Below, in pieces: positions 1 through 64,000 of a DNA stretch of 64,000 bases. Below the pieces are notes generated by a model. That model was not told the origin of the DNA. It saw nothing but the letters and a program-made list of their open reading frames with translations, and ran no database searches. Source of the DNA: Oscillospiraceae bacterium (GTDB taxonomy: Bacteria; Bacillota; Clostridia; Oscillospirales; Oscillospiraceae). The position numbers and the translations under genes are program-made. Numbering within the stretch: position 1 is the first letter of the stretch; each line of letters begins with the position of its first letter. The stretch spans positions 62,001 through 126,000 of the forward strand of contig CACZDN010000016.1 in the NCBI GenBank assembly GCA_902779945.1, given 5' to 3'.

Positions 1-635
1 CGGACCACGCACTCGATCACGCCGCCGACGGAGTCCCCGTCCGCACGGGCACTTTGGATCGCCGCGCGCATCTTCTCACCTGCGGCATCGTCGACGACGG
101 GAAATTCCTTCCCTGCGACCGACGCCTCGAAGGGGCTTCGATCCCAAATCCCGGCGATGGCCGCGATGCGCGCGTCCACCGTGACGCCGCGCCTTTCGAG
201 TATCTTTTTGAGGATCCCGCCCGCGACACAGAGCGGCGCAGTCAGCCTCCCGGAGAAGTGCCCGCCGCCGCTGCAGTCCTGAAAGCCGCCGTATTTTACC
301 TCCGCCGTGTAGTCGGCGTGGCCGGGGCGCGGCATGATCCTGAGCTGCGAATAGTCCTTCGGGCGCGTATTAGCGTTCCGGATGACCGCCGTGAGCGGCG
401 CGCCGCAGGTGAAGCCGTCCTTGAGCCCGCAGAGAAATTCCGGCCTGTCCTCCTCCCTGCGGGGGGTGGACCAGTCGTTCCGGCCCGGGGCGCGGCGGTT
501 CAGAAAGAGCTGGAGCGCGTCCAGGTCCACGGGGATGCCGGCGGGCAGCCCGTCCAGCGTCATGCCGACCGCCTCCGAATGGCTCTGGCCGAAGATGCTC
601 AGCCGCAGTCTTTGTCCGATAAAGGTACTGCTCAT
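1..635 (-). CDS. aroC: Chorismate synthase, 3' end outside the window
   Basis: Makes chorismate from 5-enolpyruvylshikimate-3-phosphate, the last common step of the shikimate pathway, with reduced FMN as cofactor. Reading left from ATG 635, the protein begins MSSTFIGQRLRLSIFGQSHS, which fits the family start with its G-(E/Q)-SH-(G/S) motif. About 50-150 residues in are RRAPGRNDWSTPRREED, the phosphate- and FMN-binding part, then RPGHADYTAEVKYG and the GGGHFSGRLTAP signature. The frame is still open at base 1, so about 210 residues are present of a usual 350-390. The start overlaps the aroA stop by 4 bases (ATGA), so it is the last visible gene of a coupled operon. Identification is secure; the C-terminus is unseen. 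Confidence 0.95.
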   Translation of the reverse strand, partial: MSSTFIGQRLRLSIFGQSHSEAVGMTLDGLPAGIPVDLDALQLFLNRRAPGRNDWSTPRREEDRPEFLCGLKDGFTCGAPLTAVIRNANTRPKDYSQLRIMPRPGHADYTAEVKYGGFQDCSGGGHFSGRLTAPLCVAGGILKKILERRGVTVDARIAAIAGIWDRSPFEASVAGKEFPVVDDAAGEKMRAAIQSARADGDSVGGVIECVV

Positions 636-1894
636 CTCGCGCACCTCCAGAAGTCCTCCCAGAAAGCGGGATAGGATTTTTGTACACAGTGTGCGCCGCC
701 GATCGTTACGCTCTCACGGCACAGGCCGGCGGCGACGGCGGCGCTCATGGCAATGCGGTGATCGTTGCAGGAATCGACCCAACCGCCGCGAAGTCCGCCT
801 GTCCCGTGGATAACGAGGCCATCGGGCAGTTCCTCCACCGCCCCGCCGACGTCGCTTATCAGCTTTGCCGTCGTTTGCAGACGGTCGGACTCCTTCATGC
901 GAAGCCGTGCCGCGTTGATGATGCGCGTGTTCCCCGCCGCCCCGCAGGCAAGCACCGACAGGACCGGAACTAGATCAGGGATGTCGGCGGCGTCAATGGT
1001 GACAGGCCGCAGCTCCGTGCGCCGTACTGTCACCTCGCCCCCGGAGGCTTCGACCGAAGCGCCGAACTGTCTTAATATGTCCAGAACGGCCATGTCCCCC
1101 TGGGCAGAGCGGAGATTCAGCCCACGCACGGTGACGCCCTTTTCACTCAGCGCGCCCATGCAGAGGAAGAAGGCGGCGTTGGACCAGTCCCCTTCCACGC
1201 GCAGGATGCCGGGCAGCGTAAAACGCTGTGAGCCGGGGACGCGCCAGCTCTGTCCCTCCCGCTCGAGCCGGACGCCGGAGAGCGTGAGGGCGTCCTCCGT
1301 CAGGCGTATATAGCCCGCGGATTCCAGCGTCCCCTCCACCGTGACCGTGCTGTCGCCTTCAAGCCGCGGCAGGGCCATCAGCAGACCGGAGAAATACTGG
1401 CTGGACACGTCCCCCGGCAGGCTGTACGTCCCGCTTTTGAGCTGTCCGCCGAAGCACAGCCAGCTTCCGTCCCGGGAAATCGCCATCCCGTGGGCGCGCA
1501 GGACGTCTTCATAGACCTGCATGGGCCGCTCGGGCAGGCGTCCTTCCATTTCGAAATACCCGGAAACGCCCAGTGCCCCGGCCACGGGGAGCAGGAAGCG
1601 CAGCGTCGAGCCGCTCTCCCCGCAGGGGAGCAGACCGCCGCCGACAGGCTTTTGAACGGGCGTGACACGGATGCGGCGTCCGCTCGTTTCGATCCCCGCG
1701 CCGAGCGCTTTGAGGCACTTCGCCGTGGCGAGGATGTCCCTGGAGAAGCCGTCGATCAGAAGCGTTGTTTTCTCCGACCCCAGCGCGGCGCAGATCAGCA
1801 GGCGGTGGGCAACGGATTTGGAGGAGGGAATGCAGACTTCGCCCGCACAGGGCCCCGGTGTCAGCCTGACAGAAAAACTGCGTTCCTTCTTCAT
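632..1894 (-). CDS. aroA: 3-phosphoshikimate 1-carboxyvinyltransferase (EPSP synthase)
   Basis: Transfers enolpyruvate from PEP to shikimate-3-phosphate in the cytoplasm. The 420-residue protein has the expected length and family landmarks: PSSKSVAHRLLICAAL near the N-terminus (catalytic Lys and phosphate contacts), CGESGSTLRFLLP near residue 90, and RMKESDRLQTTAKLI plus DSCNDHRIAMS near the C-terminus. Ala replaces the more common Gly in the GNSGTTxR-like segment only in part, so I do not predict glyphosate behaviour. ATG 1894 is chosen over the in-frame start 21 bases upstream because it gives the same 4-base ATGA overlap with aroB that recurs through this operon. The gene lies between aroB and aroC. 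Confidence 0.95.
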   Translation of the reverse strand: MKKERSFSVRLTPGPCAGEVCIPSSKSVAHRLLICAALGSEKTTLLIDGFSRDILATAKCLKALGAGIETSGRRIRVTPVQKPVGGGLLPCGESGSTLRFLLPVAGALGVSGYFEMEGRLPERPMQVYEDVLRAHGMAISRDGSWLCFGGQLKSGTYSLPGDVSSQYFSGLLMALPRLEGDSTVTVEGTLESAGYIRLTEDALTLSGVRLEREGQSWRVPGSQRFTLPGILRVEGDWSNAAFFLCMGALSEKGVTVRGLNLRSAQGDMAVLDILRQFGASVEASGGEVTVRRTELRPVTIDAADIPDLVPVLSVLACGAAGNTRIINAARLRMKESDRLQTTAKLISDVGGAVEELPDGLVIHGTGGLRGGWVDSCNDHRIAMSAAVAAGLCRESVTIGGAHCVQKSYPAFWEDFWRCAR

Positions 1895-2943
1895 CTCAGC
1901 CCCGCCTCCAGCCATTTGTACGCCTCCTCCGCCGTCAGGGGGAGGATATCGCAGGAGCCGATCGCGCGCGGCACGATCAGGTGCAGCCTGCCGCCGGAAA
2001 TCTTCTTGTCAAGCAGCAAGGCGTCATACAGCTCATCCGCGCTGTACGCCGTCTCGGTCGGGAGACCGAAGGCGCGCAGGAGAGCGATCACCGCGTCCCG
2101 GTCATCCGGGGCGAGCAGGCCCTCGGCGCAGGCCGCGCGGCAGATCATCGCCATGCCGACAGCCACGGCCTCCCCGTGCAAAAGCGCGTAGGCGCTGCGG
2201 CTCTCGACCGCGTGGCCGAAGGTATGGCCCAGGTTCAAAAGCCGCCGCCTGCCGGTGTCCCGCTCGTCCTCCGCGACGATCTCGGCCTTGCGTCTGACGC
2301 AGGTCTCGATCACCTCGCCAGGCTCGATGTCGTCCTTTCGGAGCTTTTCAAAGAGCGCCCTGTCGCCGAGGACAGCGTACTTGACAACCTCCGCAAAGCC
2401 CGCGCGCAGCTCGCGTCCGGGCAGGGTGTTCAGGGTATCGGTGTCGCAGAGGACCAGGGCGGGCTGGTAAAAGGCCCCCACCTGGTTTTTGCCCTGGGGC
2501 AGGTCGATGGCGGTCTTGCCGCCGACGGAGGAGTCCACCGCCGCCAGAAGCGTCGTCGGGACCTGGACGCAGGCGATGCCGCGCTGATAGGTCGCCGCCG
2601 CGAAGCCGGACAGATCGCCGGTCACACCGCCGCCGAGGGCGACGACGCAGTCGCTTCTCGTAAAGCGATTTGCGGCCAGAAATTCCAGCAGCTCCCCGTA
2701 GCGGCGCAGGCACTTGGTCGCCTCCCCCGCGGGAAAGACAAGGGACGCCGTCTCGAGTCCGGCGGAGCGCAGGCTCCCGAGCGCCCGCTCCCCGTAGAGG
2801 GGAAAGACGTTCTCACCGGCGATCACCGCGCAGCGCTTCGCCCCGGTGCAGGCGCGCACGCCCGCGCCCAGGCTCTCCAGCAGCCCCGCGCCGATGCGCA
2901 CCTCATAGCTTCCGGAGGGCGCGTTTACCGTCACGCATCGCAT
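1891..2943 (-). CDS. aroB: 3-dehydroquinate synthase
   Basis: Converts DAHP to 3-dehydroquinate using NAD+ and a divalent metal. The 350-residue protein has the NAD-binding ALGGGVTGDLSGFAAATYQRG segment in parts, the PTTLLAAVDSSVGGKTAIDLP substrate segment, and the metal-binding histidines in LNLGHTFGHAVE and LLHGEAVAVGM. ATG 2943 shares one base with the tyrA stop (TGATG), and the end overlaps aroA by 4 bases, so translation is probably coupled on both sides. A longer in-frame extension upstream is low-complexity Arg/Gly-rich shadow sequence over tyrA and was rejected. The C-terminus has normal family length. Confidence 0.95.
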   Translation of the reverse strand: MRCVTVNAPSGSYEVRIGAGLLESLGAGVRACTGAKRCAVIAGENVFPLYGERALGSLRSAGLETASLVFPAGEATKCLRRYGELLEFLAANRFTRSDCVVALGGGVTGDLSGFAAATYQRGIACVQVPTTLLAAVDSSVGGKTAIDLPQGKNQVGAFYQPALVLCDTDTLNTLPGRELRAGFAEVVKYAVLGDRALFEKLRKDDIEPGEVIETCVRRKAEIVAEDERDTGRRRLLNLGHTFGHAVESRSAYALLHGEAVAVGMAMICRAACAEGLLAPDDRDAVIALLRAFGLPTETAYSADELYDALLLDKKISGGRLHLIVPRAIGSCDILPLTAEEAYKWLEAGLR

Positions 2944-3776
2944 CAGCCGTCGATCTCCTCCTTGCGCTTCTTGCCCTCGGCCAGCAGCGCGGTCAGGCCC
3001 TCTCTGTCGCCCGCCGCCATGGCGTCGCGGTAGGCCGCCATGTTTTCGATGATGCAGTCCACCTCGCGGATGAGGTTTTCGCGGTTTTCCAGGAAGAGCT
3101 CGGCCCACATGGCCGGGTTCAGCCAAGCGACGCGGGTCATGTCCTTGTAGCTGCCGGCGGAGAAGCCGTGGTGCAGCTTTGCCGTGGGACTTTTGACATA
3201 GGCGTTGGAGACCACATGCGCAAGCTGGGAGGTGAAGGCGATCATCTCGTCGTGCGCCTCGGCGGTGGTAACCGAATAGCGGCCGAAGCCCGCCGGGGAC
3301 AGGAGCTCCTTCACGCGGTCGAGCAGGAAGATGTCGTCAAACTTCGGGGGGACGATGACCATGGGCTGGCGGACGTACATGCTGGCCTTGGCGTATTTGT
3401 AGCCGGAGTACTGGGTGCCCGCCATGGGGTGCCCGCCGACGAAGGTGAAGCCGTACTCCTCCGCGATGGGGAAGGCGCGCTCGCACACGAGGCGCTTGGT
3501 GCCGCAGCAGTCCATCACGATGGGCCCGGGCCCGATGTACGGGCCGAACTCCCGCAGCGTGTCGATGACCGCCTCGGGAAAGATCGTCAGCAGGACGAGG
3601 TCGCAGTCCCGGATGTTCTCTTTGGTGAGCTCGCCGTCCACGTCGCAGGAGAGCTGCGCGAAGTCCAGGACCGATCTGGTCCTGTTGTGGGCCAGCACGG
3701 TCCAGCCGGCGGCGTGATAAGCCTTGACGAAGCTGCCGCCGATGAGGCCGAGGCCGAAAACGCCGACGGTGCTCAT
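2943..3776 (-). CDS. tyrA: Prephenate dehydrogenase
   Basis: Oxidatively decarboxylates prephenate to 4-hydroxyphenylpyruvate on the tyrosine branch, with NAD(P)+. The 277-residue protein opens with the Rossmann motif VGVFGLGLIGGSF. It contains the diagnostic GGHPMAGTQYSGYKYA active-site segment around residues 115-130 and a helical C-terminal dimerisation half. There is no C-terminal ACT domain, so any feedback control by tyrosine would have to act elsewhere. The start (ATG 3776) overlaps the aroF stop by 4 bases. Arogenate use instead of prephenate cannot be excluded from sequence. Confidence 0.92.
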   Translation of the reverse strand: MSTVGVFGLGLIGGSFVKAYHAAGWTVLAHNRTRSVLDFAQLSCDVDGELTKENIRDCDLVLLTIFPEAVIDTLREFGPYIGPGPIVMDCCGTKRLVCERAFPIAEEYGFTFVGGHPMAGTQYSGYKYAKASMYVRQPMVIVPPKFDDIFLLDRVKELLSPAGFGRYSVTTAEAHDEMIAFTSQLAHVVSNAYVKSPTAKLHHGFSAGSYKDMTRVAWLNPAMWAELFLENRENLIREVDCIIENMAAYRDAMAAGDREGLTALLAEGKKRKEEIDG

Positions 3777-4774
3777 TGCAGCGCCTCCCTCACGGCGCGG
3801 ACCTTTCCGGCCAGCGCTTCAAACTCCTCGGGCCGCAGGCTCTGCGCCCCGTCGCACAGGGCGTGCAGGGGATCGTTGTGGACCTCGATGATGAGGCCGT
3901 CGGCCCCGCCGGCGGTCGCGGCCAGCGCCATCGGGGGCACGAGCCGCGCAATGCCGGTGGCGTGGCTGGGATCGACGATCACGGGCAGGTGGCTCAGCTC
4001 ATGCAGCATGGGCACCGCCGAGAGGTCGAGGGTGTTTCTGGTGTAATCGGAGAAGGTGCGGATGCCGCGCTCGCAGAGGATGACCTGCTCGTTGCCGCTG
4101 GCCATGATGTACTCCGCGCTCATCAGCAGCTCCTTGAGGGTGTTGGCGAGGCCGCGCTTGAGGAGGATGGGCTTGTTCACATGCCCCAGTTCGCGCAAAA
4201 GATCGAAGTTCTGCATGTTGCGCGCCCCGATCTGGATGACGTCCACGTCCTCAAAGAGATGCATGTCGTTGATGTTCATGAGCTCTGTCACGATGGGAAG
4301 GCCCGTCTCCTTCCGCGCGATCCGCAGCAGCTCCAGCCCCTCGGCCTTGAGGCCGGGAAAGTCGTAGGGCGAGGTGCGGGGCTTGAACGCGCCGCCGCGC
4401 AGCATCTGCGCCCCGGCCTGCTTCACCGCCTTCGCAACCGTCACGATCTGCTCCTCGGACTCCACGGAGCAGGGGCCCGCGATCATCACAAAGTTGCCCG
4501 CGCCGATCTTCACGCTGCCGACCTCCACCACCAGGGATTCGGGGTGGAATTTGCGGCTGCTCATCTTGAAGGGCTCGCTCACACGCTTGACGCTGTCCAC
4601 AATGTCCAGGCTCTCCACGAGGTCGATATCGACGGCGGAGGTGTCGCCCACGAGGCCCAGAACGGTCTGGAACTCGCCGTTGGAGATGTGGATGCGCAGG
4701 CCCAGCGCCTTGAGCCACGCGATGAGCCGCGCCATTTTTTCCTCGGATACGCCGTGCTTTAAGACTACGATCAT
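3773..4774 (-). CDS. aroF: DAHP synthase, type I-beta with N-terminal ferredoxin-like domain
   Basis: Condenses PEP with erythrose-4-phosphate, the entry step of the shikimate pathway. The 333-residue protein has an N-terminal ferredoxin-like regulatory domain (about residues 1-70, like the Thermotoga type), followed by the TIM-barrel. Visible motifs are AGPCSVES (metal-binding Cys), LRGGAFKPRTSPYDF, QIGARNMQNFDLL, KRGLANTLKE and DPSHATG (metal-binding His). ATG 4774 is preceded by an AGGAGG Shine-Dalgarno 8 bases upstream. A longer reading would run back through the attenuator hairpin and is rejected. It is the first enzyme gene of the operon and sits directly behind the attenuator, so it is the expected control point. 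Confidence 0.95.
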   Translation of the reverse strand: MIVVLKHGVSEEKMARLIAWLKALGLRIHISNGEFQTVLGLVGDTSAVDIDLVESLDIVDSVKRVSEPFKMSSRKFHPESLVVEVGSVKIGAGNFVMIAGPCSVESEEQIVTVAKAVKQAGAQMLRGGAFKPRTSPYDFPGLKAEGLELLRIARKETGLPIVTELMNINDMHLFEDVDVIQIGARNMQNFDLLRELGHVNKPILLKRGLANTLKELLMSAEYIMASGNEQVILCERGIRTFSDYTRNTLDLSAVPMLHELSHLPVIVDPSHATGIARLVPPMALAATAGGADGLIIEVHNDPLHALCDGAQSLRPEEFEALAGKVRAVREALQ

Positions 4775-4793
4775 TTCTTTTTCCTCCTGAAAT

Positions 4794-4823
4794 ACAAAAA
4801 CCGCACAGGATAACCTGTGCGGC
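4794..4823 (-). terminator. Attenuator terminator in the aro operon leader
   Basis: On the minus strand a perfect 9-bp stem (4801-4809 with 4814-4822, four-base loop) is followed by TTTTTGTATTT. It lies between the leader peptide and the aroF Shine-Dalgarno, so it would end transcription before the enzymes. This is the terminator half of a peptide-leader attenuator. Confidence 0.9.
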
Positions 4824-4857
4824 AAAACAGCTTGGGTCCGTCTTTTTTGCGCCACAA
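4815..4857 (-). promoter_or_regulatory. Predicted antiterminator of the aro leader
   Basis: Segment 4845-4857 is complementary to 4815-4827 on the minus strand over 13 positions with two central mismatches and one G-U pair. Pairing would consume one arm of the terminator stem. The upstream arm begins about 8 bases after the leader stop codon. A ribosome finishing the leader would mask it, while one stalled at the Tyr codons would leave it free. This is inferred folding, not measured. Confidence 0.7.
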
Positions 4858-4864
4858 ATTATCC

Positions 4865-4921
4865 TTACCCGCGAGAGCCGGTAAAGAGATAATAATAGGC
4901 GTAGAAAAGACCGGTTTTCAT
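4865..4921 (-). CDS. Phe/Tyr-rich leader peptide of the aro operon
   Basis: An 18-codon ORF encodes MKTGLFYAYYYLFTGSRG. It has four Tyr and two Phe among 18 residues, including three consecutive Tyr codons (4889-4897). An AGGAG Shine-Dalgarno precedes its ATG by 8-9 bases. It lies about 30 bases downstream of a consensus promoter and ahead of an intrinsic terminator. The position and codon content match classical transcription-attenuation leader peptides: scarcity of charged tRNA-Tyr or tRNA-Phe would stall the ribosome and favour readthrough into aroF. It is too short for standard gene callers. Function is inferred from architecture. Confidence 0.88.
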   Translation of the reverse strand: MKTGLFYAYYYLFTGSRG

Positions 4922-4956
4922 TCTTACAAACTCCTGTTTCTGAATTTGACGTCTGC

Positions 4957-4985
4957 ATTTTAACGCAAAAGCGCCATACTGTCAA
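4957..4985 (-). promoter_or_regulatory. Promoter of the aro operon
   Basis: Minus-strand TTGACA (4980-4985), a 17-base spacer and TAAAAT (4957-4962) make a near-consensus sigma-A promoter. Transcription would begin near 4950, about 30 bases before the leader peptide ATG. Confidence 0.88.
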
Positions 4986-5179
4986 GCTGCATAAGAATAC
5001 GAAGAATCTCGCCCCGCCGCCTTGTTTTTTGGAAATAACCACAAAGGGGGGCGGCGCTTTGCGACCTTTTTCGTCTCTTCCCGAAAAATTCATGATTTTG
5101 CTCTGGCGTTTACATAAAAACTGTGTTATGATGACTCAAATGCGAAAACCGAATCCATTATATAGAAAGAGTTGGTTTT

Positions 5180-6157
5180 ATGAAAAAAGCGCTTATTCCC
5201 CTGCTTTTGATCCTGACCCTGCTGCTGACGGGATGCAGCGGTCTCTCCTCCCCCGCAGCGGGCAGCGCGAAGCCCACCGCCACCGCGACGAACACGCCGG
5301 TCCCCACGCCGACCCCCACGCCCACGCCGAAGCCCGTGTCGCCCGAGGTGCAGGCCCTCCAGGTCCGCAACGCCGAGGTCTGGCGCGAGATGCACCGGCG
5401 CGACGGGATGGACGGCCGCCTGATGATCCCCTCGGCCGGCATCAACGTCGCCCTCTTCACCTGGATCGACGCCTCCGTTGCCGAGACCGACCCCGACAAG
5501 ATCGTCGAGCAGGTGCGTCAGCTCATCGTGGACTACGAGGACAGCGCCCTGCTGTACAACGACGGGCTGGGCAACGTGATCGCGGACCACTCCAATCAGG
5601 ACTTTCTCACGCTCTCGACCGTAAAGCCCGGCGACCCGGCCTACATCCTCGCGGGCGACCATGTGGTCAGTCTCGTCTGCGATCTTGTGACCGACGGCAT
5701 CAACACCGGCACTGGCATCACGGACTCGGCCAACAGGCAGATCACCGCCGGCGAGGATTACACCTGCTACACCTGTCTGGAGGACTGGACCCATATTCAG
5801 GTCGTCGGCTTCAAGATCACCGATCAGGACTTTTTCGATGTGGACCGCTTTGACGTCGTCGGCAAGACCCCGCGGGACGGCGAGACAGCGTCCGCCCAGA
5901 GCGCGGCGGCTACCCCCGTGCCCGCGCAGGTCACGCCGGCCTCCGCTACGCCGATGCCGACGCCCACGCCGATCTACACGCCCGTGGTCTCTCCCACGCC
6001 GAGTCCGACACCCACGGCCGAGCCGCGCCGCAATGACCCGGCCGATACCAATGACCCCTATTACGATTACTATGACATCCTCGGCGGCTACGACATCTAT
6101 GCCGACGCGGACTCCTCCGGCGCCTCCTCCAGTGTTGACGGCGGGTATCTGACGTAA
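5180..6157 (+). CDS. Lipoprotein with a sortase-like domain
   Basis: The 325-residue protein begins with a lipoprotein signal peptide (LLLTGCS lipobox, Cys about residue 19), then a Thr/Pro-rich linker (about 25-52) built of TPTP units. The folded part (about 60-220) has a sortase-like order: GRLMIPSAGINVALF, then IADHSNQDFLTLSTVKPGD (a His before a Phe and a Leu-x-Val-x-x-GD segment), then YTCYTCLEDW. His and Cys positions fit the sortase catalytic pair, but the usual Arg after the Cys strand is not evident. The C-terminus is another Pro/Thr linker ending in a Tyr/Asp-rich tail. The RBS is weak (GAAAGAG). Sortase-like is a family guess from motif order; a catalytically altered or binding-only version is possible. 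Confidence 0.55.
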   Translation: MKKALIPLLLILTLLLTGCSGLSSPAAGSAKPTATATNTPVPTPTPTPTPKPVSPEVQALQVRNAEVWREMHRRDGMDGRLMIPSAGINVALFTWIDASVAETDPDKIVEQVRQLIVDYEDSALLYNDGLGNVIADHSNQDFLTLSTVKPGDPAYILAGDHVVSLVCDLVTDGINTGTGITDSANRQITAGEDYTCYTCLEDWTHIQVVGFKITDQDFFDVDRFDVVGKTPRDGETASAQSAAATPVPAQVTPASATPMPTPTPIYTPVVSPTPSPTPTAEPRRNDPADTNDPYYDYYDILGGYDIYADADSSGASSSVDGGYLT

Positions 6158-6159
6158 TA

Positions 6160-6291
6160 CTGTCCCTCCCGGCGGCGACAACGTACCCATTTTGAGAGAC
6201 ATACGGCGAGATCACAGCAGGCTGCGATCTCGCCGTATCGTTCTTTCAGGATGATGTCTTGTTCCGCCGGGAGGGTACAAGTCTCTTCTCT
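6160..6291. repeat. Nested palindromic repeat, family A, copy 1
   Basis: An outer inverted repeat (ctccCGGCGG-type, 6160-6175 against 6274-6291) encloses a strong inner hairpin built from TACGGCGAGATC and its complement (about 6211-6238). A second copy with the same order lies at 36711-36836. The inner hairpin also resembles the terminator after the PepSY gene (9705-9738). It could end transcription of the lipoprotein gene. Confidence 0.75.
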
Positions 6292-6342
6292 GCGCTCAAG
6301 CGGCAGGCGGCGCCGGATTTCTGCGTGCCTGCGTCCGTGGAA

Positions 6343-6894
6343 TCACGTGCCCCAGCGGTGTTCACGGCAGCACGCCCCCGTCTCGAGGTCGAGCCAGCGA
6401 AAGACGCCGTCTTCAAAAAGCATGGCGCTGTGAGGGCTCTGCTCCTTCGGAATGGCGGCGGAGCCGGGGTTCAGGATCAGGACGCCGTCGCGCTCCTCGC
6501 ACAGGGGGACATGGATGTGGCCGAAAAGGAAGGCGTCGCCCGGACGGAGACGCGGGTGCTGCTCGGGCGTATACAGGTGGCCGTGGGTGACGAAGATGCG
6601 GCGGTTTCCGTACAGCAGGAGGCTGCAGTCCGCCATGATGGGAAAGTCCAGCACGGCCTGGTCGATCTCCGCGTCGCAGTTGCCGCGCACGCTGCACACG
6701 GGCAGGTCCAGCGCGTTCAGCATCGCGGCGACCTCCATGGGCGCATAGTCCCGGGGAAGAGCGTTGCGCGGGCCGTGATAGAGCGTATCGCCCAGCAGGA
6801 GGAGGCTTTCGGCCTTCTCGTCACGCAGGCGGTCCAGCAGCAGGCGGCAGTAATACGCCGAGCCGTGGACATCGGAGGCGATCAGGAGCTTCAT
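6343..6894 (-). CDS. Metallophosphoesterase, YfcE/MJ0936-like
   Basis: The 183-residue cytoplasmic protein has the full calcineurin-like metallophosphoesterase set: ASDVHGSAYY (DxH), LLLGDTLYH (GD), VRGNCDAE (GNxD), VTHGHLYTP (GHxx) and FGHIHVP (GHxH). Size and motif spacing match the YfcE-type phosphodiesterases, whose natural substrates are poorly known. Its ATG shares one base with the stop of the aminotransferase gene upstream (TAATG), so it is the distal gene of the hisK-aspT unit. No link to amino-acid metabolism follows from the sequence itself. Confidence 0.88.
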   Translation of the reverse strand: MKLLIASDVHGSAYYCRLLLDRLRDEKAESLLLLGDTLYHGPRNALPRDYAPMEVAAMLNALDLPVCSVRGNCDAEIDQAVLDFPIMADCSLLLYGNRRIFVTHGHLYTPEQHPRLRPGDAFLFGHIHVPLCEERDGVLILNPGSAAIPKEQSPHSAMLFEDGVFRWLDLETGACCREHRWGT

Positions 6895-8174
6895 TACGAG
6901 CCGAGCAGGACCTCAGCCGCGGCGATGCGCTGGCAGAGGCAGAAGACTTCCATGCTGCCGTGAAGCTCGCTGATGGAGGGGAAGGACGGGGCGATGCGGA
7001 TGTTCTTGTCCTCGGGGTCCTTACCGTACGGGAAGGTCGCGCCGGCGCTGGTGAACTTGACGCCCGCGTCCGCGCAGAGGGAGACGCAGCGCTTCGCCGT
7101 GCCGGGCAGGCCGTCATAGCTGATGAAGTAGCCGCCGTTGGGGTTGGTCCAGCAGCCGATGCCGTAGGCGCTCAGCCCCGTTTCGAGCGCGGAGAGCACG
7201 TAATCGAACTTGGGGCGCAGATAGTCGGCCTGCTTTTTCATATGGGCTCTGATGCCGTCCACACTCTTGAGATAGTGGACGTGGCGGATCTGGTTGATCT
7301 TGTCGTAGCCGATGGTCTGCACGCCCATCTGTTTGAGCAGGAACTTAACGTTGTTGACGCTCGCGGCGAGGACGGCGACGCCCGCACCGGAGAAGGTGAT
7401 CTTGCTGGTGGACATGAACTCATAGACCATATCCTCGCTGCCGTACTCCCTGCAGGCGTCGAAGATATTCAGCAGCTCGTCGTCCTGCTCACGGAAGCCG
7501 TGGACCAGATAGGCGTTGTCCCAGAAGATGCGGAAGTCGTCCGCCGCGGGCTTGAGGGCCGCGAAGGCGCGGACCGTGTCGGCGGAATAGGTATAGCCCT
7601 GGGGATTGGAGTACTTCGGCACGCACCAGATGCCCTTGACGGTGGGGTCGGACTCCACATACTGGCGCACCAGCTCCATGTCCGGGCCGTCGGGCATCAT
7701 GGGAATATTGATCATCTCGATGCCGAACTCCTGGCAGATGCGGAAGTGCCTGTCATAGCCGGGCACGGGGCAGAGGAAGCGGATCTGGCCCTGCTGGCCC
7801 CACGGCGCGCTGCCGCCGCAGACGCCCAGCACAATGGCCTTGATGACGCAGTCGTACATCAGCGCGAGGCTGGACTGGCCGCCCATGATGATGTTCTCCA
7901 TCGGCAGACCCAGCACCTCGCCGAAGAGCTCCTTGGCCTCGTCCACGCCGGCCAGCTCCCCGTAGTTGCGCACGTCGGTGCCCTTGCGGCTGTAGATCAG
8001 CTCATAGGGGTTCATGCGCAGCATATCCATGCTGAGATTGAGCTGGGTGGGGTCGGGCTTGCCGCGCGACATATCGAGCTTGAGACCGCGGCCTTTGACG
8101 CTCTCATAGCGTGCCAGAAGACCGGACAGCTCCGCGCGCAGCTCGTCCTTGCTCATGGAAAGATATTTGTTCAT
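6894..8174 (-). CDS. Class I aminotransferase, AspT/MocR-like aspartate aminotransferase
   Basis: PLP-dependent aminotransferase of 426 residues. It resembles the aspartate aminotransferase subgroup whose fold matches MocR-type C-terminal domains. Visible are GKPDPTQLNLS near the N-terminus, GGQSSLALM, WCVPKYSNPQGYTYS, FWDNAYLVHGF, and the Schiff-base lysine in SKITFSGAGVAVLA. The likely reaction is aspartate and 2-oxoglutarate to oxaloacetate and glutamate, though other amino donors are possible. ATG 8174 follows a GAGGGA Shine-Dalgarno. An in-frame upstream extension is translated MITE sequence and is rejected. A repeat (8203-8298) separates it from hisK, but all three genes share orientation. 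Confidence 0.88.
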   Translation of the reverse strand: MNKYLSMSKDELRAELSGLLARYESVKGRGLKLDMSRGKPDPTQLNLSMDMLRMNPYELIYSRKGTDVRNYGELAGVDEAKELFGEVLGLPMENIIMGGQSSLALMYDCVIKAIVLGVCGGSAPWGQQGQIRFLCPVPGYDRHFRICQEFGIEMINIPMMPDGPDMELVRQYVESDPTVKGIWCVPKYSNPQGYTYSADTVRAFAALKPAADDFRIFWDNAYLVHGFREQDDELLNIFDACREYGSEDMVYEFMSTSKITFSGAGVAVLAASVNNVKFLLKQMGVQTIGYDKINQIRHVHYLKSVDGIRAHMKKQADYLRPKFDYVLSALETGLSAYGIGCWTNPNGGYFISYDGLPGTAKRCVSLCADAGVKFTSAGATFPYGKDPEDKNIRIAPSFPSISELHGSMEVFCLCQRIAAAEVLLGS

Positions 8175-8202
8175 CGTACATCCCTCGATTCTTGGAATTT
8201 CT

Positions 8203-8298
8203 TTAGGCAACACCGCGCAATTCGCCTGCGGCATCTCCTGGAAAATTTGCGCCCTGATTTCGAGCCTTTTTCTTGAGGTACACAAAGTACATCTGCGA
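8203..8298 (+). repeat. MITE-like repeat, family B, left half
   Basis: Begins AGGCAACACCGCGCAATTCG and continues through the family core with GGTACACAAAGTAC. It ends against the hisK stop codon at 8301, without the right arm seen in the full copies at 41082 and 41367. Confidence 0.85.
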
Positions 8299-8300
8299 AC

Positions 8301-9101
8301 TTACAGCTTGATCGGGACAAACTGCCCGTCGCCCCGGAAGTGCCAGAGCTCTGTGAAGCCGCAGTCGCGGGCCAGGGTCTCGCACTGGTCGAAAGCGCAG
8401 TCCATGGCCGCGGCGGAATGCGCGTCGGAGCTGATGCAGATGCGCCCGCCGATGCTCCGGAGGTGGCGCAGAAGCTCCGGCGCCGGGTAGGGCGTCGTGC
8501 GCCAGCCGCGGCTGATCGCGCCGGAGTTGATCTCAAAGATCTTGCCCGCGGCGCTGAGCTTTTCCATGGCAGCGAAGGCCGCGTCCCGGTAGGCCTGCGT
8601 CACGGGGCGGTAGATCGGCGCCTGCTCGTCGTACTTGGTGAGCAGATCGAAGTGCCCTGCAATGGAGATTTCCGGATAGTCCGCCATGACGCCCATACGC
8701 TCATAGTACATCTGCGCGGTACGGTCCGGCCCGCGAAGCCAGGCAACCAGTTCCTCCGCCGCCTCGGGTGAGTAGTCGATGGGCATCTCATCCAGCATAT
8801 GGCAGGAGCCAATGATGTAGTCATAGGGCGGTACGCTGCGGCGCGGGGCGTCCACGTCGTACTCCAGGCCGCACCACACTTCAATGTGCCCGGCGTAGGC
8901 GTCCCTGAGTCTGTGCATCTCGTCGATGAAATTCTGCTCGTTCGACTTTGAGCAGCACCAGCTCTCCTCCCCGTCGATGGGACAGTGCAGACTCACGCCG
9001 ACGGAGGAAAAGCCCTTGTGCAGCGCGGCCAGTACCATCGCCTCCGGGCTGTCCTTCCCGTCGTCAAAAAGTGTGTGGCAATGCAGATTCTGCCGTATCA
9101 C
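8301..9101 (-). CDS. hisK: PHP-domain histidinol-phosphatase
   Basis: Likely dephosphorylates L-histidinol phosphate in histidine synthesis. The 266-residue PHP protein has NLHCHTLFDDGKD (first metal motif), SLHCPID, GLEYDV, GSCHMLDE, AGHFDLLTKY and ISSDAHSAAAM in the normal PHP order. The start is GTG 9101 (MIRQNLHCH). It is the first gene of a leftward unit with aspT and a phosphodiesterase. No other his genes are in the window, so the histidinol-phosphate assignment rests on similarity to the HisK/HisJ type rather than context. A different phosphoester substrate remains possible. Confidence 0.8.
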   Translation of the reverse strand: MIRQNLHCHTLFDDGKDSPEAMVLAALHKGFSSVGVSLHCPIDGEESWCCSKSNEQNFIDEMHRLRDAYAGHIEVWCGLEYDVDAPRRSVPPYDYIIGSCHMLDEMPIDYSPEAAEELVAWLRGPDRTAQMYYERMGVMADYPEISIAGHFDLLTKYDEQAPIYRPVTQAYRDAAFAAMEKLSAAGKIFEINSGAISRGWRTTPYPAPELLRHLRSIGGRICISSDAHSAAAMDCAFDQCETLARDCGFTELWHFRGDGQFVPIKL

Positions 9102-9165
9102 AGCGCCTCGCCCCTCTCTTCGCTTACAGCTTTGGTATGTATTGATTCCGTCCCCGTATCATGGC

Positions 9166-9235
9166 TTTGCGTCAGCGAAGGATCTTTCCAAAAGCGCCGA
9201 AAACGGCGGGATTCTTCGCTTTGCTCCTCAAAACG
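9166..9235. repeat. Palindromic repeat, family C, in the hisK leader
   Basis: Contains GCGAAGGATCTTTCC and, inverted, GGATTCTTCGCTTTG around a short GCCGAAAACGGC hairpin. It belongs to the dispersed family with the GAAGGATC/GAAGAATC core. It would lie inside the 5' UTR of the hisK transcript. Confidence 0.65.
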
Positions 9236-9283
9236 GCAGGACTTTTTTCTCTCTTCATGACATGGCTGAACAGCCACCCTGTT

Positions 9284-9312
9284 ATTTTAATCAGAGAAAG
9301 AGTCCCTGTCAA
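9284..9312 (-). promoter_or_regulatory. Promoter for hisK-aspT-phosphodiesterase
   Basis: Minus-strand TTGACA (9307-9312), a 17-base spacer and TAAAAT (9284-9289). It implies a 5' UTR of about 175 bases before GTG 9101 that carries a family C hairpin. Confidence 0.82.
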
Positions 9313-9424
9313 GAATTTCTTGGCGGGCATTTCACGGCGGCTGCGGGTCGTGTGACGCTTTTGTGACAGTGCGCGTGCTATCATGGGCTCACAAAACAAA
9401 AACGACAAAAAGGAGATGCACATC

Positions 9425-9685
9425 ATGAACAGAACGAACAGGCTGGACGACCGGGACCTGGAGAAGGTGGCCGGCGGCATTACTGAGGATGAGGCCCTTT
9501 CCGCGGCCCTGGGCCATGTCGATCTCGCCAGAGATCAGCTCGACTTTGTGAAGAAGGTCGAGCTCGACTTTGAGCAGGGCAGAAAGATCTATGAGATCGA
9601 GTTTTACAAGAGCGGCTTCGAGTATGAGTTCGATATCGACGCCGAGACCGGCAAGGTCCTGAAGTGCAAGAAAGAGCGCGACTGA
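9425..9685 (+). CDS. PepSY-domain small protein with a double-glycine leader
   Basis: The 86-residue protein begins MNRTNRLDDRDLEKVAGG, which looks like a bacteriocin or Nif11-type double-glycine leader (L-x(6)-E-x-V-A-G-G). The rest (about 19-86) reads as one PepSY domain: ITEDEALSAAL, then KIYEIEFYKSGFEYEFDIDA and TGKVLKC. It has no hydrophobic signal peptide. AAAGGAG lies 9 bases before ATG 9425, which decides the start over ATG 9416. The expected route would be cleavage after GG and export by a peptidase-containing ABC transporter, none of which is in this window. PepSY domains often modulate proteases. Function is unknown, and the fusion is the notable point. Confidence 0.75.
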   Translation: MNRTNRLDDRDLEKVAGGITEDEALSAALGHVDLARDQLDFVKKVELDFEQGRKIYEIEFYKSGFEYEFDIDAETGKVLKCKKERD

Positions 9686-9704
9686 GCAGATTGCGGGCGT
9701 AAAA

Positions 9705-9748
9705 ACGGCGAAACCGCGGCAAACCGCGATTTCGCCGTAACGCTTTTT
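9705..9748 (+). terminator. Terminator after the PepSY gene
   Basis: A strong stem (ACGGCGAAA-CCGCGG with CCGCG-ATTTCGCCGT, 9705-9719 with 9724-9738) is followed by GCTTTTTG. Its stem is closely related to the inner hairpin of repeat family A. Confidence 0.8.
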
Positions 9749-9760
9749 GGGAAGGACACC

Positions 9761-9861
9761 TTAGGCAACACCGCACAATCCGCCTTCGGCGCCTCCTGGA
9801 AAATTCGCGCTCTGATTTTGTCACTTTTTCTTGAAATACACAAAGTATTCCTGCAAAAAAG
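9761..9861 (+). repeat. MITE-like repeat, family B, left half
   Basis: Begins TTAGGCAACACCGCACAAT and ends at CCTGCAAAAAA after the conserved ATACACAAAGTAT core. The right arm is absent. It lies between the PepSY terminator and the 3' end of the GGDEF-EAL gene. Confidence 0.85.
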
Positions 9862-9897
9862 CCCCCCGGCGGTTTTTACACAGCGTTCCGTTTCGTC

Positions 9898-12795
9898 TCA
9901 GGCTTTTTTGAGGACCTGCTCCGCGAACTCCTCCGCCGGAAGGGGGCGGGAGAAGTAGTAGCCCTGGACCAGATCGCAGCCCGCGTTGCGCAGGAGTCTG
10001 AGCTGCGTGTCGGTCTCCACGCCCTCGGCCACGACGGGCACCTTGAGGTAGCGGGCAATATCGAGGATCAGCTCGACGAGGCGGAAGTCGCGCTCGTTGC
10101 GTTCGATGTTGCGAATGAATGCCATGTCCATTTTAAGCACGTCGATGGGCATGGAGGACAGCATGTTCAGCGACGAGTAGCCGGTGCCGAAGTCGTCCAT
10201 TTCGATCACATAGCCCTTTTCCCTGAGCTGGCCGATGACGCGGATCAGGTGGTCGGCGTTCTCGGTATAGGCGGACTCGGTGACCTCCAGATTGAGGTCT
10301 TTGCGCTCCAGCCCGTATTTCTCGACGATGCCGTCCAGCAGATCCGGCAGGTCGGGGTTGAACACGTCCACGCGAGAGAGGTTGACGGACACCGGCAGCA
10401 GCACGCCGTAGCGGTCCCGCCAGAAGGAGATCTGCCGCGCGGCCTCCTCCCAGACGTATTTGTCCAGGATCGTGATCTGTCCGCTGCGCTCAAAGAGCTT
10501 GATGAAGGCGTCGGGCGCGATGATGCCCAGCGTCGGATGCTGCCAGCGCACCAGCGCTTCACAGCTTGCGAGCTTCGGCGGGTCCTGCTGAATGTCGTAC
10601 TTGGGCTGGTAGTAGACCTCCAGCTCGTGCGACTCCAGCGCGTGGGTGAAGCTCGAGAGCAGGATCTGGTTGAACTCGTCCCGCTGGCGCGCCGCCTCAT
10701 CGTAGATCATGAGGTGGGATTTGTAGTCGCGCCGCACCATGCTGCACGCGAGCCACGCGCGGTCGAACATCTCCCGCGGCGTGACATCCTTCTTCCAGGG
10801 CATGACGCCCATGCGCAGCCGCACATCCGCATTGGTGATCATGGTGGTGAGCTTCGACTGAAAGCGCTCGAGCAGGGCGGCATAGTTTTCGATGTGCGCG
10901 CAGTAGATGTCGAAGTGGTCGCCCTCGATGCGGGCGCCGATGCCGTCCGTCTCCTTGAGGTAGGCCGCGATCTCCTGGCCCACCAGGCGCAGCACCTCGT
11001 TGCCGTATTCGCGGCCGTTCATGGTGTTGATGGTATGGAAGCGGTCGATGTTCAGGATGATCGCATCCATGGGCTTATCGGGATGCTCGCGGTAGTGGCG
11101 GTCTGCGTAGACGTGGAAGAAGCTGCGGCTGTACAGCTCCGGGACCAGGGGGTCGGCCTCCGCCTCGGAGATGAGCTCCCGCCCGGCCCGGGCGTTCGCC
11201 TCGGCCCGCACGCTCTTGAACAGCAGGTACAAAATCGCGCAGGCGACGATGGCGATGATCGTGATCACATGGGGCAGGTTGTTCTTCAGAAGGTCCAGCA
11301 GGCTGAGCTTCTCATCCTGGAAGGAGTATCTGGTCAGCGAGGAGTTGAGCTTTGCATTCGGTATGAGACGGGTGATCTTGTTGAGGATGGAGTACAGACA
11401 GTCATCCGCCTGATTCATGGCAAAGCACAGGTCCAGGTTCTCGCCGGTGGCGAGGGCCGCAAGATCATAGTCGCGCAGCAGCTCGCCCACACGGTTGAGG
11501 CGGTAGTTGCTGACCAGAGTGCAGTCCGTGTCCCCGGCGGCGACGGACTGGAAGCACTCGTCCACCGTGTTGTAATAGCGTATCCGCCAACCGGGGAAGT
11601 GGTCCATCAGGAAGGTCTCGTGGCTGGGGTGTCCGATCAGGGCTGCGACCGTCATCATCCGATCCGGCGATACGCCCTGGCGGTCCGTGGTCCGTGTCGC
11701 GACGAACATCTCGGTGGTGACGAAGGGGTCCGACACGATTACGCCCAGCTTTTCGCCGTCATACGAGCTGAGGTTGACGGGGAAGACGCAGTCGATCTCA
11801 CCCGCGGTCAGGGCCTGCAGAGCGGCCTCGGTGGTCTCGTAGGCGCGGGTCTCAAAGCTGAGCCTGGCGTTTTTCTCCGCAGTCTCGGCGAATTTGAGAT
11901 AGTCCGCCAGAGAACCTGTGAGCGCGCCCAGCTCGTCCCGGGCGCAGAAGGGGAGAAAGCCGTCACGGAATCCGACGCGGATAACGCCGTGCTGCGAGAG
12001 CCATTCCGTCTCCTCCATCGTGAGGAAGCTGCTGACGGAGCTGGCCTTGTTGTACTTTTCGGTGAGCTGCTGGTTGAAATCGCGGTTGTCCTCAAAGATG
12101 CGGTTCATGGCGGTGTCGAGCTCGCGCTTGATGTCCGGGCGGTCCTTGTTGATGCCGAAGTAGGACTGCGCGGAGCCGACCTTGCACACGGGCACAATGT
12201 CGGCGGAGTTGCCGTAGGTGTCCAACGTGACCAGCATGTCCAGCTCGCCCTTTGCGAGCATGTCCAGAAGCTCCGGCGTCTTGACCGACAGTTCGATGAT
12301 CTCCGCGTGTACGTCGTGCCTTTCGGCCCATTCGATATAGAGCTGCTCCTGGATGCTGTTTTTGTTGACGCCGAGACGCTTGCCGTTGAAGGTCGAGAAG
12401 TCGTCCGGCCTGATCTCGGTGTTGTCCGGCGCGATAAAGACGTGATAGTCCTCGGAGCCCATGGACTCGGCCGAGTAGAGGATCTTTTCCGCGCGCGCCT
12501 CGGTATACGATACGTCGCTCAGCAGGTCGATCTCCCCCGCGATCAGCTTCTCCAGCAGCTCCGACCAGCTTCCCTCCACATACTCGTAGGTCCAGCCGGT
12601 ATAGGTGGAGATGCGCTGCTGATACTCGTACCCGTAGCCCGAGCGCCGCCCGAACTGGTCCGTCCGGTGGAAGGCCGACTCATACCAGCCGACGCGCACC
12701 ACCTTCGTCTCCGGCTTCGCCCCGTAGGCGACAGGAGAGACGATCATCGTCAGCACGATCAAGAAGCAAAGTAAAAGCAAACCCGGTTTCTTCAT
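9898..12795 (-). CDS. Membrane c-di-GMP phosphodiesterase with periplasmic-type binding domains, degenerate GGDEF and EAL
   Basis: A 965-residue receptor. A signal peptide ([20 protein letters not shown]) leads into two tandem SBP_bac_3-like solute-binding domains (about 25-270 and 275-510). One membrane helix follows (about 535-555, [18 protein letters not shown]), then GGDEF (about 590-730) and EAL (about 735-960). The GGDEF motif reads EGDHF, so cyclase activity is unlikely. EAL residues look intact: [36 protein letters not shown] and QGYYFSRPL. It probably hydrolyses c-di-GMP in response to an extracellular amino-acid-like ligand. ATG 12795 has CAGGAG 10 bases upstream; the upstream in-frame extension is repeat sequence. 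Confidence 0.88.
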
Positions 12796-12844
12796 GGTAC
12801 GACGCTCCTGTTCGTAAAGTGCACCCAAACAGAAAAAAGATTGA

Positions 12845-12953
12845 GGGCAGCACCGCATAATTCGGCGAGAGCGAATCCTGAGAAAATTTGGGTTCTGATG
12901 AAGGCAGTTTTTTGCAGGAATACTTTGTGTATTGCAAGAAAAAGGGTGTTGCC
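12845..12953 (-). repeat. MITE-like repeat, family B, internally deleted
   Basis: Reads in inverted orientation from GGCAGCACCGCATAATTCGG through GAGAAAATTTGGGTTCTGAT and the TACTTTGTGTA core. It then jumps directly to GGTGTTGCC, so the other arm has lost about 50 bases. It lies just upstream of the GGDEF-EAL start. Confidence 0.8.
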
Positions 12954-13160
12954 TGAGAATTGTTTCGTACAGAAACACACTTCCACTCTCGTATCATACA
13001 CCGCGCGACGCGCTGTGTCTACCATACAAAACATTATATAATGTCAAAAAGCCAATATCTGTAAAGACAGGCGGCCGGCTGACCGCCTGCCTCTGTGCCG
13101 AAGTGCGGCGCCTGAAATGATGCGGGAATGCGAAAAAACGTTTTCCGGGAAGCTGCGGCC
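12954..13160. other. Intergenic region before the GGDEF-EAL gene
   Basis: About 200 bases without a supported gene. A GC-rich inverted repeat (AGGCGG with CCGCCT, about 13067-13087) could weakly terminate the ferredoxin gene. TATAAT-like and TTGACA-like elements at about 13030-13050 are too close together to pair as one promoter. Confidence 0.4.
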
Positions 13161-13943
13161 TTACTCAACGTAAATGCTCTCGGACGTGAGCTCCGCGGCG
13201 GTGACGTTCGGGTTGGTGTAGCGCTCGCGCTTTCGGGTTACGCCGCCGACGTCAAGGGCGGCCCTGGGGCAGAACTGGATGCAGCTCAGACAGCCGATGC
13301 AGTCCTGGCCGAAGATGGGGATGCCGCCGACGATGTGGATATTCTGCCGGGGACATACCCGCGCGCAGGTCCCGCAGCCGATGCAGCTTTCGTTCACGCG
13401 GTACTTTTTCGCCTTCATGGGGATGATTTTGACGAAGGCCCTGCTCTCAAAGGCGTTGAGGGCGTTTTTCGGCGGCTGCTTCCCGGTGAGCTTCCCCTCT
13501 TTGATATCCGCGGCAAACCCGGCGGCCAGCTTTTCGCTGCGCTTCTGGGCGGCCTTCGCGGACAGCGGCGGGAACATCAGCGTGTGCGGCATGAGCCAGA
13601 TGCAGCCGCTCTGGTGACTCGCCCCCGCCCAGTAGGAGAGCGGGTGGATCCGGTTGAGCTGCCACAGGCCCGTGCCCATGTAGCCCGCGTACTGCACGAT
13701 GCCGAAGACATAGGCGTCCGGGGCGATCCGTACCGCGCGCATGGAGTCCTCCACGCCCATCGGCAGGCCGCCGCCGTTGCAGGAGAAGACGAAGCCCACG
13801 CGTTTGGCCTGCGTGGCGTCCGTCTTTTGGGGGAGGCTGCGCATCATGACGATCTCCGTGTCGCCCAGCCCCTTCGCAATGTTCTTCGCCATGTCGAGGC
13901 AGTTGCCCGTGGCGGAATAGCAATAGATGATGTTTTCGGCCAT
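13161..13943 (-). CDS. EFR1-family ferredoxin with flavodoxin-like domain
   Basis: A 260-residue cytoplasmic protein. Residues 1-160 form a flavodoxin-like domain (IIYCYSATGNCLDMAKNIA matches the phosphate-binding loop). Residues 178-225 carry two 4Fe-4S clusters: CIGCGTCARVCP and CIGCLSCIQFCP. This is the EFR1 arrangement common in Clostridia, presumed to move electrons between ferredoxin-type partners and FMN. ATG 13943 has GGAGGA upstream. It stands alone, divergent from mgtE. The redox partner is not identifiable from context. Confidence 0.88.
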   Translation of the reverse strand: MAENIIYCYSATGNCLDMAKNIAKGLGDTEIVMMRSLPQKTDATQAKRVGFVFSCNGGGLPMGVEDSMRAVRIAPDAYVFGIVQYAGYMGTGLWQLNRIHPLSYWAGASHQSGCIWLMPHTLMFPPLSAKAAQKRSEKLAAGFAADIKEGKLTGKQPPKNALNAFESRAFVKIIPMKAKKYRVNESCIGCGTCARVCPRQNIHIVGGIPIFGQDCIGCLSCIQFCPRAALDVGGVTRKRERYTNPNVTAAELTSESIYVE

Positions 13944-14055
13944 AGCTGTAGTCCTCCGTATTATTTGAACAGATTCACCGGCTGGATGATCCTGAGCACC
14001 GCGCGCATGTTTTCAAAATCAATCGCAGCTATGATTGATCTCACTCTGCGATGAT

Positions 14056-14084
14056 CATTATAGCCTGCCGTCCGCCGCTTGGCA
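14056..14084 (-). promoter_or_regulatory. Promoter of the EFR1 ferredoxin gene
   Basis: Minus-strand TTGCCA (14079-14084), a 17-base spacer and TATAAT (14056-14061). It is about 25 bases from, and divergent to, the mgtE promoter. Confidence 0.75.
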
Positions 14085-14107
14085 AGGAGATTCCCAACTC
14101 TTTTTTG

Positions 14108-14137
14108 TTGACAAAGCGGACCCCGGCAGAGTACAAT
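14108..14137 (+). promoter_or_regulatory. Promoter of mgtE
   Basis: TTGACA (14108-14113), an 18-base spacer and TACAAT (14132-14137). Transcription would start near 14144, leaving a 5' leader of about 188 bases before mgtE. Confidence 0.8.
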
Positions 14138-14143
14138 TCAAGC

Positions 14144-14331
14144 GGGGACAACCCCCAAAAATCTACATATAAGGGAGGAAACGTCATGGACGCTGGAAGC
14201 GGTACCGGCACAGCGGCAGGCCGAAGTCGATTGCGGAATACGCATGGCGTTTCCGTGGAATCATAACCGAAAGGGCTTTGGTCTGCGTGTCGGCTTCCTA
14301 CCCCGGACGAAAACCGAAAGGAGGAGACCCG
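14144..14331 (+). promoter_or_regulatory. Structured mgtE leader, candidate cis-regulatory RNA
   Basis: The leader starts with a small GGGG-ACAA-CCCC hairpin. It also holds a 12-bp stem (14177-14188 with 14243-14254, one G-U pair) that covers the ATG and part of the Shine-Dalgarno of an internal small ORF. ACCGAAAGG occurs twice (14267 and near 14313), the second just at the mgtE Shine-Dalgarno, with CTTTGGT between as a possible alternative partner. I do not recognise the M-box signature here. Regulation by Mg2+ is an inference from the downstream gene only. Confidence 0.5.
14186..14266 (+). CDS. Leader ORF in the mgtE 5' UTR
   Basis: A 26-codon ORF (MDAGSGTGTAAG and so on, ending GVSVES) has a very good Shine-Dalgarno, AGGGAGGA, 6-7 bases before its ATG. 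Its start codon and part of the Shine-Dalgarno lie in one arm of a 12-bp stem whose other arm is inside its own coding region (14243-14254). Translation would therefore open the stem. It resembles regulatory upstream ORFs of Mg2+ transporter genes in other bacteria in position only; composition is Gly/Thr/Ser-rich, with no Pro run. No product function is proposed. Confidence 0.5.
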   Translation: MDAGSGTGTAAGRSRLRNTHGVSVES

Positions 14332-15705
14332 ATGGCAGAACACTTTGTCACGCTGGAAAAATCCCTCAAAAAGCTGCTTGACGAGAAAAAATATCAGACG
14401 CTCAAGGACGTGCTGGCCACCATGAACGGGGCGGACGCCGCCGCCGTGTTTGAGGATCTGGATGAGGAACGCACACCCCTGCTCTTCCGCCTGCTGCCCA
14501 AGGAGACCGCGGCGGAGGCCTTTGCGGAGCTCAGTCCCGAGCTGCAGGAGCATCTGATCCGCGGCTTCTCGGACAAGGAGCTGCGCGAGGTCGTGAGCGA
14601 GCTGTACGTGGACGACGCGGCGGATCTGGTCGAGGAGATGCCGGCGAGCGTCGTCAAGCGCATCCTGGCCCAGGCCGACCCCGACATGCGCCGCGAAATC
14701 AACGAGATCCTGCGTTACCCCGAAAACTCCGCCGGTTCCATCATGACCACGGAGTACGTCTCCCTCCGCCCGCAGATGACGGTCGCGGAGGCTATCCAGC
14801 GCATCCGGCGCACGGGCGTGGACAAGGAGACCATCTACACCTGCTACGTCACCGAGGCGCGGCGGCTGCTGGGTACCGTCTCGGTCAAGGACCTGCTCCT
14901 CGCCGCGGACGACAACACCCCGGTCTCCCAGATCATGGACGAGCATGTCATCTGCGTCAACACCATGACCGACCAGGAGGAGGTCGCGCAGATGCTCTCC
15001 AAATACAACTTCCTCGCCCTGCCCGTCGTGGACGCGGAGGATCGCATGGTCGGTATCGTGACCTTCGACGACGCCATGGACGTCCTCGTCGAAGAGACCA
15101 CGGAGGATATCGAGAAGATGGCCGGTATGCTCCCCTCGGAGAAGACCTATCTGCGCTCCAACGCATGGGATCTCTTCAGACACCGCATCCCCTGGCTCAT
15201 GCTGCTGATGATCTCCGCCACGTTTACGGGCATGATCATCACTGGCTTTGAAAACGCGCTGGCCGCCCAGGTGGTGCTGACGGCCTTCATCCCCATGCTC
15301 ATGGACACCGGCGGCAACTCGGGCTCCCAGGCCTCGGTCACGGTCATCCGCGCCCTCTCCCTGGGCGAGCTGGAGCTGAACGATCTGCCCCAGGTCGTGT
15401 GGAAGGAGATCCAGACCGCGGTGCTCTGCGGCGTCGCGCTGGCGTCCCTGTGCTTCTGCAAGATCATGCTCTTCGACCGTCTGCTCCTCGGCAACACCGG
15501 GATCACCACGCTCACGGCCATTGTGGTCTGCGCCACCATGGCCGTCACGGTGCTGATCGCCAAGGTCGTCGGCTGCACGCTGCCGATGGCGGCCAAGAAG
15601 CTGGGCTTCGACCCCGCCGTCATGGCCAGCCCCTTCATCACCACCATTGTGGACGCGCTTTCCCTGCTGGTATACTTCAGCATCGCCAGCAGCCTGCTTT
15701 TCTGA
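14332..15705 (+). CDS. mgtE: Magnesium transporter MgtE
   Basis: A Mg2+ channel/transporter of 457 residues. An N-terminal superhelical MgtE_N domain (about 20-130) is followed by two CBS domains (about 135-260) that sense cytoplasmic Mg2+, a plug helix and five membrane helices (about 285-455). The membrane part contains PMLMDTGGNSGSQAS, the conserved pore segment with the metal-binding Asp, and a second DPAVMASPFITTIVD motif. ATG 14332 follows AAAGGAGGAG. Length and order are complete. It is preceded by its own promoter and a long leader and followed 39 bases later by rubrerythrin. Confidence 0.95.
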   Translation: MAEHFVTLEKSLKKLLDEKKYQTLKDVLATMNGADAAAVFEDLDEERTPLLFRLLPKETAAEAFAELSPELQEHLIRGFSDKELREVVSELYVDDAADLVEEMPASVVKRILAQADPDMRREINEILRYPENSAGSIMTTEYVSLRPQMTVAEAIQRIRRTGVDKETIYTCYVTEARRLLGTVSVKDLLLAADDNTPVSQIMDEHVICVNTMTDQEEVAQMLSKYNFLALPVVDAEDRMVGIVTFDDAMDVLVEETTEDIEKMAGMLPSEKTYLRSNAWDLFRHRIPWLMLLMISATFTGMIITGFENALAAQVVLTAFIPMLMDTGGNSGSQASVTVIRALSLGELELNDLPQVVWKEIQTAVLCGVALASLCFCKIMLFDRLLLGNTGITTLTAIVVCATMAVTVLIAKVVGCTLPMAAKKLGFDPAVMASPFITTIVDALSLLVYFSIASSLLF

Positions 15706-15744
15706 TTGCGGACAGGTATTTTTCAAATAAGGAGGACACACACC

Positions 15745-16287
15745 ATGGCAAACAATCCCTACGCCGGAACACAGACCGAGAAGAACCTGGAGGCCGCCTT
15801 TGCGGGGGAGTCCCAGGCCAGGAACAAGTACAGCTATTTCGCCTCCAAGGCGAAGAAGGAGGGCTTTGAGCAGATCGCGGCCCTCTTCCTCAAGACCGCC
15901 GAGAACGAGAAGGAGCACGCCAAGCTCTGGTTCAAGGAGCTCAACGGCATCGGCAGCACGGCCGAAAACCTCGCCGCCGCGGCGGACGGGGAGAACTATG
16001 AGTGGACGGACATGTACGAGGGCTTTGCGAAGACCGCCGAGGAGGAGGGCTTCACCGAACTCGCCGCCAAATTCCGCGGTGTGGCCGCCATCGAGAAGCA
16101 CCACGAGGAGCGCTACCGCGCGCTTTTGAAGAACGTTGAGATGCAGGAGGTCTTCAGGAAGAGCGAGGTCAAGGTCTGGGAGTGCCGCAACTGCGGGCAC
16201 ATCGTTGTCGGCACCGAAGCCCCCGAGATCTGCCCCGTCTGCGCCCACCCGCAGGCGTATTTCGAGCTCAACGCGGAGAACTACTGA
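15745..16287 (+). CDS. rbr: Rubrerythrin
   Basis: A non-haem di-iron peroxidase that reduces hydrogen peroxide in anaerobes. The 180-residue protein has the four-helix ferritin-like domain with the iron ligands in [26 protein letters not shown] and [13 protein letters not shown]-terminal rubredoxin-type site follows, with CRNCGH and CPVCAHP. AAGGAGG precedes ATG 15745 at a good distance. It probably takes electrons from rubredoxin or NADH oxidoreductases not seen here. The thioredoxin-fold gene follows after 8 bases, which suggests a shared transcript and an oxidative-stress role. Confidence 0.95.
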
Positions 16288-16295
16288 GCCCGCGC

Positions 16296-16577
16296 ATGAG
16301 AGAGATCGAGCTTTTTTATCTCGCGGACTGCCCCTACTGCCGCCTCGCGAGACGGGCCGTTGAGGAGCTGAAAGAGGAAAACCCCGCCCGCGCCGATATT
16401 CAAATCGACTGGATCGAGGAGAGTGAGCGCCCGGAGCTTGCCGAGGCGCGCGATTACTACTACGTGCCCGCAATCTTCCGGAACGGCGAAAAGCTCTACG
16501 AGGCGCGCCCCACTCACGACTACGACACGATCAAAGCCCGCATCCGCGAAGCCCTGGACCTGGTCCTCGCGGGCTGA
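16296..16577 (+). CDS. Glutaredoxin-like thioredoxin-fold protein
   Basis: A 93-residue protein beginning MREIELFYLADCPYCRLARR. CPYC is the classical glutaredoxin active site at residues 12-15, followed by helix, strand and a VPAIFRNGE cis-Pro loop. Probably a dithiol reductase or a thiol carrier. It follows rubrerythrin by 8 bases and ends in a strong terminator, so the two form a small redox unit behind mgtE. GSH is rare in such organisms, so the partner thiol is uncertain. Confidence 0.8.
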   Translation: MREIELFYLADCPYCRLARRAVEELKEENPARADIQIDWIEESERPELAEARDYYYVPAIFRNGEKLYEARPTHDYDTIKARIREALDLVLAG

Positions 16578-16594
16578 GGGCAGCGCACACAGGA

Positions 16595-16632
16595 TCACGG
16601 CGGCTCCCAAACCGGAGCCGCCGTGTTTTTTC
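16595..16632 (+). terminator. Terminator after the redox unit
   Basis: CACGGCGGCTCC and GGAGCCGCCGTG form a 12-bp stem with a short loop, followed by TTTTTT. Confidence 0.92.
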
Positions 16633-16674
16633 CGCGCAGGGCGTATGAAATGCCCGCGGCGGTGCATTTCCGCG

Positions 16675-16703
16675 TTGCTTTTTCGGGCTTGATCCTGTAT
16701 AAT
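16675..16703 (+). promoter_or_regulatory. Promoter of the hybrid histidine kinase
   Basis: TTGCTT (16675-16680), a 17-base spacer and TATAAT (16698-16703), about 70 bases before the ATG. Confidence 0.78.
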
Positions 16704-16774
16704 AATATTGTATAGTATACCCTCCAATACGTGGGGCACATCTGCGCTTCCACAGGACGGAAGGAACTCCGCCT

Positions 16775-19624
16775 ATGTCCGGAAAAAAAGTCAGCCTGCG
16801 CGCAAAGGGAATCCTGCTCGTGTCCATCTTCCTGCTGACGACGAACGTCGCGCTGGGCATCGCGCTCATGCGGCAGTCACGCAACGCGATGAAGACGCAG
16901 ATCAACGAGAGGATGCTGGATATTGTCAATACCGCGGCCGCCATGCTGGACGGGGACGTGCTGCTGCATCTGCGCGCGGACGACGCGGGCACGCCGGAGT
17001 ACCAGAAGGTCTACGACACGCTGGTCCACTTCCGGGACAATATCAAGCTGGATTATATCTATTACGTCCGCCCCGGGGGCGGCAAGCTCTTCACCTTCGG
17101 CATCGACCCGGACCCCGTCGCTCCGGGCGCGTTCGGCTCTCCCGTGGTCTATACCGACGCCCTGTATATGGCGAGCATGGGCCGCCCCTCCGTGGACGAG
17201 GAGCCCTATGAGGACCAGTGGGGCCGCTTCTACAGCGCGTTCAGCCCGGTCTTCAGCTCCGACGGGCAGGTCGCCGCAGTGGTCACCGCCGACTTCGGTG
17301 CGGCCTGGTACGACGCGCAGGTGAACCAGAATGCCAGGACCATCATGCTCTCCTGCTTTCTCTTCCTCGTCATCGGCGTCGTGATCACCTTCGTGCTGAC
17401 CGGGCAGTACGGCCACCGTCTGGAGACCATCATCTCGAACCTCAACGACCTTGCGGACGACATCGAACAGCTCACGAACGAAGGCCCGGGCAAGACCGGG
17501 GACGTGCACGCCTCCTCCGTGGATACCGAGGATATCCAGGGGCTCGGCCGGCGCATCTCCACGCTGCGCAACAAGCTCCGCTATTACATCTCGCACACCA
17601 GCACCCAGGCCAACGCCATGATCACCGCCATGGCCTCAGACTACCGCTGCGTCTACCATATCAACCTCGACGAGAACGACGGCGTCTGCTACCGCGGCGA
17701 CCCCACTGATCCGGATCTGTCGCCGGTGGGCCTCCACTTCCCCTATCTCGAGCGCATCACCTGGTATGCCGAGCGCTGCGTCACGGAAAAGTACCGCGAG
17801 GGCTTTCTGAACTTCGTCGCCCCCGAAAACATCCGCGAGCGCCTGTCCACCCACCCCATCATCGCCTACCGCTATCTGGCCCGGCGCGGCGGACGCGAGT
17901 ATTATGAGATGATCCGCATGGCGGGCGTGCGCCGCGTGGAGGACCGTTACGACCATATCGTCCACGCTGTCGGCCTCGGCCTGACGGAGATCGACGCCGA
18001 AATGCGCGAGAGCATGGCGAAAAACGAGGCTCTGGCCGAAGCCCTGGCCGTGGCGGAGGAGGCCAACATCGCCAAGACCGCCTTCCTCTCGAATATGAGC
18101 CATGAGATCCGCACGCCCATGAACGCGATCATCGGGCTCGACACGCTCGCCCTCCACGATGAGGCGCTCACGCCCCAGACGCGGGATTACCTCGAGAAGA
18201 TCGGCGGCAGCGCGCGGCACCTGCTGGGTCTTATCAACGACATCCTGGACATGAGCCGCATCGAGTCCGGCCGTCTGGTCCTGCGCCGGGAGGAGTTTTC
18301 CTTCAGCGCCATGCTCGAGCAGATCAACACCATGGTCATGTCCCAGTGCAGCGACAAGGGCCTGCACTACGAATGCCGTATGCTCAGCCGCGTCGACGAC
18401 TGTTACATCGGGGACGATCTCAAGCTCAAGGAGGTCCTCATCAACATTCTCTCAAACGCCATCAAGTTTACCGAGCCGCCCGGCAGCGTCATGCTCAGCG
18501 TGGAGCGCACCGCCCTCTTCGAGGACCAGTCCACGCTCAAATTCTGCATCCGGGACACGGGCATCGGCATGGACAAGGAGTTCATTCCGAAGATCTTCGA
18601 GGCGTTCTCGCAGGAGGACAGCAGCCGCAAAAACAAGTACGGCAGCACGGGCCTCGGCATGGCGATCACGCGGAGCATCGTGGAGATGATGAACGGCACC
18701 ATCTCGGTCGAGTCCGAGAAGGGCGTCGGCTCCACGTTCACCGTCGCGGTCACGCTCCGCAACAGCGAGCAGACGGACAGGGCCGACAGCACGGTCGATC
18801 CCGGCCGCCTCCGCGTCCTCGTGGTGGACGACGAGCCCATCGCCGCCGAGCACGCCCGCATGATTCTGGACGAGGCCGGCATCCGCACCGACGTCTGCAC
18901 CGACGGGCAGACCGCCCTGCACATGCTCGAGGTCCAGCACATCAAGCAGGAGCCGTACAATCTCGTGCTCATGGACTGGAAGATGCCGGAGCCGGATGGC
19001 ATCGACACCGCAAGGCTCATCCGCGAGCGCTACGACAACGAGACCACCGTCATTATCCTCACGGCCTACAACTGGGACGAGATTCAGGAGGAGGCGGTCA
19101 GGGCCGGCGTAGACAGCTTCCTCGCAAAGCCCCTCTTTGCCTCCAACGTCCTGAGTGAATTTGAGCATATCGCCCGCCGCAACAACATGCGTCTGTTCAA
19201 GGAGAAGCAGCGCGCGGAGCTGGAAGGCCGCCGCGTCCTGCTCGCCGAGGACATGGAGATCAACGCGGAGATCATGATGGACATTCTATCCATGCGCGGC
19301 ATGGAGGCCGACCACGCCGAAAACGGCAGGCTCGCACTCGAGATGTTCGCGTCCTCCGCCGTCGGCGTCTATGCCGCCATCCTCATGGACGTGCGTATGC
19401 CGGAGATGGACGGCCTCGAGGCCGCCGCCGCGATCCGCGCCCTTGACCGGCCCGACGCGAAGACCATCCCCATCATCGCCCTCACCGCCAACGCCTTCGA
19501 CGAGGACGTACAGCGCTCTCTCCAGGCCGGCATGAACGCCCACCTGAGTAAGCCCGTGGAGTCGGACCATCTGTACCAGACCCTCGAGGAGCTCATCTAC
19601 GAGGCGGAGCACGGCGTTCCATAA
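16775..19624 (+). CDS. Hybrid sensor histidine kinase with two receiver domains
   Basis: A 949-residue membrane signalling protein. A helix at about 11-31 and another at about 188-210 bracket an extracellular Cache-like sensor. A HAMP-like and PAS-like region (about 210-410) leads to HisKA (phospho-His about 443 in [13 protein letters not shown]) and HATPase ([23 protein letters not shown]). Two receiver domains follow: VVDDEP with acceptor Asp about 733 in [11 protein letters not shown], and LAEDMEIN with acceptor Asp about 871 in [11 protein letters not shown]. No HPt domain or output regulator is adjacent, so the phosphorelay partner is elsewhere. ATG 16775 follows GGAAGGAA. Domain calls are confident, the ligand unknown. 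Confidence 0.92.
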
Positions 19625-19688
19625 GCTCCCGTCATGCTGACACGAACTCTTCGCTATATTTATATATCATAACAGGAGGTTGATTTTC

Positions 19689-21206
19689 TTGTCCGACGCT
19701 TTGAACATCATTCAGGACCCGACCCTGACCTATAAGCAGGAGCTGCTGGCGCTGGCGCGTCTCGGTGAGAGCACCGACGATTCCCTGCGCTACTCCGACG
19801 AATACTACGAGGCCAAACGAAAGGGCGCGCTCTGCGATCTCAACGAGGGCGTCATGCCCTACCGCCCGCGCTACATCTGCCCGGATTACGAGCTTCTGTT
19901 TCAGAAGGGCTGCAAATTTCTGGCCCTCGACCCGCCGAAGGACCTGCTCGAGGCCGTGAACGTGCTGGAGATCTTCTACTGCCATGTCCCCTCGATCACG
20001 AGCTTCCCGGTCTATCTCGGCGATCTTGACAGGCTGCTCGAGCCGTTTGTCGTCAGAGAGGACCGCTCCTTCGCCAAGAAGGTGCTTGGGCTGTTTCTCA
20101 GAAACATCGACCGTGTGCAGACCGACTCCTTCGTCCACGCGGACATCGGCCCGGAGGATAGCGTCACCGCCCGCATCCTGCTGGAGCTGACCGAGGAGAT
20201 GCAGCTCGCGGTCCCGAACCTGACGCTGAAATATGACCCGGAGAAGACCAGCGACGACTTCGCTCTCGCCTGTGTCCGGTGTATGCTCAAGACTGCCAAG
20301 CCCTCCTTCGCAAACCACCGCATGTTTGTCAGGGAGTGGGGCGAACGCTACGCCATCGCCTCCTGCTACAACGGCCTGTCCATCGGCGGGGGCGGGTTCA
20401 CCCTGCCGCGCCTGCGCCTGTACGAGTGCGCGCTGGACGCGAAGAGCGCGGACGACTTTCTCACGCGCGAGCTGCCGCGCCACATCGACCTGCAGCTCGA
20501 GTACATGGACAGGCGCGTGAAGTTCATCGTGGAGCAGTCCAGCTTCTTCAAGACCAACTTTCTCGTCACCGAGGGCTTTGTGAAGCTGGAAAACTTCACC
20601 GGGATGTTCGGCGTTGTCGGCCTTGCCGAGTGCTGCAACCACCTGCTGGGCATCCGGGATAAAAAGCAGGGCTTCGGCATGAACCCGGAGGCTACCGCCC
20701 TCGGCCTGCGCATCATGGACGCCATCGACGCGCGGGTCAAGGCGCACGAGGCGCCCTACTGCGACGCCTATGGCCACCGTTACCGTCTCCACGCCCAGGT
20801 CGGCATCGACACCGACGGCATGGACGACTCGCCCGGCACCCGCATCCCCATCGGCGTGGAGCCCACCATGCTCGAGCAGCTCGAGGTCAACGAGAAGTTC
20901 CACCCCTACTTCCCCACCGGCACGGGCGACATCTTCAAATTTGAGGAGACCTGGCTCAAGACCCCCGACGCGATCCTCGCGATCATCAAGGGCTCGCTCG
21001 CAAACGGCCTGCGCTACTTCTCCGGGTATCTGGAGAACAACGACGTGGTGCGCGTCACGGGCTATCTCGTCAAGAAGAGCGAGATCGAAAAGCTGCGCGC
21101 GAAAAAGCAGTCTCTCAACAACGTGACCGTCTTCGGCATGGGCGCGCAGGACGGCGGCCATGCCCTCGACCGGAGAGTCCAGAAGCATGATAGCGCCGGT
21201 CAATAA
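19689..21206 (+). CDS. yjjI: YjjI-family glycyl radical enzyme
   Basis: A 505-residue protein of the YjjI/DUF3029 group of glycyl radical enzymes, whose physiological substrate is not established to my knowledge. Visible are the paired cysteines in GLAECCNHLLG (about residue 320), typical of the active-site Cys in radical enzymes of the formate-lyase type. The C-terminal RVTGYLVKKSE carries the radical Gly. TTG 19689 is chosen because AGGAGG lies 9 bases upstream; an earlier in-frame TTG sits on the Shine-Dalgarno itself. The end overlaps the activase gene by 20 bases. The adjoining yjjW supports a working pair. It is oxygen-sensitive by family, consistent with an anaerobe. Confidence 0.85.
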   Translation: MSDALNIIQDPTLTYKQELLALARLGESTDDSLRYSDEYYEAKRKGALCDLNEGVMPYRPRYICPDYELLFQKGCKFLALDPPKDLLEAVNVLEIFYCHVPSITSFPVYLGDLDRLLEPFVVREDRSFAKKVLGLFLRNIDRVQTDSFVHADIGPEDSVTARILLELTEEMQLAVPNLTLKYDPEKTSDDFALACVRCMLKTAKPSFANHRMFVREWGERYAIASCYNGLSIGGGGFTLPRLRLYECALDAKSADDFLTRELPRHIDLQLEYMDRRVKFIVEQSSFFKTNFLVTEGFVKLENFTGMFGVVGLAECCNHLLGIRDKKQGFGMNPEATALGLRIMDAIDARVKAHEAPYCDAYGHRYRLHAQVGIDTDGMDDSPGTRIPIGVEPTMLEQLEVNEKFHPYFPTGTGDIFKFEETWLKTPDAILAIIKGSLANGLRYFSGYLENNDVVRVTGYLVKKSEIEKLRAKKQSLNNVTVFGMGAQDGGHALDRRVQKHDSAGQ

Positions 21207-22023
21207 GATCATCCCGTTTTCCAACGTGGACGGGCCCGGCAACCGGACCTCGATCTTCTTCCAGGGCTGCCCCTTCAACTGCCTCTTCTGCCACAACCCG
21301 GAGACCATTCATCTCTGCAAGGGCTGCGGCCTGTGCGTAAAGGGCTGCCCCACCGGGGCCCTTCGGCTCACGGACGGGGCAGTGGAATGGGACGGCGGCA
21401 GGTGTGTCCAGTGCGACGCCTGCATCAGGACCTGCCCGCACGACGCCTCGCCCAGAATCCGCTGGATGACGGTGGAGGACGTGGTGAAGGAGGTCCGCCG
21501 CGCCGCCCCCTATATTGAGGGGATCACCACCTCGGGCGGAGAATGTACCCTGCATAACGAATTTCTGATCGCCCTCTTCACCGAGGTGCGAAAGCTGGGC
21601 AAGACCTGTCTCATCGACTCCAACGGCTCCTTCGATTTTGAGCGCGACCCCCGGGTCCTCGCGGTGTCGGAGGGCGTGATGCTGGATGTAAAGGCCGTGG
21701 AAAAGGGCTGGTCGGATACTCTCATCTCCCACCCGCGTGACACGGTGCTAAAAAACCTCGACTGGCTGCTCGCCGCCGGCAAGCTCTATGAGGTGCGCAC
21801 GATCCTCTTCCCGAACCGCGACCGCGAGAATGCAGAGACCGTGCGCTATGTCGCCGAGCACATCGGGGACCGGTGCTTTTACAAGATCATTCGCTACCGC
21901 CCCTACGGCGTGCGGGAGAAATACCAAAAGCTCCTGGGCGAGTTTGAAACCGACCCCGACTATGCCGAGCGCTATGCGAGTCTCGCCCGGGAATGCGGGG
22001 CAGCCAGGGCGTATGTGGTGTGA
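21187..22023 (+). CDS. yjjW: Glycyl radical enzyme activase, YjjW family
   Basis: A radical SAM enzyme (278 residues) expected to install the glycyl radical on YjjI. The start (MIAPVNKIIPFSNVDGPGNR) leads to CPFNCLFCHNPE, the CxxxCxxC site for the SAM-binding 4Fe-4S cluster. A ferredoxin-like insert with CKGCGLCVKGCP and CVQCDACIRTCP (two further clusters) follows, then TTSGGECTLH, the SAM-binding glycine motif. ATG 21187 lies inside the end of yjjI, so the pair is translationally coupled. The insert with two extra clusters is normal for glycyl radical activases. Confidence 0.9.
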   Translation: MIAPVNKIIPFSNVDGPGNRTSIFFQGCPFNCLFCHNPETIHLCKGCGLCVKGCPTGALRLTDGAVEWDGGRCVQCDACIRTCPHDASPRIRWMTVEDVVKEVRRAAPYIEGITTSGGECTLHNEFLIALFTEVRKLGKTCLIDSNGSFDFERDPRVLAVSEGVMLDVKAVEKGWSDTLISHPRDTVLKNLDWLLAAGKLYEVRTILFPNRDRENAETVRYVAEHIGDRCFYKIIRYRPYGVREKYQKLLGEFETDPDYAERYASLARECGAARAYVV

Positions 22024-22455
22024 CGGCGCCGCAGAACACCGCGCACGGCAAAGGGAGGGGCAAGCCCCTCCCTTACGGCGATAATCGGCGTTTTTTCCGG
22101 TTTTATGGGTATCGGGTCAAAGCAGCAAAAAGCAGAGAGTGAAGAGCGGCGTGAAGGTGCCGCTTCGCAATGATTTCTAAGGCAACACCGCACAATTCGC
22201 CTTCGGCGCCTCCTGGAAAATTTGCGCTCTGATTTTGTCACTTTTTCTTGAAATACACAAAGTATTCCTGCAAAAAAACTGCCCTAATCGTGCCGAAGGT
22301 GCTCCATAACTTCACTCTTCACTCTTCACTCTTAACTTTTCACACTCCACTCTCATTCAAGATTGCTGACGAAAACCGATATGTACTTCCAGTTTTCATG
22401 TATCCTATGATCCCCGCACTTCTCCGCCGGGGGCGTCGGGGAGCGTGCATCGCGC
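22024..22455. other. Repeat-rich intergenic region between convergent yjjW and kdgK
   Basis: Holds a GGGAGGGGC-AA-GCCCCTCCC hairpin (about 22050-22073), a family B MITE (22178-22283), and three tandem copies of TTCACTC(T/A) near 22312-22335. No supported gene. The hairpin may end yjjW transcription, but no good U-tract follows it at once. Confidence 0.6.
22178..22283 (+). repeat. MITE-like repeat, family B, left half
   Basis: TAAGGCAACACCGCACAATT through ATACACAAAGTATTCCTGC, nearly identical to the copy at 9761 and ending at the same point, CCTGCAAAAAA. Confidence 0.88.
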
Positions 22456-23478
22456 TCAGCGCTGCACCCTGCCGGAGCCGTCTCCGCCGGCGAGCTTTTG
22501 GACCTCCTGGACGGTGACCATGTTGTAGTCGCCGTCAACAGACTGCTTGAGAGCCGACGCCGCGACCGCAAACTCCACGGCGCTCTGCGCGTCGTAACCG
22601 TCCAGCAGGGCATAGATCAGGCCGCCGCCGAAGCTGTCGCCCCCGCCGAGGCGGTCCACGATATGGAGATGATAGAGTTTGGAGAAGTAATAGTTCTCCC
22701 CGTCGTACAGCATGGCGGACCAGTCGTTGTCAAAGGCGGACTTCGACTCGCGCAGGGTGATGGCGACCTTCTCGAAGCCGAACTTCTCCATGAGCTGGCG
22801 GGCCACGGACTGGTAGCCCTCTCTGTTGAGCTCTCCCGCGGTGACGTCTGTCCTCTCGGCCTCGATGCCGAAGACGTCCTTCGCATCCTCCTCGTTGGCG
22901 ATGCAGAGGTCGACGTACTGGCAGAGCTCCGTCATGGCCGCGCGGGCCTCGGCGCGGGTCCAGAGCTTGGCGCGGTAGTTGAGGTCGCAGGAGATCTTCA
23001 CGCCCTTTGCCTTCGCAGCCCTGCAGGCCTGCCTGCAGAGCTCGACCAGGCCGGGCCCCAGCGCCGGGGTGATGCCGGTGAAGTGGAACCAGGAGGCGCC
23101 GTCGAAGATCCTGTCCCAGTCGAAGTCACCGGGCTGTGCCTCCGCGATGGCGGAGCGGGCGCGGTCATAGATGCAGACGCTGGGGCGCTGGCTGGCCCCC
23201 TTCTCGGTGTAGTAGACGCCGACACGATCGCCCCCGCGGACGATCATGGAGGTATCCACCCCGTAGCGGCGCAGGGAGTTGACCACCGCCTGGCCGATCG
23301 CGTGCGCGGGGAGCTTTGTGACGAAGACGGCGTCCTGCCCGTAGTTTGCAAGCGACACGGCGACGTTCGCCTCCGCCCCGCCGAGCTTGAACGCAAGCGT
23401 GCTCGCCTGTGTGAAGCGCTCATAGTTATACGGCTCGAGCCGGATCATCAGCTCGCCGAAGGTCACGATTTTTGCCAT
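22456..23478 (-). CDS. kdgK: PfkB-family sugar kinase, probable 2-dehydro-3-deoxygluconokinase
   Basis: Likely phosphorylates 2-keto-3-deoxygluconate to KDPG with ATP. The 340-residue ribokinase-like protein has GGAEANVAVSLANYG near the N-terminus, GASWFHFTGITPAL and CDLNYRAKLW in the substrate and core region. The catalytic DRLGGGDSFGGGLIYALLDG motif (anion hole and base Asp) lies near residue 280. It is divergent from an eda-type aldolase gene that would use its product, which is why KDG kinase is preferred over other PfkB sugar kinases. ATG 23478 follows AGGAGG. Confidence 0.85.
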   Translation of the reverse strand: MAKIVTFGELMIRLEPYNYERFTQASTLAFKLGGAEANVAVSLANYGQDAVFVTKLPAHAIGQAVVNSLRRYGVDTSMIVRGGDRVGVYYTEKGASQRPSVCIYDRARSAIAEAQPGDFDWDRIFDGASWFHFTGITPALGPGLVELCRQACRAAKAKGVKISCDLNYRAKLWTRAEARAAMTELCQYVDLCIANEEDAKDVFGIEAERTDVTAGELNREGYQSVARQLMEKFGFEKVAITLRESKSAFDNDWSAMLYDGENYYFSKLYHLHIVDRLGGGDSFGGGLIYALLDGYDAQSAVEFAVAASALKQSVDGDYNMVTVQEVQKLAGGDGSGRVQR

Positions 23479-23507
23479 GGTGACAGCCTCCTTTTCTCTT
23501 TGCGCCT

Positions 23508-23537
23508 ATTATACCATGGCCGAAAAACACATTGCAA
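23508..23537 (-). promoter_or_regulatory. Promoter of kdgK
   Basis: Minus-strand TTGCAA (23532-23537), an 18-base spacer and TATAAT (23508-23513). Confidence 0.8.
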
Positions 23538-23555
23538 CAGGAAGAATGATCGCGC

Positions 23556-23584
23556 TTGACAAGTTCCGGCGCATTTATTATTAT
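23556..23584 (+). promoter_or_regulatory. Promoter of the KDPG aldolase gene
   Basis: TTGACA (23556-23561), a 17-base spacer and TATTAT (23579-23584). Its -35 is 18 bases from the kdgK -35, so one regulator could control both genes. No clear palindrome is seen between them. Confidence 0.82.
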
Positions 23585-23615
23585 TGTGCCGGATAAAGCG
23601 AAAAGGGGGATCGCC

Positions 23616-24281
23616 GTGAGAGAAAAGCTTTTACAGTGGATCGACAAATACAAGATCATCGCCATCGTCCGGGGCGCGGAGCCCGGGCAGTGCTTCCGGG
23701 TCGCGGAGGCCCTGTACTGCGGCGGCATCCGCCTCATGGAGATTACCTACGATCAGAAACGGCCCGAGAGCTGGCAGGAGACCGCGGACGCCATCGGTGC
23801 GCTCTCGCGGGAGTACGCGGGGAAAATGTTCGTCGGTGCCGGCACGGTGACGAGTACGAAGCTGGTCGAGATGACGGCGGAGGCCGGCGGCTCGTTTATT
23901 ATCTCCCCGGACGCGGACGCGGACGTCATACACCGGACGCGGGAGCTGGAGCTTGTGTCCATGCCGGGCGCGCTGACCCCGACGGAGATCAAGGCCGCCC
24001 ACGAGGCGGGCGCAGACCTCGTCAAAATCTTCCCCATCGGCGTGCTTGGCCCCGCCTATCTCAAGGCGGTCCGCGCCCCGCTCAGTCACATCAAAATGAC
24101 GGCGGTGGGCGGCGTCAATGAGAAAAACCTGTGCGATTTTCTGGAGGCGGGCGCGTGCGGCGCCGGCATCGGCGGCAATCTCGTCAACCGCCGGTGGATC
24201 GAGAACGGCGAGCTTGACAAGATCACCGCTGTCGCCGAGGAGCTGGTGCGCGTGGTCGAAAACTACAAGCAGCGCCGATAA
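23616..24281 (+). CDS. eda: KDPG aldolase (Eda-type)
   Basis: Class I aldolase of 221 residues that cleaves KDPG to pyruvate and glyceraldehyde-3-phosphate in the Entner-Doudoroff and uronate pathways. Motifs are IIAIVRGAEP, MEITYDQKRPESW, VGAGTVTS, FIISPDADADVI, MPGALTPTEIKAAHEAGADLVKIFP in parts (the Schiff-base Lys is in LVKIFP), and MTAVGGVNEKNL. GTG 23616 fits AAGGGGG upstream; an in-frame start further upstream would overlap the promoter and is rejected. Together with kdgK it completes a two-step uronate route. Confidence 0.92.
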   Translation: MREKLLQWIDKYKIIAIVRGAEPGQCFRVAEALYCGGIRLMEITYDQKRPESWQETADAIGALSREYAGKMFVGAGTVTSTKLVEMTAEAGGSFIISPDADADVIHRTRELELVSMPGALTPTEIKAAHEAGADLVKIFPIGVLGPAYLKAVRAPLSHIKMTAVGGVNEKNLCDFLEAGACGAGIGGNLVNRRWIENGELDKITAVAEELVRVVENYKQRR

Positions 24282-24295
24282 CGTGCACGGCCCGT

Positions 24296-24376
24296 CATCC
24301 CGAGCGGAGTCGAAGGATCCTTCCCGAAAACGTTGAGAAGCAGCGAGATCCTTCGTCACCTTGTTTCTCAGGATGA
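24296..24376. repeat. Palindromic repeat, family C
   Basis: GTCATCCCGAGCGGAGTCGA and the inverted GATCCTTCGTCACC...TCTCAGGATGA frame a hairpin in the gap between eda and the phosphotransferase gene. Same family as 34888, 35684 and 41291. Confidence 0.72.
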
Positions 24377-24412
24377 AAGAGACCGAATCGTTACAAACAG
24401 ACAGGAAATGTG

Positions 24413-25549
24413 GTGAACGACAAGATGCAGAGCAATTCCGGCGAGAATATCAAAGAAAAGCTCGCCCTCATCTGCAAAGAATTTCGCATTCCGGGAGAGC
24501 TGATCCTCTACCGCCTGATCCCGACCGGGCACATCAACACGGCCTACTACGTCGCGCTGTACGACGGGAACGAGGTGAGACAGTTTCTCGCCCAGAAGGT
24601 CAACTGGTATGTCTTCCGGGAGCCGGTCAGCATGATGCGCAACATCGACCTGATCACGAGGCATATCATGGACAAGGAGCGCACGCTGGAGCGCCGGCGG
24701 CGCCTGCACTTCCACCACACGGCGGAGGGCAGGAACTATCTGATCCTCGGCGAGGGGGAGAACGCGGAGTTCTGGCGGCTCTACAACTTTATCGAAAACG
24801 CCGTCTGCTTTGAGACCGCCGACGGCAATCCCGAGGTGCTGCGCATGTCCGGCAAGGCCTTCGGCAAGTTCAACCGCCAGCTCCGGGACTTCGACGCCTC
24901 CCGGCTGGTCGAGTCGATCCCGCATTTTCACGACACGGTCTACCGGATGAACACCTTCTTCGACATTGTGGACGAGGACCCGCTCGGCCGCGTGAAGGAC
25001 GCGGTGGAGGAGATCGCCCTCATCCGCGAAAACCGTACCTTTGCGGGGACCCTGTGCCGCCAGATCGAGCGGGGGGAGCTCCCCATCCGTGTCACCCACA
25101 ATGACACCAAGACAAACAACATCCTCTTCGACCGCGACACCCTCGATCCGCTGGTCATCATCGACCTCGACACCTGTATGCCGGGCCTCGCCTGCTACGA
25201 CTTCGGCGACACGATACGCTTTGCGGCCTGCACCGCGGAGGAAGACGAGCGCGACTGCTCGAAAATGAAGCTGGACCTTGCGCTCTTCCGCGCGTATGCG
25301 GAGGGCTATCTCGCGGAGACCCGCGACTTTCTGACCGGGGCGGAGTGCGACTCCCTCGCCACCGGCGCGGCGGTCATCACGCTGGAGCTCGCCTCCCGCT
25401 TTCTGGGCGACTACCTCGTCGGCGACAAGTATTTCCGCATCGACTACCCCGAGCACAACCTCGTCCGCGCGCGTGCGCAGCTCGCCCTGTTCCGGGATAT
25501 GATGCTTCACATGGACGACATGCGTGCGATCATCCGCAGCCTGACGTGA
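24413..25549 (+). CDS. Phosphotransferase, N-acetylhexosamine 1-kinase (NahK)-like
   Basis: A 378-residue APH-fold kinase. Visible are IPTGHINTAYYVAL (nucleotide-loop-like), FLAQKVN with the likely ATP-binding Lys, the catalytic loop THNDTKTNNILFD, and IDLDTCMPGLACYDFGD with the metal-binding Asp. The order is that of NahK, which phosphorylates N-acetylhexosamines at C1; choline and aminoglycoside kinases share the fold, so the substrate is uncertain. GTG 24413 has AGGAA 6 bases upstream; ATG 24425 is an alternative. It follows eda after a repeat. I would not read it as antibiotic resistance. Confidence 0.72.
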   Translation: MNDKMQSNSGENIKEKLALICKEFRIPGELILYRLIPTGHINTAYYVALYDGNEVRQFLAQKVNWYVFREPVSMMRNIDLITRHIMDKERTLERRRRLHFHHTAEGRNYLILGEGENAEFWRLYNFIENAVCFETADGNPEVLRMSGKAFGKFNRQLRDFDASRLVESIPHFHDTVYRMNTFFDIVDEDPLGRVKDAVEEIALIRENRTFAGTLCRQIERGELPIRVTHNDTKTNNILFDRDTLDPLVIIDLDTCMPGLACYDFGDTIRFAACTAEEDERDCSKMKLDLALFRAYAEGYLAETRDFLTGAECDSLATGAAVITLELASRFLGDYLVGDKYFRIDYPEHNLVRARAQLALFRDMMLHMDDMRAIIRSLT

Positions 25550-25615
25550 TGCGGCACAGCATCCGGACCGGCCGGAAGTCCTGCCCCTTTTTTATGCCAT
25601 CCTGAGCAGGGCAAA

Positions 25616-25672
25616 GCCGAAGGAGCGTTCTCAAGAAGTTCTCGGAAACTTCAACGGGAACGCTCCTTCGGC
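25616..25672. repeat. Family C hairpin, long-stem form
   Basis: GCCGAAGGAGCGTTC (25616-25630) and its exact complement (25658-25672) form a 15-bp stem just behind a CATCCTGAGCAGGG flank. Probably also a terminator-like barrier between the kinase and GGDEF genes. Confidence 0.75.
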
Positions 25673-25741
25673 ATTTCGTCTGTCACGGGGCTTTTTGCCG
25701 GCAGAAGATACATACAGGGAGCCTGTTTTTTTATTTTGCCC

Positions 25742-25770
25742 TTGTCTTCCCCGGAAAAGCGGAGTAAAAT
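25742..25770 (+). promoter_or_regulatory. Promoter of the REC-PAS-GGDEF gene
   Basis: TTGTCT (25742-25747), a 17-base spacer and TAAAAT (25765-25770). Confidence 0.7.
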
Positions 25771-25813
25771 ACAGAAAAGGCAGTGAACGCATATGCGGTG
25801 GGAGGGGACGAAG

Positions 25814-27064
25814 GTGACCGAGAAATTGCTGCTGATTATCCCGGAGGGACCGACGCTGGAGGGCATCAAAGCCGCGCTCGGCGGGGCGTGCGAGCTGCTG
25901 ATCGCCGCCCGGTGGGAGGACGCGCTCGCCATCCTGCACGAGAGGCGGCAGGAGCTGCTTGCGATCCTGCTTGACCTCGACTTTGCGCGGGAGACCGGGG
26001 AAGCCTTTGAGCGTGAGCTTGCCGGGGACGACCCCTTCGCCCGCCTGCCCATCATCGGCGTGACCAGGGCGCGGCCCACGGCCGAGGACGCAGAATGCCT
26101 GGACCGCGGGATCTATGACCTCCTCTCCCCGATGACGCCGCCCAAGCTGATGCTGCGCCGCATCCGCAGTGCGGCGCGGGCGATGGACTCCATCTCCTTC
26201 CACGACATTGAAAAGCTGCTGAAGGCCCTGCCCTCAAACATTTTCCTCAAGGACACCGAGGGACGCTACGTCTTCTGCACCCACTACTGGCATCACCTCT
26301 ACCACGCGGACGATCCCAACTGGTCGATCCGCGGCAAGACCGATCTGGAGATCCGCAAGGACCGCGAAAACGCCCTCAAGGCGATGGAGGCCGACCGCCG
26401 CATCGTTGCCACCGGCGTCGGCACCGACTACATCATTCAGGAGCGCTGCGACGGTGTCCATGAGTATCTGGAGCTCATCAAGCGCCCCGTGTTCGACGAC
26501 AGCGGCAAGGTGACCGGCATCGTCGCCCTCATCAACGACGTGACCGAGAAGGAGCTTTTGAAGCTGGAGCTGGAAAAGCGGGCACAGGTCGATCAGCTCA
26601 CGGAGCTTCTGAACAAGTCCACGACGCAGGAGCTTATTGAAATCCGCCTGTCCGCCGGCAACAAGAGCGGCAAGCACGGCGCGCTCATCATGATCGACGT
26701 GGACAACTTCAAAACCGTCAACGACCAGTACGGCCACGCGATCGGCGACCGCGTGCTCGCCGAGACGGGGCGCGTGATCCGCAACAGCTTCCGCGGCGCG
26801 GACGTCGCGGGCCGCGTCGGCGGGGACGAGTTCATGGTCTTCGCCCAGGATGTCGAATCCCCGGAGGCGGCGCTGCATCTGGCCGAACGCGTCGCCGCCC
26901 AGATCGCCCGGCTGCCCGGCCTGCCCGACGTGACGCTCTCCATCGGCATCGCCCTCTTCCCCCAGCACGGCAGGCTCTTCGAGGAGCTGTACAAGGCGGC
27001 GGACACGGCGCTCTATCAGGTCAAGAACGGCGGCAAGGCCAGCTGCAGGCTGTACGGAACATAA
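25814..27064 (+). CDS. Diguanylate cyclase with receiver-like and PAS domains
   Basis: A soluble 416-residue protein. Residues 1-120 resemble a receiver domain (LLLIIPEG, then LLDLDFAR with a possible acceptor Asp, then GVTRA), although the acidic pocket is incomplete. A PAS domain follows (about 130-255, LPSNIFLKDTEGRYVF). GGDEF (about 260-415) has an intact GGDEF and an upstream RGAD five residues before it, the canonical inhibitory I-site. It should make c-di-GMP and be product-inhibited. GTG 25814 is chosen because GGAGGGG precedes it by 8 bases. It pairs functionally with the EAL protein at 9898. Confidence 0.88.
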   Translation: MTEKLLLIIPEGPTLEGIKAALGGACELLIAARWEDALAILHERRQELLAILLDLDFARETGEAFERELAGDDPFARLPIIGVTRARPTAEDAECLDRGIYDLLSPMTPPKLMLRRIRSAARAMDSISFHDIEKLLKALPSNIFLKDTEGRYVFCTHYWHHLYHADDPNWSIRGKTDLEIRKDRENALKAMEADRRIVATGVGTDYIIQERCDGVHEYLELIKRPVFDDSGKVTGIVALINDVTEKELLKLELEKRAQVDQLTELLNKSTTQELIEIRLSAGNKSGKHGALIMIDVDNFKTVNDQYGHAIGDRVLAETGRVIRNSFRGADVAGRVGGDEFMVFAQDVESPEAALHLAERVAAQIARLPGLPDVTLSIGIALFPQHGRLFEELYKAADTALYQVKNGGKASCRLYGT

Positions 27065-27071
27065 TAAGTGG

Positions 27072-27120
27072 AAAACGTATGACAGATCCGTGGAAACTGC
27101 GGATTTGCCATACGTTTTTT
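27072..27120. terminator. Bidirectional terminator between GGDEF and 5-formyl-THF ligase genes
   Basis: AAAACGTATG pairs with CATACGTTTT around an inner ATCCG/CGGAT stem, with TTTTTT on the plus strand. The ends of two convergent genes lie here. Confidence 0.85.
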
Positions 27121-27685
27121 ATGATACGATTCCTTTTTCTGTCACGACGGCGTCCATCCGGACGTCGTGCGCCTCCGAGGGGAGCTCCGGCGCGAGCATT
27201 TCGGCGTAGCAGAGGCAGAGCTTCGGGCAGGCGCAGCGGCGCAGAAAGCGGTCGTAATACCCCGCGCCGCGGCCGAGGCGCGCGCCATCCTCCGTCGCCG
27301 TCACGCAGGGGACCAGCGCAAGGCCGATTTCCCCCGGCGCCGCGCTCTCCGCGGTCTCCGGCGGCTCCGGGATGCCGAACGCCCCGGGGCGCAGCGCCGC
27401 GGGATCACTGACCCGCACGGCCTCCATCGTCCGGTCCGCGAGACAGCGCGGTACATATACCCGCTTTCCCGCCGCGAGCGCCGCCGCGATCAGGGCGCGC
27501 GTGTCCGGCTCGGCCCCAACGCTGACGTAGAGAAAAACGCTCCGCGCCTGCTGCCAGTACCGGCTGCAGAGCACCGCCTCGCGGATGGCGCGGTCGGCTC
27601 TCGCGCGGTATTCCGGCGTCAGCGACGCGGCCCTCGCCCGGTATTCCCGGCGGAGCTGCCGCTTGCGCTCGTCCATTGCGCTCAC
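27119..27685 (-). CDS. 5-formyltetrahydrofolate cyclo-ligase
   Basis: Converts 5-formyl-THF to 5,10-methenyl-THF with ATP. The 188-residue protein begins with a basic helix (ERKRQLRREYRARA), then has FLYVSVGAEPDT, KRVYVPRC and the family signature LGRGAGYYDRFL near residue 140, followed by CLCYAEM. GTG 27685 overlaps the lysA stop by 4 bases (GTGA); ATG 27676 is the alternative. Coupling to lysA looks positional rather than metabolic. Length is normal. Confidence 0.9.
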   Translation of the reverse strand: MSAMDERKRQLRREYRARAASLTPEYRARADRAIREAVLCSRYWQQARSVFLYVSVGAEPDTRALIAAALAAGKRVYVPRCLADRTMEAVRVSDPAALRPGAFGIPEPPETAESAAPGEIGLALVPCVTATEDGARLGRGAGYYDRFLRRCACPKLCLCYAEMLAPELPSEAHDVRMDAVVTEKGIVS

Positions 27686-28977
27686 AGGTCGAGGGCGCAG
27701 AGCTCGTCCAAACCCTCACGCCGGACGGCGACATAGCTCTCCCCTTCCCGCAGCATGACCACGGGCGGACGGCCCAGGCGGTTGTAGTTGGAGGCCATGG
27801 AGTAGTTATACGCGCCGGTGGTGCAGACGGCGATCCGGTCGCCGCGCCGCGTGTCGGCGGGGAGCGTGACCGCGGGCTGGATGATGTCGCCGCTCTCGCA
27901 GCAGCGGCCCGCGAGGTCGAAGACCGCAGTCTCCCCTCCGGCGCGCTCTGCGTGGAGGACCGTGTACTGCGCGCGGTAGAGGCAGTAGCGGGGGTTGTCC
28001 GTCATGCCGCCATCGACGATCACGTGGTTTTTGAAGCCCGGGATGCGCTTGACGGAGCCGACCGTGTAGACGGTCATGCCCGCGTCGGCAACGATGCTGC
28101 GGCCCGGCTCCATGAGAATCACGGGCATGGGAAACGAGGCCCGTGCCGCCAGCGCGCGCAGATGCTCCGCCAGCGCCGCGATGCGGGCCGGGATGTCGGC
28201 CTGCTTGTCGGCCTCCACATAGCGTACGCCGTAGCCTCCGCCGAGGTTAAGCGTCCCGGTTACATAGCCGAACTTCTCCCGAAGCTCCCGCATAAAGGCG
28301 AACATAAGGTCGGCTGTATCCTCAAACACGGTCTCGTCGAAGACCATGGAGCCCACGTGGCAGTGCAGGCCGTCGAGCTCCACATGCTCTGCGTTCAGCG
28401 CCGCCCCGACAAATTCCAGGGCCTGGCCGGTGCCGATGGGGACGCCGAACTTCACATCCACGCGCCCGGTGTTCACGGCCTCGTAGGTGTGCGGGTCGAT
28501 GCCGGGGGTGACGCGCAGCAGGACCTTCTGCCGGATGCCGCGCTTTCCCGCCTCGGCGTCCAGCGCTTCCAGCTCCTCAGGCCCGTCCACAACGAAGCAG
28601 CCCACGCCCTTGTCCAGCGCATAGCGGATATCCTCGTCCGTCTTGCCGTCGCCGTGAAACCAGATGCGCGAGGCCGGGAAGCCCGCGGACAGTGCGGTGT
28701 GGATCTCCCCGCGGGAGACGGCGTCGACGCCCATGCCCTCCTCCGCCATGATGCGGTACATCTGCCGGAACGCGCAGGCCTTCCCGGCATAGAGCGGCAG
28801 GGCCGCGTCCCCGAAGGCTTTGCGGAAGGCGTTTTGGTACATGCGGCAGTTTTCGCGGATGCGCGCCTCGTCCATCAGATAGAGGGGCGTGCCGAAGCGG
28901 TCGGCGAGGGCGCACACGTCCTGCCCCGCGAAGAGAAGGCTTCCGTTTTCGTCGCGCGCGATGTTGCTCGTGAGCAT
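27682..28977 (-). CDS. lysA: Diaminopimelate decarboxylase
   Basis: A PLP enzyme making lysine from meso-diaminopimelate. The 431-residue protein has the PLP lysine in LYAGKACAF, HCHVGSM, LNLGGGYGVRY, MEPGRSIVADAG and CCESGDII with the cross-subunit active-site Cys. ATG 28977 is 12 bases after AGAGGA; earlier in-frame starts have worse spacing. It carries its own promoter at 29011-29039, whose -35 overlaps the stop codon of the small gene upstream. It is first in a two-gene unit with the folate ligase. Confidence 0.93.
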   Translation of the reverse strand: MLTSNIARDENGSLLFAGQDVCALADRFGTPLYLMDEARIRENCRMYQNAFRKAFGDAALPLYAGKACAFRQMYRIMAEEGMGVDAVSRGEIHTALSAGFPASRIWFHGDGKTDEDIRYALDKGVGCFVVDGPEELEALDAEAGKRGIRQKVLLRVTPGIDPHTYEAVNTGRVDVKFGVPIGTGQALEFVGAALNAEHVELDGLHCHVGSMVFDETVFEDTADLMFAFMRELREKFGYVTGTLNLGGGYGVRYVEADKQADIPARIAALAEHLRALAARASFPMPVILMEPGRSIVADAGMTVYTVGSVKRIPGFKNHVIVDGGMTDNPRYCLYRAQYTVLHAERAGGETAVFDLAGRCCESGDIIQPAVTLPADTRRGDRIAVCTTGAYNYSMASNYNRLGRPPVVMLREGESYVAVRREGLDELCALDL

Positions 28978-29010
28978 GGGCTTCACCGGTCCTCTCAAAA
29001 AGATGTGCGC

Positions 29011-29039
29011 ATTTTAGCACATTACCGAAGTAAAGTCAA
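29011..29039 (-). promoter_or_regulatory. Promoter of lysA
   Basis: Minus-strand TTGACT (29034-29039), a 17-base spacer and TAAAAT (29011-29016). The -35 includes the TGA stop of the 51-residue ORF. Confidence 0.8.
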
Positions 29040-29191
29040 GGCAAGTCTTCCGCGACATACAGCTCCTCCGCGTCCAGCAGCGCCTTTTGCAGCACGGACG
29101 CCGCCTGTTGCGTTTGCCCCGCCGCCAGCCAGTCCAGCGCCTCCGACGCGGCGGCGCAGAGGATCGCGTACATTTTCGGATAATCTGCCAT
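29036..29191 (-). CDS. Small helical protein, unknown
   Basis: A 51-residue ORF, MADYPKMYAILCAAASEALD and so on, with an excellent GGAGGGAAAG Shine-Dalgarno. The composition (Ala, Leu, Glu, Gln-rich) predicts two amphipathic helices like one TPR-type helical pair. I do not recognise a family. It faces the RHH regulator gene across a 108-base gap containing a perfect palindrome, so the two may be co-regulated. It is too small to infer function. Confidence 0.6.
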   Translation of the reverse strand: MADYPKMYAILCAAASEALDWLAAGQTQQAASVLQKALLDAEELYVAEDLP

Positions 29192-29217
29192 CTTTCCCTC
29201 CAAACAATAATTATAAT

Positions 29218-29234
29218 AGATATACTGTATATCT
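29218..29234. promoter_or_regulatory. Perfect 17-bp palindrome, probable operator
   Basis: AGATATAC-T-GTATATCT is exactly symmetrical. The half-site GTATATCT recurs at 29279-29286, just ahead of the RHH gene ATG. A TATAAT (plus-strand ATTATA, about 29210-29217) lies directly beside it on the leftward side. A site for the neighbouring ribbon-helix-helix protein is the simplest reading. Confidence 0.65.
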
Positions 29235-29299
29235 ATATGACGAATAATACCACAATTTTGCCATAAAGTAAAGTCACCGTATATCTGTGAGGTGAACTT

Positions 29300-29512
29300 A
29301 TGGCAATCAAAAGCGTATCCATCCGCATTGAGGAGGAGATGCTGCAAAAGCTGTCCTATGTGGCGGATTATGAGGGGCGCTCGGTCAACAGTCATATTCT
29401 CGTGCTGATCCGGCAGAGCATCCGCGGCTTTGAGGAAAAGCACGGCCCGATCGAGGGCGAGATCGAGGCTGCGCAGAACGTCAAGCCCGCGCGGCGGCAG
29501 GGGAAGGAATAG
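29300..29512 (+). CDS. Ribbon-helix-helix (Arc/CopG-like) DNA-binding protein
   Basis: A 70-residue protein. MAIKSVSIRIEEEMLQKLSYVADYEGRSVNSHILVLIRQSI (quoted in parts) matches the short beta strand (KSVSIRIEE), helix A and the G-R-S-V-N turn before helix B that define Arc/CopG-type regulators. The rest is a charged tail. It needs a dimer to bind DNA, and a 17-bp palindrome with an extra half-site lies just upstream, which suggests autoregulation. No toxin-like partner sits downstream; the facing 51-residue gene is the only small neighbour. Confidence 0.8.
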   Translation: MAIKSVSIRIEEEMLQKLSYVADYEGRSVNSHILVLIRQSIRGFEEKHGPIEGEIEAAQNVKPARRQGKE

Positions 29513-29513
29513 C

Positions 29514-29624
29514 AGGGGCGGCTGTCATGTCCGCCCGGCAGAAAAGCAGAATCGTTTGCAGATGTATCTGGGCGCGATTTCCTTCTCGCTGTGCGGGCGG
29601 CTGATAGCCGCCCCTACGGCGAGG
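29514..29624. repeat. Nested inverted repeat beside the RHH gene
   Basis: AGGGGCGGCTGTCATG at the left and GCGGGCGGCTGATAGCCGCCCCT at the right (shown in parts) form an outer GGGGCGGCT/AGCCGCCCC stem with smaller internal stems. No ORF with support. Confidence 0.6.
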
Positions 29625-29659
29625 ACGGACTTTTTCACAGTCCCCTGCGATGCAGAAGA

Positions 29660-29700
29660 CCAAAAACAAAGCTCCCGGGGCCTTTCGGTTCCGGGAGCTG
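29660..29700 (-). terminator. Terminator of the large LysM protein gene
   Basis: On the minus strand, AGCTCCCGG and CCGGGAGCT form a stem followed by TTGTTTTTGG, about 100 bases after the gene's stop at 29802. Confidence 0.82.
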
Positions 29701-29801
29701 CGCTTTATCTCTTTTCCCCTCCAAGTGAGCGACAGGACCGGAGCCCTGCCGCTCAGGGGGGAGATATAGGGGAATTGGCTGTTTTGCGGCCTACGCCTGC
29801 A

Positions 29802-32800
29802 TCAGTTGCAGGTGAAGGTCAGGGTGATCGGCCCGGCGACGTTCGGGACCTGGTAGCCGCCCAGGAAGTTGGTCGCGCTGCCGTCGGAGACGTTCGTGAT
29901 CACAAAGGCGTTGTTCTTCGCCAGGTAGGTGATCCTGTCGTCCACCTTCAGGGTGATCGCGCCGGTGATGGTGTCGTCGATCTCATTGGCCGTGCCGCCG
30001 TTGAAGCTGACCAGGATCTTGTAACCGGTCGGGACTACGAACTTCACGTCCACGGTCCTCACCTCGTACTCAACGGTGACCACTGCGCCGCCCGCGGGCA
30101 TGGTGAAGTTTGCAATGCCAAGGGTGCCTTCCGCGAGGAAGGTTCCGTCGGCCGCAGCGGTTACGACGACTCTCTTCACGATGTACTTGCCGCTGTCGGA
30201 AGCGGTGATCAGGACATCCTGGCCGGTGGGCACGTTGTTGATGTTGAGCGGCGTGCCGGGTGCGCTGCCGTCCTCCGCCGTGATGATCGGGTTGACGCCG
30301 GCGGTGGCGGACTTCACCGTGATCTTGCTGCCGGTCGGGGCCAGGTCGAAGCTCAGCGTCGCAGAGGCCACATTCGGGACGACGTAGTCCGTCGCGCCGG
30401 TGAGCGCGAAGCCGGGCTCAGCGGAGGCGAATTCGAGGTAATCGCCGACATTTGCGAAGAAGGTGTCGCCGTCTTTGAAGACGTTGCCGTTGATGAACAC
30501 GGACATGGTGTTCGGGACGACGCTGACGGTGAGCGCCACCGCGGAGGGCTGGAAGACCGCGCCGAAGATGGTCTGGCCGGGCTGCACCGTGAACTTCCAG
30601 AGGCCGGTGCCGTCGTCACGGTTGACCGTGTTGATCATGCCGTTGTTGTAGACCTTGAGCTCGCCGTCGCCGAGGTTGGCATAGCCTGCGAAGGGCTGGT
30701 CAACGATGTACACCACATCGCCGATATTGAAGCTCGTGACCGGGATCGTGCATGCGGGGTCCGCGTAGAAGGCCAGCGTGCCGTTGTAGACCTGGTCGAC
30801 CAGGATGGCAGCCTGATTGTTCGTGCCCTTCTCGACCTGGATACGGACCTCGACGTTGTCGGCAGGCATCATGAACCAGATACCCTCGCCGTTGAGGCTG
30901 TTGTCGTGGTAGGAGACCGTGGAGTTCGGGTCCGTGGTCACGACCTCGACCGCGGCGATCTTCATGTTCTGGGCCTGAGCCAGTGCCGTGCGGCCGATCT
31001 GGACCTGGGTGTTGTAGCCCACGTTGTCGAAGGTGGTGTCCGCCGCGACATCACGGTACACGTCGCCGGTGTAGACCTGGACATAGCCGCTGGTAACGGG
31101 GTTGCCGGCCGTATCCGTGACCCTGACTCTGAGGCTGTAGCTGACGCCCGCGAAGTTCACGTAGATATTCACGGGAGAGTTCGGCATCTGGAAGACGAAG
31201 AAGTTTCTCGCCACGCCGCCGATGGTCCAGCCGGTCACCTCCGCCGGTACGACGCGGTTGGAGTCGCCGTTGACCTCAACGATGGTGATGTCTCTGGCTG
31301 TCACGCTGTACATCGGGTTCGGCGTATCGACCACGATCGCAACGTAATCGCCCGGGATGGCTGCCTTCTCATAGGAGGACGGGTCGATATTGTTCATCAT
31401 CGCATCGACTGTGCTGTAGTGTCCGGCGCCGACATTGCCGTACTTTGTGGTGCTCTCCTGGGCCGGATTGAGCGGGTTGCGGTCGAGCAGCAGGAATTCC
31501 ACGTTGCCCTTGGTGGCGTCGTAGGTTGCGCCGAGGGCGTAGAGGGCCACGTTATAGGGCACTTTCGGCCTGAGGATGGCGACGATCTCGAGGTCCTTCG
31601 CACGCTCGTCGACCATGGAGAAGTTGTAGAAGTAGTTCTTGACGTCTGCGATGTACTCACGGCCGTCGATGCGGAAGCCGACCATGTCGTACTTGGAGAT
31701 GCCGGACTCGGTCATGCCGACGATGACGGCGTCGCCGTACTCCACGTCGATCTGCGTCATGCCTCCCGGATTGTTGTCGGCCGCACCGACCACACCGTTG
31801 ATGGCGATCTGCCACAGACCGGAGCCGCTGAGGAATGCCTCGTTGATCGGGCTCATCGTCTCGTCAACGCATCTCATGGTGAGCGTGAAGGGCAGCGGAT
31901 CAAAGGCGACCTGGATGTACACGCCCTCGGCAGGCATCGTGAAATCATAGCCCCAGGCGACGGCACCCGTCGAATCCGTATAGCTGAACGGGGTCAGGCT
32001 CACGATTGCGCCGTTATCCTTGCGGGTGACGATGATCTTGTCCGCGAAGTTCGTACCGTTGCCGGCCCAGCGGTAGCCATGGCTGGCGCGCGGCATGAGG
32101 CTGACGGTCTCGCCGGGCATGCAGGCGGCTGCCGATTTGCCGTTTACGATGTAGCTGACGTCGCCGTCGCCGCGGATGAGTGCGAACTGGCCGATTGCGA
32201 CCTTGCCCTGCTCAAAGTAGGCAGTGATCGTGATGTCGTCGTTGGGCACCTGGAAGTAGCCGTGGAGATTGGCCTGGTTGTTCGCCACTTCCACGCCCTC
32301 GGGATCTGCGCCGGTGCCGGTGATGTCGTAGCGGACGAAGGCGATGTTGTCGCCGCAGTCGTAGCGCAGGTCAATGTAGTCGCCGAAGAAGACGTTGTTT
32401 TTGAGCTGTCTGCGGGCGGAGACGGTGTCGTTCGAGGTGTTGCCGTCCCACAGGAACTCGCCCTTGAAGGCCTGGTTGTTGCGGGTAATGGTGGTCGTGA
32501 AGCTCACGTTCTGGTAGTTGCCGCCCACCGCGTTCCCGCTGACAAAGAAGCGGGAGGTGATGGTGTGTGCGCCGCCGCGGAAGGTGGGCGTGATGGTGAC
32601 GCCGCCCTTCGGCATGATGAAGGTGTTGGCGCCGGTCATCGTGACCTTGAGACCGTCGCTGTTGCGGACGATGTCGTAGGTGGGCGTCGCGCCGTAGCCC
32701 GGTTCGGGCGTTGCGGTCAGGGTGACCGTCGCGCCGGTGTTGGCCTCATCGACAGGATTGCTGGTGACAACGCCGCCGTTGGCGGGCAGGATGATGATGT

Positions 32801-34490
32801 TGTTGCCCTTCGCGCCGAAGGTAACCTGGACGTCGACGTCGGAGCCGGGCATCGTGAAGGTGTTGCTGAACACGTTCACGGGCGTGCCGGTGGTGCGGTT
32901 CGTCACGACGAGACCGATGGGCTCATACCCGTCGAGGGACTTGGTGACGACGGTGACCTGCGTGCCCTTGGCCGCGCGGGTCACGGCGCTGCCGTTGACC
33001 TGGAGGTAGAAGCTGCCGAGAGCCGGCGTGGGCTCGTTCAGGTAGAAGGCGTAAGTGGAGACGGGCTTGAGCGTGACTGTCACATACGCGTCTCCATCAG
33101 GCATGAGGAAGGCGTTGGACGCGCTCACCGCGAGCTTGGTCTTGTTGTCCAAAGAGACCTGCTTGGAGTAGTACGCGTCGATGCTCTGGATCTCATAGTT
33201 CGGGTCGGTGCTGCGGATGACAACCGCCGCGCCCTTGACCGCGGACAGGACAGACACGCCGTTGACGGAGGCCGCTGCCTTGCCGCTGTAGTTGGCGCTG
33301 ATCTTGATGTCATGGCCGCTCTTGATGGCCGCGTCCACGCGCACGTCGCAGCCCGGCATGATGAAGGTGTCGCCGGTGAGGCGGATGTCCGCCTGGCCGT
33401 TTGCGTGCTTGACCGTCAGAGAGTCGATGGCCTTGCCGGAAGCGGTCTCGCTGACCACGGTGACCGTCGCACCGGCAGGAGCGGCGGTGACGGGCGCATT
33501 GTTCACGTAGAACAGCAGTCTGCCGTCCGAGGAGGACATGCTGCTCGTCAGCTTGTAAAGCGTGGCAGTGGTCGTCGTCGTGGTGGTCGTGGTGCCGTTG
33601 CCGTTCGTAGTGGTGCTGGTCGTCGTGGTGGTGGCGGTGGTGCCCGGATTGCCGGTGCCCGCCACGGAGACGCTCATCGCCACCGGGTAGCAGAAGATGT
33701 TGCCGGCTTTCAGCGCGCTGAGGTCGTCCTTCATGTTCAGCGCCTTGAGCAGTCTCTCACTGGCATAGTAGTTGAGGCCGTGAGACGTGGCAATGGAGTA
33801 CGCCGTGTCGTTGGACACCAGCGTGTGCGCCATGACGCCGTAGCAGGTGGTGCCGACAGCCGGCGCGACAGGCGTCGGGATGATGAGGGTGTCGCCCGCT
33901 CTCACGTTCTTCCAGTTGGAGATACCGTTCACGTTTGCGATGAACGAGGAGAAAATCGAGAAGTTGACGCCCAGACTGTTGCAGACGCCGGAGACCGTCT
34001 CGCCCCAGGACATGGTGTAGGGCACCAGGTAGAAGGCGAGCACGTCGCCGCTGCGGTTCTGGTTGGCACTGGCGTAGGTGCTGACCGTGCTGGTCTGCGC
34101 GGTTGTGGACGCAACGCCGGTGGCGGCAGTGCCGGTGGTGGCGATGCCGGTGGTGGCGGTGTTCGTTACAGCCGCGCCGCCTCTCGCGTTGGTCGCGATC
34201 ACCTGCGCGTCAGAGTCGCTTGCAGGCAGATACAGCGTCCTGCCGACGGCCAGCTTGCTCCACTGTCCGTCGTTGATGTTGTTGAGGGCCATGATTGCGT
34301 CCTTGCAGGTGTAATAGTTCAGACCCAATCTCTGGCAGATCCTCAATACATAGTCGCCCTGCGCCATGGTGTACTCAACAACGTTGGCGCCATACGCAGT
34401 GGTGGCTGCGCTTGCGGAGACGGTCATGCCCGAAAACAGGGACATCACCATCAGTACCGAAAGCAGCATACTAATGATCCGTTTCTTCAT
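29802..34490 (-). CDS. Very large secreted LysM protein with many F-x-MP repeats
   Basis: A 1562-residue secreted protein. A signal peptide (1-28, ending VSASAA) leads to three LysM-like modules (about 38-90, 150-200, 215-265) that should bind cell-wall glycan. A Thr-rich linker with runs of Thr (about 275-310) follows. The rest (about 320-1550) is about 14-16 domains of 70-90 residues, each ending with an aromatic-x-MP-x(2)-(D/G)-V-x-(I/V) strand such as TFIMPGCDVRV, TFTMPGSDVDV and DFTMPAEGVYI. This resembles divergent InlB B-repeat/Flg_new_2 domains. No LPxTG or other C-terminal anchor is seen, so LysM is the likely tether. A role as adhesin or envelope protein is inferred. Confidence 0.8.
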   Translation of the reverse strand: MKKRIISMLLSVLMVMSLFSGMTVSASAATTAYGANVVEYTMAQGDYVLRICQRLGLNYYTCKDAIMALNNINDGQWSKLAVGRTLYLPASDSDAQVIATNARGGAAVTNTATTGIATTGTAATGVASTTAQTSTVSTYASANQNRSGDVLAFYLVPYTMSWGETVSGVCNSLGVNFSIFSSFIANVNGISNWKNVRAGDTLIIPTPVAPAVGTTCYGVMAHTLVSNDTAYSIATSHGLNYYASERLLKALNMKDDLSALKAGNIFCYPVAMSVSVAGTGNPGTTATTTTTSTTTNGNGTTTTTTTTTATLYKLTSSMSSSDGRLLFYVNNAPVTAAPAGATVTVVSETASGKAIDSLTVKHANGQADIRLTGDTFIMPGCDVRVDAAIKSGHDIKISANYSGKAAASVNGVSVLSAVKGAAVVIRSTDPNYEIQSIDAYYSKQVSLDNKTKLAVSASNAFLMPDGDAYVTVTLKPVSTYAFYLNEPTPALGSFYLQVNGSAVTRAAKGTQVTVVTKSLDGYEPIGLVVTNRTTGTPVNVFSNTFTMPGSDVDVQVTFGAKGNNIIILPANGGVVTSNPVDEANTGATVTLTATPEPGYGATPTYDIVRNSDGLKVTMTGANTFIMPKGGVTITPTFRGGAHTITSRFFVSGNAVGGNYQNVSFTTTITRNNQAFKGEFLWDGNTSNDTVSARRQLKNNVFFGDYIDLRYDCGDNIAFVRYDITGTGADPEGVEVANNQANLHGYFQVPNDDITITAYFEQGKVAIGQFALIRGDGDVSYIVNGKSAAACMPGETVSLMPRASHGYRWAGNGTNFADKIIVTRKDNGAIVSLTPFSYTDSTGAVAWGYDFTMPAEGVYIQVAFDPLPFTLTMRCVDETMSPINEAFLSGSGLWQIAINGVVGAADNNPGGMTQIDVEYGDAVIVGMTESGISKYDMVGFRIDGREYIADVKNYFYNFSMVDERAKDLEIVAILRPKVPYNVALYALGATYDATKGNVEFLLLDRNPLNPAQESTTKYGNVGAGHYSTVDAMMNNIDPSSYEKAAIPGDYVAIVVDTPNPMYSVTARDITIVEVNGDSNRVVPAEVTGWTIGGVARNFFVFQMPNSPVNIYVNFAGVSYSLRVRVTDTAGNPVTSGYVQVYTGDVYRDVAADTTFDNVGYNTQVQIGRTALAQAQNMKIAAVEVVTTDPNSTVSYHDNSLNGEGIWFMMPADNVEVRIQVEKGTNNQAAILVDQVYNGTLAFYADPACTIPVTSFNIGDVVYIVDQPFAGYANLGDGELKVYNNGMINTVNRDDGTGLWKFTVQPGQTIFGAVFQPSAVALTVSVVPNTMSVFINGNVFKDGDTFFANVGDYLEFASAEPGFALTGATDYVVPNVASATLSFDLAPTGSKITVKSATAGVNPIITAEDGSAPGTPLNINNVPTGQDVLITASDSGKYIVKRVVVTAAADGTFLAEGTLGIANFTMPAGGAVVTVEYEVRTVDVKFVVPTGYKILVSFNGGTANEIDDTITGAITLKVDDRITYLAKNNAFVITNVSDGSATNFLGGYQVPNVAGPITLTFTCN

Positions 34491-34600
34491 AGTTGCTCCC
34501 CCTAAAACTACCCTCGCGGGTAAAATGATTACGGTGCTGTGGACTTATCTGAATCGCAGCCTCTTTCAAAAAGTTAAAAAAGTATTACGATTCGGCTATA

Positions 34601-34629
34601 ATATTACAACAACTCTTCTTAAATTGCAA
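34601..34629 (-). promoter_or_regulatory. Promoter of the large LysM protein gene
   Basis: Minus-strand TTGCAA (34624-34629), a 17-base spacer and TAATAT (34601-34606). It leaves a 5' UTR of about 105 bases that contains a GGGGG Shine-Dalgarno near the start. Confidence 0.7.
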
Positions 34630-35047
34630 GACCTAAAAGCGAAAAAATTTCAATTTATTGCAATTCGGTAACGTCTTGCAGCTCTGCGGACTTGGGAAAA
34701 GCGCTGCGCCGCAAGGCTTTGCGGCATCGGCCGATTGCCGCGGGTCCGGAGACGGGAGCGCTGCGTTCGATCAATTAGACGCGCCGCCCGCCCGTTTGTT
34801 CCCGTTTCTTCACTGCTTTTTCATTTCCTTCCTCCGCGTGTGCCGCGCGGTTTTCTGTCCATCGTGTCATCCTGTGCGCAGGCACATTGTCATTTAGAGC
34901 GGAGCGAAGAATCTTTTCCGTCCGCACAGACCGTGGGAAAGATCCTTCGCATCGCTCAGGATGACAGGTGCGGGGCGGATGACAGGTGCGGGCGGGGTAT
35001 ATGCCCTTGTGTTTTCGGCGTCCGGATGGTACACTGGTAGGCGGCAG
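34630..35047. other. Intergenic region between divergent genes, with a family C repeat
   Basis: About 400 bases. The right part holds an AGAATC/GATCCTTCG inverted repeat (34888-34977) and a short tandem ATGACAGGTGCGGG(C/G)(C/G)GG near 34970-34995. Nothing convincing is coding; short ORFs there lack good Shine-Dalgarno and codon structure. Confidence 0.6.
34888..34977. repeat. Palindromic repeat, family C, full form
   Basis: TGTCATTTAGAGCGGAGCGA at the left and CGCATCGCTCAGGATGACA at the right make a 90-base imperfect inverted repeat with GAAGAATC/GATCCTTC cores. Confidence 0.8.
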
Positions 35048-35728
35048 GTGAGAGCTTTGGAGATTACCCTATATTATAATGACGGCGCTGTCGCAGTCTG
35101 TCGAAAGCCGGCGGGCGTCGATTCGGAGTCGGAGCTGCCCGCGCTGCTGCGGGCGGGGCTCGGCACGGCGGAGGTCTTCTGCGTGCACCGGCTGGACAGA
35201 GGCGTCGGCGGCGTGATGGTCTATGCCCTGACGCGGGAAGCGGCAGCTTCGCTCTCGGAACAGATGCGCGCGGGGCTTTTTCGGAAGGAATATCTCGCCG
35301 TCGCCCACGGCGCGTTCGGGGAAACGGAGGGGACGCTGCGCGACCTGCTCTTCCACGACCGGGCGAAGAACAAGAGCTATGTGGTCACGCGCAGGCGCGG
35401 CGGCGTGAAGGAGGCCGCGCTCGACTACCGCGTGCTCGGCGAGGCGGAGGGACTTTCCCTGCTGCGCATCCGCCTGCATACCGGGCGCAGCCACCAGATC
35501 CGCGTGCAGCTCGGGTCCCGGCGTCACCCGCTGGTCGGGGACGCGAAATACGGCAGTCCCGCGCGGGAGTGCCCAATCGCGCTTTTCTCCTGCGCCCTCT
35601 CCTTCACGCATCCGGGCTCGGGCCGGGCGCTTACGTTCAGCGCCCCGCCGCCGGAGACTTATCCGTGGGACCGCTTTAAGCCCTGTCATTCCGAGCGGAA
35701 CGAAGAATCTCCCGGCAGCAGAATATGA
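35048..35728 (+). CDS. RluA-family rRNA/tRNA pseudouridine synthase
   Basis: A 226-residue pseudouridine synthase. Visible are CRKPAGVDSE, VHRLDRGVGGVMVYA (the catalytic Asp in the HRLD motif), FRKEYLAVA, the LRIRLHTGRSHQIRVQL signature and HPLVGDAKYG. GTG 35048 is the best in-frame start, but its Shine-Dalgarno (AGGCGG) is modest, so the first residues are uncertain. The last 14 residues (CHSERNEESPGSRI) are translated family C repeat sequence (35684-35714). The original stop has evidently been lost or moved. Which RNA it modifies cannot be told. Confidence 0.85.
   Translation: MRALEITLYYNDGAVAVCRKPAGVDSESELPALLRAGLGTAEVFCVHRLDRGVGGVMVYALTREAAASLSEQMRAGLFRKEYLAVAHGAFGETEGTLRDLLFHDRAKNKSYVVTRRRGGVKEAALDYRVLGEAEGLSLLRIRLHTGRSHQIRVQLGSRRHPLVGDAKYGSPARECPIALFSCALSFTHPGSGRALTFSAPPPETYPWDRFKPCHSERNEESPGSRI
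35684..35714. repeat. Family C half-repeat inside the rluA-like C-terminus
   Basis: TGTCATTCCGAGCGGAACGA begins the repeat, continuing GAAGAATC. Translated in the gene frame it reads HSERNEES. Confidence 0.8.
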
Positions 35729-35741
35729 TTGGAGGACGAAC

Positions 35742-36674
35742 ATGCGATACATTGAGGTCACGGTGAACACCCCGAAGGAGGAGCTGGACGCGCGCTGCGA
35801 GCAGATGGCGGCCATGGGCGCGGGCGGCTTCGTCATTGAAAACGAGGACGATTTCCGGGATTTTCTGGAGCACAACCGTCAGTACTGGGACTATGTGGAC
35901 CGGGAGCTGGAAGACAGATTTCACGGCGTCAGCCGCATCAAATGCTACCTGACGGACGATGAGGACGGCCTCGCCGTGCTGCGCCGCTTCCGCGAGGCGT
36001 GGCCCGCCCTCTCCACCGCGTTTGTGGAGGACAGCGACTGGGAAAACAACTGGCGCGAGTTCTACAAGCCCATCGAGGTGGGCGAAAAGCTCGTCGTGGT
36101 GCCCGAGTGGGAGGAGGCGCCGGATGACGGGCGCGTTCCGCTGCGTCTTGACCCCGGACTGATTTTCGGCACCGGCAGTCACGCCACGACGCGCATGTGC
36201 CTGGCCGCGCTGGAAAAACACTGCGCCCCCAGCGTGAAGGTGCTGGACCTGGGCTGCGGCAGCGGCATCCTCGGCATCGGGGCGCTGCTGCTGGGCTGCG
36301 GGCGCTGTCTCGGCGTGGACATCGACCCGAAGGCCCCGGACGTGGTGATGTCGAACGCGGCCCTGAACGGCATCGGCCCGGAGCGCATGACGGCGCTGGC
36401 GGGCGACATCCTGGGGGACGAGGGCCTGCGCGAGCACATCGGCGGCGGCTGGCAGCTCGTGCTCGCCAATATCGTGGCCGACGTGATCATCCCGCTCTCG
36501 GCACTGGTCTCGCGCTTTATGGCGGAGGGCGCGGTGTTCATCTGCTCCGGCATCATCGAAAACCGCTGGCCGGAGACCGCCGCGGCGCTCAGGGCCAACG
36601 GCTTTGAGATCACGGATCACCGCTCCGAGGAGGAGTGGCACTGCTTCGTGTGCCGGCAGAGCCGGGCCGGATAA
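35742..36674 (+). CDS. prmA: Ribosomal protein L11 methyltransferase
   Basis: Methylates ribosomal protein L11 with S-adenosylmethionine. The 310-residue protein has the acidic N-terminal substrate domain (about 1-115, with EDSDWENNWREFYKP ending it), then RLDPGLIFGTGSHATT, the SAM-binding VLDLGCGSGILGI, LGVDIDPKA and VLANIVADVI, in the expected order. It starts 13 bases after rluA. Length is typical. It is probably co-transcribed with the pseudouridine synthase, both being translation-apparatus modifiers. Confidence 0.93.
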   Translation: MRYIEVTVNTPKEELDARCEQMAAMGAGGFVIENEDDFRDFLEHNRQYWDYVDRELEDRFHGVSRIKCYLTDDEDGLAVLRRFREAWPALSTAFVEDSDWENNWREFYKPIEVGEKLVVVPEWEEAPDDGRVPLRLDPGLIFGTGSHATTRMCLAALEKHCAPSVKVLDLGCGSGILGIGALLLGCGRCLGVDIDPKAPDVVMSNAALNGIGPERMTALAGDILGDEGLREHIGGGWQLVLANIVADVIIPLSALVSRFMAEGAVFICSGIIENRWPETAAALRANGFEITDHRSEEEWHCFVCRQSRAG

Positions 36675-36710
36675 ACCGGTACGGCGTTCTGATCAAACTC
36701 AGGAGAGGGG

Positions 36711-36836
36711 CCTGTCCCTCCCGGCAGCGACAAGGTGTCCTGTAAGACATTACGGCGAAATCGCGTCATACTGCGATTTCGCCGTAATGCTCTATCCGGA
36801 CGATACCCTGTACCGCCGGGGGCAAGCCCCTTTACC
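36711..36836. repeat. Nested palindromic repeat, family A, copy 2
   Basis: CTGTCCCTCCCGGCAGCGACAA at the left (given in part: CTGTCCCTCCCGGC-GCGACAA shared with copy 1) and CCGCCGGGGGCA at the right enclose an inner TACGGCGAAATCGC hairpin at 36760-36787. Spacing and order match copy 1 at 6160. Confidence 0.75.
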
Positions 36837-36939
36837 CTGCCGTGATGATCGGGCTGTTCACAGCCCTGTTTTTTGAAATCGTCCGCGTCGCCGGGCGGGC
36901 CGCCGCCCCAGGCGGAGCTGTGCCGAAGCCCGCCGCTTT

Positions 36940-37494
36940 TCAGCGCAGGCCGCAGCCGTAGCTGACCATCTCAACAGCGCGGAAGGCGCGGTCGTTCCAG
37001 GGGTAGAGGCTTGCTTCGACTCCGGCGTCGATCATGATGTCCTGCGCATACTCGCCCCGGAGGTCGTAGCAGCGGTCATAGACCGGGAGAATGCTCTCAA
37101 GGAAGATCCGCAGACGCACGTCGTCCTGTTCCTCGAGCCAGCAGCCGACGGCAGAATAGATCTCGTCGTCCGTGAGCTTTGTCTCCGCGCCCCAGTCCAG
37201 CAGCCACGCGGCGCAGCGGGCAGCGCGCAGGGAGGAGCCCGCTGTGCCGGGATAGACCTGCAGCACCCCCTCGAAGATCTCGTACAGCGCCTCGTCGCGC
37301 ACGGGCGGCAGGTCCGGGATCAGCGGCAGCGGCTCCGGCGTCGGGGCCGGGGTGGGCTCCGGCGTGGGTTCGGGCGTCGGCTCGGGCGTCACGGCGGGGG
37401 TCGGCTCCGGTGTCGGAGCCGCGGCCTTTGTACCGCAGCCCGCAAGCGGCAGCAGCATGGAGAGGATCAGAATAAACAGGAATGTTCTTTTCAT
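36940..37494 (-). CDS. Lipoprotein with Pro/Thr linker, unknown domain
   Basis: A 184-residue lipoprotein. Signal MKRTFLFILILSMLLPLAGC with the lipobox Cys at about 20, then a PTPEPTP-type linker (about 25-58), then a small helical domain rich in acidic residues with several Cys (RCAAW, VGCWLEE, DRCYD, SYGC). I recognise no family. The linker style matches the sortase-like lipoprotein at 5180, a feature of this organism's envelope. ATG 37494 follows a GAAAGAAGGGA stretch. Confidence 0.7.
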   Translation of the reverse strand: MKRTFLFILILSMLLPLAGCGTKAAAPTPEPTPAVTPEPTPEPTPEPTPAPTPEPLPLIPDLPPVRDEALYEIFEGVLQVYPGTAGSSLRAARCAAWLLDWGAETKLTDDEIYSAVGCWLEEQDDVRLRIFLESILPVYDRCYDLRGEYAQDIMIDAGVEASLYPWNDRAFRAVEMVSYGCGLR

Positions 37495-37632
37495 GGCGTA
37501 TTCCCTTCTTTCGCATGTTTTTTTCAGCTTACCACGCGGACCGTGAAAAATCAAATAAACCTGTAAAGTGTACAAAAACCGGCCCGCGTGTCTGTACAGA
37601 TTCTACATTGCCTCCGAAGTTTTTTTCGCCTA

Positions 37633-37661
37633 TTGCTTTTTCCCTCGCATGACGGTATAAT
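37633..37661 (+). promoter_or_regulatory. Promoter of pyrR
   Basis: TTGCTT (37633-37638), a 17-base spacer and TATAAT (37656-37661). Confidence 0.8.
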
Positions 37662-37679
37662 GCGCATAAAGATTTTTAA

Positions 37680-38339
<660 letters not shown>

Positions 38340-38559
38340 TGTGCCAATGAAATCTTGAATCAGGATGTGGCCTGATGTCTGGAACATCAATCATGATTTG
38401 ATTGCCGTTTCGCTCGCCCCTTGACGGGGCAGCCGCGAGACATGGCAAAATTGCTCCCCAACAAATTCAAGTATTTATTGGGGGAACAACAAAAAACAAC
38501 CGGCAGACTGCCGTTTGTTGATAGATTTCAATTAAAAACTACAGAGAGAGGGAAATTGA
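38340..38559 (+). promoter_or_regulatory. Leader region between pyrR and uraA
   Basis: 220 bases with several hairpins: ATCAGG/CCTGAT near 38358, CTCCCCAA/TTGGGGGA near 38452-38487, and CGGCA-GAC-TGCCG near 38500. No U-tract follows any of them at once and no full promoter is evident. A TACAGAGAGA at 38540-38549 coincides with the uraA Shine-Dalgarno and repeats the sequence in the PyrR-like loop at 37686. Confidence 0.4.
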
Positions 38560-39897
38560 ATGACTGCCAAAAACACAAACCTCGACGCCGTGTACGACGC
38601 GCGTACACTGGGTACCTCCAGAATGCTGGTGCTCGGCCTGCAGCACATGTTCGCCATGTTCGGCGCGACTGTACTGGTCCCGGCCCTGACCGGCCTTGAC
38701 GTGGCGACAACCCTGCTGTTTGCGGGTCTCGGCACGCTGCTGTTCCACCTGCTGACTAAGAAGAAGGTCCCGGCCTTCCTGGGCTCCTCCTTCGCCTTCA
38801 TCCCCGGCTATGCCGCCGTCGCCCCCCACGGAGAGGCGGATCTGCTGGTCTACGCCTGCTGCGGCGTGGCCTGCGTGGGCGTCATGTATGCCATCCTGTC
38901 GGCCCTGTTCAAGACCTACGGCATCAAAAAGGTCATGCGCTTCTTCCCGCCCATTGTCACCGGCCCCATCATCATTGCCATCGGCCTGAACCTCAGCTCC
39001 TCTGCCATCAGCAACTGCTCCTCCAACTGGCTGATCGCCATTGTTGCGATCGTGGTGGTCATCGGGGCCAACATGTACGGCAAGGGCATGGTTAAGATCA
39101 TCCCGATCCTCCTGGGCGTGGTGGTCTCCTATGTCTTCGCGCTGATCGTCGATCCCTCCGCCCGTGAGAGCGTAGCCTCCGCGGTCGCCTCCGCCAAATG
39201 GTTCGGCCTGCCCGTCTACTGGGACCGCACCGTCTTCGGTCTTCTGACCTCCGGCAGCATCGACGGAGCCCTGCTGACCTCCGCCATCCTTACCATCGTG
39301 CCGCTGAGCCTCGCCACCATGGTTGAGCACATCGGCGACGTCTGCGCCATCTCCTCCACCTGCGAGCAGAACTTCCTCGTCGATCCTGGCCTGCACCGCA
39401 CCCTCCTGGGCGACGGCCTGGCCACCTCCCTCGCGGCTCTCTTCGGGGCACCTGCCAACACCACTTACGGTGAAAACACCGGCGTGCTGGCCCTCTCCAA
39501 GGTCTACGACCCCCGTGTGATCCGCCTCGCGGCCGTGTTCGCCATCGTCTTCTCCTTCTGCCCGAAGTTCGCGGCGCTGGTCTCCGCCATGCCCGGGGCC
39601 ACCATCGGCGGCGTCAGTCTCATCCTCTACGGTATGATCTCCGCCGTCGGCGTGCGCAACGTCGTCGAGAACAAGGTGGACTTCACCAACACCCGCAACG
39701 TCATCATCGCCGCCCTGATCCTGGTGCTGGCCATCGGTATCAACTACGCCGGCTCGATCCAGATCGGCATCGTCTCCCTGTCCGGTCTCGCGGTGGCCTC
39801 CATCGTGGGCATCCTGCTCAACGCCGTCCTCCCGGGCAAGGACTACGAGTTCGGCGTCGACTCCCAGGGCGACACCTCCGTCAACTTCAAGGTTTGA
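38560..39897 (+). CDS. uraA: Uracil permease, NCS2 family
   Basis: A 445-residue membrane transporter of the nucleobase:cation symporter-2 family. Visible are MLVLGLQHMFAMFGATVLVP at the N-terminus, FAFIPGYAA, IVTGPIIIAIGLNL, the conserved MVEHIGDV segment (about residue 258) with the substrate Glu and His, and GAPANTTYGENTGVLAL (about 303-320), the second substrate-binding motif. About 14 membrane helices are expected. It probably imports uracil with protons. It follows pyrR, a usual partner. Confidence 0.93.
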   Translation: MTAKNTNLDAVYDARTLGTSRMLVLGLQHMFAMFGATVLVPALTGLDVATTLLFAGLGTLLFHLLTKKKVPAFLGSSFAFIPGYAAVAPHGEADLLVYACCGVACVGVMYAILSALFKTYGIKKVMRFFPPIVTGPIIIAIGLNLSSSAISNCSSNWLIAIVAIVVVIGANMYGKGMVKIIPILLGVVVSYVFALIVDPSARESVASAVASAKWFGLPVYWDRTVFGLLTSGSIDGALLTSAILTIVPLSLATMVEHIGDVCAISSTCEQNFLVDPGLHRTLLGDGLATSLAALFGAPANTTYGENTGVLALSKVYDPRVIRLAAVFAIVFSFCPKFAALVSAMPGATIGGVSLILYGMISAVGVRNVVENKVDFTNTRNVIIAALILVLAIGINYAGSIQIGIVSLSGLAVASIVGILLNAVLPGKDYEFGVDSQGDTSVNFKV

Positions 39898-39940
39898 AAC
39901 CAGCGCCCTTCTCAAAGAAAACGCACCCGGTATATACGAA

Positions 39941-39982
39941 ATCAAACAGGAGCGGTCCCTCACGGGGCGCTCCTGTTTGATT
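39941..39982. terminator. Terminator between convergent uraA and mutY
   Basis: ATCAAACAGGAGCG and CGCTCCTGTTTGAT form a 14-bp stem with a GTCCCTCACGGGG-type loop. The U-tracts are poor. Confidence 0.6.
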
Positions 39983-41052
39983 CAAAGTTCTTCGCTCTGC
40001 GGCCCGTGGAGCTTTTTCTGATAGTACCGCAGCGCGGTCGGGATGGGGCAGTCGGCCGCAATCTCCGCCGGGGTCCTCCAGACGAAGGCGGGCAGCTCCT
40101 TTTGCAGCGCGATCCGGTAGCCGCGCATATGCCATTCGACGTGGGTAAAGACATGCCGCGCCTCGCCGCAGGGCTCGATGGACAGGACCTCGCCCCCCAG
40201 GGCGCGGACGGACTCGGCGGCCTGCGTCAGACTGAGCGCACCGTCCAGGTTCGGAAACTCCCACAGCCCGGCGAGAAGGCCCTTTGGCGCCCGCTTGCGC
40301 ACGGCGTAGCTCTCCCCGCAGCGCAGAAGCAGGATCGTCCGTTCCTCGATGCGCCGCTCCCGCGGGGGACTCTTGACCGGGAAGTCCGCGGTCCGGCCTG
40401 TGAGACAGGCGCGGCAGAGCGAGCGCAGCGGGCAGTTTTCACAGCGCGGCGCTGTGTTTGGGAGACAGACGGTTTCGCCCAGCTCCATGATTCCCTCGGT
40501 CAGCAGCCCCGCCCGCTCTCCTCTCGGGTAGGCGCGGCGCAGGAGCTCGGAGATTTCCTCGCGCGTGCGGGGCAGCAGAATATCGTCCGGGCAGGCGAGC
40601 GCGCGCGTCATAACACGCAGGACATTGCCGTCCACGGCGGGCTCCGGCTCCCCGCAGGCGATGGAGGCGATGGCCCCCGCGGTGTAGGCTCCGATCCCCG
40701 GCAGGGTCCGCAGCTCCGCGGCCGTCCGGGGCAGCTCTCCGCCGTACTCCGCCATCACGCGCAGCGCCGCTTTTTTCAGGTTGCGGGCTCTGCTGTAGTA
40801 GCCGAGCCCCTCCCAGAGCTTCAAAAGCCGGTCTTCGTCTGCGGCGGCGAGAGCCGGGATGTCCGGCAGCGCCTCCAGAAAGCGCGCGTAGTACGGGATC
40901 ACCGCCTCGATGCGCGTCTGCTGCAGCATGATCTCCGACACCCACACATGGTACGGCGTGGGCGAGAGCCTCCACGGCAGCGGCCGCCGCACGGCGGCGC
41001 ACCAGTCGATAATGCGTGCGGCGCACGCGCGCACCAGCGCGTCGTTGTCCAT
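39982..41052 (-). CDS. mutY: A/G-specific adenine DNA glycosylase
   Basis: Removes adenine mispaired with 8-oxoguanine. The 356-residue protein has the helix-hairpin-helix core: LPWRLSPTPYHVWVSEIMLQQTR in parts (catalytic Glu in SEIMLQQT), GLGYYSRARNLKKAA, LPGIGAYTAGAIASIACG, AVDGNVLRVMTR with the catalytic Asp, and the 4Fe-4S cysteines in CENCPLRSLC and an earlier Cys. A NUDIX-like C-terminal domain (about 225-350) reads 8-oxoG. ATG 41052 is the first start after the MITE; upstream in-frame residues are repeat. Confidence 0.95.
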   Translation of the reverse strand: MDNDALVRACAARIIDWCAAVRRPLPWRLSPTPYHVWVSEIMLQQTRIEAVIPYYARFLEALPDIPALAAADEDRLLKLWEGLGYYSRARNLKKAALRVMAEYGGELPRTAAELRTLPGIGAYTAGAIASIACGEPEPAVDGNVLRVMTRALACPDDILLPRTREEISELLRRAYPRGERAGLLTEGIMELGETVCLPNTAPRCENCPLRSLCRACLTGRTADFPVKSPPRERRIEERTILLLRCGESYAVRKRAPKGLLAGLWEFPNLDGALSLTQAAESVRALGGEVLSIEPCGEARHVFTHVEWHMRGYRIALQKELPAFVWRTPAEIAADCPIPTALRYYQKKLHGPQSEEL

Positions 41053-41081
41053 GACAGCGCTCCTTTCAAAAAACGTCGCAT

Positions 41082-41246
41082 ATGGCAACACCGCACAATC
41101 CGCCATCGGCGCCTCCCGGAAAAAAGTGCCCTGACTTCGAGCCTTTTTCTTGCAATACGCAAAGTATTCCTGAGAAAAACTGCCATTGTCAGAACCCAAT
41201 TGTTCTCAGGATTCACTCTCGCCAGATTATGCGGTGCTGCCATAAT
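41082..41246 (+). repeat. MITE-like repeat, family B, full-length copy
   Basis: Starts ATGGCAACACCGCACAATCC and ends GATTATGCGGTGCTGCCAT, with both arms and the AAAGTATTCC core, about 165 bases. Terminal sequences are inverted copies of each other. Confidence 0.9.
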
Positions 41247-41290
41247 GAAACGCAGGGGCGATTTCCGAATCGCCCCTGCTGTTTCTGTTA

Positions 41291-41358
41291 TCATGACTTC
41301 GTGCAGCGGAGTCGAAGGATTTTTATTATTCTTCGTCGCTGCGCTCCTGAGAATGACG
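41291..41358. repeat. Palindromic repeat, family C
   Basis: TCATGACTTCGTGCAGCGGA and GAAGGAT, with the inverted arm CTTCGTCGCTGCGCTCCTGAG. Sits between two full-length family B copies. Confidence 0.7.
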
Positions 41359-41366
41359 CGTAAGTT

Positions 41367-41533
41367 TTAAGGCAGCACCGCACAATCCGCCTGCGGCATC
41401 TCCTGGAAAATTTGCGCCCTGATTTTGAGCCTTTTTCTTGAGGTACACAAAGTACATCTGCGAAAAAGCGCCTTTATCAGAACCCAAATTTTCTCAGGAT
41501 CTGTTTTTGCCGAGTTATGCGGTATTGCCTTAA
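41367..41533 (+). repeat. MITE-like repeat, family B, full-length copy
   Basis: Begins TTAAGGCAGCACCGCACAAT and ends GTTATGCGGTATTGCCTTAA, 167 bases. TTAA flanks both ends, which could be part of the inverted repeat or a target duplication. The arms are about 60 bases of imperfect inverted repeat. Confidence 0.92.
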
Positions 41534-41554
41534 GCGAAACAAAGAACTGCCGGA

Positions 41555-42388
41555 TCAGTTTACCTTCTCAAAACCGCCCTCGTCGATCTCCGGGCCTTCG
41601 ATCTTCTTCTGCGGCAGCTTTTCAAGGTTGCGCACCATGATCCACACGTACAGCAGCAGCATCCCCGCGCCGGCGAGCAGGATGAGCTGCATCCCCATGT
41701 AGCGCTCGTCCGCCAGAGACATGATGCAGGTGCTGGCGCCCAGCATGGCGGAGAACAGGGCGCGGTAGCCGTCCGGCACATGGAAGGCGAAGCCCGCAAC
41801 GCGGAAGAAGGCCATCATCGCGCACATCAGGGTGACCAGCTCCACCGCGAAGGACCAGGCCACGCTGTTGAGCTGGTTCTGGATATAGCTCAGCACCAGC
41901 CAGAAGGCAAAGGTCGCCACCGGCAGCATGGCTGCGAAGCGCACGGCCCACTGGTGCTCGAAGGTCTCATAATTCGCCTGGCCCAGCACAAAGGGGTAGG
42001 CCACGCCCGAAAGGGCGGCGAGCAGGCACAGGATGCGGATCATCTCGGCGTGCTGATCGGCCTCCGTGGTGACGAGCAGCAGCACCGCGCCCGCGATCAT
42101 CACGAAGCCCGCGAGCCAGCTCAGCAGGGCGAAGAACTTGCCGGGGTTATACAGCGCGCGGCAGAAATCCTCCGGCACGGCGATGCGCCGGTCCTTCATC
42201 GCCCGCACGAAGCGGTAAAACAGCAGGGCCGAGGCGATGAACATCGCCGGAACCAGGAGATTGAACACGCTCTTCTCGTTCAGGCCCAGCTCGTCAAAGG
42301 CGAGCTGATCCTGCAGCCAGCGGAAAAACACGCCGAACGCGCCCGCGCCGGCCACATAACAACAGATCTCCAAAGGTTTTTTATACAT
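41555..42388 (-). CDS. Multi-pass membrane protein, unknown
   Basis: A 277-residue protein with about 7 hydrophobic segments, for example LEICCYVAGAGAFGVFF, NLLVPAMFIASALLFY, WLAGFVMIAGAVLLLVTT, RILCLLAALSGVAYPF and MQLILLAGAGMLLLYVWIM. The tail is charged and Glu-rich. I do not recognise a family. It stands alone between a MITE and the spoIID-like gene, so context gives no clue. ATG 42388 is the only good start. Confidence 0.6.
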   Translation of the reverse strand: MYKKPLEICCYVAGAGAFGVFFRWLQDQLAFDELGLNEKSVFNLLVPAMFIASALLFYRFVRAMKDRRIAVPEDFCRALYNPGKFFALLSWLAGFVMIAGAVLLLVTTEADQHAEMIRILCLLAALSGVAYPFVLGQANYETFEHQWAVRFAAMLPVATFAFWLVLSYIQNQLNSVAWSFAVELVTLMCAMMAFFRVAGFAFHVPDGYRALFSAMLGASTCIMSLADERYMGMQLILLAGAGMLLLYVWIMVRNLEKLPQKKIEGPEIDEGGFEKVN

Positions 42389-42571
42389 AAGCCGAATCTC
42401 GATTCCATAGAATAGTTTATAGCGCAGACAGTATACTCTGATTCGCCGTCCGCGTCAAGTCGGCGGCGTGCTTATTCAAGATCGTTTCACAAAATGCCCC
42501 GACGGCATTTTGAACTCCCCGGGACGTTGATGAAACGCCCGTAAGTCTTTTGGGGAAGAAAGGAGACCGCC
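42389..42571. other. Intergenic gap with hairpin
   Basis: AAAATGCC-CCGAC-GGCATTTT (about 42490-42510) is a perfect 8-bp stem without a following U-tract. Otherwise nothing supported. Confidence 0.4.
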
Positions 42572-43465
42572 ATGCCGGGCCGCTGTATTTTTGCCGCCTT
42601 TCTCGCCCTCGCGCTGGTGTTTGCCATGCTGTGGATGGAGCGCCGCCTCGTCCCGCCGGAGGAGCCGCTCCCGGAGACGGTGCGGCTGCTGCGGGACGGG
42701 GAGGTGACGGAGCTGCCGCTGGAGCAGTATCTGGTCGGCGTGGTTGCGGCGGAGATGCCCGCGGATTTTGAGCCCGAGGCCCTCAAGGCCCAGGCCGTCG
42801 CCGCGCGGACCTATACGCTCTACTGCCGGGACTCAAAGCGCCACGCGGACGCGGACGTCTGCGCGGACTACCGCTGCTGTCAGGCATGGCGGGACGGTGC
42901 GGAGGCCGACCCGCGCGTGCGCCGCGCGGTGGAGGAGACCGCCGGGGAGTACCTGCGCTTTGATGGCCAGGCGGCCTTCACCGCGTTTCACTCCTCTTCG
43001 GCGGGCTTCACCGAGGACTGCGCCGCCATATGGGGTGGGGCGCCGTATCTGGTCAGCGTCTCGAGCCCCGAGAACGCCGACAGCGTCCCGAACTATGTCA
43101 CCCACGCGGAGCGAAGCCCGCTGGACTTCCGGGACACGCTGCTCTCGGTCAGCCCCGACGCGGACTTTACCGGCGCGCCGGAGACCTGGATCGGAAAAAT
43201 CACGCGCGACGCCAGCGGCCGCGTATCCGAGGCCGTGCTCGGCGGCGCGGTTTTCACGGGCGTGAAGCTGCGGGAGCTGTTCTCCCTGCGCTCGACGGCC
43301 TTCGGGCTTGCGTATGAGGACGGGGTCTTCCGCTTCACGGTGGTCGGCTTCGGCCACGGCGTCGGCATGAGCCAGTACGGCGCGAACGTCATGGCGGCAC
43401 AGGGCGCAGACTACCGGGCGATCCTCGCCCATTATTATCCTGGCACGGAGCTTGTATCCCTGTGA
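42572..43465 (+). CDS. spoIID: SpoIID-like sporulation protein
   Basis: A 297-residue protein with one N-terminal membrane helix (RCIFAAFLALALVFAMLW). The SpoIID/LytB domain follows: LPLEQYLVGVVAAEMPADFEPEALKAQAVAARTYTLY in parts, then AFHSSSAGFTED, and GFGHGVGMSQYGANVMAA near the C-terminus. Family members are lytic transglycosylases that, with SpoIIM and SpoIIP, remodel peptidoglycan during engulfment. The catalytic Glu fits VVAAEMP. ATG 42572 has GAAAGGAG upstream. The stop lies 30 bases inside the 3' end of the convergent methyltransferase gene. A non-sporulation paralogue is possible. Confidence 0.85.
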   Translation: MPGRCIFAAFLALALVFAMLWMERRLVPPEEPLPETVRLLRDGEVTELPLEQYLVGVVAAEMPADFEPEALKAQAVAARTYTLYCRDSKRHADADVCADYRCCQAWRDGAEADPRVRRAVEETAGEYLRFDGQAAFTAFHSSSAGFTEDCAAIWGGAPYLVSVSSPENADSVPNYVTHAERSPLDFRDTLLSVSPDADFTGAPETWIGKITRDASGRVSEAVLGGAVFTGVKLRELFSLRSTAFGLAYEDGVFRFTVVGFGHGVGMSQYGANVMAAQGADYRAILAHYYPGTELVSL

Positions 43466-44169
43466 TAAATGCGGCGGTACTCCGCGCTCTCCGTGCCGTC
43501 GAGGTTTTGGAGAAGCAGCGCGGGCTCGACCGAAAGACCGGGTCTGCCGCCGCGCCGCCCTTCGACCAGTACGAGACTCGGCGCGGCGCTGGTGTCCCGG
43601 CAGACGAGGCGCAGGCGCTTGGGCTCGAGCCCCGCGGCGCTCATGTTTGTGAAGAGCTCCGCCAGCCGTTCCGGGCGGTGGACGAAGCAGGCCCGCCCGC
43701 CGGTGCGCAGTAGATAAGCCGCCGCAGCGCAGAGCTCCGGCAGCGTACACAAAAGCTCAGCGCGGGCCGCCGCCCGGTCCCGGTCCGCCGAAAGCGCGCC
43801 GCTGCCCGGCGGGAAATACGGCGGGTTGCAGACCAGCAGATCAAAGCGCCCCGCGGGAAAGAGGGCGCGGTGGGCGCGGATGTCGCCGGTGACGATGCTG
43901 CCGCGCGCATCCAGGCCGTTTCGCCGCAGATTGTCCCGCGCGGTCTCCGCCGCCTCCGGTACGATCTCCAGCCCCGTCATGCAAAGCTTCGGCGAGCGTA
44001 CGAGCAGGAGCAGCATCGCCGCGCCCGACGCGCAGCCGAGCTCGATCCCGTTTGCCGCTCCCGCGGTATTCACAAAATCGGCCAGCAGCACGCAGTCCGT
44101 CCCCAGGCGGAAATGCGCCGCCTGCCGCAAAACCGGCCCCCCGGGCCAGAGCTGTTCTACATCGGACAT
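43435..44169 (-). CDS. tRNA1(Val) adenine-N6 methyltransferase-like protein
   Basis: A 244-residue SAM-dependent methyltransferase. Motifs are FRLGTDCVLLADF, IELGCASGAAMLLL (SAM loop), GLEIVPEAAETARDNL, and LLVCNPPYFPPGSG, the catalytic NPPY of N6-adenine methyltransferases. Size and order match the TrmN6/YfiC group that modifies A37 of tRNA1(Val). ATG 44169 is 8 bases after GGAGAG; the GTG at 44178 is a poorer choice. The 3' end overlaps spoIID by 31 bases. The exact RNA target is inferred. Confidence 0.8.
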   Translation of the reverse strand: MSDVEQLWPGGPVLRQAAHFRLGTDCVLLADFVNTAGAANGIELGCASGAAMLLLLVRSPKLCMTGLEIVPEAAETARDNLRRNGLDARGSIVTGDIRAHRALFPAGRFDLLVCNPPYFPPGSGALSADRDRAAARAELLCTLPELCAAAAYLLRTGGRACFVHRPERLAELFTNMSAAGLEPKRLRLVCRDTSAAPSLVLVEGRRGGRPGLSVEPALLLQNLDGTESAEYRRIYHRDTSSVPG

Positions 44170-44185
44170 AAACTTCACTCTCCGC

Positions 44186-44222
44186 TTTTTAAAAGAAAAA
44201 AGGGACGAGCTCTCGTCCCTCT
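44186..44222 (-). terminator. Terminator of the ferredoxin gene
   Basis: AGGGACGAG and CTCGTCCCT form a 9-bp stem with TTTTTTCTTTT after it on the minus strand. Confidence 0.85.
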
Positions 44223-44235
44223 TTTCTCTCAGGAA

Positions 44236-44406
44236 TTACTCCTGAACGATCGCCTCGGCGGGGCACTGGGCGGCGCAGGCACCGCACTCCAGGCACTTGC
44301 TGGCGTCGATCTCGTAGTGGAGCTCGCCCATGTCGATCGCCTCGGCGGGACACTGAGCAGCGCAGGAGCCGCAGGACAGGCACTCGTCCGTGATCACAAA
44401 AGCCAT
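44236..44406 (-). CDS. Two-cluster 4Fe-4S ferredoxin
   Basis: A 56-residue clostridial-type ferredoxin. Two CxxCxxCxxxCP sites: CLSCGSCAAQCP and CLECGACAAQCP, with the near-duplicated AQCPAEAI halves typical of the family. It is the low-potential electron carrier of anaerobic metabolism. ATG 44406 has GGAGGT upstream; a longer in-frame start is rejected because its sequence is not ferredoxin-like. It stands alone with its own promoter and terminator. Confidence 0.95.
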   Translation of the reverse strand: MAFVITDECLSCGSCAAQCPAEAIDMGELHYEIDASKCLECGACAAQCPAEAIVQE

Positions 44407-44448
44407 GATGTTACCTCCGTATGTAGATTGACCCGCAGGTCTTGTTTT

Positions 44449-44476
44449 ATTGTAGCACATCTCTCCCAAAAATCAA
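44449..44476 (-). promoter_or_regulatory. Promoter of the ferredoxin gene
   Basis: Minus-strand TTGATT (44471-44476), a 16-base spacer and TACAAT (44449-44454). Confidence 0.65.
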
Positions 44477-44594
44477 TTACAAATCCGAAAATACGCGAAT
44501 ATATTTTGTAATGTTTCTGGCGATACTTTTTCTGCGCCGCTTCCCGCCCCGGTGGGCGCGGCTGACAACGCAATGACAAGGGAGGGAACGCCCT

Positions 44595-46850
44595 GTGAAA
44601 AGCAACGAGAAATTCACCCAGCGCGCCGAGATTGCCATCGAGGCGGCGCGCGCCGCGGCGGGTGAGCTGGGCCACGCCTACATCGGCACGGAGCACCTGC
44701 TGCTGGGCATCATGGAAGAGGAGGACGGCCTCGGCGCGCACATCCTGCGCCGCCAGGGGCTGGAGCGCGAGCAGCTGCGCCGCATTGTCGCCCGGGAGAG
44801 CGGCATGGGCTGCCCGGGGGCCCCGGGGCTCGGCCTGACGGGAAACGCGAGGGCCGCGCTCGAGCGCGCGGCGCAGGAGGCGCGCGCCCTGCGCCATGGC
44901 TGCATCGGCACAGAGCACCTGCTGCTGGGTCTGCTGCGCCTGCCGGACTGCGCTGCCTCCCGCGTCCTGACCGGGGCCGGGATCGATCTCAACGACGTGT
45001 ACACCGCGATCATGGACGTGTTCGGCAACCCCGACCCCAGGGGCCGCGCCCAGACCGGCGCGCTGCACAGCCCTGTCCGCCGGGCCGAAACCCGCGTGCT
45101 GGATCAGTACAGCCGCGACCTGACCGAGCGGGCGGCCAACGGCCTCATCGACCCCGTCGTAGGACGCGGCTCCGAGATCCGCCGCGCCATCCAGATCCTC
45201 GCCCGGCGCAGCAAAAACAACCCCGTCCTCATCGGGGAGCCCGGCGTCGGCAAGACCGCCGTGGCCGAGGGCCTGGCCCTCGCGGTCGCCCGGGGCGAGG
45301 CCCCGCCCTGCCTCGGCGGCAAGCGCATCGTGTCGCTGGACATCCCCGCGATGCTGGCCGGGACCAAGTACCGCGGCGACTTCGAGGACCGGGTCAAGTC
45401 CGTCCTGCGCGACGTGCGCCGGGCCGGAGACGTGATCCTCTTCGTGGACGAGCTGCACACCGTCGTCGGCGCGGGCAGCGCGGAGGGGGCCATCGACGCG
45501 GCCAATATCCTCAAGCCCGCCCTCGGCCGCGGCGAGGTGCAGATCATCGGGGCCACGACGCCGGAAGAGTATCGCCGCTATATTGAGAAGGACGCGGCGC
45601 TCGAGCGGCGCTTCCAGCCCGTACAGGTGCGTGAGCCGGACAAGGCCCTCGCGCTGGAGATGCTGCGCTCTCTGCGCCCGGCGTTGGAAAAGCACCACCG
45701 CGTCAGCTTCAGCGAGGCATCGATGGAGGCGGCCTGCGCCCTCTCGGCGCGCTATATCAATGACCGCTTCCTGCCCGACAAGGCCATCGACCTGCTGGAC
45801 GAGGCAGGGGCCGCCGTGCGCGTGCAGGGCGGGCGCAGCGTTGAGGAGGAGGACGTGGCCCGCGTCCTCTCCACCTGGACCGGCATCCCGGTCGCAGGCC
45901 TGTCGGAGAGCGAGAGCGAACGCCTTGTCGCCCTTGAGGACAGGCTGCGCGAGCGCATCATTGGCCAGGACGAGGCGGTCTCCGCCGTGGCCCGCGCGAT
46001 ACGCCGCGGACGCGTCGGGCTCAAGGACCCGGCGAGGCCCGTCGGCTCCTTTCTCTTCTGCGGGCCGACGGGCGTGGGCAAGACCGAGCTCTGCCGCGCT
46101 CTGGCCGACGCGGTCTACGGCGACGGCGGAGCCGTCATCCGCCTCGATATGTCCGAGTATATGGAAAAGCACTCGGTCAGCAGGCTGATCGGCTCGCCAC
46201 CGGGCTACGTGGGGTACGAGGACGGCGGTCAGCTTACCGAGAAGGTGCGCCGCCGCCCCTGGTCCGTGGTGCTCTTCGACGAGATCGAGAAGGCACACGA
46301 GGATGTGTGGAGCATTCTCCTGCAGATCATGGACGACGGGCATCTCACGGACTCCGCCGGGCGGCGCGTGGATTTCTCCAACACCGTGGTGGTCATGACC
46401 TCCAACGTCGGGGCCAAGGCCATCACCGAGCGCCGCCTGCCTCTCGGCTTCTCCGGGGACGAGCGGCAGGATGAGACCGCCATGCGCTCTCAGGTGCGCG
46501 CGGAGCTGCGCCGGACCTTCAGGCCGGAATTTCTCAACCGCGTGGATGAAATCATCATCTTCCGCCGCCTGGACGAGAGCGACATGCTGCAAATCACGCG
46601 CAAGCTCCTCGCGGAGGTAGAACAGCGCTTCGAGAGCCTAGGCCTGCAGCTCAGAGTGCCGGAGGACACCGCGCGGCTTCTCGCCGGCCTCGGCCAGAGC
46701 GAGCAGAGCGGCGCGCGCCCCCTCAGACGCACAATACGCCGCGAGATCGTGGACCGCGCGGCCCAGCTTCTCCTGGAAGGCGCTCTCCGCCCCGGCGACG
46801 CGGTCAACGCCGTCAGCAGCGGGAGGGAGATCAGGCTGTTCAAGGCGTGA
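44595..46850 (+). CDS. clpC: ClpC-type AAA+ unfoldase without the middle domain
   Basis: A 751-residue AAA+ unfoldase that feeds ClpP. A double Clp N-domain (about 1-145) is followed by D1 with GEPGVGKTA and LFVDELHTV, then D2 with GPTGVGKTE and VLFDEIEKAH. ClpP docking is indicated by the LGF loop (RRLPLGFSGDE). Between KAIDLLDEAGAAVRV and EEEDVARVLSTWTGIPV there are only a few residues. In B. subtilis ClpC the coiled-coil M-domain of about 60 residues sits here and binds adaptors such as MecA and McsB. So this is ClpC-like in sequence but ClpA-like in plan. The start is GTG 44595 after AGGGAGGG. Confidence 0.92.
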   Translation: MKSNEKFTQRAEIAIEAARAAAGELGHAYIGTEHLLLGIMEEEDGLGAHILRRQGLEREQLRRIVARESGMGCPGAPGLGLTGNARAALERAAQEARALRHGCIGTEHLLLGLLRLPDCAASRVLTGAGIDLNDVYTAIMDVFGNPDPRGRAQTGALHSPVRRAETRVLDQYSRDLTERAANGLIDPVVGRGSEIRRAIQILARRSKNNPVLIGEPGVGKTAVAEGLALAVARGEAPPCLGGKRIVSLDIPAMLAGTKYRGDFEDRVKSVLRDVRRAGDVILFVDELHTVVGAGSAEGAIDAANILKPALGRGEVQIIGATTPEEYRRYIEKDAALERRFQPVQVREPDKALALEMLRSLRPALEKHHRVSFSEASMEAACALSARYINDRFLPDKAIDLLDEAGAAVRVQGGRSVEEEDVARVLSTWTGIPVAGLSESESERLVALEDRLRERIIGQDEAVSAVARAIRRGRVGLKDPARPVGSFLFCGPTGVGKTELCRALADAVYGDGGAVIRLDMSEYMEKHSVSRLIGSPPGYVGYEDGGQLTEKVRRRPWSVVLFDEIEKAHEDVWSILLQIMDDGHLTDSAGRRVDFSNTVVVMTSNVGAKAITERRLPLGFSGDERQDETAMRSQVRAELRRTFRPEFLNRVDEIIIFRRLDESDMLQITRKLLAEVEQRFESLGLQLRVPEDTARLLAGLGQSEQSGARPLRRTIRREIVDRAAQLLLEGALRPGDAVNAVSSGREIRLFKA

Positions 46851-46894
46851 AAAACCCCTGTCATGGCTCTGCGGAGCCGTGACAGGGGTTTTGT
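46850..46894 (+). terminator. Terminator after clpC
   Basis: AAAACCCCTGTCA and TGACAGGGGTTTT form a long stem with an inner GGCTC/GAGCC, ending in TTTT. Confidence 0.92.
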
Positions 46895-46903
46895 GCGTTT
46901 GGT

Positions 46904-48437
<1,534 letters not shown>

Positions 48438-48511
48438 GAAAAATCGCGTTTCGCCCTGTAAAAATTCCGGGACTCCCACGGCGCATTCTTGTTAAAATTT
48501 TACGATATCTG

Positions 48512-48540
48512 GTGACAATCACCCGCCCGCGTGTTACAAT
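48512..48540 (+). promoter_or_regulatory. Promoter of thyA-folA
   Basis: GTGACA (48512-48517), a 17-base spacer and TACAAT (48535-48540), 30 bases before ATG 48571. Confidence 0.72.
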
Positions 48541-48570
48541 AGGGCATCCTTGTGTGTGAGGTAAAGCGCT

Positions 48571-49323
48571 ATGAGCAGAGCCGACGAAATCTTCATTCAA
48601 AACTGCAAAGACATCCTGGAAAACGGGATCTGGGACACGGACCGCGCCGTCCGCACCCGCTGGGACGACGGGACGCCCGCCCATACGATCAAAAAATTCT
48701 GCGTGGTGAACCGCTACGATCTGGCGGAGGAGTTTCCCATCCTGACCGTCCGACGCATCTTCTGGAAGTCCGCCATCGACGAGCTGCTGTGGATCTGGCA
48801 GGCCAAGAGCAACAATGTGCGGGAGCTGCGCACCCGGGTGTGGGACGCCTGGGCCGACGAGAACGGCTCCATCGGCAAGGCCTACGGCTACCAGCTCGGC
48901 GTGAAGCACCACTACCCCGAGGGGGACATGGACCAGGTGTCGGAGATGGCCCTCTACCCCTGCGCCTACTCCATGACCTTCAACGTCACGGGCGACCGTC
49001 TCAACGCGATTTTGAACCAGCGCAGCCAGGACATGCTGACCGCGAACAACTGGAACGTGGTGCAGTACGCGGTGCTGACCCTGATGATGGCGCAGGTCTC
49101 CGGCCTCAAACCGGGCGAATTTGTGCATGTGATCGCGGACGCGCACATCTACGACCGCCATGTGGACGCCGTGAAGGAGCTTATCCGGCACGAGCCGAAG
49201 CCCGCCCCGAAGTTCACTCTCGACCCCGCGGTGACGGATTTCTACAAGTTCACCCGCGACAGCTTCACCATGGAGGGCTACAAGTATTCGGACTTTGCCG
49301 GGAAGATCCCGGTGGCGCTGTAA
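48571..49323 (+). CDS. thyA: Thymidylate synthase with an apparent internal deletion
   Basis: Makes dTMP from dUMP with methylene-THF. The 250-residue protein matches the B. subtilis ThyA subgroup: RTRWDDGTPAHTIKK, ELLWIWQAKSNNV, IGKAYGYQLG, ALYPCAYSMTF with the nucleophile Cys131, NNWNVVQYAVL and HVIADAHIYDRHVD. Between MDQV (residues 120-123) and SEMALYPC the family has about 28 more residues, including the SRRH loop whose two Arg bind the dUMP phosphate of the partner subunit. They are absent here with the frame kept. It may be inactive or an assembly artefact. It is followed 12 bases later by folA. Confidence 0.85.
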   Translation: MSRADEIFIQNCKDILENGIWDTDRAVRTRWDDGTPAHTIKKFCVVNRYDLAEEFPILTVRRIFWKSAIDELLWIWQAKSNNVRELRTRVWDAWADENGSIGKAYGYQLGVKHHYPEGDMDQVSEMALYPCAYSMTFNVTGDRLNAILNQRSQDMLTANNWNVVQYAVLTLMMAQVSGLKPGEFVHVIADAHIYDRHVDAVKELIRHEPKPAPKFTLDPAVTDFYKFTRDSFTMEGYKYSDFAGKIPVAL

Positions 49324-49335
49324 GGGGGAGAGGCG

Positions 49336-49818
49336 ATGGAGGCCATCGTCGCGGTCTTCTCCGACTGGGGCATCGGCAGCGAGGGGACGCAGCAGCTCGT
49401 GCTGAAGGCCGACCGCGCCCATTTCCGGGAGCTGACGGCCGGCGCTGCGGTCATTGTGGGCCGCCGCACGCTCGCGGACTTTCCCGGCGGCAGGCCCCTG
49501 AAGGGGCGTCACAACATTGTGCTCACCCGGCAGGACCTTTCGGTCGAGGGGGCCGAAGTCGCCCACTCCGCGGAGGAGGCCGCCGCGCTCGCGGCGAAGT
49601 ACCCCCGCGCGCTTGTCATCGGCGGGGCTTCGGTCTACCGGCAGCTTCTGCCCTGGGTGGATCTCGCGCATGTGACGCAGATCGACCTTGCGCCCTCGTC
49701 CGACAGCTTCTTTGAAAACCTCGACGCCGCTCCGGACTGGCGCGTGCGGGAGGCGGGGCCCTGGCAGGAGGAAAACGGCGTGCGCTACCGCTTCTTGACC
49801 TACGAGAGAATATCATAA
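49336..49818 (+). CDS. folA: Dihydrofolate reductase
   Basis: Regenerates tetrahydrofolate from dihydrofolate made by ThyA. The 160-residue protein has IVAVFSDWGIGSEG (substrate and Met20-loop region), VIVGRRTLADFPGGRPLKGR (NADPH contact and the conserved Arg), NIVLTRQ, VIGGASVYRQLLP (the GG cis-peptide motif) and a normal C-terminus. ATG 49336 has GGGGGAGAGG upstream. The thyA-folA pair is the usual coupling, and an intact folA beside a damaged thyA is worth noting. No resistance-type difference is claimed. Confidence 0.92.
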   Translation: MEAIVAVFSDWGIGSEGTQQLVLKADRAHFRELTAGAAVIVGRRTLADFPGGRPLKGRHNIVLTRQDLSVEGAEVAHSAEEAAALAAKYPRALVIGGASVYRQLLPWVDLAHVTQIDLAPSSDSFFENLDAAPDWRVREAGPWQEENGVRYRFLTYERIS

Positions 49819-49830
49819 CGGAGAACAGCT

Positions 49831-50262
49831 ATGGAGAAAAGAAAAGAATTTTTCCGCGCGCTGAAATTTGTGTTTTTCTCCGCCTCGGCGGGGATCATTG
49901 AGCTTGCGGTCTTTACGCTGCTCAACGAGCTCATCGGCCTGCCCTACTGGCTGTGCTATCTCGTGGCGCTGGTGGCGTCGGTGCTGTGGAACTTCACGCT
50001 CAACCGCAAGTTCACCTTCCAGAGCGCGAACAACGTCCCCAGGGCCATGCTGCTGGTGGCGCTGTTCTACGCGGTGTTCACCCCCCTGACTACCTGGCTG
50101 GAGCATGTGCTGACCATGCGTCTCGGCTGGAACGAGTATCTCGTGACCGGCATCAATATGGGCCTCAACCTCATTACGGAATATCTCTATGACCGCTTCG
50201 TGGTCTTCCGCGGCAGCATCGACACCAACGAGCGGGCGAAGAAACAGCAGGCGAAAGGCTGA
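49831..50262 (+). CDS. GtrA-family membrane protein
   Basis: A 143-residue protein with four membrane helices: FVFFSASAGIIELAVFTLLN, LCYLVALVASVLWNFTL, MLLVALFYAVFTPLTTWL and YLVTGINMGLNLITEYLYDRFVVF. WNFTLNRKFTF is the typical GtrA motif. GtrA proteins are thought to flip or stabilise undecaprenyl-linked glucose in cell-surface glycan modification. It starts 12 bases after folA and ends at a terminator, so it rides on the thyA transcript. No glycosyltransferase is adjacent, so its substrate is open. Confidence 0.88.
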   Translation: MEKRKEFFRALKFVFFSASAGIIELAVFTLLNELIGLPYWLCYLVALVASVLWNFTLNRKFTFQSANNVPRAMLLVALFYAVFTPLTTWLEHVLTMRLGWNEYLVTGINMGLNLITEYLYDRFVVFRGSIDTNERAKKQQAKG

Positions 50263-50280
50263 GAAACGTCACAGCACAAA

Positions 50281-50322
50281 GAACCCGGAGAAGACGTCCG
50301 TCCTCTCCGGGTTCCTGTTTTG
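50281..50322 (+). terminator. Terminator after the GtrA gene
   Basis: AACCCGGAGA (50282-50291) and TCTCCGGGTT (50304-50313) form a stem followed by CCTGTTTTG. Confidence 0.85.
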
Positions 50323-50337
50323 GATGGAATTTGGCAA

Positions 50338-50988
50338 TTACTTGTAGTTGTGGGCCTGCTGCAGCACCATTTCCTTGACCTTGAGGAGCCGCACCTTGGT
50401 GGCGTTCTCGTTTTCCTCCAGCTTCATGGTGATGTACTTGATGTTGGACTCCAGATCAGGGATCATCACGTACTCGAGGGCGTTGACGCGGCGGCGGGTC
50501 TTCTCGATCTCCTCGGCCAGAAGCTGCATGGTCTTCTCGACCTCCGCCAGCTCCAGCATATCCTCGAAGACCTTCGCCATGTTCTCCAGCGCGTCGTCCA
50601 GCTCGCCGCTGGTCTGCGCGAAGCCGTAGGGATAGATCTCCGTGGGATCGTTGTTCTTCGTCGTGAAGCTGTAGACGGGGACGTTGACCGACATGATGTT
50701 CTTGAACTTCATGCCGAGCTCGACACTCTGGCGCGGATAGAGCAGCGCCTGCTCCAGCATCTCGGGCGACATGATGGAGCTTGCGACCTGCAGCGAGGCG
50801 AAGGCCTCGGTGAGACCGTCCTCCACGCGCTCGCGCAGCACCTTGTTGCGCCGCACTACGTCCATGAACTGGCGCATCAGCTCGTCGCGCTTGTCCTTCA
50901 AAAGCTTGTGGCCGCGCCGCGCCGTGCGGAGCCTGCCCTTGAGCTGATTGAGGACCATTCTGGTCGGAATGATAGTCGTACCTGCCAA
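50338..50988 (-). CDS. ntpD: V-type ATP synthase subunit D
   Basis: The central rotor stalk that turns inside the A3B3 head. A 216-residue, almost wholly helical coiled-coil protein: PTRMVLNQLKGRLRTARRGHKLLKDKRDELMR in parts at the N-terminus (the family signature), then long helices ending ALEYVMIPDLESNIKYI and a Glu/Lys-rich C-terminal helix. Last gene of the nine-gene V-ATPase operon, 67 bases after ntpB. Length is typical. Confidence 0.93.
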   Translation of the reverse strand: MAGTTIIPTRMVLNQLKGRLRTARRGHKLLKDKRDELMRQFMDVVRRNKVLRERVEDGLTEAFASLQVASSIMSPEMLEQALLYPRQSVELGMKFKNIMSVNVPVYSFTTKNNDPTEIYPYGFAQTSGELDDALENMAKVFEDMLELAEVEKTMQLLAEEIEKTRRRVNALEYVMIPDLESNIKYITMKLEENENATKVRLLKVKEMVLQQAHNYK

Positions 50989-51055
50989 AAAGCATCACCT
51001 CCAAAAATAGATAGAGTAGACGATTGCAAAACGCAGTTTCGCAATCGAAGGAGAA

Positions 51056-52429
51056 TTACTTCTTGGGCAGATACTTTTCGATAAACTCGGGCTTGATGCG
51101 CTTGAGCTCACGCTTGGGCAGGATGCTCAGAAGCTCCCAGCCGATATTCAGGGTCTCCTCGATGGAGCGGTTGGTGTTGTTGCCCTGGCTGACATAGACC
51201 TTTTCAAACTCCTCTGCGAACTTGGCGAAGAGCTTGTCGTCCTCGGAGAGGGCGGCTTCGCCCAGGATGGTCATGAGCTCCTTGGCGTCCTTGCCGCGGG
51301 AGTAAGCGGCGAAGAGCTGGTTCATGGTGCCGGCGTGGTCCTCGCGGGTCTTGCCGACGCCGATGCCCTTGTCCTTCAGACGGCTCAGCGAGGGCAGCAC
51401 GTTCACGGGGGGCACGATGCCCTTGCGGTGCAGCTCGCGGGAGAGGATGATCTGGCCCTCGGTGATGTAGCCGGTGAGGTCCGGGATGGGGTGGGTCTTG
51501 TCGTCCTCGGGCATGGTCAAAATCGGGATCATGGTGATGGAGCCCTTGTGCCCGATGCGGCGGCCCGCGCGCTCGTACATGGTGGCAAGGTCGGTGTACA
51601 TGTAGCCGGGATAGCCGCGGCGGCCCGGGACCTCCTTCTTCGCGGCGGAGATCTCACGCAGGGCCTCGGCGTAGTTGGTGATGTCGGTCAGGATGACCAG
51701 CACGTGCATGTCCTTCTCAAAGGCCAGGTACTCGGCGGCGGTCAGGGCCATGCGCGGGGTGGCGATACGCTCGACCGCGGGGTCGTTGGCGAGGTTGGAG
51801 AAGACGACGGTGCGGTCGATGGCGCCGGTGCGGCGGAAGTCGTTGATGAAGTACTCGGACTCCTCAAACGTGATGCCGATGGCGGCGAAGACGACGGCGA
51901 AGGTCTCGTTGTCACCCAGAACCTTGGCCTGACGCGCGATCTGGGCGGCGAGCGCCGCGTGGGGCAGGCCGGAGCCGGAGAAGATGGGCAGCTTCTGGCC
52001 GCGGACCAGGGTGTTCAGGCCGTCGATGGTGGACACGCCGGTCTGGATGAACTCGGCGGGGTAGGCGCGCGCAGCGGGGTTCATGGGCAGGCCGTTGATG
52101 TCCATGTGGGCATCGGCCAGGATGGCGGGGCCGCCGTCAATGGGCTGGCCCATGCCGTTGAAGACGCGGCCCAGCATGTCCTCCGACACGGCGAGCTGCT
52201 GCGGGTGGCCGAGGAAGCGCACCTTGGATTCCGCCAGGTTGATGCCCTGGGCGGATTCAAAGAGCTGCACGACGGCCTTGTCGCCCTCGACCTCGAGCAC
52301 CTTGCAGCGGCGGAGCTCGCCGTTCGGCAGCTCGATCTCGCCCAGCTCGTCGTAGGTGACGCCCTCGACATGCTCGACGACCATCAGGGGGCTCGCGATC
52401 TCTTTTATAGTCTTGTATTCTTTGATCAT
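51056..52429 (-). CDS. ntpB: V-type ATP synthase subunit B
   Basis: The non-catalytic nucleotide-binding head subunit. The 457 residues are full length: [102 protein letters not shown] in parts (no Walker A Lys, as expected for B), VFFAAIG-like and [12 protein letters not shown]. The C-terminus ends [14 protein letters not shown]. It overlaps ntpA by 4 bases. Together with ntpA it forms the hexameric head. Confidence 0.95.
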
Positions 52430-54156
52430 TCTTCCTCACCTCCGGCGGCAACGTCCTCGATCTGCTGTTTCATCTCGGCGATAATGGCGTCGTAATCGGC
52501 GCCGAAGGTCTTCGCGTCGGCCATCTTGGCGCGGCCGATCTTTTCGCGCGCGTCGATGGCGAAGAGGGCCTCCATGTCGGCGTGGCGCTCAAGCGCCTCG
52601 CGGCAGGCCGTGTCGTACTCGAGCACCATGTCCAGAAGCCGGAACTGCTTGGCGTAGGCGGAGTAGGCGTCCTCGTCCACAAAGGCGTTCTGCTGCAGGA
52701 AGTCCTCGCGGATCATCTTCGCGGTCTCCATGGTGAGGCGGTCCGAGGGGCTGAGCGAATCCTGGCCGACCAGGCGCACGATCTCCTGCAGCTCGCTCTC
52801 CTCCTGGAGGATGTGCATGGCCTTCTCGCGGTTTTGCATGTATTTTTCGCCGAACTGCTCGGTATACCAGGGGGCGAGGGTGTCCAGATACAGGGAGTAG
52901 GAGGTCAGCCAGTTGATGGCCGGGAAGTGGCGGGCGTAGGCGAGACTGGAGTCCAGCGCCCAGAAGACCTTGACGATACGCATGGTCGCCTGGGAGACAG
53001 GCTCGGAAATATCGCCGCCCGGAGGCGACACCGCGCCGATGGCGGTGACGGAGCCCTTGCGCTCCTCCGCGCCGAGGCACTGAACGACGCCCGCACGCTC
53101 GTAGAACTGGGCGAGACGGGAGGCGAGGTAGGCGGGGTAGCCCTCTTCGCCGGGCATCTCCTCAAGACGGCCGGACATCTCGCGCAGGGCCTCGGCCCAG
53201 CGGGAGGTGGAGTCGGCCAGGACCGCCACGTCGTAGCCCATGTCGCGGAAGTACTCGGCGATGGTGATGCCGGTATAGATGGACGCCTCGCGCGCCGCCA
53301 CAGGCATGTCGGAGGTGTTGGCGATCAGAACGGTGCGCTTCATCAGCGGCTCGCCGTTTCTGGGGTCCTTGAGCTCAGGGAACTCCATCAGCACGTCGGT
53401 CATCTCGTTGCCGCGCTCGCCGCAGCCGATGTAGACCACGATGTCCACGTCGGACCACTTGGCAAGCTGGTGCTGCACCACGGTCTTGCCCGAGCCGAAG
53501 GGGCCGGGGACGGCCGCGGTGCCGCCCTTCGCGATGGGGAAGAGCGTGTCGATGATGCGCTGGCCGGAGTTCATGGGGCGGGCGGGGACGAATTTTCTCG
53601 TATAGGGGCGCTGGATACGGACGGGCCAGCGCTGCACCATGGTGAGCGCCTTCTCGCCTTTGTCGGTCTTGATTTTGGCGACGGTCTCATCGACCGTGTA
53701 GGTGCCCTGCTTGATGACCCAGGTCACCTCGCCCTGGACGCCGTAGGGGACCATGATCTTGTGGAGGATGGCACTGGTCTCCTGCACGGTGCCGAGCACA
53801 TCGCCGGGGCCGACCTTGTCGCCCTTTTTGGCGACGGGGACAAACTCCCAGGTCTTCTCGCGGTTGAGGGCGGGCACGTCCGTGCCTCTGGTGATGCAGT
53901 CGCCGGTGAGAGCGCGCATCTCGGGCAGGGGGCGCTGGATACCGTCGTAAATATTGTCCAGCATACCGGGTCCGAGCTCGACGGACATGGGCATACCGGT
54001 CGTCACGACCGCGGCGCCGGGGCCGAGTCCGGAGGTCTCCTCATAGACCTGGATGGAGGCCGTGTCGCCGGTCATATTCAGGATCTCGCCGATCAGGCGC
54101 TGAGAGCCCACGCGCACAACGTCGGAGACGTTGGCGTCCGCCAGGCCCTCGGCCAC
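52426..54156 (-). CDS. ntpA: V-type ATP synthase subunit A, N-terminus apparently short
   Basis: The catalytic head subunit, which hydrolyses or makes ATP. Visible: [32 protein letters not shown] (Walker A), [43 protein letters not shown] and [16 protein letters not shown], all family marks. The frame begins at GTG 54156 with [17 protein letters not shown]. Other members have about 14 residues before this (M-x-KG-x-I-x-KVSGPLV). Upstream in frame is R-D-D-D-V with no ATG and only 44 bases to the ntpF stop. No good Shine-Dalgarno fits GTG 54156. So the 5' end is likely deleted or altered; the rest (576 residues) is complete. Confidence 0.9.
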
Positions 54157-54200
54157 GACATCGTCGTCTCGCGCCTCAAAATGACAGCGGGGAATATGGT

Positions 54201-54524
54201 TCAGTCTCCCAGAATATTGGTGCCGACGGCGCGTTCGACTGCGGCGCGAAGGGCCTGCCGACCCATGCCGGTGGAGCCCTCACGTCCCGGGATCAGGATG
54301 ATGGCGGGGCTGGGGCTGTCCTTGAAGCGCTCGATCTCGCCCTGAATCTGCGCGGCAAAGGTCTCCTCCAGGTAGATGATGGCGTACTCCTCCTCGCTCT
54401 CGCGGGTGAGCCGCCGGAGGATCTTGCCTGCCTCGGCGGAGTCGGAGGCGGGGAAGGTGTCCAGGCCCAGGGCCTTGAAGCCCATGACCGTGTCCCTGCC
54501 GCCGATGACGGCGATTTTAAGCAT
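54201..54524 (-). CDS. ntpF: V-type ATP synthase subunit F
   Basis: The small regulatory rotor subunit beside D. A 107-residue protein: [20 protein letters not shown] at the start (Rossmann-like), [17 protein letters not shown] in the middle, and [18 protein letters not shown] near the end. ATG 54524 overlaps the ntpC stop by 8 bases. The order C-F-A-B-D is standard for Firmicutes. Confidence 0.93.
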
Positions 54525-55509
54525 ACAGATCACGCAGCCTTTCCCGGATGGCCTGCGGCCTAACGCCGGCAAGCCTGCCCGTCAAAATCATCCTGACCGC
54601 CTGGATTTCCCCCTCGACGGCGGCGAGGTAGGCCGCCTCCGCCTCCGGCCCGTAGCTGACGAGCTTCGCAGAGCGCAGACAGTCGTTCACGGCGTTGTCG
54701 CAGGCGCGCTCAAAGGCGGTCATGCTCCCGCCGGAGAGGGCCTCCGCCCCGAGGGCGGCCGCCTTCTCGAGCGGCGAGTGGGCGTAGAGCCCGGCGAGAC
54801 TCTCCCGGTCGGACGCGGCGACGATGCGGCGCGCTTCCACGCTGCCGCCGTCCACCAGCACCTCGCGCAGAAAGTCCTGGCTCTTGCCCATGCGCAGGGT
54901 ACGCACGGCGCTTTTGAGATTTGCGCTGTCAGCCAGGGTTTTGACATAGCCCCGGAGGTAATCGCTGTCCACCCGGTCGGCAACGGCGCGCAGCTCCTCA
55001 AAGTAGGCGCGGTCCAGCACGAAGTCCGAGAGCTGGGGGTTGGCCGTGCGGGCGAGCACGCCCCTGGCCTCCTCCATCGCCCCGGCGAGGACGGGCGGCA
55101 GCAGGCTCCAGCGCTCCTCGTGATAGAGCTCCAGAAGCTGCGCACCCGGGACGCGCCCGGCGTCGGACAGGAGGCGCTGCGGGTCGCTCTCCATGGCCTC
55201 GGCCTTGATGATGGCCTTGGCGTTGTGGTAGTCGTATTTGAGCTTGAAGAGATCCGGCAGCTCCCTGTCGGGGGAGAGCCTGCTCATCTCGTCAAAGATC
55301 TCCGCGCGGCGCGCGGCGAGGGCTTGCTCCACCTCGTCCACCGTCATACTGGACATGTCGGGATACCCGCAGTCCGTCAGGATCTTGGCGGCGTCCTCAA
55401 AGGAGGCGGCATCCAGCATGCGCGAGGCTCTCTCGTCGTTCAAAAGTCTCGGCTCTCGGGCGCGCAGCATGGCCGACAAGCACAGATACGCTTCTTTTTT
55501 CGTTGACAA
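54517..55509 (-). CDS. ntpC: V-type ATP synthase subunit C
   Basis: The central-axis adaptor that joins the rotor ring to the D/F stalk. A 330-residue helical protein with YGYPDMSSMTV-type repeats in the first third, KLKYDYHNAKAIIKAEA in the middle and FERACDNAVNDCLRSAKLVSYGPEAEAAYLAA in parts near the end, as in the family. TTG 55509 is used as the start because GGGAGGG lies about 9 bases upstream and no ATG fits. The end overlaps ntpF. Confidence 0.9.
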   Translation of the reverse strand: MSTKKEAYLCLSAMLRAREPRLLNDERASRMLDAASFEDAAKILTDCGYPDMSSMTVDEVEQALAARRAEIFDEMSRLSPDRELPDLFKLKYDYHNAKAIIKAEAMESDPQRLLSDAGRVPGAQLLELYHEERWSLLPPVLAGAMEEARGVLARTANPQLSDFVLDRAYFEELRAVADRVDSDYLRGYVKTLADSANLKSAVRTLRMGKSQDFLREVLVDGGSVEARRIVAASDRESLAGLYAHSPLEKAAALGAEALSGGSMTAFERACDNAVNDCLRSAKLVSYGPEAEAAYLAAVEGEIQAVRMILTGRLAGVRPQAIRERLRDLYA

Positions 55510-55533
55510 TGTTTTCCCTCCCTTGATGGGACG

Positions 55534-56121
55534 TCAGCCGAAGAGAACGCCGGCGAGCTCGGCGGCCATTTCGTCGCGGCAGAGATCGACCAGAAGCTCC
55601 GCCGTGCAGTTGACCGCGATGTTCTCGCGGCGCAGGATCAGGCCGCCCTTGAAGTCGCCGCAGTCGGGCGCGAGCGTGAGTCTGCCGTCTTTGAGCTTTT
55701 CGTTCGCCGCGGCGCAGACCTTCTCGCCCACGGCCTTGCGGTCGCGCGCGTTGAGGACGATCTGCTCGTCCCCGGTGACGCTGGCATCGCCGGCGAGCTT
55801 TGCCAGAAAGGCCACATACTGTGCCTCCGGCAGGTTCACCAGCTTCTCGGCGGCGAGATCAAAGCTCTCGTTCACCATGTCCTGCTTGAGGGCGAGGATG
55901 GCCTTGCGGCCCTCCATTTTGGCCAGACGGTCCATGCTGTCGAGCCGGTCCTGATTGGCCTTGACGCCGGCGCGGATCTTTTCGGCATAGGCCTCCTTCG
56001 CCTTCTGCTCGTAGCTTTCGCGGATGGCGGCGCATTTCTCTTCCGCCTGCTTGATGATCGCGTCAGCCTGGGCATTGGCGTCGGCCTGGATATGTGCGAT
56101 GATTTTTTCCGTGCCCTTCAT
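55534..56121 (-). CDS. ntpE: V-type ATP synthase subunit E
   Basis: A peripheral stalk subunit that pairs with NtpH. The 195 residues start with a long coiled coil (EKIIAHIQADANAQADAIIKQAEEKCAAI and following, Ala/Glu/Lys-rich) and end in a globular domain with CGDFKGGLILRRENIAVNCT and LLVDLCRDEM. It is 23 bases after ntpK. Length and two-part plan match the family. Confidence 0.9.
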   Translation of the reverse strand: MKGTEKIIAHIQADANAQADAIIKQAEEKCAAIRESYEQKAKEAYAEKIRAGVKANQDRLDSMDRLAKMEGRKAILALKQDMVNESFDLAAEKLVNLPEAQYVAFLAKLAGDASVTGDEQIVLNARDRKAVGEKVCAAANEKLKDGRLTLAPDCGDFKGGLILRRENIAVNCTAELLVDLCRDEMAAELAGVLFG

Positions 56122-56145
56122 AGCTTCTCCAATCCGATGCCGCTG

Positions 56146-56694
<549 letters not shown>

Positions 56695-56704
56695 TCAATT
56701 GAAA

Positions 56705-58690
56705 TCACTCCTGCGGATTGATGTATTGCGTGCGGATGCGCAGGGGCTCAAAGGGCTTGCCGCCGTCCTGATAGAACTTGCCGAAGAACTCGAGACACTG
56801 GAGTCTCAGATCGTGCACGAAGCAGCCCAGCAGGTTCAGCGCGAAGTTCAGCGCGTGGCCGATCAGAAACACCACGACGAAGATCACGCCCGACACCGGC
56901 GTCACGCCCTTTTCCGAAGGCATGGCCGCGATGGTGTTGAACACCTGGGCCACCACCCCGCCCGCCAGCATCAGCGCCATGATACGCGAATAGCTCAGCA
57001 CGTCGCCGAACCAGCCCGTCAGGGTACTGTAGATGCAGGAGAAGGGGGCCGTGATGATGCCGAAGCCCTTGGCGCCGCGCATGGAGCCGAGCAGCAGCAT
57101 CGCGCCGCCGAGGATCATGATCCCGAGGCCGAGCTTCTGCAGAAGCGCCGCGTCCGGGAAGACCAGCAGTCCGAGTGCGTACAGGACGATGCCCAGCAGG
57201 ATGACGAACTGCGCGCCCTCCTCGAAGACGGCGCCCGCCGCGTTGCCGTGCCGCAGCTTTTCGCGGAAGTTGATCGCCATGCCGAAGTTCAGGTGGATCA
57301 CGCCCAGGATCATTGCGCCGTAGAGCACGCGTTCGCTGTCGTTCACGGGGCTGAACACGGGGTCCCAGAGCTTCCAGCTCGAGCCGCACATTTTTGCGAT
57401 CACGTCCGGCGCATTGCCGAAGAAGCTGGCTGTCAGGACTCCGACCAGGAAGGTGGAGATCCCGCCGTACAGCAGCAGCCTGCAAAACGACAGAGTGCCC
57501 GCGCGTGGCCTGATCTTCCGCATCGCCACCAGCGCCGCCAGGATCATCAGGATGCCGTAGCCCATGTCGGCCATCATCAGCCCGTAAAACAGGATGAAGA
57601 AGGGTGCCATCACAGGGTTCGGGTCCACGGTCCCGTAGGCCGGGAGCGAATACATATTGGTCACCATGTTTAATGCGTCGGAGAATTTGTTGTTCTTGAG
57701 CTTGACCGGGACCTCGGGGTATTCCTCCTCGGTCGGGTCCAGGGTCTCCCAGGCACAGCCGAAGCGCTCAAAGACCTCGGCCAGCTCGTTTTCCTTTTCG
57801 GCGGGGATCCAGCCCTCCATCACCAGGACGCTCTCTGTGCCGCAGAGCCGCTCCTCGGCCTCGGCCATGGCGATCTTGACGTTCACCCGGTCGGCGGCGA
57901 GCTTGAGCTCGTCCCGGTGCACGGCGTCGTCCGTGATGTAGTGGGCGCAGTTTTCCTTCTCGGCCGCAAGCTCCTTGAGCGTCTGCTCCGCGTCGAGCTG
58001 GCACTGGCGCGCGGTGCCGTTCATGCCGGACAGCGCCGAGGGCGTGAAGCCGAAGGGGCGCAGCGCGTCCTGCATGGCGGCAAGCTGCCCGCGCATACAG
58101 ACCAGCAGCACGTAACGGGTCTTCTTCTCCTCGCGGATCGTGAAGAGCTCGCTCTCCTCGTCCACCGCGGCAAGCGCGGCCTCCGTCTCCTCGACGGGGA
58201 TGCGCGACGGGAGGGAGCCCGTCAGCACGCTGCAGCGCTCCGTGCCCTCAAAGTTCAGGGGCAGGTCCAGATCCAGCCAGGGCTGCAGGGATTCGATCAC
58301 GGCGCGCTGGCGGCTCTCCTCGGCGCTGATGCGCTTGATGCGCGTGTCGTAGCCCTCCAGCGTCTCGGCGGTCTTCAGCGCCCCGGCGAGACCCGTGTCG
58401 TCGATGAGGACACGGTCCTCCAGCTCGGGCTTTGCGGAGAGCAGCTTCGTCTTCTTCGGCGCGTAGCGGTCCAGCAGCTCCACCGCATGGACAAGGCTCT
58501 GGTGCTTTGCCTTGAGGGCGTTCAGCTCGCTGCCCTCCGAGCGGACAAGCCCCTCGGCCTCCGTTCCCCGGAGTCTGGGCTCCAGCTCCGTAAACTGTAC
58601 GCAGCCGTGGCGGATCAGCTCCCGCAGGAGCTCCTCCTTGCTGTCGCGGACAGCCAGCAGCCGGAGCTTTTTCATTTCTACAATGGCCAT
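56705..58690 (-). CDS. ntpI: V-type ATP synthase subunit I
   Basis: The membrane stator, equivalent to the a subunit. Of 661 residues, the first 320 are cytoplasmic helices (MKKLRLLAVRDSKEELLRELI). The rest hold about 7-8 membrane helices such as PFFILFYGLMMADMGYGILM, LLLYGGISTFLVGVLTASFF, GAQFVILLGIVLYALGLLVFP and VVAQVFNTIAAM, with the channel Arg expected in SYSRIMALMLAGG. It comes 1 base after ntpH. Length is normal. Confidence 0.92.
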   Translation of the reverse strand: MAIVEMKKLRLLAVRDSKEELLRELIRHGCVQFTELEPRLRGTEAEGLVRSEGSELNALKAKHQSLVHAVELLDRYAPKKTKLLSAKPELEDRVLIDDTGLAGALKTAETLEGYDTRIKRISAEESRQRAVIESLQPWLDLDLPLNFEGTERCSVLTGSLPSRIPVEETEAALAAVDEESELFTIREEKKTRYVLLVCMRGQLAAMQDALRPFGFTPSALSGMNGTARQCQLDAEQTLKELAAEKENCAHYITDDAVHRDELKLAADRVNVKIAMAEAEERLCGTESVLVMEGWIPAEKENELAEVFERFGCAWETLDPTEEEYPEVPVKLKNNKFSDALNMVTNMYSLPAYGTVDPNPVMAPFFILFYGLMMADMGYGILMILAALVAMRKIRPRAGTLSFCRLLLYGGISTFLVGVLTASFFGNAPDVIAKMCGSSWKLWDPVFSPVNDSERVLYGAMILGVIHLNFGMAINFREKLRHGNAAGAVFEEGAQFVILLGIVLYALGLLVFPDAALLQKLGLGIMILGGAMLLLGSMRGAKGFGIITAPFSCIYSTLTGWFGDVLSYSRIMALMLAGGVVAQVFNTIAAMPSEKGVTPVSGVIFVVVFLIGHALNFALNLLGCFVHDLRLQCLEFFGKFYQDGGKPFEPLRIRTQYINPQE

Positions 58691-58691
58691 C

Positions 58692-59006
58692 TCAGCTGTT
58701 CACTATCCTTTCCACTACCTTCGCCGCAGCCGCCTCCATCTTGCCGCCGGCCCTGGCGCGCAGCGCGGCCTTCTGGTTTTCCAGCACGCCGGACAGGCTC
58801 TCCGCCTGCCTGCGCGCCTTCTCGTTGACCTGGCGCCCGAGCTCCGCGAGCTCATCCTCGGCCTTGCCCAAGGCTGACTCCACGGCGAGCCTGCCGGCGC
58901 TCTCCGCGTCGGCGGCGAGCTGCTTTGCCCGGACCTCCGCGTTCGCGACGGTGGTCTTCGCCTGCGCTTCCGCCTGGGCAATATTGCTGATCGCTTCAAA
59001 TGACAT
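58692..59006 (-). CDS. ntpH: V-type ATP synthase subunit H (G-type stalk)
   Basis: A 104-residue, almost all-helical, Ala/Glu-rich protein (MSFEAISNIAQAEAQAKTTV and following) with heptad-like spacing, matching the peripheral stalk partner of NtpE. It is the first gene of the operon, so the order is H-I-K-E-C-F-A-B-D. ATG 59006 follows a GGGGGG stretch; GTG 59012 is an alternative. Similarity is by size, helix and position rather than by a sharp motif. Confidence 0.82.
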   Translation of the reverse strand: MSFEAISNIAQAEAQAKTTVANAEVRAKQLAADAESAGRLAVESALGKAEDELAELGRQVNEKARRQAESLSGVLENQKAALRARAGGKMEAAAAKVVERIVNS

Positions 59007-59283
59007 TGGCACACCCCCCTTGTTTTGATTGGGTATTGCGTAGGTTTCGCGGCGGCCCCGTCAAAGGGCCGCACCCCCGTGAACAGAACGCCCGCGGGGG
59101 TATTTGTACATAAACGATATTATAGCACAGTCCGTCCGCGTTCGGCAACCATGATATACAAAAAATCCGGTGCCGCGCCTGATATAAATACTGCGCGGAA
59201 GGCCGTGAACATGCCTTCCCGGGGAAGCGGACGAAAACACGGCGGACCCGCCTCTTTCAGCGAATCCACCGCGTTTTTCCGTA
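59007..59283. other. Intergenic region with the V-ATPase promoter and leader
   Basis: The leader on the minus strand has GCGGCCC/GGGGCCGC and CCCCGCGGG/CCGTGAAC-type hairpins before ntpH. Nothing coding is supported. The tatC stop lies at the right edge. Confidence 0.6.
59119..59148 (-). promoter_or_regulatory. Promoter of the V-ATPase operon
   Basis: Minus-strand TTGCCG (59143-59148), an 18-base spacer and TATAAT (59119-59124). It gives a 5' leader of about 110 bases before ATG 59006. Confidence 0.72.
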
Positions 59284-60045
59284 TTATGCCGCCTCAGCGG
59301 CGGTTTTGCGCGCCTTGCCGACGAGCTTGCTCAGCGCGATGCTGATCTCGTACAGAGCGATCATCGGGATGGCGACCATGATCTGCGAGACGATGTCCGG
59401 CGGGGTGATGATGGCGGCCATGACGAAGATCACGACGATCATGACCTTGCGGCCCTTCATGAGCCACTCGGCGCGCACGATCCCCAGGCCGGTCAGCAGC
59501 ACAGAGACCACCGGCAGCTCAAACACCATGCCGAAGATGACGAAGACCGTCAGCAAAAAGCTCACATACTGCTGGATGCTGATGGAGGCGGCGACGTCCA
59601 CCTCGCCGGTAAACTGGATCAGAAAGCGCAGCATGAAGGGCAGGCTGATAAAATAGGCGAAGGCCACGCCCGCGAGAAAGCAGAGTCCGCCCGCGACAAG
59701 GGAGCCGGAGATGTAGGTGCGCTCCTTCGCGCTCAGTCCCGGGCTGCAGAAGGCGTAGATCTGGTAGCCCAGCACGGGGAAGCAGACCACCAGCGCACCG
59801 ACCAGCGACAGGTTCATATAGACGAGAAACAGCTCCTGCGGGGCTATGTAGACATAGACATAGTTATAGCGCTGGCCCATGTCCGTGAGCATGGTCACAA
59901 GCCGCGGCGCGACACTCAGGCACAGGGCGAAGACGGCCACCAGCAGAACGACGCAGACCAGGATGCGGTTGCGCAGTTCCTTGAGGTGGCCTGACAGACT
60001 CATGCTGCCGTCGGACGGGGCGGCCTGCTTAGCTCTCTTCTTCAT
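59284..60045 (-). CDS. tatC: Twin-arginine translocase subunit TatC
   Basis: The receptor and core of the Tat pathway, which exports folded proteins. A 253-residue protein with six membrane helices. HLKELRNRILVCVVLLV at the N-terminus, FCSPGLSAKERTYISG, FAYFISLPFMLRFL, FGMVFELPVVSVLL and AIITPPDIVSQIMVAIPM match the family, with the conserved Glu and Pro. It overlaps tatA by 17 bases. Its length is normal. Confidence 0.95.
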   Translation of the reverse strand: MKKRAKQAAPSDGSMSLSGHLKELRNRILVCVVLLVAVFALCLSVAPRLVTMLTDMGQRYNYVYVYIAPQELFLVYMNLSLVGALVVCFPVLGYQIYAFCSPGLSAKERTYISGSLVAGGLCFLAGVAFAYFISLPFMLRFLIQFTGEVDVAASISIQQYVSFLLTVFVIFGMVFELPVVSVLLTGLGIVRAEWLMKGRKVMIVVIFVMAAIITPPDIVSQIMVAIPMIALYEISIALSKLVGKARKTAAEAA

Positions 60046-60247
60046 CGGACGCCGCGGCGCTCTCGGCCTTTTTGGCCTTGGGGGCCTTCTTGCCCTCTGG
60101 CGCGTCTTCCTCCGTCTCCTCCATGCCGTCCTTGAAGCTCTTGACGCTCTTGCCGAACATCTTGGTCAGCTTGGGGATCTGGGTGGGTCCGAAGATGATG
60201 ATGACGACGATCAGTACGATGATGAGTTCCTGCATTCCGATTTTCAT
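60029..60247 (-). CDS. tatA: Twin-arginine translocase subunit TatA
   Basis: The small pore-forming subunit. 72 residues: one membrane helix (ELIIVLIVVIIIFGPTQIPKL, with FGP hinge), an amphipathic helix and a Lys/Glu-rich tail. ATG 60247 overlaps the stop of the upstream tat gene by 4 bases, and its end overlaps tatC. Distinguished from the neighbour by its shorter tail. Confidence 0.93.
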   Translation of the reverse strand: MKIGMQELIIVLIVVIIIFGPTQIPKLTKMFGKSVKSFKDGMEETEEDAPEGKKAPKAKKAESAAASDEEES

Positions 60248-60687
60248 GCGGATTCTCCTCCTGTTTTTTCTTCTGCGGGCTGCCCGGCGGGCGCCTGCTC
60301 GACTGCCTGTTCGGGCTCCGGCGCGGACTGCGCCGCAGCCTCTGCGGGCTGTTCCTCTGCGGATGCGGGCTCCTCCGCCGCGGGCTTTTTCTCCTGAGGC
60401 TTGGTCTTGCCGATGTTTTTCAGATCCTTTTCCACTGCGTTGAGCTCGCCCTTGAGGTCCCTGGAGATGTCATCCAGCGGCTCCATCGCCTCGCGCAGGG
60501 GCTTCTGCGCCTCCTGCAGGGGGTCGACGATGCTCTCGCGGATCTCCTTGGACATGCCGGACGAGGCCTTGCGGAATTCCTGCAGGGCTGCGCCGAACTT
60601 GCGGGCGTACATCGGCAGCTTGTCAGGTCCGATCACCAGCAGGGCCACGATAAAAATGACGACCAGTTCCATGACGCCGATTTTCAT
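60244..60687 (-). CDS. tatB: Twin-arginine translocase TatB-like subunit
   Basis: 147 residues: one membrane helix (ELVVIFIVALLVIGPDKLPMYA, GPDKLP hinge), an amphipathic helix and a long Ala/Pro/Glu-rich tail (about 95-147). A hinge of GP(D/E)(K/R)LP and a longer tail are TatB features, and it comes first in tatB-tatA-tatC. Many Gram-positives use only TatA plus TatC, so an independent TatB-like gene is a small point of interest. Low-complexity tail length may vary. Confidence 0.88.
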   Translation of the reverse strand: MKIGVMELVVIFIVALLVIGPDKLPMYARKFGAALQEFRKASSGMSKEIRESIVDPLQEAQKPLREAMEPLDDISRDLKGELNAVEKDLKNIGKTKPQEKKPAAEEPASAEEQPAEAAAQSAPEPEQAVEQAPAGQPAEEKTGGESA

Positions 60688-60736
60688 GCAGGGCCCTCCT
60701 TTCTGTCTGTATCCTGTCCCGGATTTGACAATCAGA

Positions 60737-60765
60737 ATAATACATGTTTTTTAAGCGTATGTCAA
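60737..60765 (-). promoter_or_regulatory. Promoter of the tat operon
   Basis: Minus-strand TTGACA (60760-60765), a 17-base spacer and TATTAT (60737-60742). Confidence 0.85.
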
Positions 60766-60802
60766 GAACGCGGAGAGATTTACCTGTTAAAACTTTGGCA
60801 CA

Positions 60803-60833
60803 AAGGCCGCGGCGGATGAGACGCCGCGGCCTT
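60803..60833 (-). terminator. Terminator after dacA
   Basis: AAGGCCGCGGCG and CGCCGCGGCCTT form a perfect 12-bp stem just after the dacA stop; on the minus strand TTTGTGCC follows, so the U-tract is moderate. Confidence 0.78.
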
Positions 60834-60847
60834 CGTGCCTTTGTATG

Positions 60848-62314
60848 TTATTTCTCCTCGTCGTCGAAGAAAGCGCTCATGTCGGCGGTGAAGTCGAAGC
60901 GGTCTGTCGGGTCGGCGCTTTTGAAGGGGACGCCCTGCCTGCGGCGGGCGAGCTCCTCTTCTCTCCTGCGCTTCTCGGCGCGGCGGCGCTCGCGCAGGTG
61001 CTTTTTGCGCAGGCGGCGGTAGCGCGTGATGAGGATGAGATAGATGACCGCGAAGACGGACAGGATGCTCAGCAGCGTGATGACCCAGCCCTTGCTCAGG
61101 ATCTCCGCCACGCGGCGCATGAGATAGGCGTTGCGCGACAGCTCGATGGTGGAGCTGTTGACCAGCTTGCTCGTGCCGTAGAGGGTGCTGCCGACGTAGA
61201 CGCGCACCTCGCCCAGGACGGTGCCGGCGTCGATGGGGGCGCGCAGCGTTTCGTTGTAGAGCACGACCTCGCGGCGCAGGTCATCTTCGGTGACCTCATT
61301 GGGCATGAGGACGGTGACCTCCTCCGCCGGGCGGAGCATGGCCAGCGCGTCGCCCTCGGCAAGCTCCACCTCCTGGCGTTCGATGACCTCGTTGGGATTC
61401 AGGAGCGTGCGGTACGAGAAGTTGTCGAAGCCCCAGTCGTAGAGGGTGCGGCTGTCGATGAAGTTGTAGTAGTCCTCGATCTGGGCGTTGAGCGCGCCGT
61501 CGCAGCCCATGGCCACGGCCAGCAGGCGCACGCCGTTGCGCTGGGCGGTGGAGACGAGGCAGTAGCCCGCGGCGCGGGTATAGCCGGTCTTGCCGCCGCT
61601 GGCCCCCTCGTAAAGATAGCGGCCGCCGTTGGAGTAGATGGAGGTGATGTTGATGAGGGCGTTGGAGTTTCCGATGGGCTCGCCGTTGTTGACGGCGGTG
61701 CAGGCCGCCTGGTAGGAGGCTGCGTTGGAGATCTCCATGAACAGCGGGTGCTTCATCGCCGCCGCGAAAATCAGGTACTGGTCATAGGCCGAGCTGTAGT
61801 GGTTGTCGTCGGGCAGGCCGTTGGTGTTGGCAAAGTGCGTGTGCTTGCACCCGAGCTGCTCCGCCTTCTGGTTCATCTGATCCACAAAGCCTGCAATGCT
61901 GCCCGCGAGGTAGCGGCCGATGATGTTGCAGGCCTCGTTCGCCGACTGGAGCAGCGCACAGTAGAGCAGGTCCTTCATTGAAATATGTACGCCCGGCCCG
62001 ATGCCCGAGGTGCTGGAGTCGTCCTCCATGCCCTGGAGGCAGTCGTCCTGCGCGACGATCATCTCGTCCAGGCTGACGCGCCCGGCGTCGACCGCCTCCA
62101 GCGCCAGCAGCACGGTCATAACCTTGGTGAGACTGGCGGGGGCGCGCTCCTCGTCCATGTTGTAGCCGTAGAGTACCCGGCCCGTGTCGAGGTCGATGAG
62201 CACCGCGGCCTGCCCGTTGAGCGAGGGCGCCGTCAGCGCGCACGCCGCGGGGGCGCAGAGGGTGAGCAGGACGCTCAGGAGCAGGATATGGGAAACGATA
62301 CGGAAACTTTTCAT
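60848..62314 (-). CDS. dacA: D-alanyl-D-alanine carboxypeptidase (DacA/DacF-type)
   Basis: Trims the terminal D-Ala of peptidoglycan pentapeptides; a low-molecular-mass penicillin-binding protein. Of 488 residues, a signal peptide (about 1-25) is followed by the catalytic domain: SLTK with the nucleophile Ser and Lys (about residue 62), SANEACN (SxN), and KTGYT. A PBP5-type C-terminal beta domain and then one membrane helix (about 400-425, WVITLLSILSVFAVIYLILI) with a basic tail follow. A real helix plus Arg-rich cytoplasmic tail in place of the usual amphipathic anchor is slightly unusual. ATG 62314 is used. Confidence 0.93.
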   Translation of the reverse strand: MKSFRIVSHILLLSVLLTLCAPAACALTAPSLNGQAAVLIDLDTGRVLYGYNMDEERAPASLTKVMTVLLALEAVDAGRVSLDEMIVAQDDCLQGMEDDSSTSGIGPGVHISMKDLLYCALLQSANEACNIIGRYLAGSIAGFVDQMNQKAEQLGCKHTHFANTNGLPDDNHYSSAYDQYLIFAAAMKHPLFMEISNAASYQAACTAVNNGEPIGNSNALINITSIYSNGGRYLYEGASGGKTGYTRAAGYCLVSTAQRNGVRLLAVAMGCDGALNAQIEDYYNFIDSRTLYDWGFDNFSYRTLLNPNEVIERQEVELAEGDALAMLRPAEEVTVLMPNEVTEDDLRREVVLYNETLRAPIDAGTVLGEVRVYVGSTLYGTSKLVNSSTIELSRNAYLMRRVAEILSKGWVITLLSILSVFAVIYLILITRYRRLRKKHLRERRRAEKRRREEELARRRQGVPFKSADPTDRFDFTADMSAFFDDEEK

Positions 62315-62396
62315 TTTGCTCTCCCGTTTTCTCCGAAATAATGGTATACTATAAAAGCTGATGCGTTTACAGTGATTATGAGTGTGCGAAATCCTC

Positions 62397-62534
62397 ATGA
62401 GTCAGCTTTTAATCATTGCGGCAGGGCTTGCCGCATGGGGATTTACTATGCACAGACTGCAGCAGGGCCAGAGAGACGTGTTGATTATTATACAGCCCGG
62501 CGGGCCAAAATGCAAGCGCCCGCCTGCGGATTGA
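62397..62534 (+). CDS. Possible small membrane protein, weak support
   Basis: A 45-codon ORF, MSQLLIIAAGLAAWGFTMHR and onward, with a hydrophobic N-terminus of one membrane-helix length. It lies between divergent dacA and pepP and no good Shine-Dalgarno precedes ATG 62397. It could be coincidence within a dacA promoter region. No homology is recognised. Confidence 0.25.
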   Translation: MSQLLIIAAGLAAWGFTMHRLQQGQRDVLIIIQPGGPKCKRPPAD

Positions 62535-62571
62535 CACTATACAGTATATAAGAAAGGCGGAGAAAAGAAGC

Positions 62572-63645
62572 ATGAATCAGATCGAACGAATCCGGGAAGA
62601 GCTCATCCGGCGCGGGCTGGACGCCGTACTCATCACCGATGAGAAGAACCAGCGCTATGCGGCGGGCTTCCCCTTTACCGACGGGGCCGTGCTGGTAGGC
62701 CGGGAGAAGGCCTTCCTGATTACCGACTCGCGCTACATCGAGGCGGCGGAGGCCGCGGCGCCGGACTGCGTGAACGTGCGGCTGTTCGACAGGGAGCACC
62801 CGCTCATGGCGCGCTTGAAGGAGGCCCTCGCCGAGACGGGGGCACAGCGCGTTGCGGCGGAGGACCAAAAGCTCAGCCACGCGGGCTTTCTCGGCTTTGA
62901 GAAAAAACTGGGACTGAATCTTGAGGCGGCAGGCGGGCTCTTCGCGCAGCTTCGCGCGGTGAAGACGGAGGAGGAGATCGCCTCCATGGTCCGCGCCCAG
63001 CGCATCAGCGAGCGGGCGCTGGAGGAGACGCTGCCCCTCATCCGCCCCGGCATGACGGAGCGGGAGGTCGCGGCGGAGCTCGTCTACCATATGCTGCGCA
63101 ACGGCAGCGAGGGCAACTCCTTTGATCCCATCGTGGTCACCGGCTCGAAGACCAGTATGCCCCACGGCGTGCCCGGGGACAGGGTGATTCAGAACGGCGA
63201 CTTCGTCACCATGGACTTCGGCTGTCTCAAGGACGGCTACTGCTCCGACATGACGCGCACCGTGGCCGTCGGCTTTGCCACTAACGAGATGAAGACGGTG
63301 TATGAAACCGTGCTCAAGGCCCAGCTCGCCGGGATCGCGGCGGCGCGGGCCGGGGTGCCGGGCCGGGACATCGACGCCGCTGCGCGCAGGGTCATTGCGG
63401 ACGCGGGCTTCGGCGCGTACTTCGGCCACGGCTTCGGCCACTGTCTCGGTCTCGACATCCACGAGCCTCCCATCGCCGGCCCTCGCGGGGACGTCCCCAT
63501 GCCCGCGGGCTGCGTCTCCTCGGCGGAGCCCGGCATCTACCTGCCCGGCCGCTTCGGCGTGCGCATCGAGGACGTCATGATCATCCGCGAAACCGGCGCC
63601 GAGGTCATCACCAGAGCGCCGAAAAACGTGCTCATCATTTTATAA
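62572..63645 (+). CDS. pepP: Xaa-Pro aminopeptidase, M24 family
   Basis: Removes an N-terminal residue before proline. The 357-residue protein has a creatinase-like N-domain (about 1-125) and a pita-bread domain with the metal ligands: MDFGCLKDGYCSDMTRT (two Asp), FGHGFGHCLGLDIHE (His), SAEPGIYLPG (Glu) and RIEDVMII (Glu). Order and length are normal. ATG 62572 has AAGGCGGAGAA upstream. The gene is often next to efp in Firmicutes, as here, 177 bases apart. Confidence 0.93.
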   Translation: MNQIERIREELIRRGLDAVLITDEKNQRYAAGFPFTDGAVLVGREKAFLITDSRYIEAAEAAAPDCVNVRLFDREHPLMARLKEALAETGAQRVAAEDQKLSHAGFLGFEKKLGLNLEAAGGLFAQLRAVKTEEEIASMVRAQRISERALEETLPLIRPGMTEREVAAELVYHMLRNGSEGNSFDPIVVTGSKTSMPHGVPGDRVIQNGDFVTMDFGCLKDGYCSDMTRTVAVGFATNEMKTVYETVLKAQLAGIAAARAGVPGRDIDAAARRVIADAGFGAYFGHGFGHCLGLDIHEPPIAGPRGDVPMPAGCVSSAEPGIYLPGRFGVRIEDVMIIRETGAEVITRAPKNVLIIL

Positions 63646-63742
63646 GTGTGGAGTTTGGAGCAGACTCCGCCCGCTGAACTTGATGCTCCTGTTTTCCCGG
63701 GGGCGGATACCTCGCAAAAAACGCCTCCACGCAAAAAAACTC

Positions 63743-63771
63743 TTGCATTATGCGCATCTATCCTGTAAAAT
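63743..63771 (+). promoter_or_regulatory. Promoter of efp
   Basis: TTGCAT (63743-63748), a 17-base spacer and TAAAAT (63766-63771), about 50 bases before ATG 63823. Confidence 0.72.
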
Positions 63772-63822
63772 AGCGTAGATAAATGGATTTATCTTAAACT
63801 AATATTCGGGAGGTCCCATTAT

Positions 63823-64000
63823 ATGATCACTGCAGGCGATTTCAGAAACGGCGTTACCTTTGAGATGGACGGCCAGGTCATGCAGGTCGTCGAGTTCCAG
63901 CACGTCAAGCCCGGCAAGGGTTTGTCCGCACCAAGATGAAGAACGTCATCACCGGCGCCGTCACCGAAACTTCCTTCAACCCCACCGCAAAATTCGAGAA
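63823..64000 (+). pseudogene. efp: Elongation factor P, frameshifted and cut by the window end
   Basis: EF-P relieves ribosome stalling at polyproline. ATG 63823 has GGGAGG upstream. The first 33 residues ([20 protein letters not shown] and FQHVKPGKG) match, with Lys32, the residue modified in Bacillus, in place. The frame then reads LSAPR and stops at TGA 63937. In another frame, [19 protein letters not shown] follows exactly as in EF-P. About 7 bases (G-A-A region of KPGKGAAFVR) are missing between 63918 and 63925. It is therefore a pseudogene, or the sequence has an error. Only 178 bases are in the window. Confidence 0.85.

Follow-up and report, generated by a model that had tools for sequence, protein, structure and literature searches.

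A predicted tyrosine- and phenylalanine-reading leader-peptide attenuator before the aroF operon of an Oscillospiraceae bacterium and its relatives in Clostridia

From our analysis of a 64,000-nucleotide stretch of an Oscillospiraceae genome (hereafter the window), the leader that precedes an aromatic amino acid biosynthesis operon is very probably a ribosome-mediated transcription attenuator of the trp/phe kind, which reads charged tRNA-Tyr and tRNA-Phe. Its parts lie on the minus strand between 4985 and 4796 in the order promoter, Shine-Dalgarno, leader, antiterminator strand, and terminator, followed by aroF, which, the Shine-Dalgarno aside, is the order given in the original prediction for this DNA. 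Judging from the sequences of relatives, aromatic leader attenuators before aroF are widespread in Clostridia.

The first structural gene, aroF (3773..4774, minus strand, as are all features below unless noted), encodes a type I-beta DAHP synthase with an N-terminal ferredoxin-like domain (NF006421, 483 bits, and TIGR01361, 390 bits, both over cut-off; Pfam PF00793 and PF18152), so the identity predicted for the head of the operon stands. It is followed by tyrA (2943..3776), which is prephenate dehydrogenase-like (models of up to 131.6 bits, all under their curated cut-offs), aroB for 3-dehydroquinate synthase (1891..2940; TIGR01357, 344 bits, over cut-off), and aroA for EPSP synthase (632..1894; TIGR01356, 335 bits, over cut-off). 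The complete gene order is aroF-tyrA-aroB-aroA-aroC-pheA-aroEK-aroQ, with aroC and all later genes lying beyond the window edge. Past that edge, pheA (chorismate mutase/prephenate dehydratase) and aroQ (type II dehydroquinase) scored over a prephenate dehydratase and a dehydroquinase cut-off, respectively, and two genes stayed under cut-off, namely aroC, of which half was scanned, and aroEK, a fused shikimate dehydrogenase/kinase between pheA and aroQ. Since the operon includes both tyrA and pheA, its products are Tyr and Phe, both of which are read by the leader. No chorismate-binding (PF00425, trpE-type) gene was found in the genome's own assembly (85.8% complete), and Trp synthesis may be absent from this genome or encoded in the unassembled part. 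The closest named aroF relatives, in a list that may omit records of the window's own genome, are at most 91% identical and mostly come from ruminant-gut records titled Clostridiales, Oscillospiraceae, or Ruminococcaceae.

The sigma-70-type promoter (4957..4985) consists of TTGACA at 4985-4980, a 17-nt spacer, and TAAAAT at 4962-4957, and its 11 of 12 consensus matches bear out, as near-consensus, the consensus promoter that had been proposed. A Shine-Dalgarno sequence AGGAG (4931..4935) precedes the leader peptide ORF MKTGLFYAYYYLFTGSRG (4865..4921; stop codon TAA at 4867-4865), which was recognized by its sequence and by similar leaders in relatives and has the predicted 18 codons with four Tyr (three consecutive) and two Phe. 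Tyr9-Tyr10-Tyr11 and Phe13 are the candidate control codons. Within the leader, region 1, CTTTACC (4880..4886; Phe-Thr codons), is the 5' strand of a protector hairpin whose partner GGTAAGG (4863..4869) spans the stop codon and runs into the 5' end of region 2, both strands being assigned by conservation of helix 1:2. The antiterminator is formed by region 2, GGATAATTTGTG (4853..4864), as 5' strand and region 3, CACAGGTTATCC (4808..4819), as 3' strand, both of which were assigned by strand pairing and covariation; another short paired stretch lies beyond region 2. The antiterminator pairing of the original prediction does exist, but the 4845-4857 assigned to it covers only the 3' part of region 2 and flanks, and its start, placed about 8 bases past the stop codon, is actually one base after it (4864-4853), directly following the stop and thus about 7 bases from the predicted position. 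The intrinsic terminator (3:4; 4796..4823), identified by terminator scan and covariation, agrees with the one expected and has a 10-bp stem (4823-4814 / 4809-4800), a TTAT loop, and a U run; region 3 overlaps its 5' arm, its loop, and the beginning of its 3' arm. The RNA 4775-4960 folds with -59.5 kcal/mol (z -4.36), and none of 200 dinucleotide shuffles was equally stable. The 451-base region scanned contained 3 sites resembling promoters and 2 resembling terminators, where 0.5 of either kind would be expected. Upstream of the promoter, a divergent ORF on the plus strand (5180-6157) has a lipoprotein-like N-terminus and Pro/Thr-rich stretches, and matched nothing in Pfam or NCBIfam at E 0.001.

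In the mechanism that we propose, RNA polymerase would initiate from the promoter at 4985-4957, with a ribosome translating the leader. When Tyr- or Phe-tRNA is scarce, the ribosome would stall at Tyr codons 9-11 or at Phe13 and cover region 1, blocking the protector hairpin 1:2, and the free region 2 would capture region 3 as it is synthesized, so that no terminator forms and aroF-tyrA-aroB-aroA-aroC-pheA-aroEK-aroQ would presumably be transcribed as a whole. When both tRNAs are charged, the ribosome would reach the stop codon, which adjoins region 2, and mask region 2, leaving the terminator 3:4 to form; in the absence of translation, 1:2 and 3:4 would both form and transcription would stop as well. 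Either Tyr or Phe could dominate as the signal. The locus has the anatomy that defines an attenuator, namely a leader ORF with a ribosome-binding site, a run of end-product codons, an intrinsic terminator ahead of the first structural gene, a mutually exclusive antiterminator 2:3 with covariation support, and a protector 1:2 that a ribosome on the control codons could reach with its footprint; by computation, region 2 is free when the ribosome sits on those codons and masked when it sits on the stop codon.

In simulated folding, the window RNA formed the terminator with a probability of 0.98 both without a ribosome and with a ribosome at the stop codon, and the antiterminator with a probability of 0.99 with the ribosomal A site at Tyr10 or Tyr11, 0.88 at Phe13, and 0.55 at Tyr9. 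This computed register agrees with the earlier proposal that a ribosome at the stop codon favours termination and one stalled at the Tyr codons leaves region 2 free, and the folding in two states that had been suggested as a check gave the antiterminator and the terminator accordingly. When 15 footprint settings were tried, the window RNA switched in all of them with the ribosome at Tyr11, Leu12, or Phe13, in 13 with it at Tyr10, and in 10 with it at Tyr9; among the stalled states the switching codons were confined to codons 8-15 in all settings. The non-aromatic Leu12 and Thr14 within the run also switch the RNA, and the register by itself therefore does not pick out Tyr and Phe. As a general test across species, the full-length equilibrium proved weak; a stall codon lowered the terminator below 0.5 in only 26 of 111 loci, so that antitermination would need to work kinetically in most species. 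RNAs ending after region 3 were used next, and at 116 loci the median P(2:3) was 0.14 for the ribosome-free RNA, rose to 0.94 with the ribosome at the best stall codon, and fell to 0.00 with it at the stop codon. A stall codon giving P(2:3) > 0.5 was found in 115 of the 116 loci; the same level was exceeded without a ribosome in 42 (the window included, at 0.83) and with a ribosome at the stop codon in 10. Aromatic codons made up 770 of 1,747 switch-on codons, which is less than half, versus 146 of 983 other codons (0 of 2,000 circular shifts; 116 loci).

We then compared the regions upstream of aroF in relatives. An aroF match at E 1e-40 was present in 118 of 150 family genomes, and 90 upstream regions from family genomes were combined with 80 loci from named records, of which the 164 with at least 280 bases (88 and 76, respectively) were kept for the leader count; about 60 further, mostly weaker family aroF matches were left out, except nine second copies. 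With a leader defined as a Shine-Dalgarno-preceded ORF with at least five aromatic residues within ten codons, 136 of the 164 upstreams (the window's own counted) carry an aromatic-dense leader, versus 6.1 expected from shuffles: 79 of 88 in family genomes and 57 of 76 in named records, or 133 of 161 without three duplicates. The finder saw no leader in 28 upstreams, at least six of which are false negatives; the entire attenuator is present in L100 and L113, and L080, L083, L084, and L086 have leaders with a score of 4. The upstream of L144 showed no leader on inspection. The attenuator of L100 (3600-3800), the closest of the named relatives, is set back from aroF by some 200 bases more, and additional DNA separates its terminator from the gene. 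The terminator was absent by the finder in 20 of the 136 leaders, and equally good terminators arose in 5 of 1,090 shuffles. In other orders of the class, a leader was found in 22 of 39 upstreams versus 1.6 expected, 18 of them with a terminator, and cognate 2:3 duplexes had -14.9 kcal/mol versus -9.6 for noncognate ones (0 of 5,000 permutations). Six aroF relatives with 66-72% identity and enough upstream DNA (L148, L150, L167, L169, L171, and L177) come from records titled Bacteroidaceae, Bacteroidales, or Candidatus Colivivens. None of these six has a convincing leader, five scoring below five and the finder's match in L167 being without 2:3 pairing, which might be explained by transfer of the gene with the switch left behind or by bins that carry a wrong label.

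The competing helices are kept as well. Among 106 non-redundant loci, cognate duplexes were more stable than noncognate ones both for 2:3 (-18.7 versus -13.2 kcal/mol) and for 1:2 (-15.7 versus -11.4 kcal/mol), with 0 of 2,000 permutations in each case. In a 42-sequence alignment, helix 1:2 has 8 pairs with 91.1% of cells paired and 23 cells changed on both sides versus 9.7 in shuffles; helix 2:3 has 17 pairs, 90.8% paired, with 28 such cells versus 8.4; and helix 3:4 has 11 pairs, 89.3% paired, with 44 versus 16.5. These cell counts were reached by 0 of 500 shuffles each, and slid versions of the three helices were 25 to 61% paired. Pairs changed on both sides numbered 2 in 1:2, 7 in 2:3, and 7 in 3:4, counts that 390, 4, and 9 of 500 shuffles reached, respectively; the covariation of helix 1:2 therefore rests mainly on two pairs. 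These shuffle and permutation statistics leave the relatedness of the sequences in. Loss of the leader ORF or hairpins in relatives had been named as the result that would speak against the switch, and was looked for; the homologue alignment shows instead that leader, terminator, and competing helices are kept and covary.

The leader peptides themselves are loosely constrained. Their length ranges from 15 to 44 codons (116 loci), and the five codon columns ending in region 1 hold Tyr or Phe in 35, 36, 41, 35, and 41 of 42 sequences. In the window's group, Tyr and Phe interchange freely, flanking residues vary, and little else than aromatic density is kept. The codon-position entropies (0.52, 0.92, and 0.59 bits) lack the pattern expected of coding constraint, the second positions being most variable because of Tyr-Phe swaps. 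In many relatives (e.g., L013, L014, L018, L023, and L024), the leader ORF continues through region 2 (e.g., KVKVIRAA), and region 2 then serves as codons and antiterminator at once. A Shine-Dalgarno-preceded ORF conserved in kind could conceivably encode a functional small protein, with the terminator as a merely constitutive attenuator. Such a protein would be expected to keep more than the aromatic density seen in the window's group, the aromatic codons are in register with the switch as the circular shifts indicate, and a constitutive terminator would not need a region 2 that covaries with the terminator arm, as region 2 does; we regard this explanation as extremely improbable.

T-boxes are the usual and expected tRNA sensors in Firmicutes. 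A Tyr-specific T-box, in which uncharged tRNA-Tyr would bind the leader RNA directly and favour the antiterminator with no need of translation, would fit the T-boxes that are known for tyrosine genes (PMC1262725), and the genome itself has eight T-box matches, three of them over cut-off. Yet none of the eight is on the window's contig, no T-box (RF00230) was found at the leader, a lenient scan of 4700-5100 gave four weak matches of which none is a T-box, and the conserved elements at the leader are the ORF and a 12-bp strand, all of which makes a T-box here exceedingly unlikely. Across the whole window, no Rfam 15 family reached its gathering score. The lenient matches at the leader include Arrc14 (23.7 bits; cut-off 99) and RF04312 (19.8 bits; cut-off 59). 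At cut-off, nine relatives tried that carry such a leader showed no Rfam match to the leader element, and the single match among the relatives tried is an FMN riboswitch elsewhere in L101.

We searched the order with a covariance model built from the 42 sequences. It matched in 40 of 295 genomes, own genome included, and of 30 loci read from 41 matches, 25 lie before aroF and five before a TrpB-like gene. The latter five (L181, L182, L183, L184, and L190), from other families of the order, have Trp-bearing leaders at about 1440-1660 of the oriented locus (L182 incomplete); L181 has IWWRF, as read directly from its DNA, and the other four have KYWRYF or KYWYFYF. The TrpB-like identity was obtained by NCBIfam scan for three and by translation for the other two. 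A link of RF04312 (Rfam trpB) to these Trp-type leaders was considered and dropped, as neither these five loci at gathering score nor the own genome over cut-off gave a match.

A second leader type before aroF (L070, L074, L075, L076, L078, L081, L085, L086, and L087) has GWARF or SWARF and GFFG-like ends, together with the Arg codon CGA and an almost invariant TGGGCTCGATTTA, and its constancy exceeds what 2:3 pairing accounts for. Nascent peptides can arrest the ribosome from within the exit tunnel, as TnaC does. Were the leader of this kind, the peptide would sense free Tyr, Phe, or another ligand in the tunnel rather than its codons sensing charged tRNA, and the GWARFM and nearly fixed CGATTT kept in the second type (e.g., L070, L076, and L087), beyond the needs of codon counting, would be in line with it. 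The window's group, with its free Tyr/Phe swaps, variable flanks, and variable length, argues against arrest, which we consider very unlikely.

Five family genomes have a second aroF copy with a Tyr-rich leader (e.g., YGYGYYRCYF) followed by tyrA (2 of the 5 tyrA genes by scan, 5 of 5 by tblastn), and the other aroF copy of these genomes has a Phe-rich leader followed by aroB-aroA-aroC, with pheA in 4 of 5. Four other second aroF copies, with trp genes downstream, have no leader. Among 133 leaders with downstream DNA, leaders scoring below 5 being left out, tyrA was found downstream of 107 and not found for 26 (two of which, L064 and L179, show no aro gene downstream). The mean Tyr/(Tyr+Phe) was 0.50 with tyrA versus 0.22 without (Mann-Whitney p about 1e-10), and YY occurs in 84 of 107 leaders versus 2 of 26. 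When codon type and tyrA were compared by independent contrasts, with an aroF tree of 96 loci, r was 0.13 (p 0.21), and because the association is not significant after this phylogenetic correction, we do not claim that leaders are Phe-shifted where tyrA is lacking. Three lineages fit such a shift (the second leader type, L124, and L156), L028 and L163 do not, since the neighbours that have tyrA are just as poor in Tyr, and L175, L179, and L167 run in the opposite direction. It is conceivable, though somewhat less than an even bet, that one Clostridia scaffold has been retargeted by codon replacement to Tyr/Phe (aroF-tyrA), to Phe plus one Trp (aroF-aroB-aroA-aroC-pheA without tyrA), and to Trp (TrpB-like). 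If true, this scaffold would be a so far unlisted RNA family spread over the class, and would include the first leader-peptide attenuators with tyrosine as the main signal. Loci whose related scaffolds carry Tyr-heavy, Phe-heavy, or Trp-bearing leaders lend themselves to the study of changes in attenuator specificity, and a leader switch that reads Tyr and Phe would give a direct and testable rule for when these bacteria make or import aromatic amino acids.

In the literature searched, we found nothing on attenuation of the first step of aromatic synthesis in gut Clostridia, and among the matches listed, with subscription journals mostly uncovered, no paper that treats a Tyr/Phe leader of a clostridial aroF; the main text of PMC8040213 has none of the terms sought. 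The original prediction had called such a leader much less described than Trp attenuators, which, within that literature, holds for Clostridia and for Tyr and not for the idea itself, as Corynebacterium and Acholeplasma illustrate. An aroR leader of the aroF operon in Corynebacterium glutamicum was reportedly described by Neshat et al. in 2014. In E. coli, pheL-pheA and trpL-trpEDCBA have a leader ORF and regions 1-4 with mutually exclusive 2:3 and 3:4 hairpins. The leader described here is built likewise, and differs in reading Tyr and Phe, in its operon and lineage, and in a stop codon that adjoins region 2. Both E. coli attenuators are mentioned in PMC11802643. According to excerpts of PMC11802643 and PMC4046766, the C. 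glutamicum leader has Phe-Tyr-Phe before the aroF (DAHP synthase) operon, and ribosome stalling raises transcription under Phe limitation; according to the former, Tyr availability is without effect there. Compared by these partial descriptions, it too is an aromatic leader peptide before a DAHP synthase operon, but it belongs to another phylum, whereas here Tyr codons dominate and the operon includes tyrA and pheA. The Acholeplasma uORFC-13-1 motif likewise places a uORF, with a possible promoter, a ribosome-binding site, and an adjacent terminator, before aroF; as described in part of PMC8632094, its U run encodes at least one Phe and not Tyr, and its 24 examples are from Acholeplasma and environmental sequences only. 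Leader-peptide attenuation in Firmicutes is also represented by a leucine-rich attenuator peptide of Staphylococcus aureus (PMC5794164, in excerpt) and by His leaders before hisS/hisZ in bacilli (PMC2965389, in excerpt), which involve other amino acids, genes, and class; in 2010 the latter were, to the knowledge of their authors as stated in that excerpt, the first outside Proteobacteria and Actinobacteria apart from ermC. In essence, the aroF leader is well supported as an attenuator, and its novelty lies in its specificity (Tyr as an unusual signal) and its lineage (Clostridia) rather than in the principle of attenuation.
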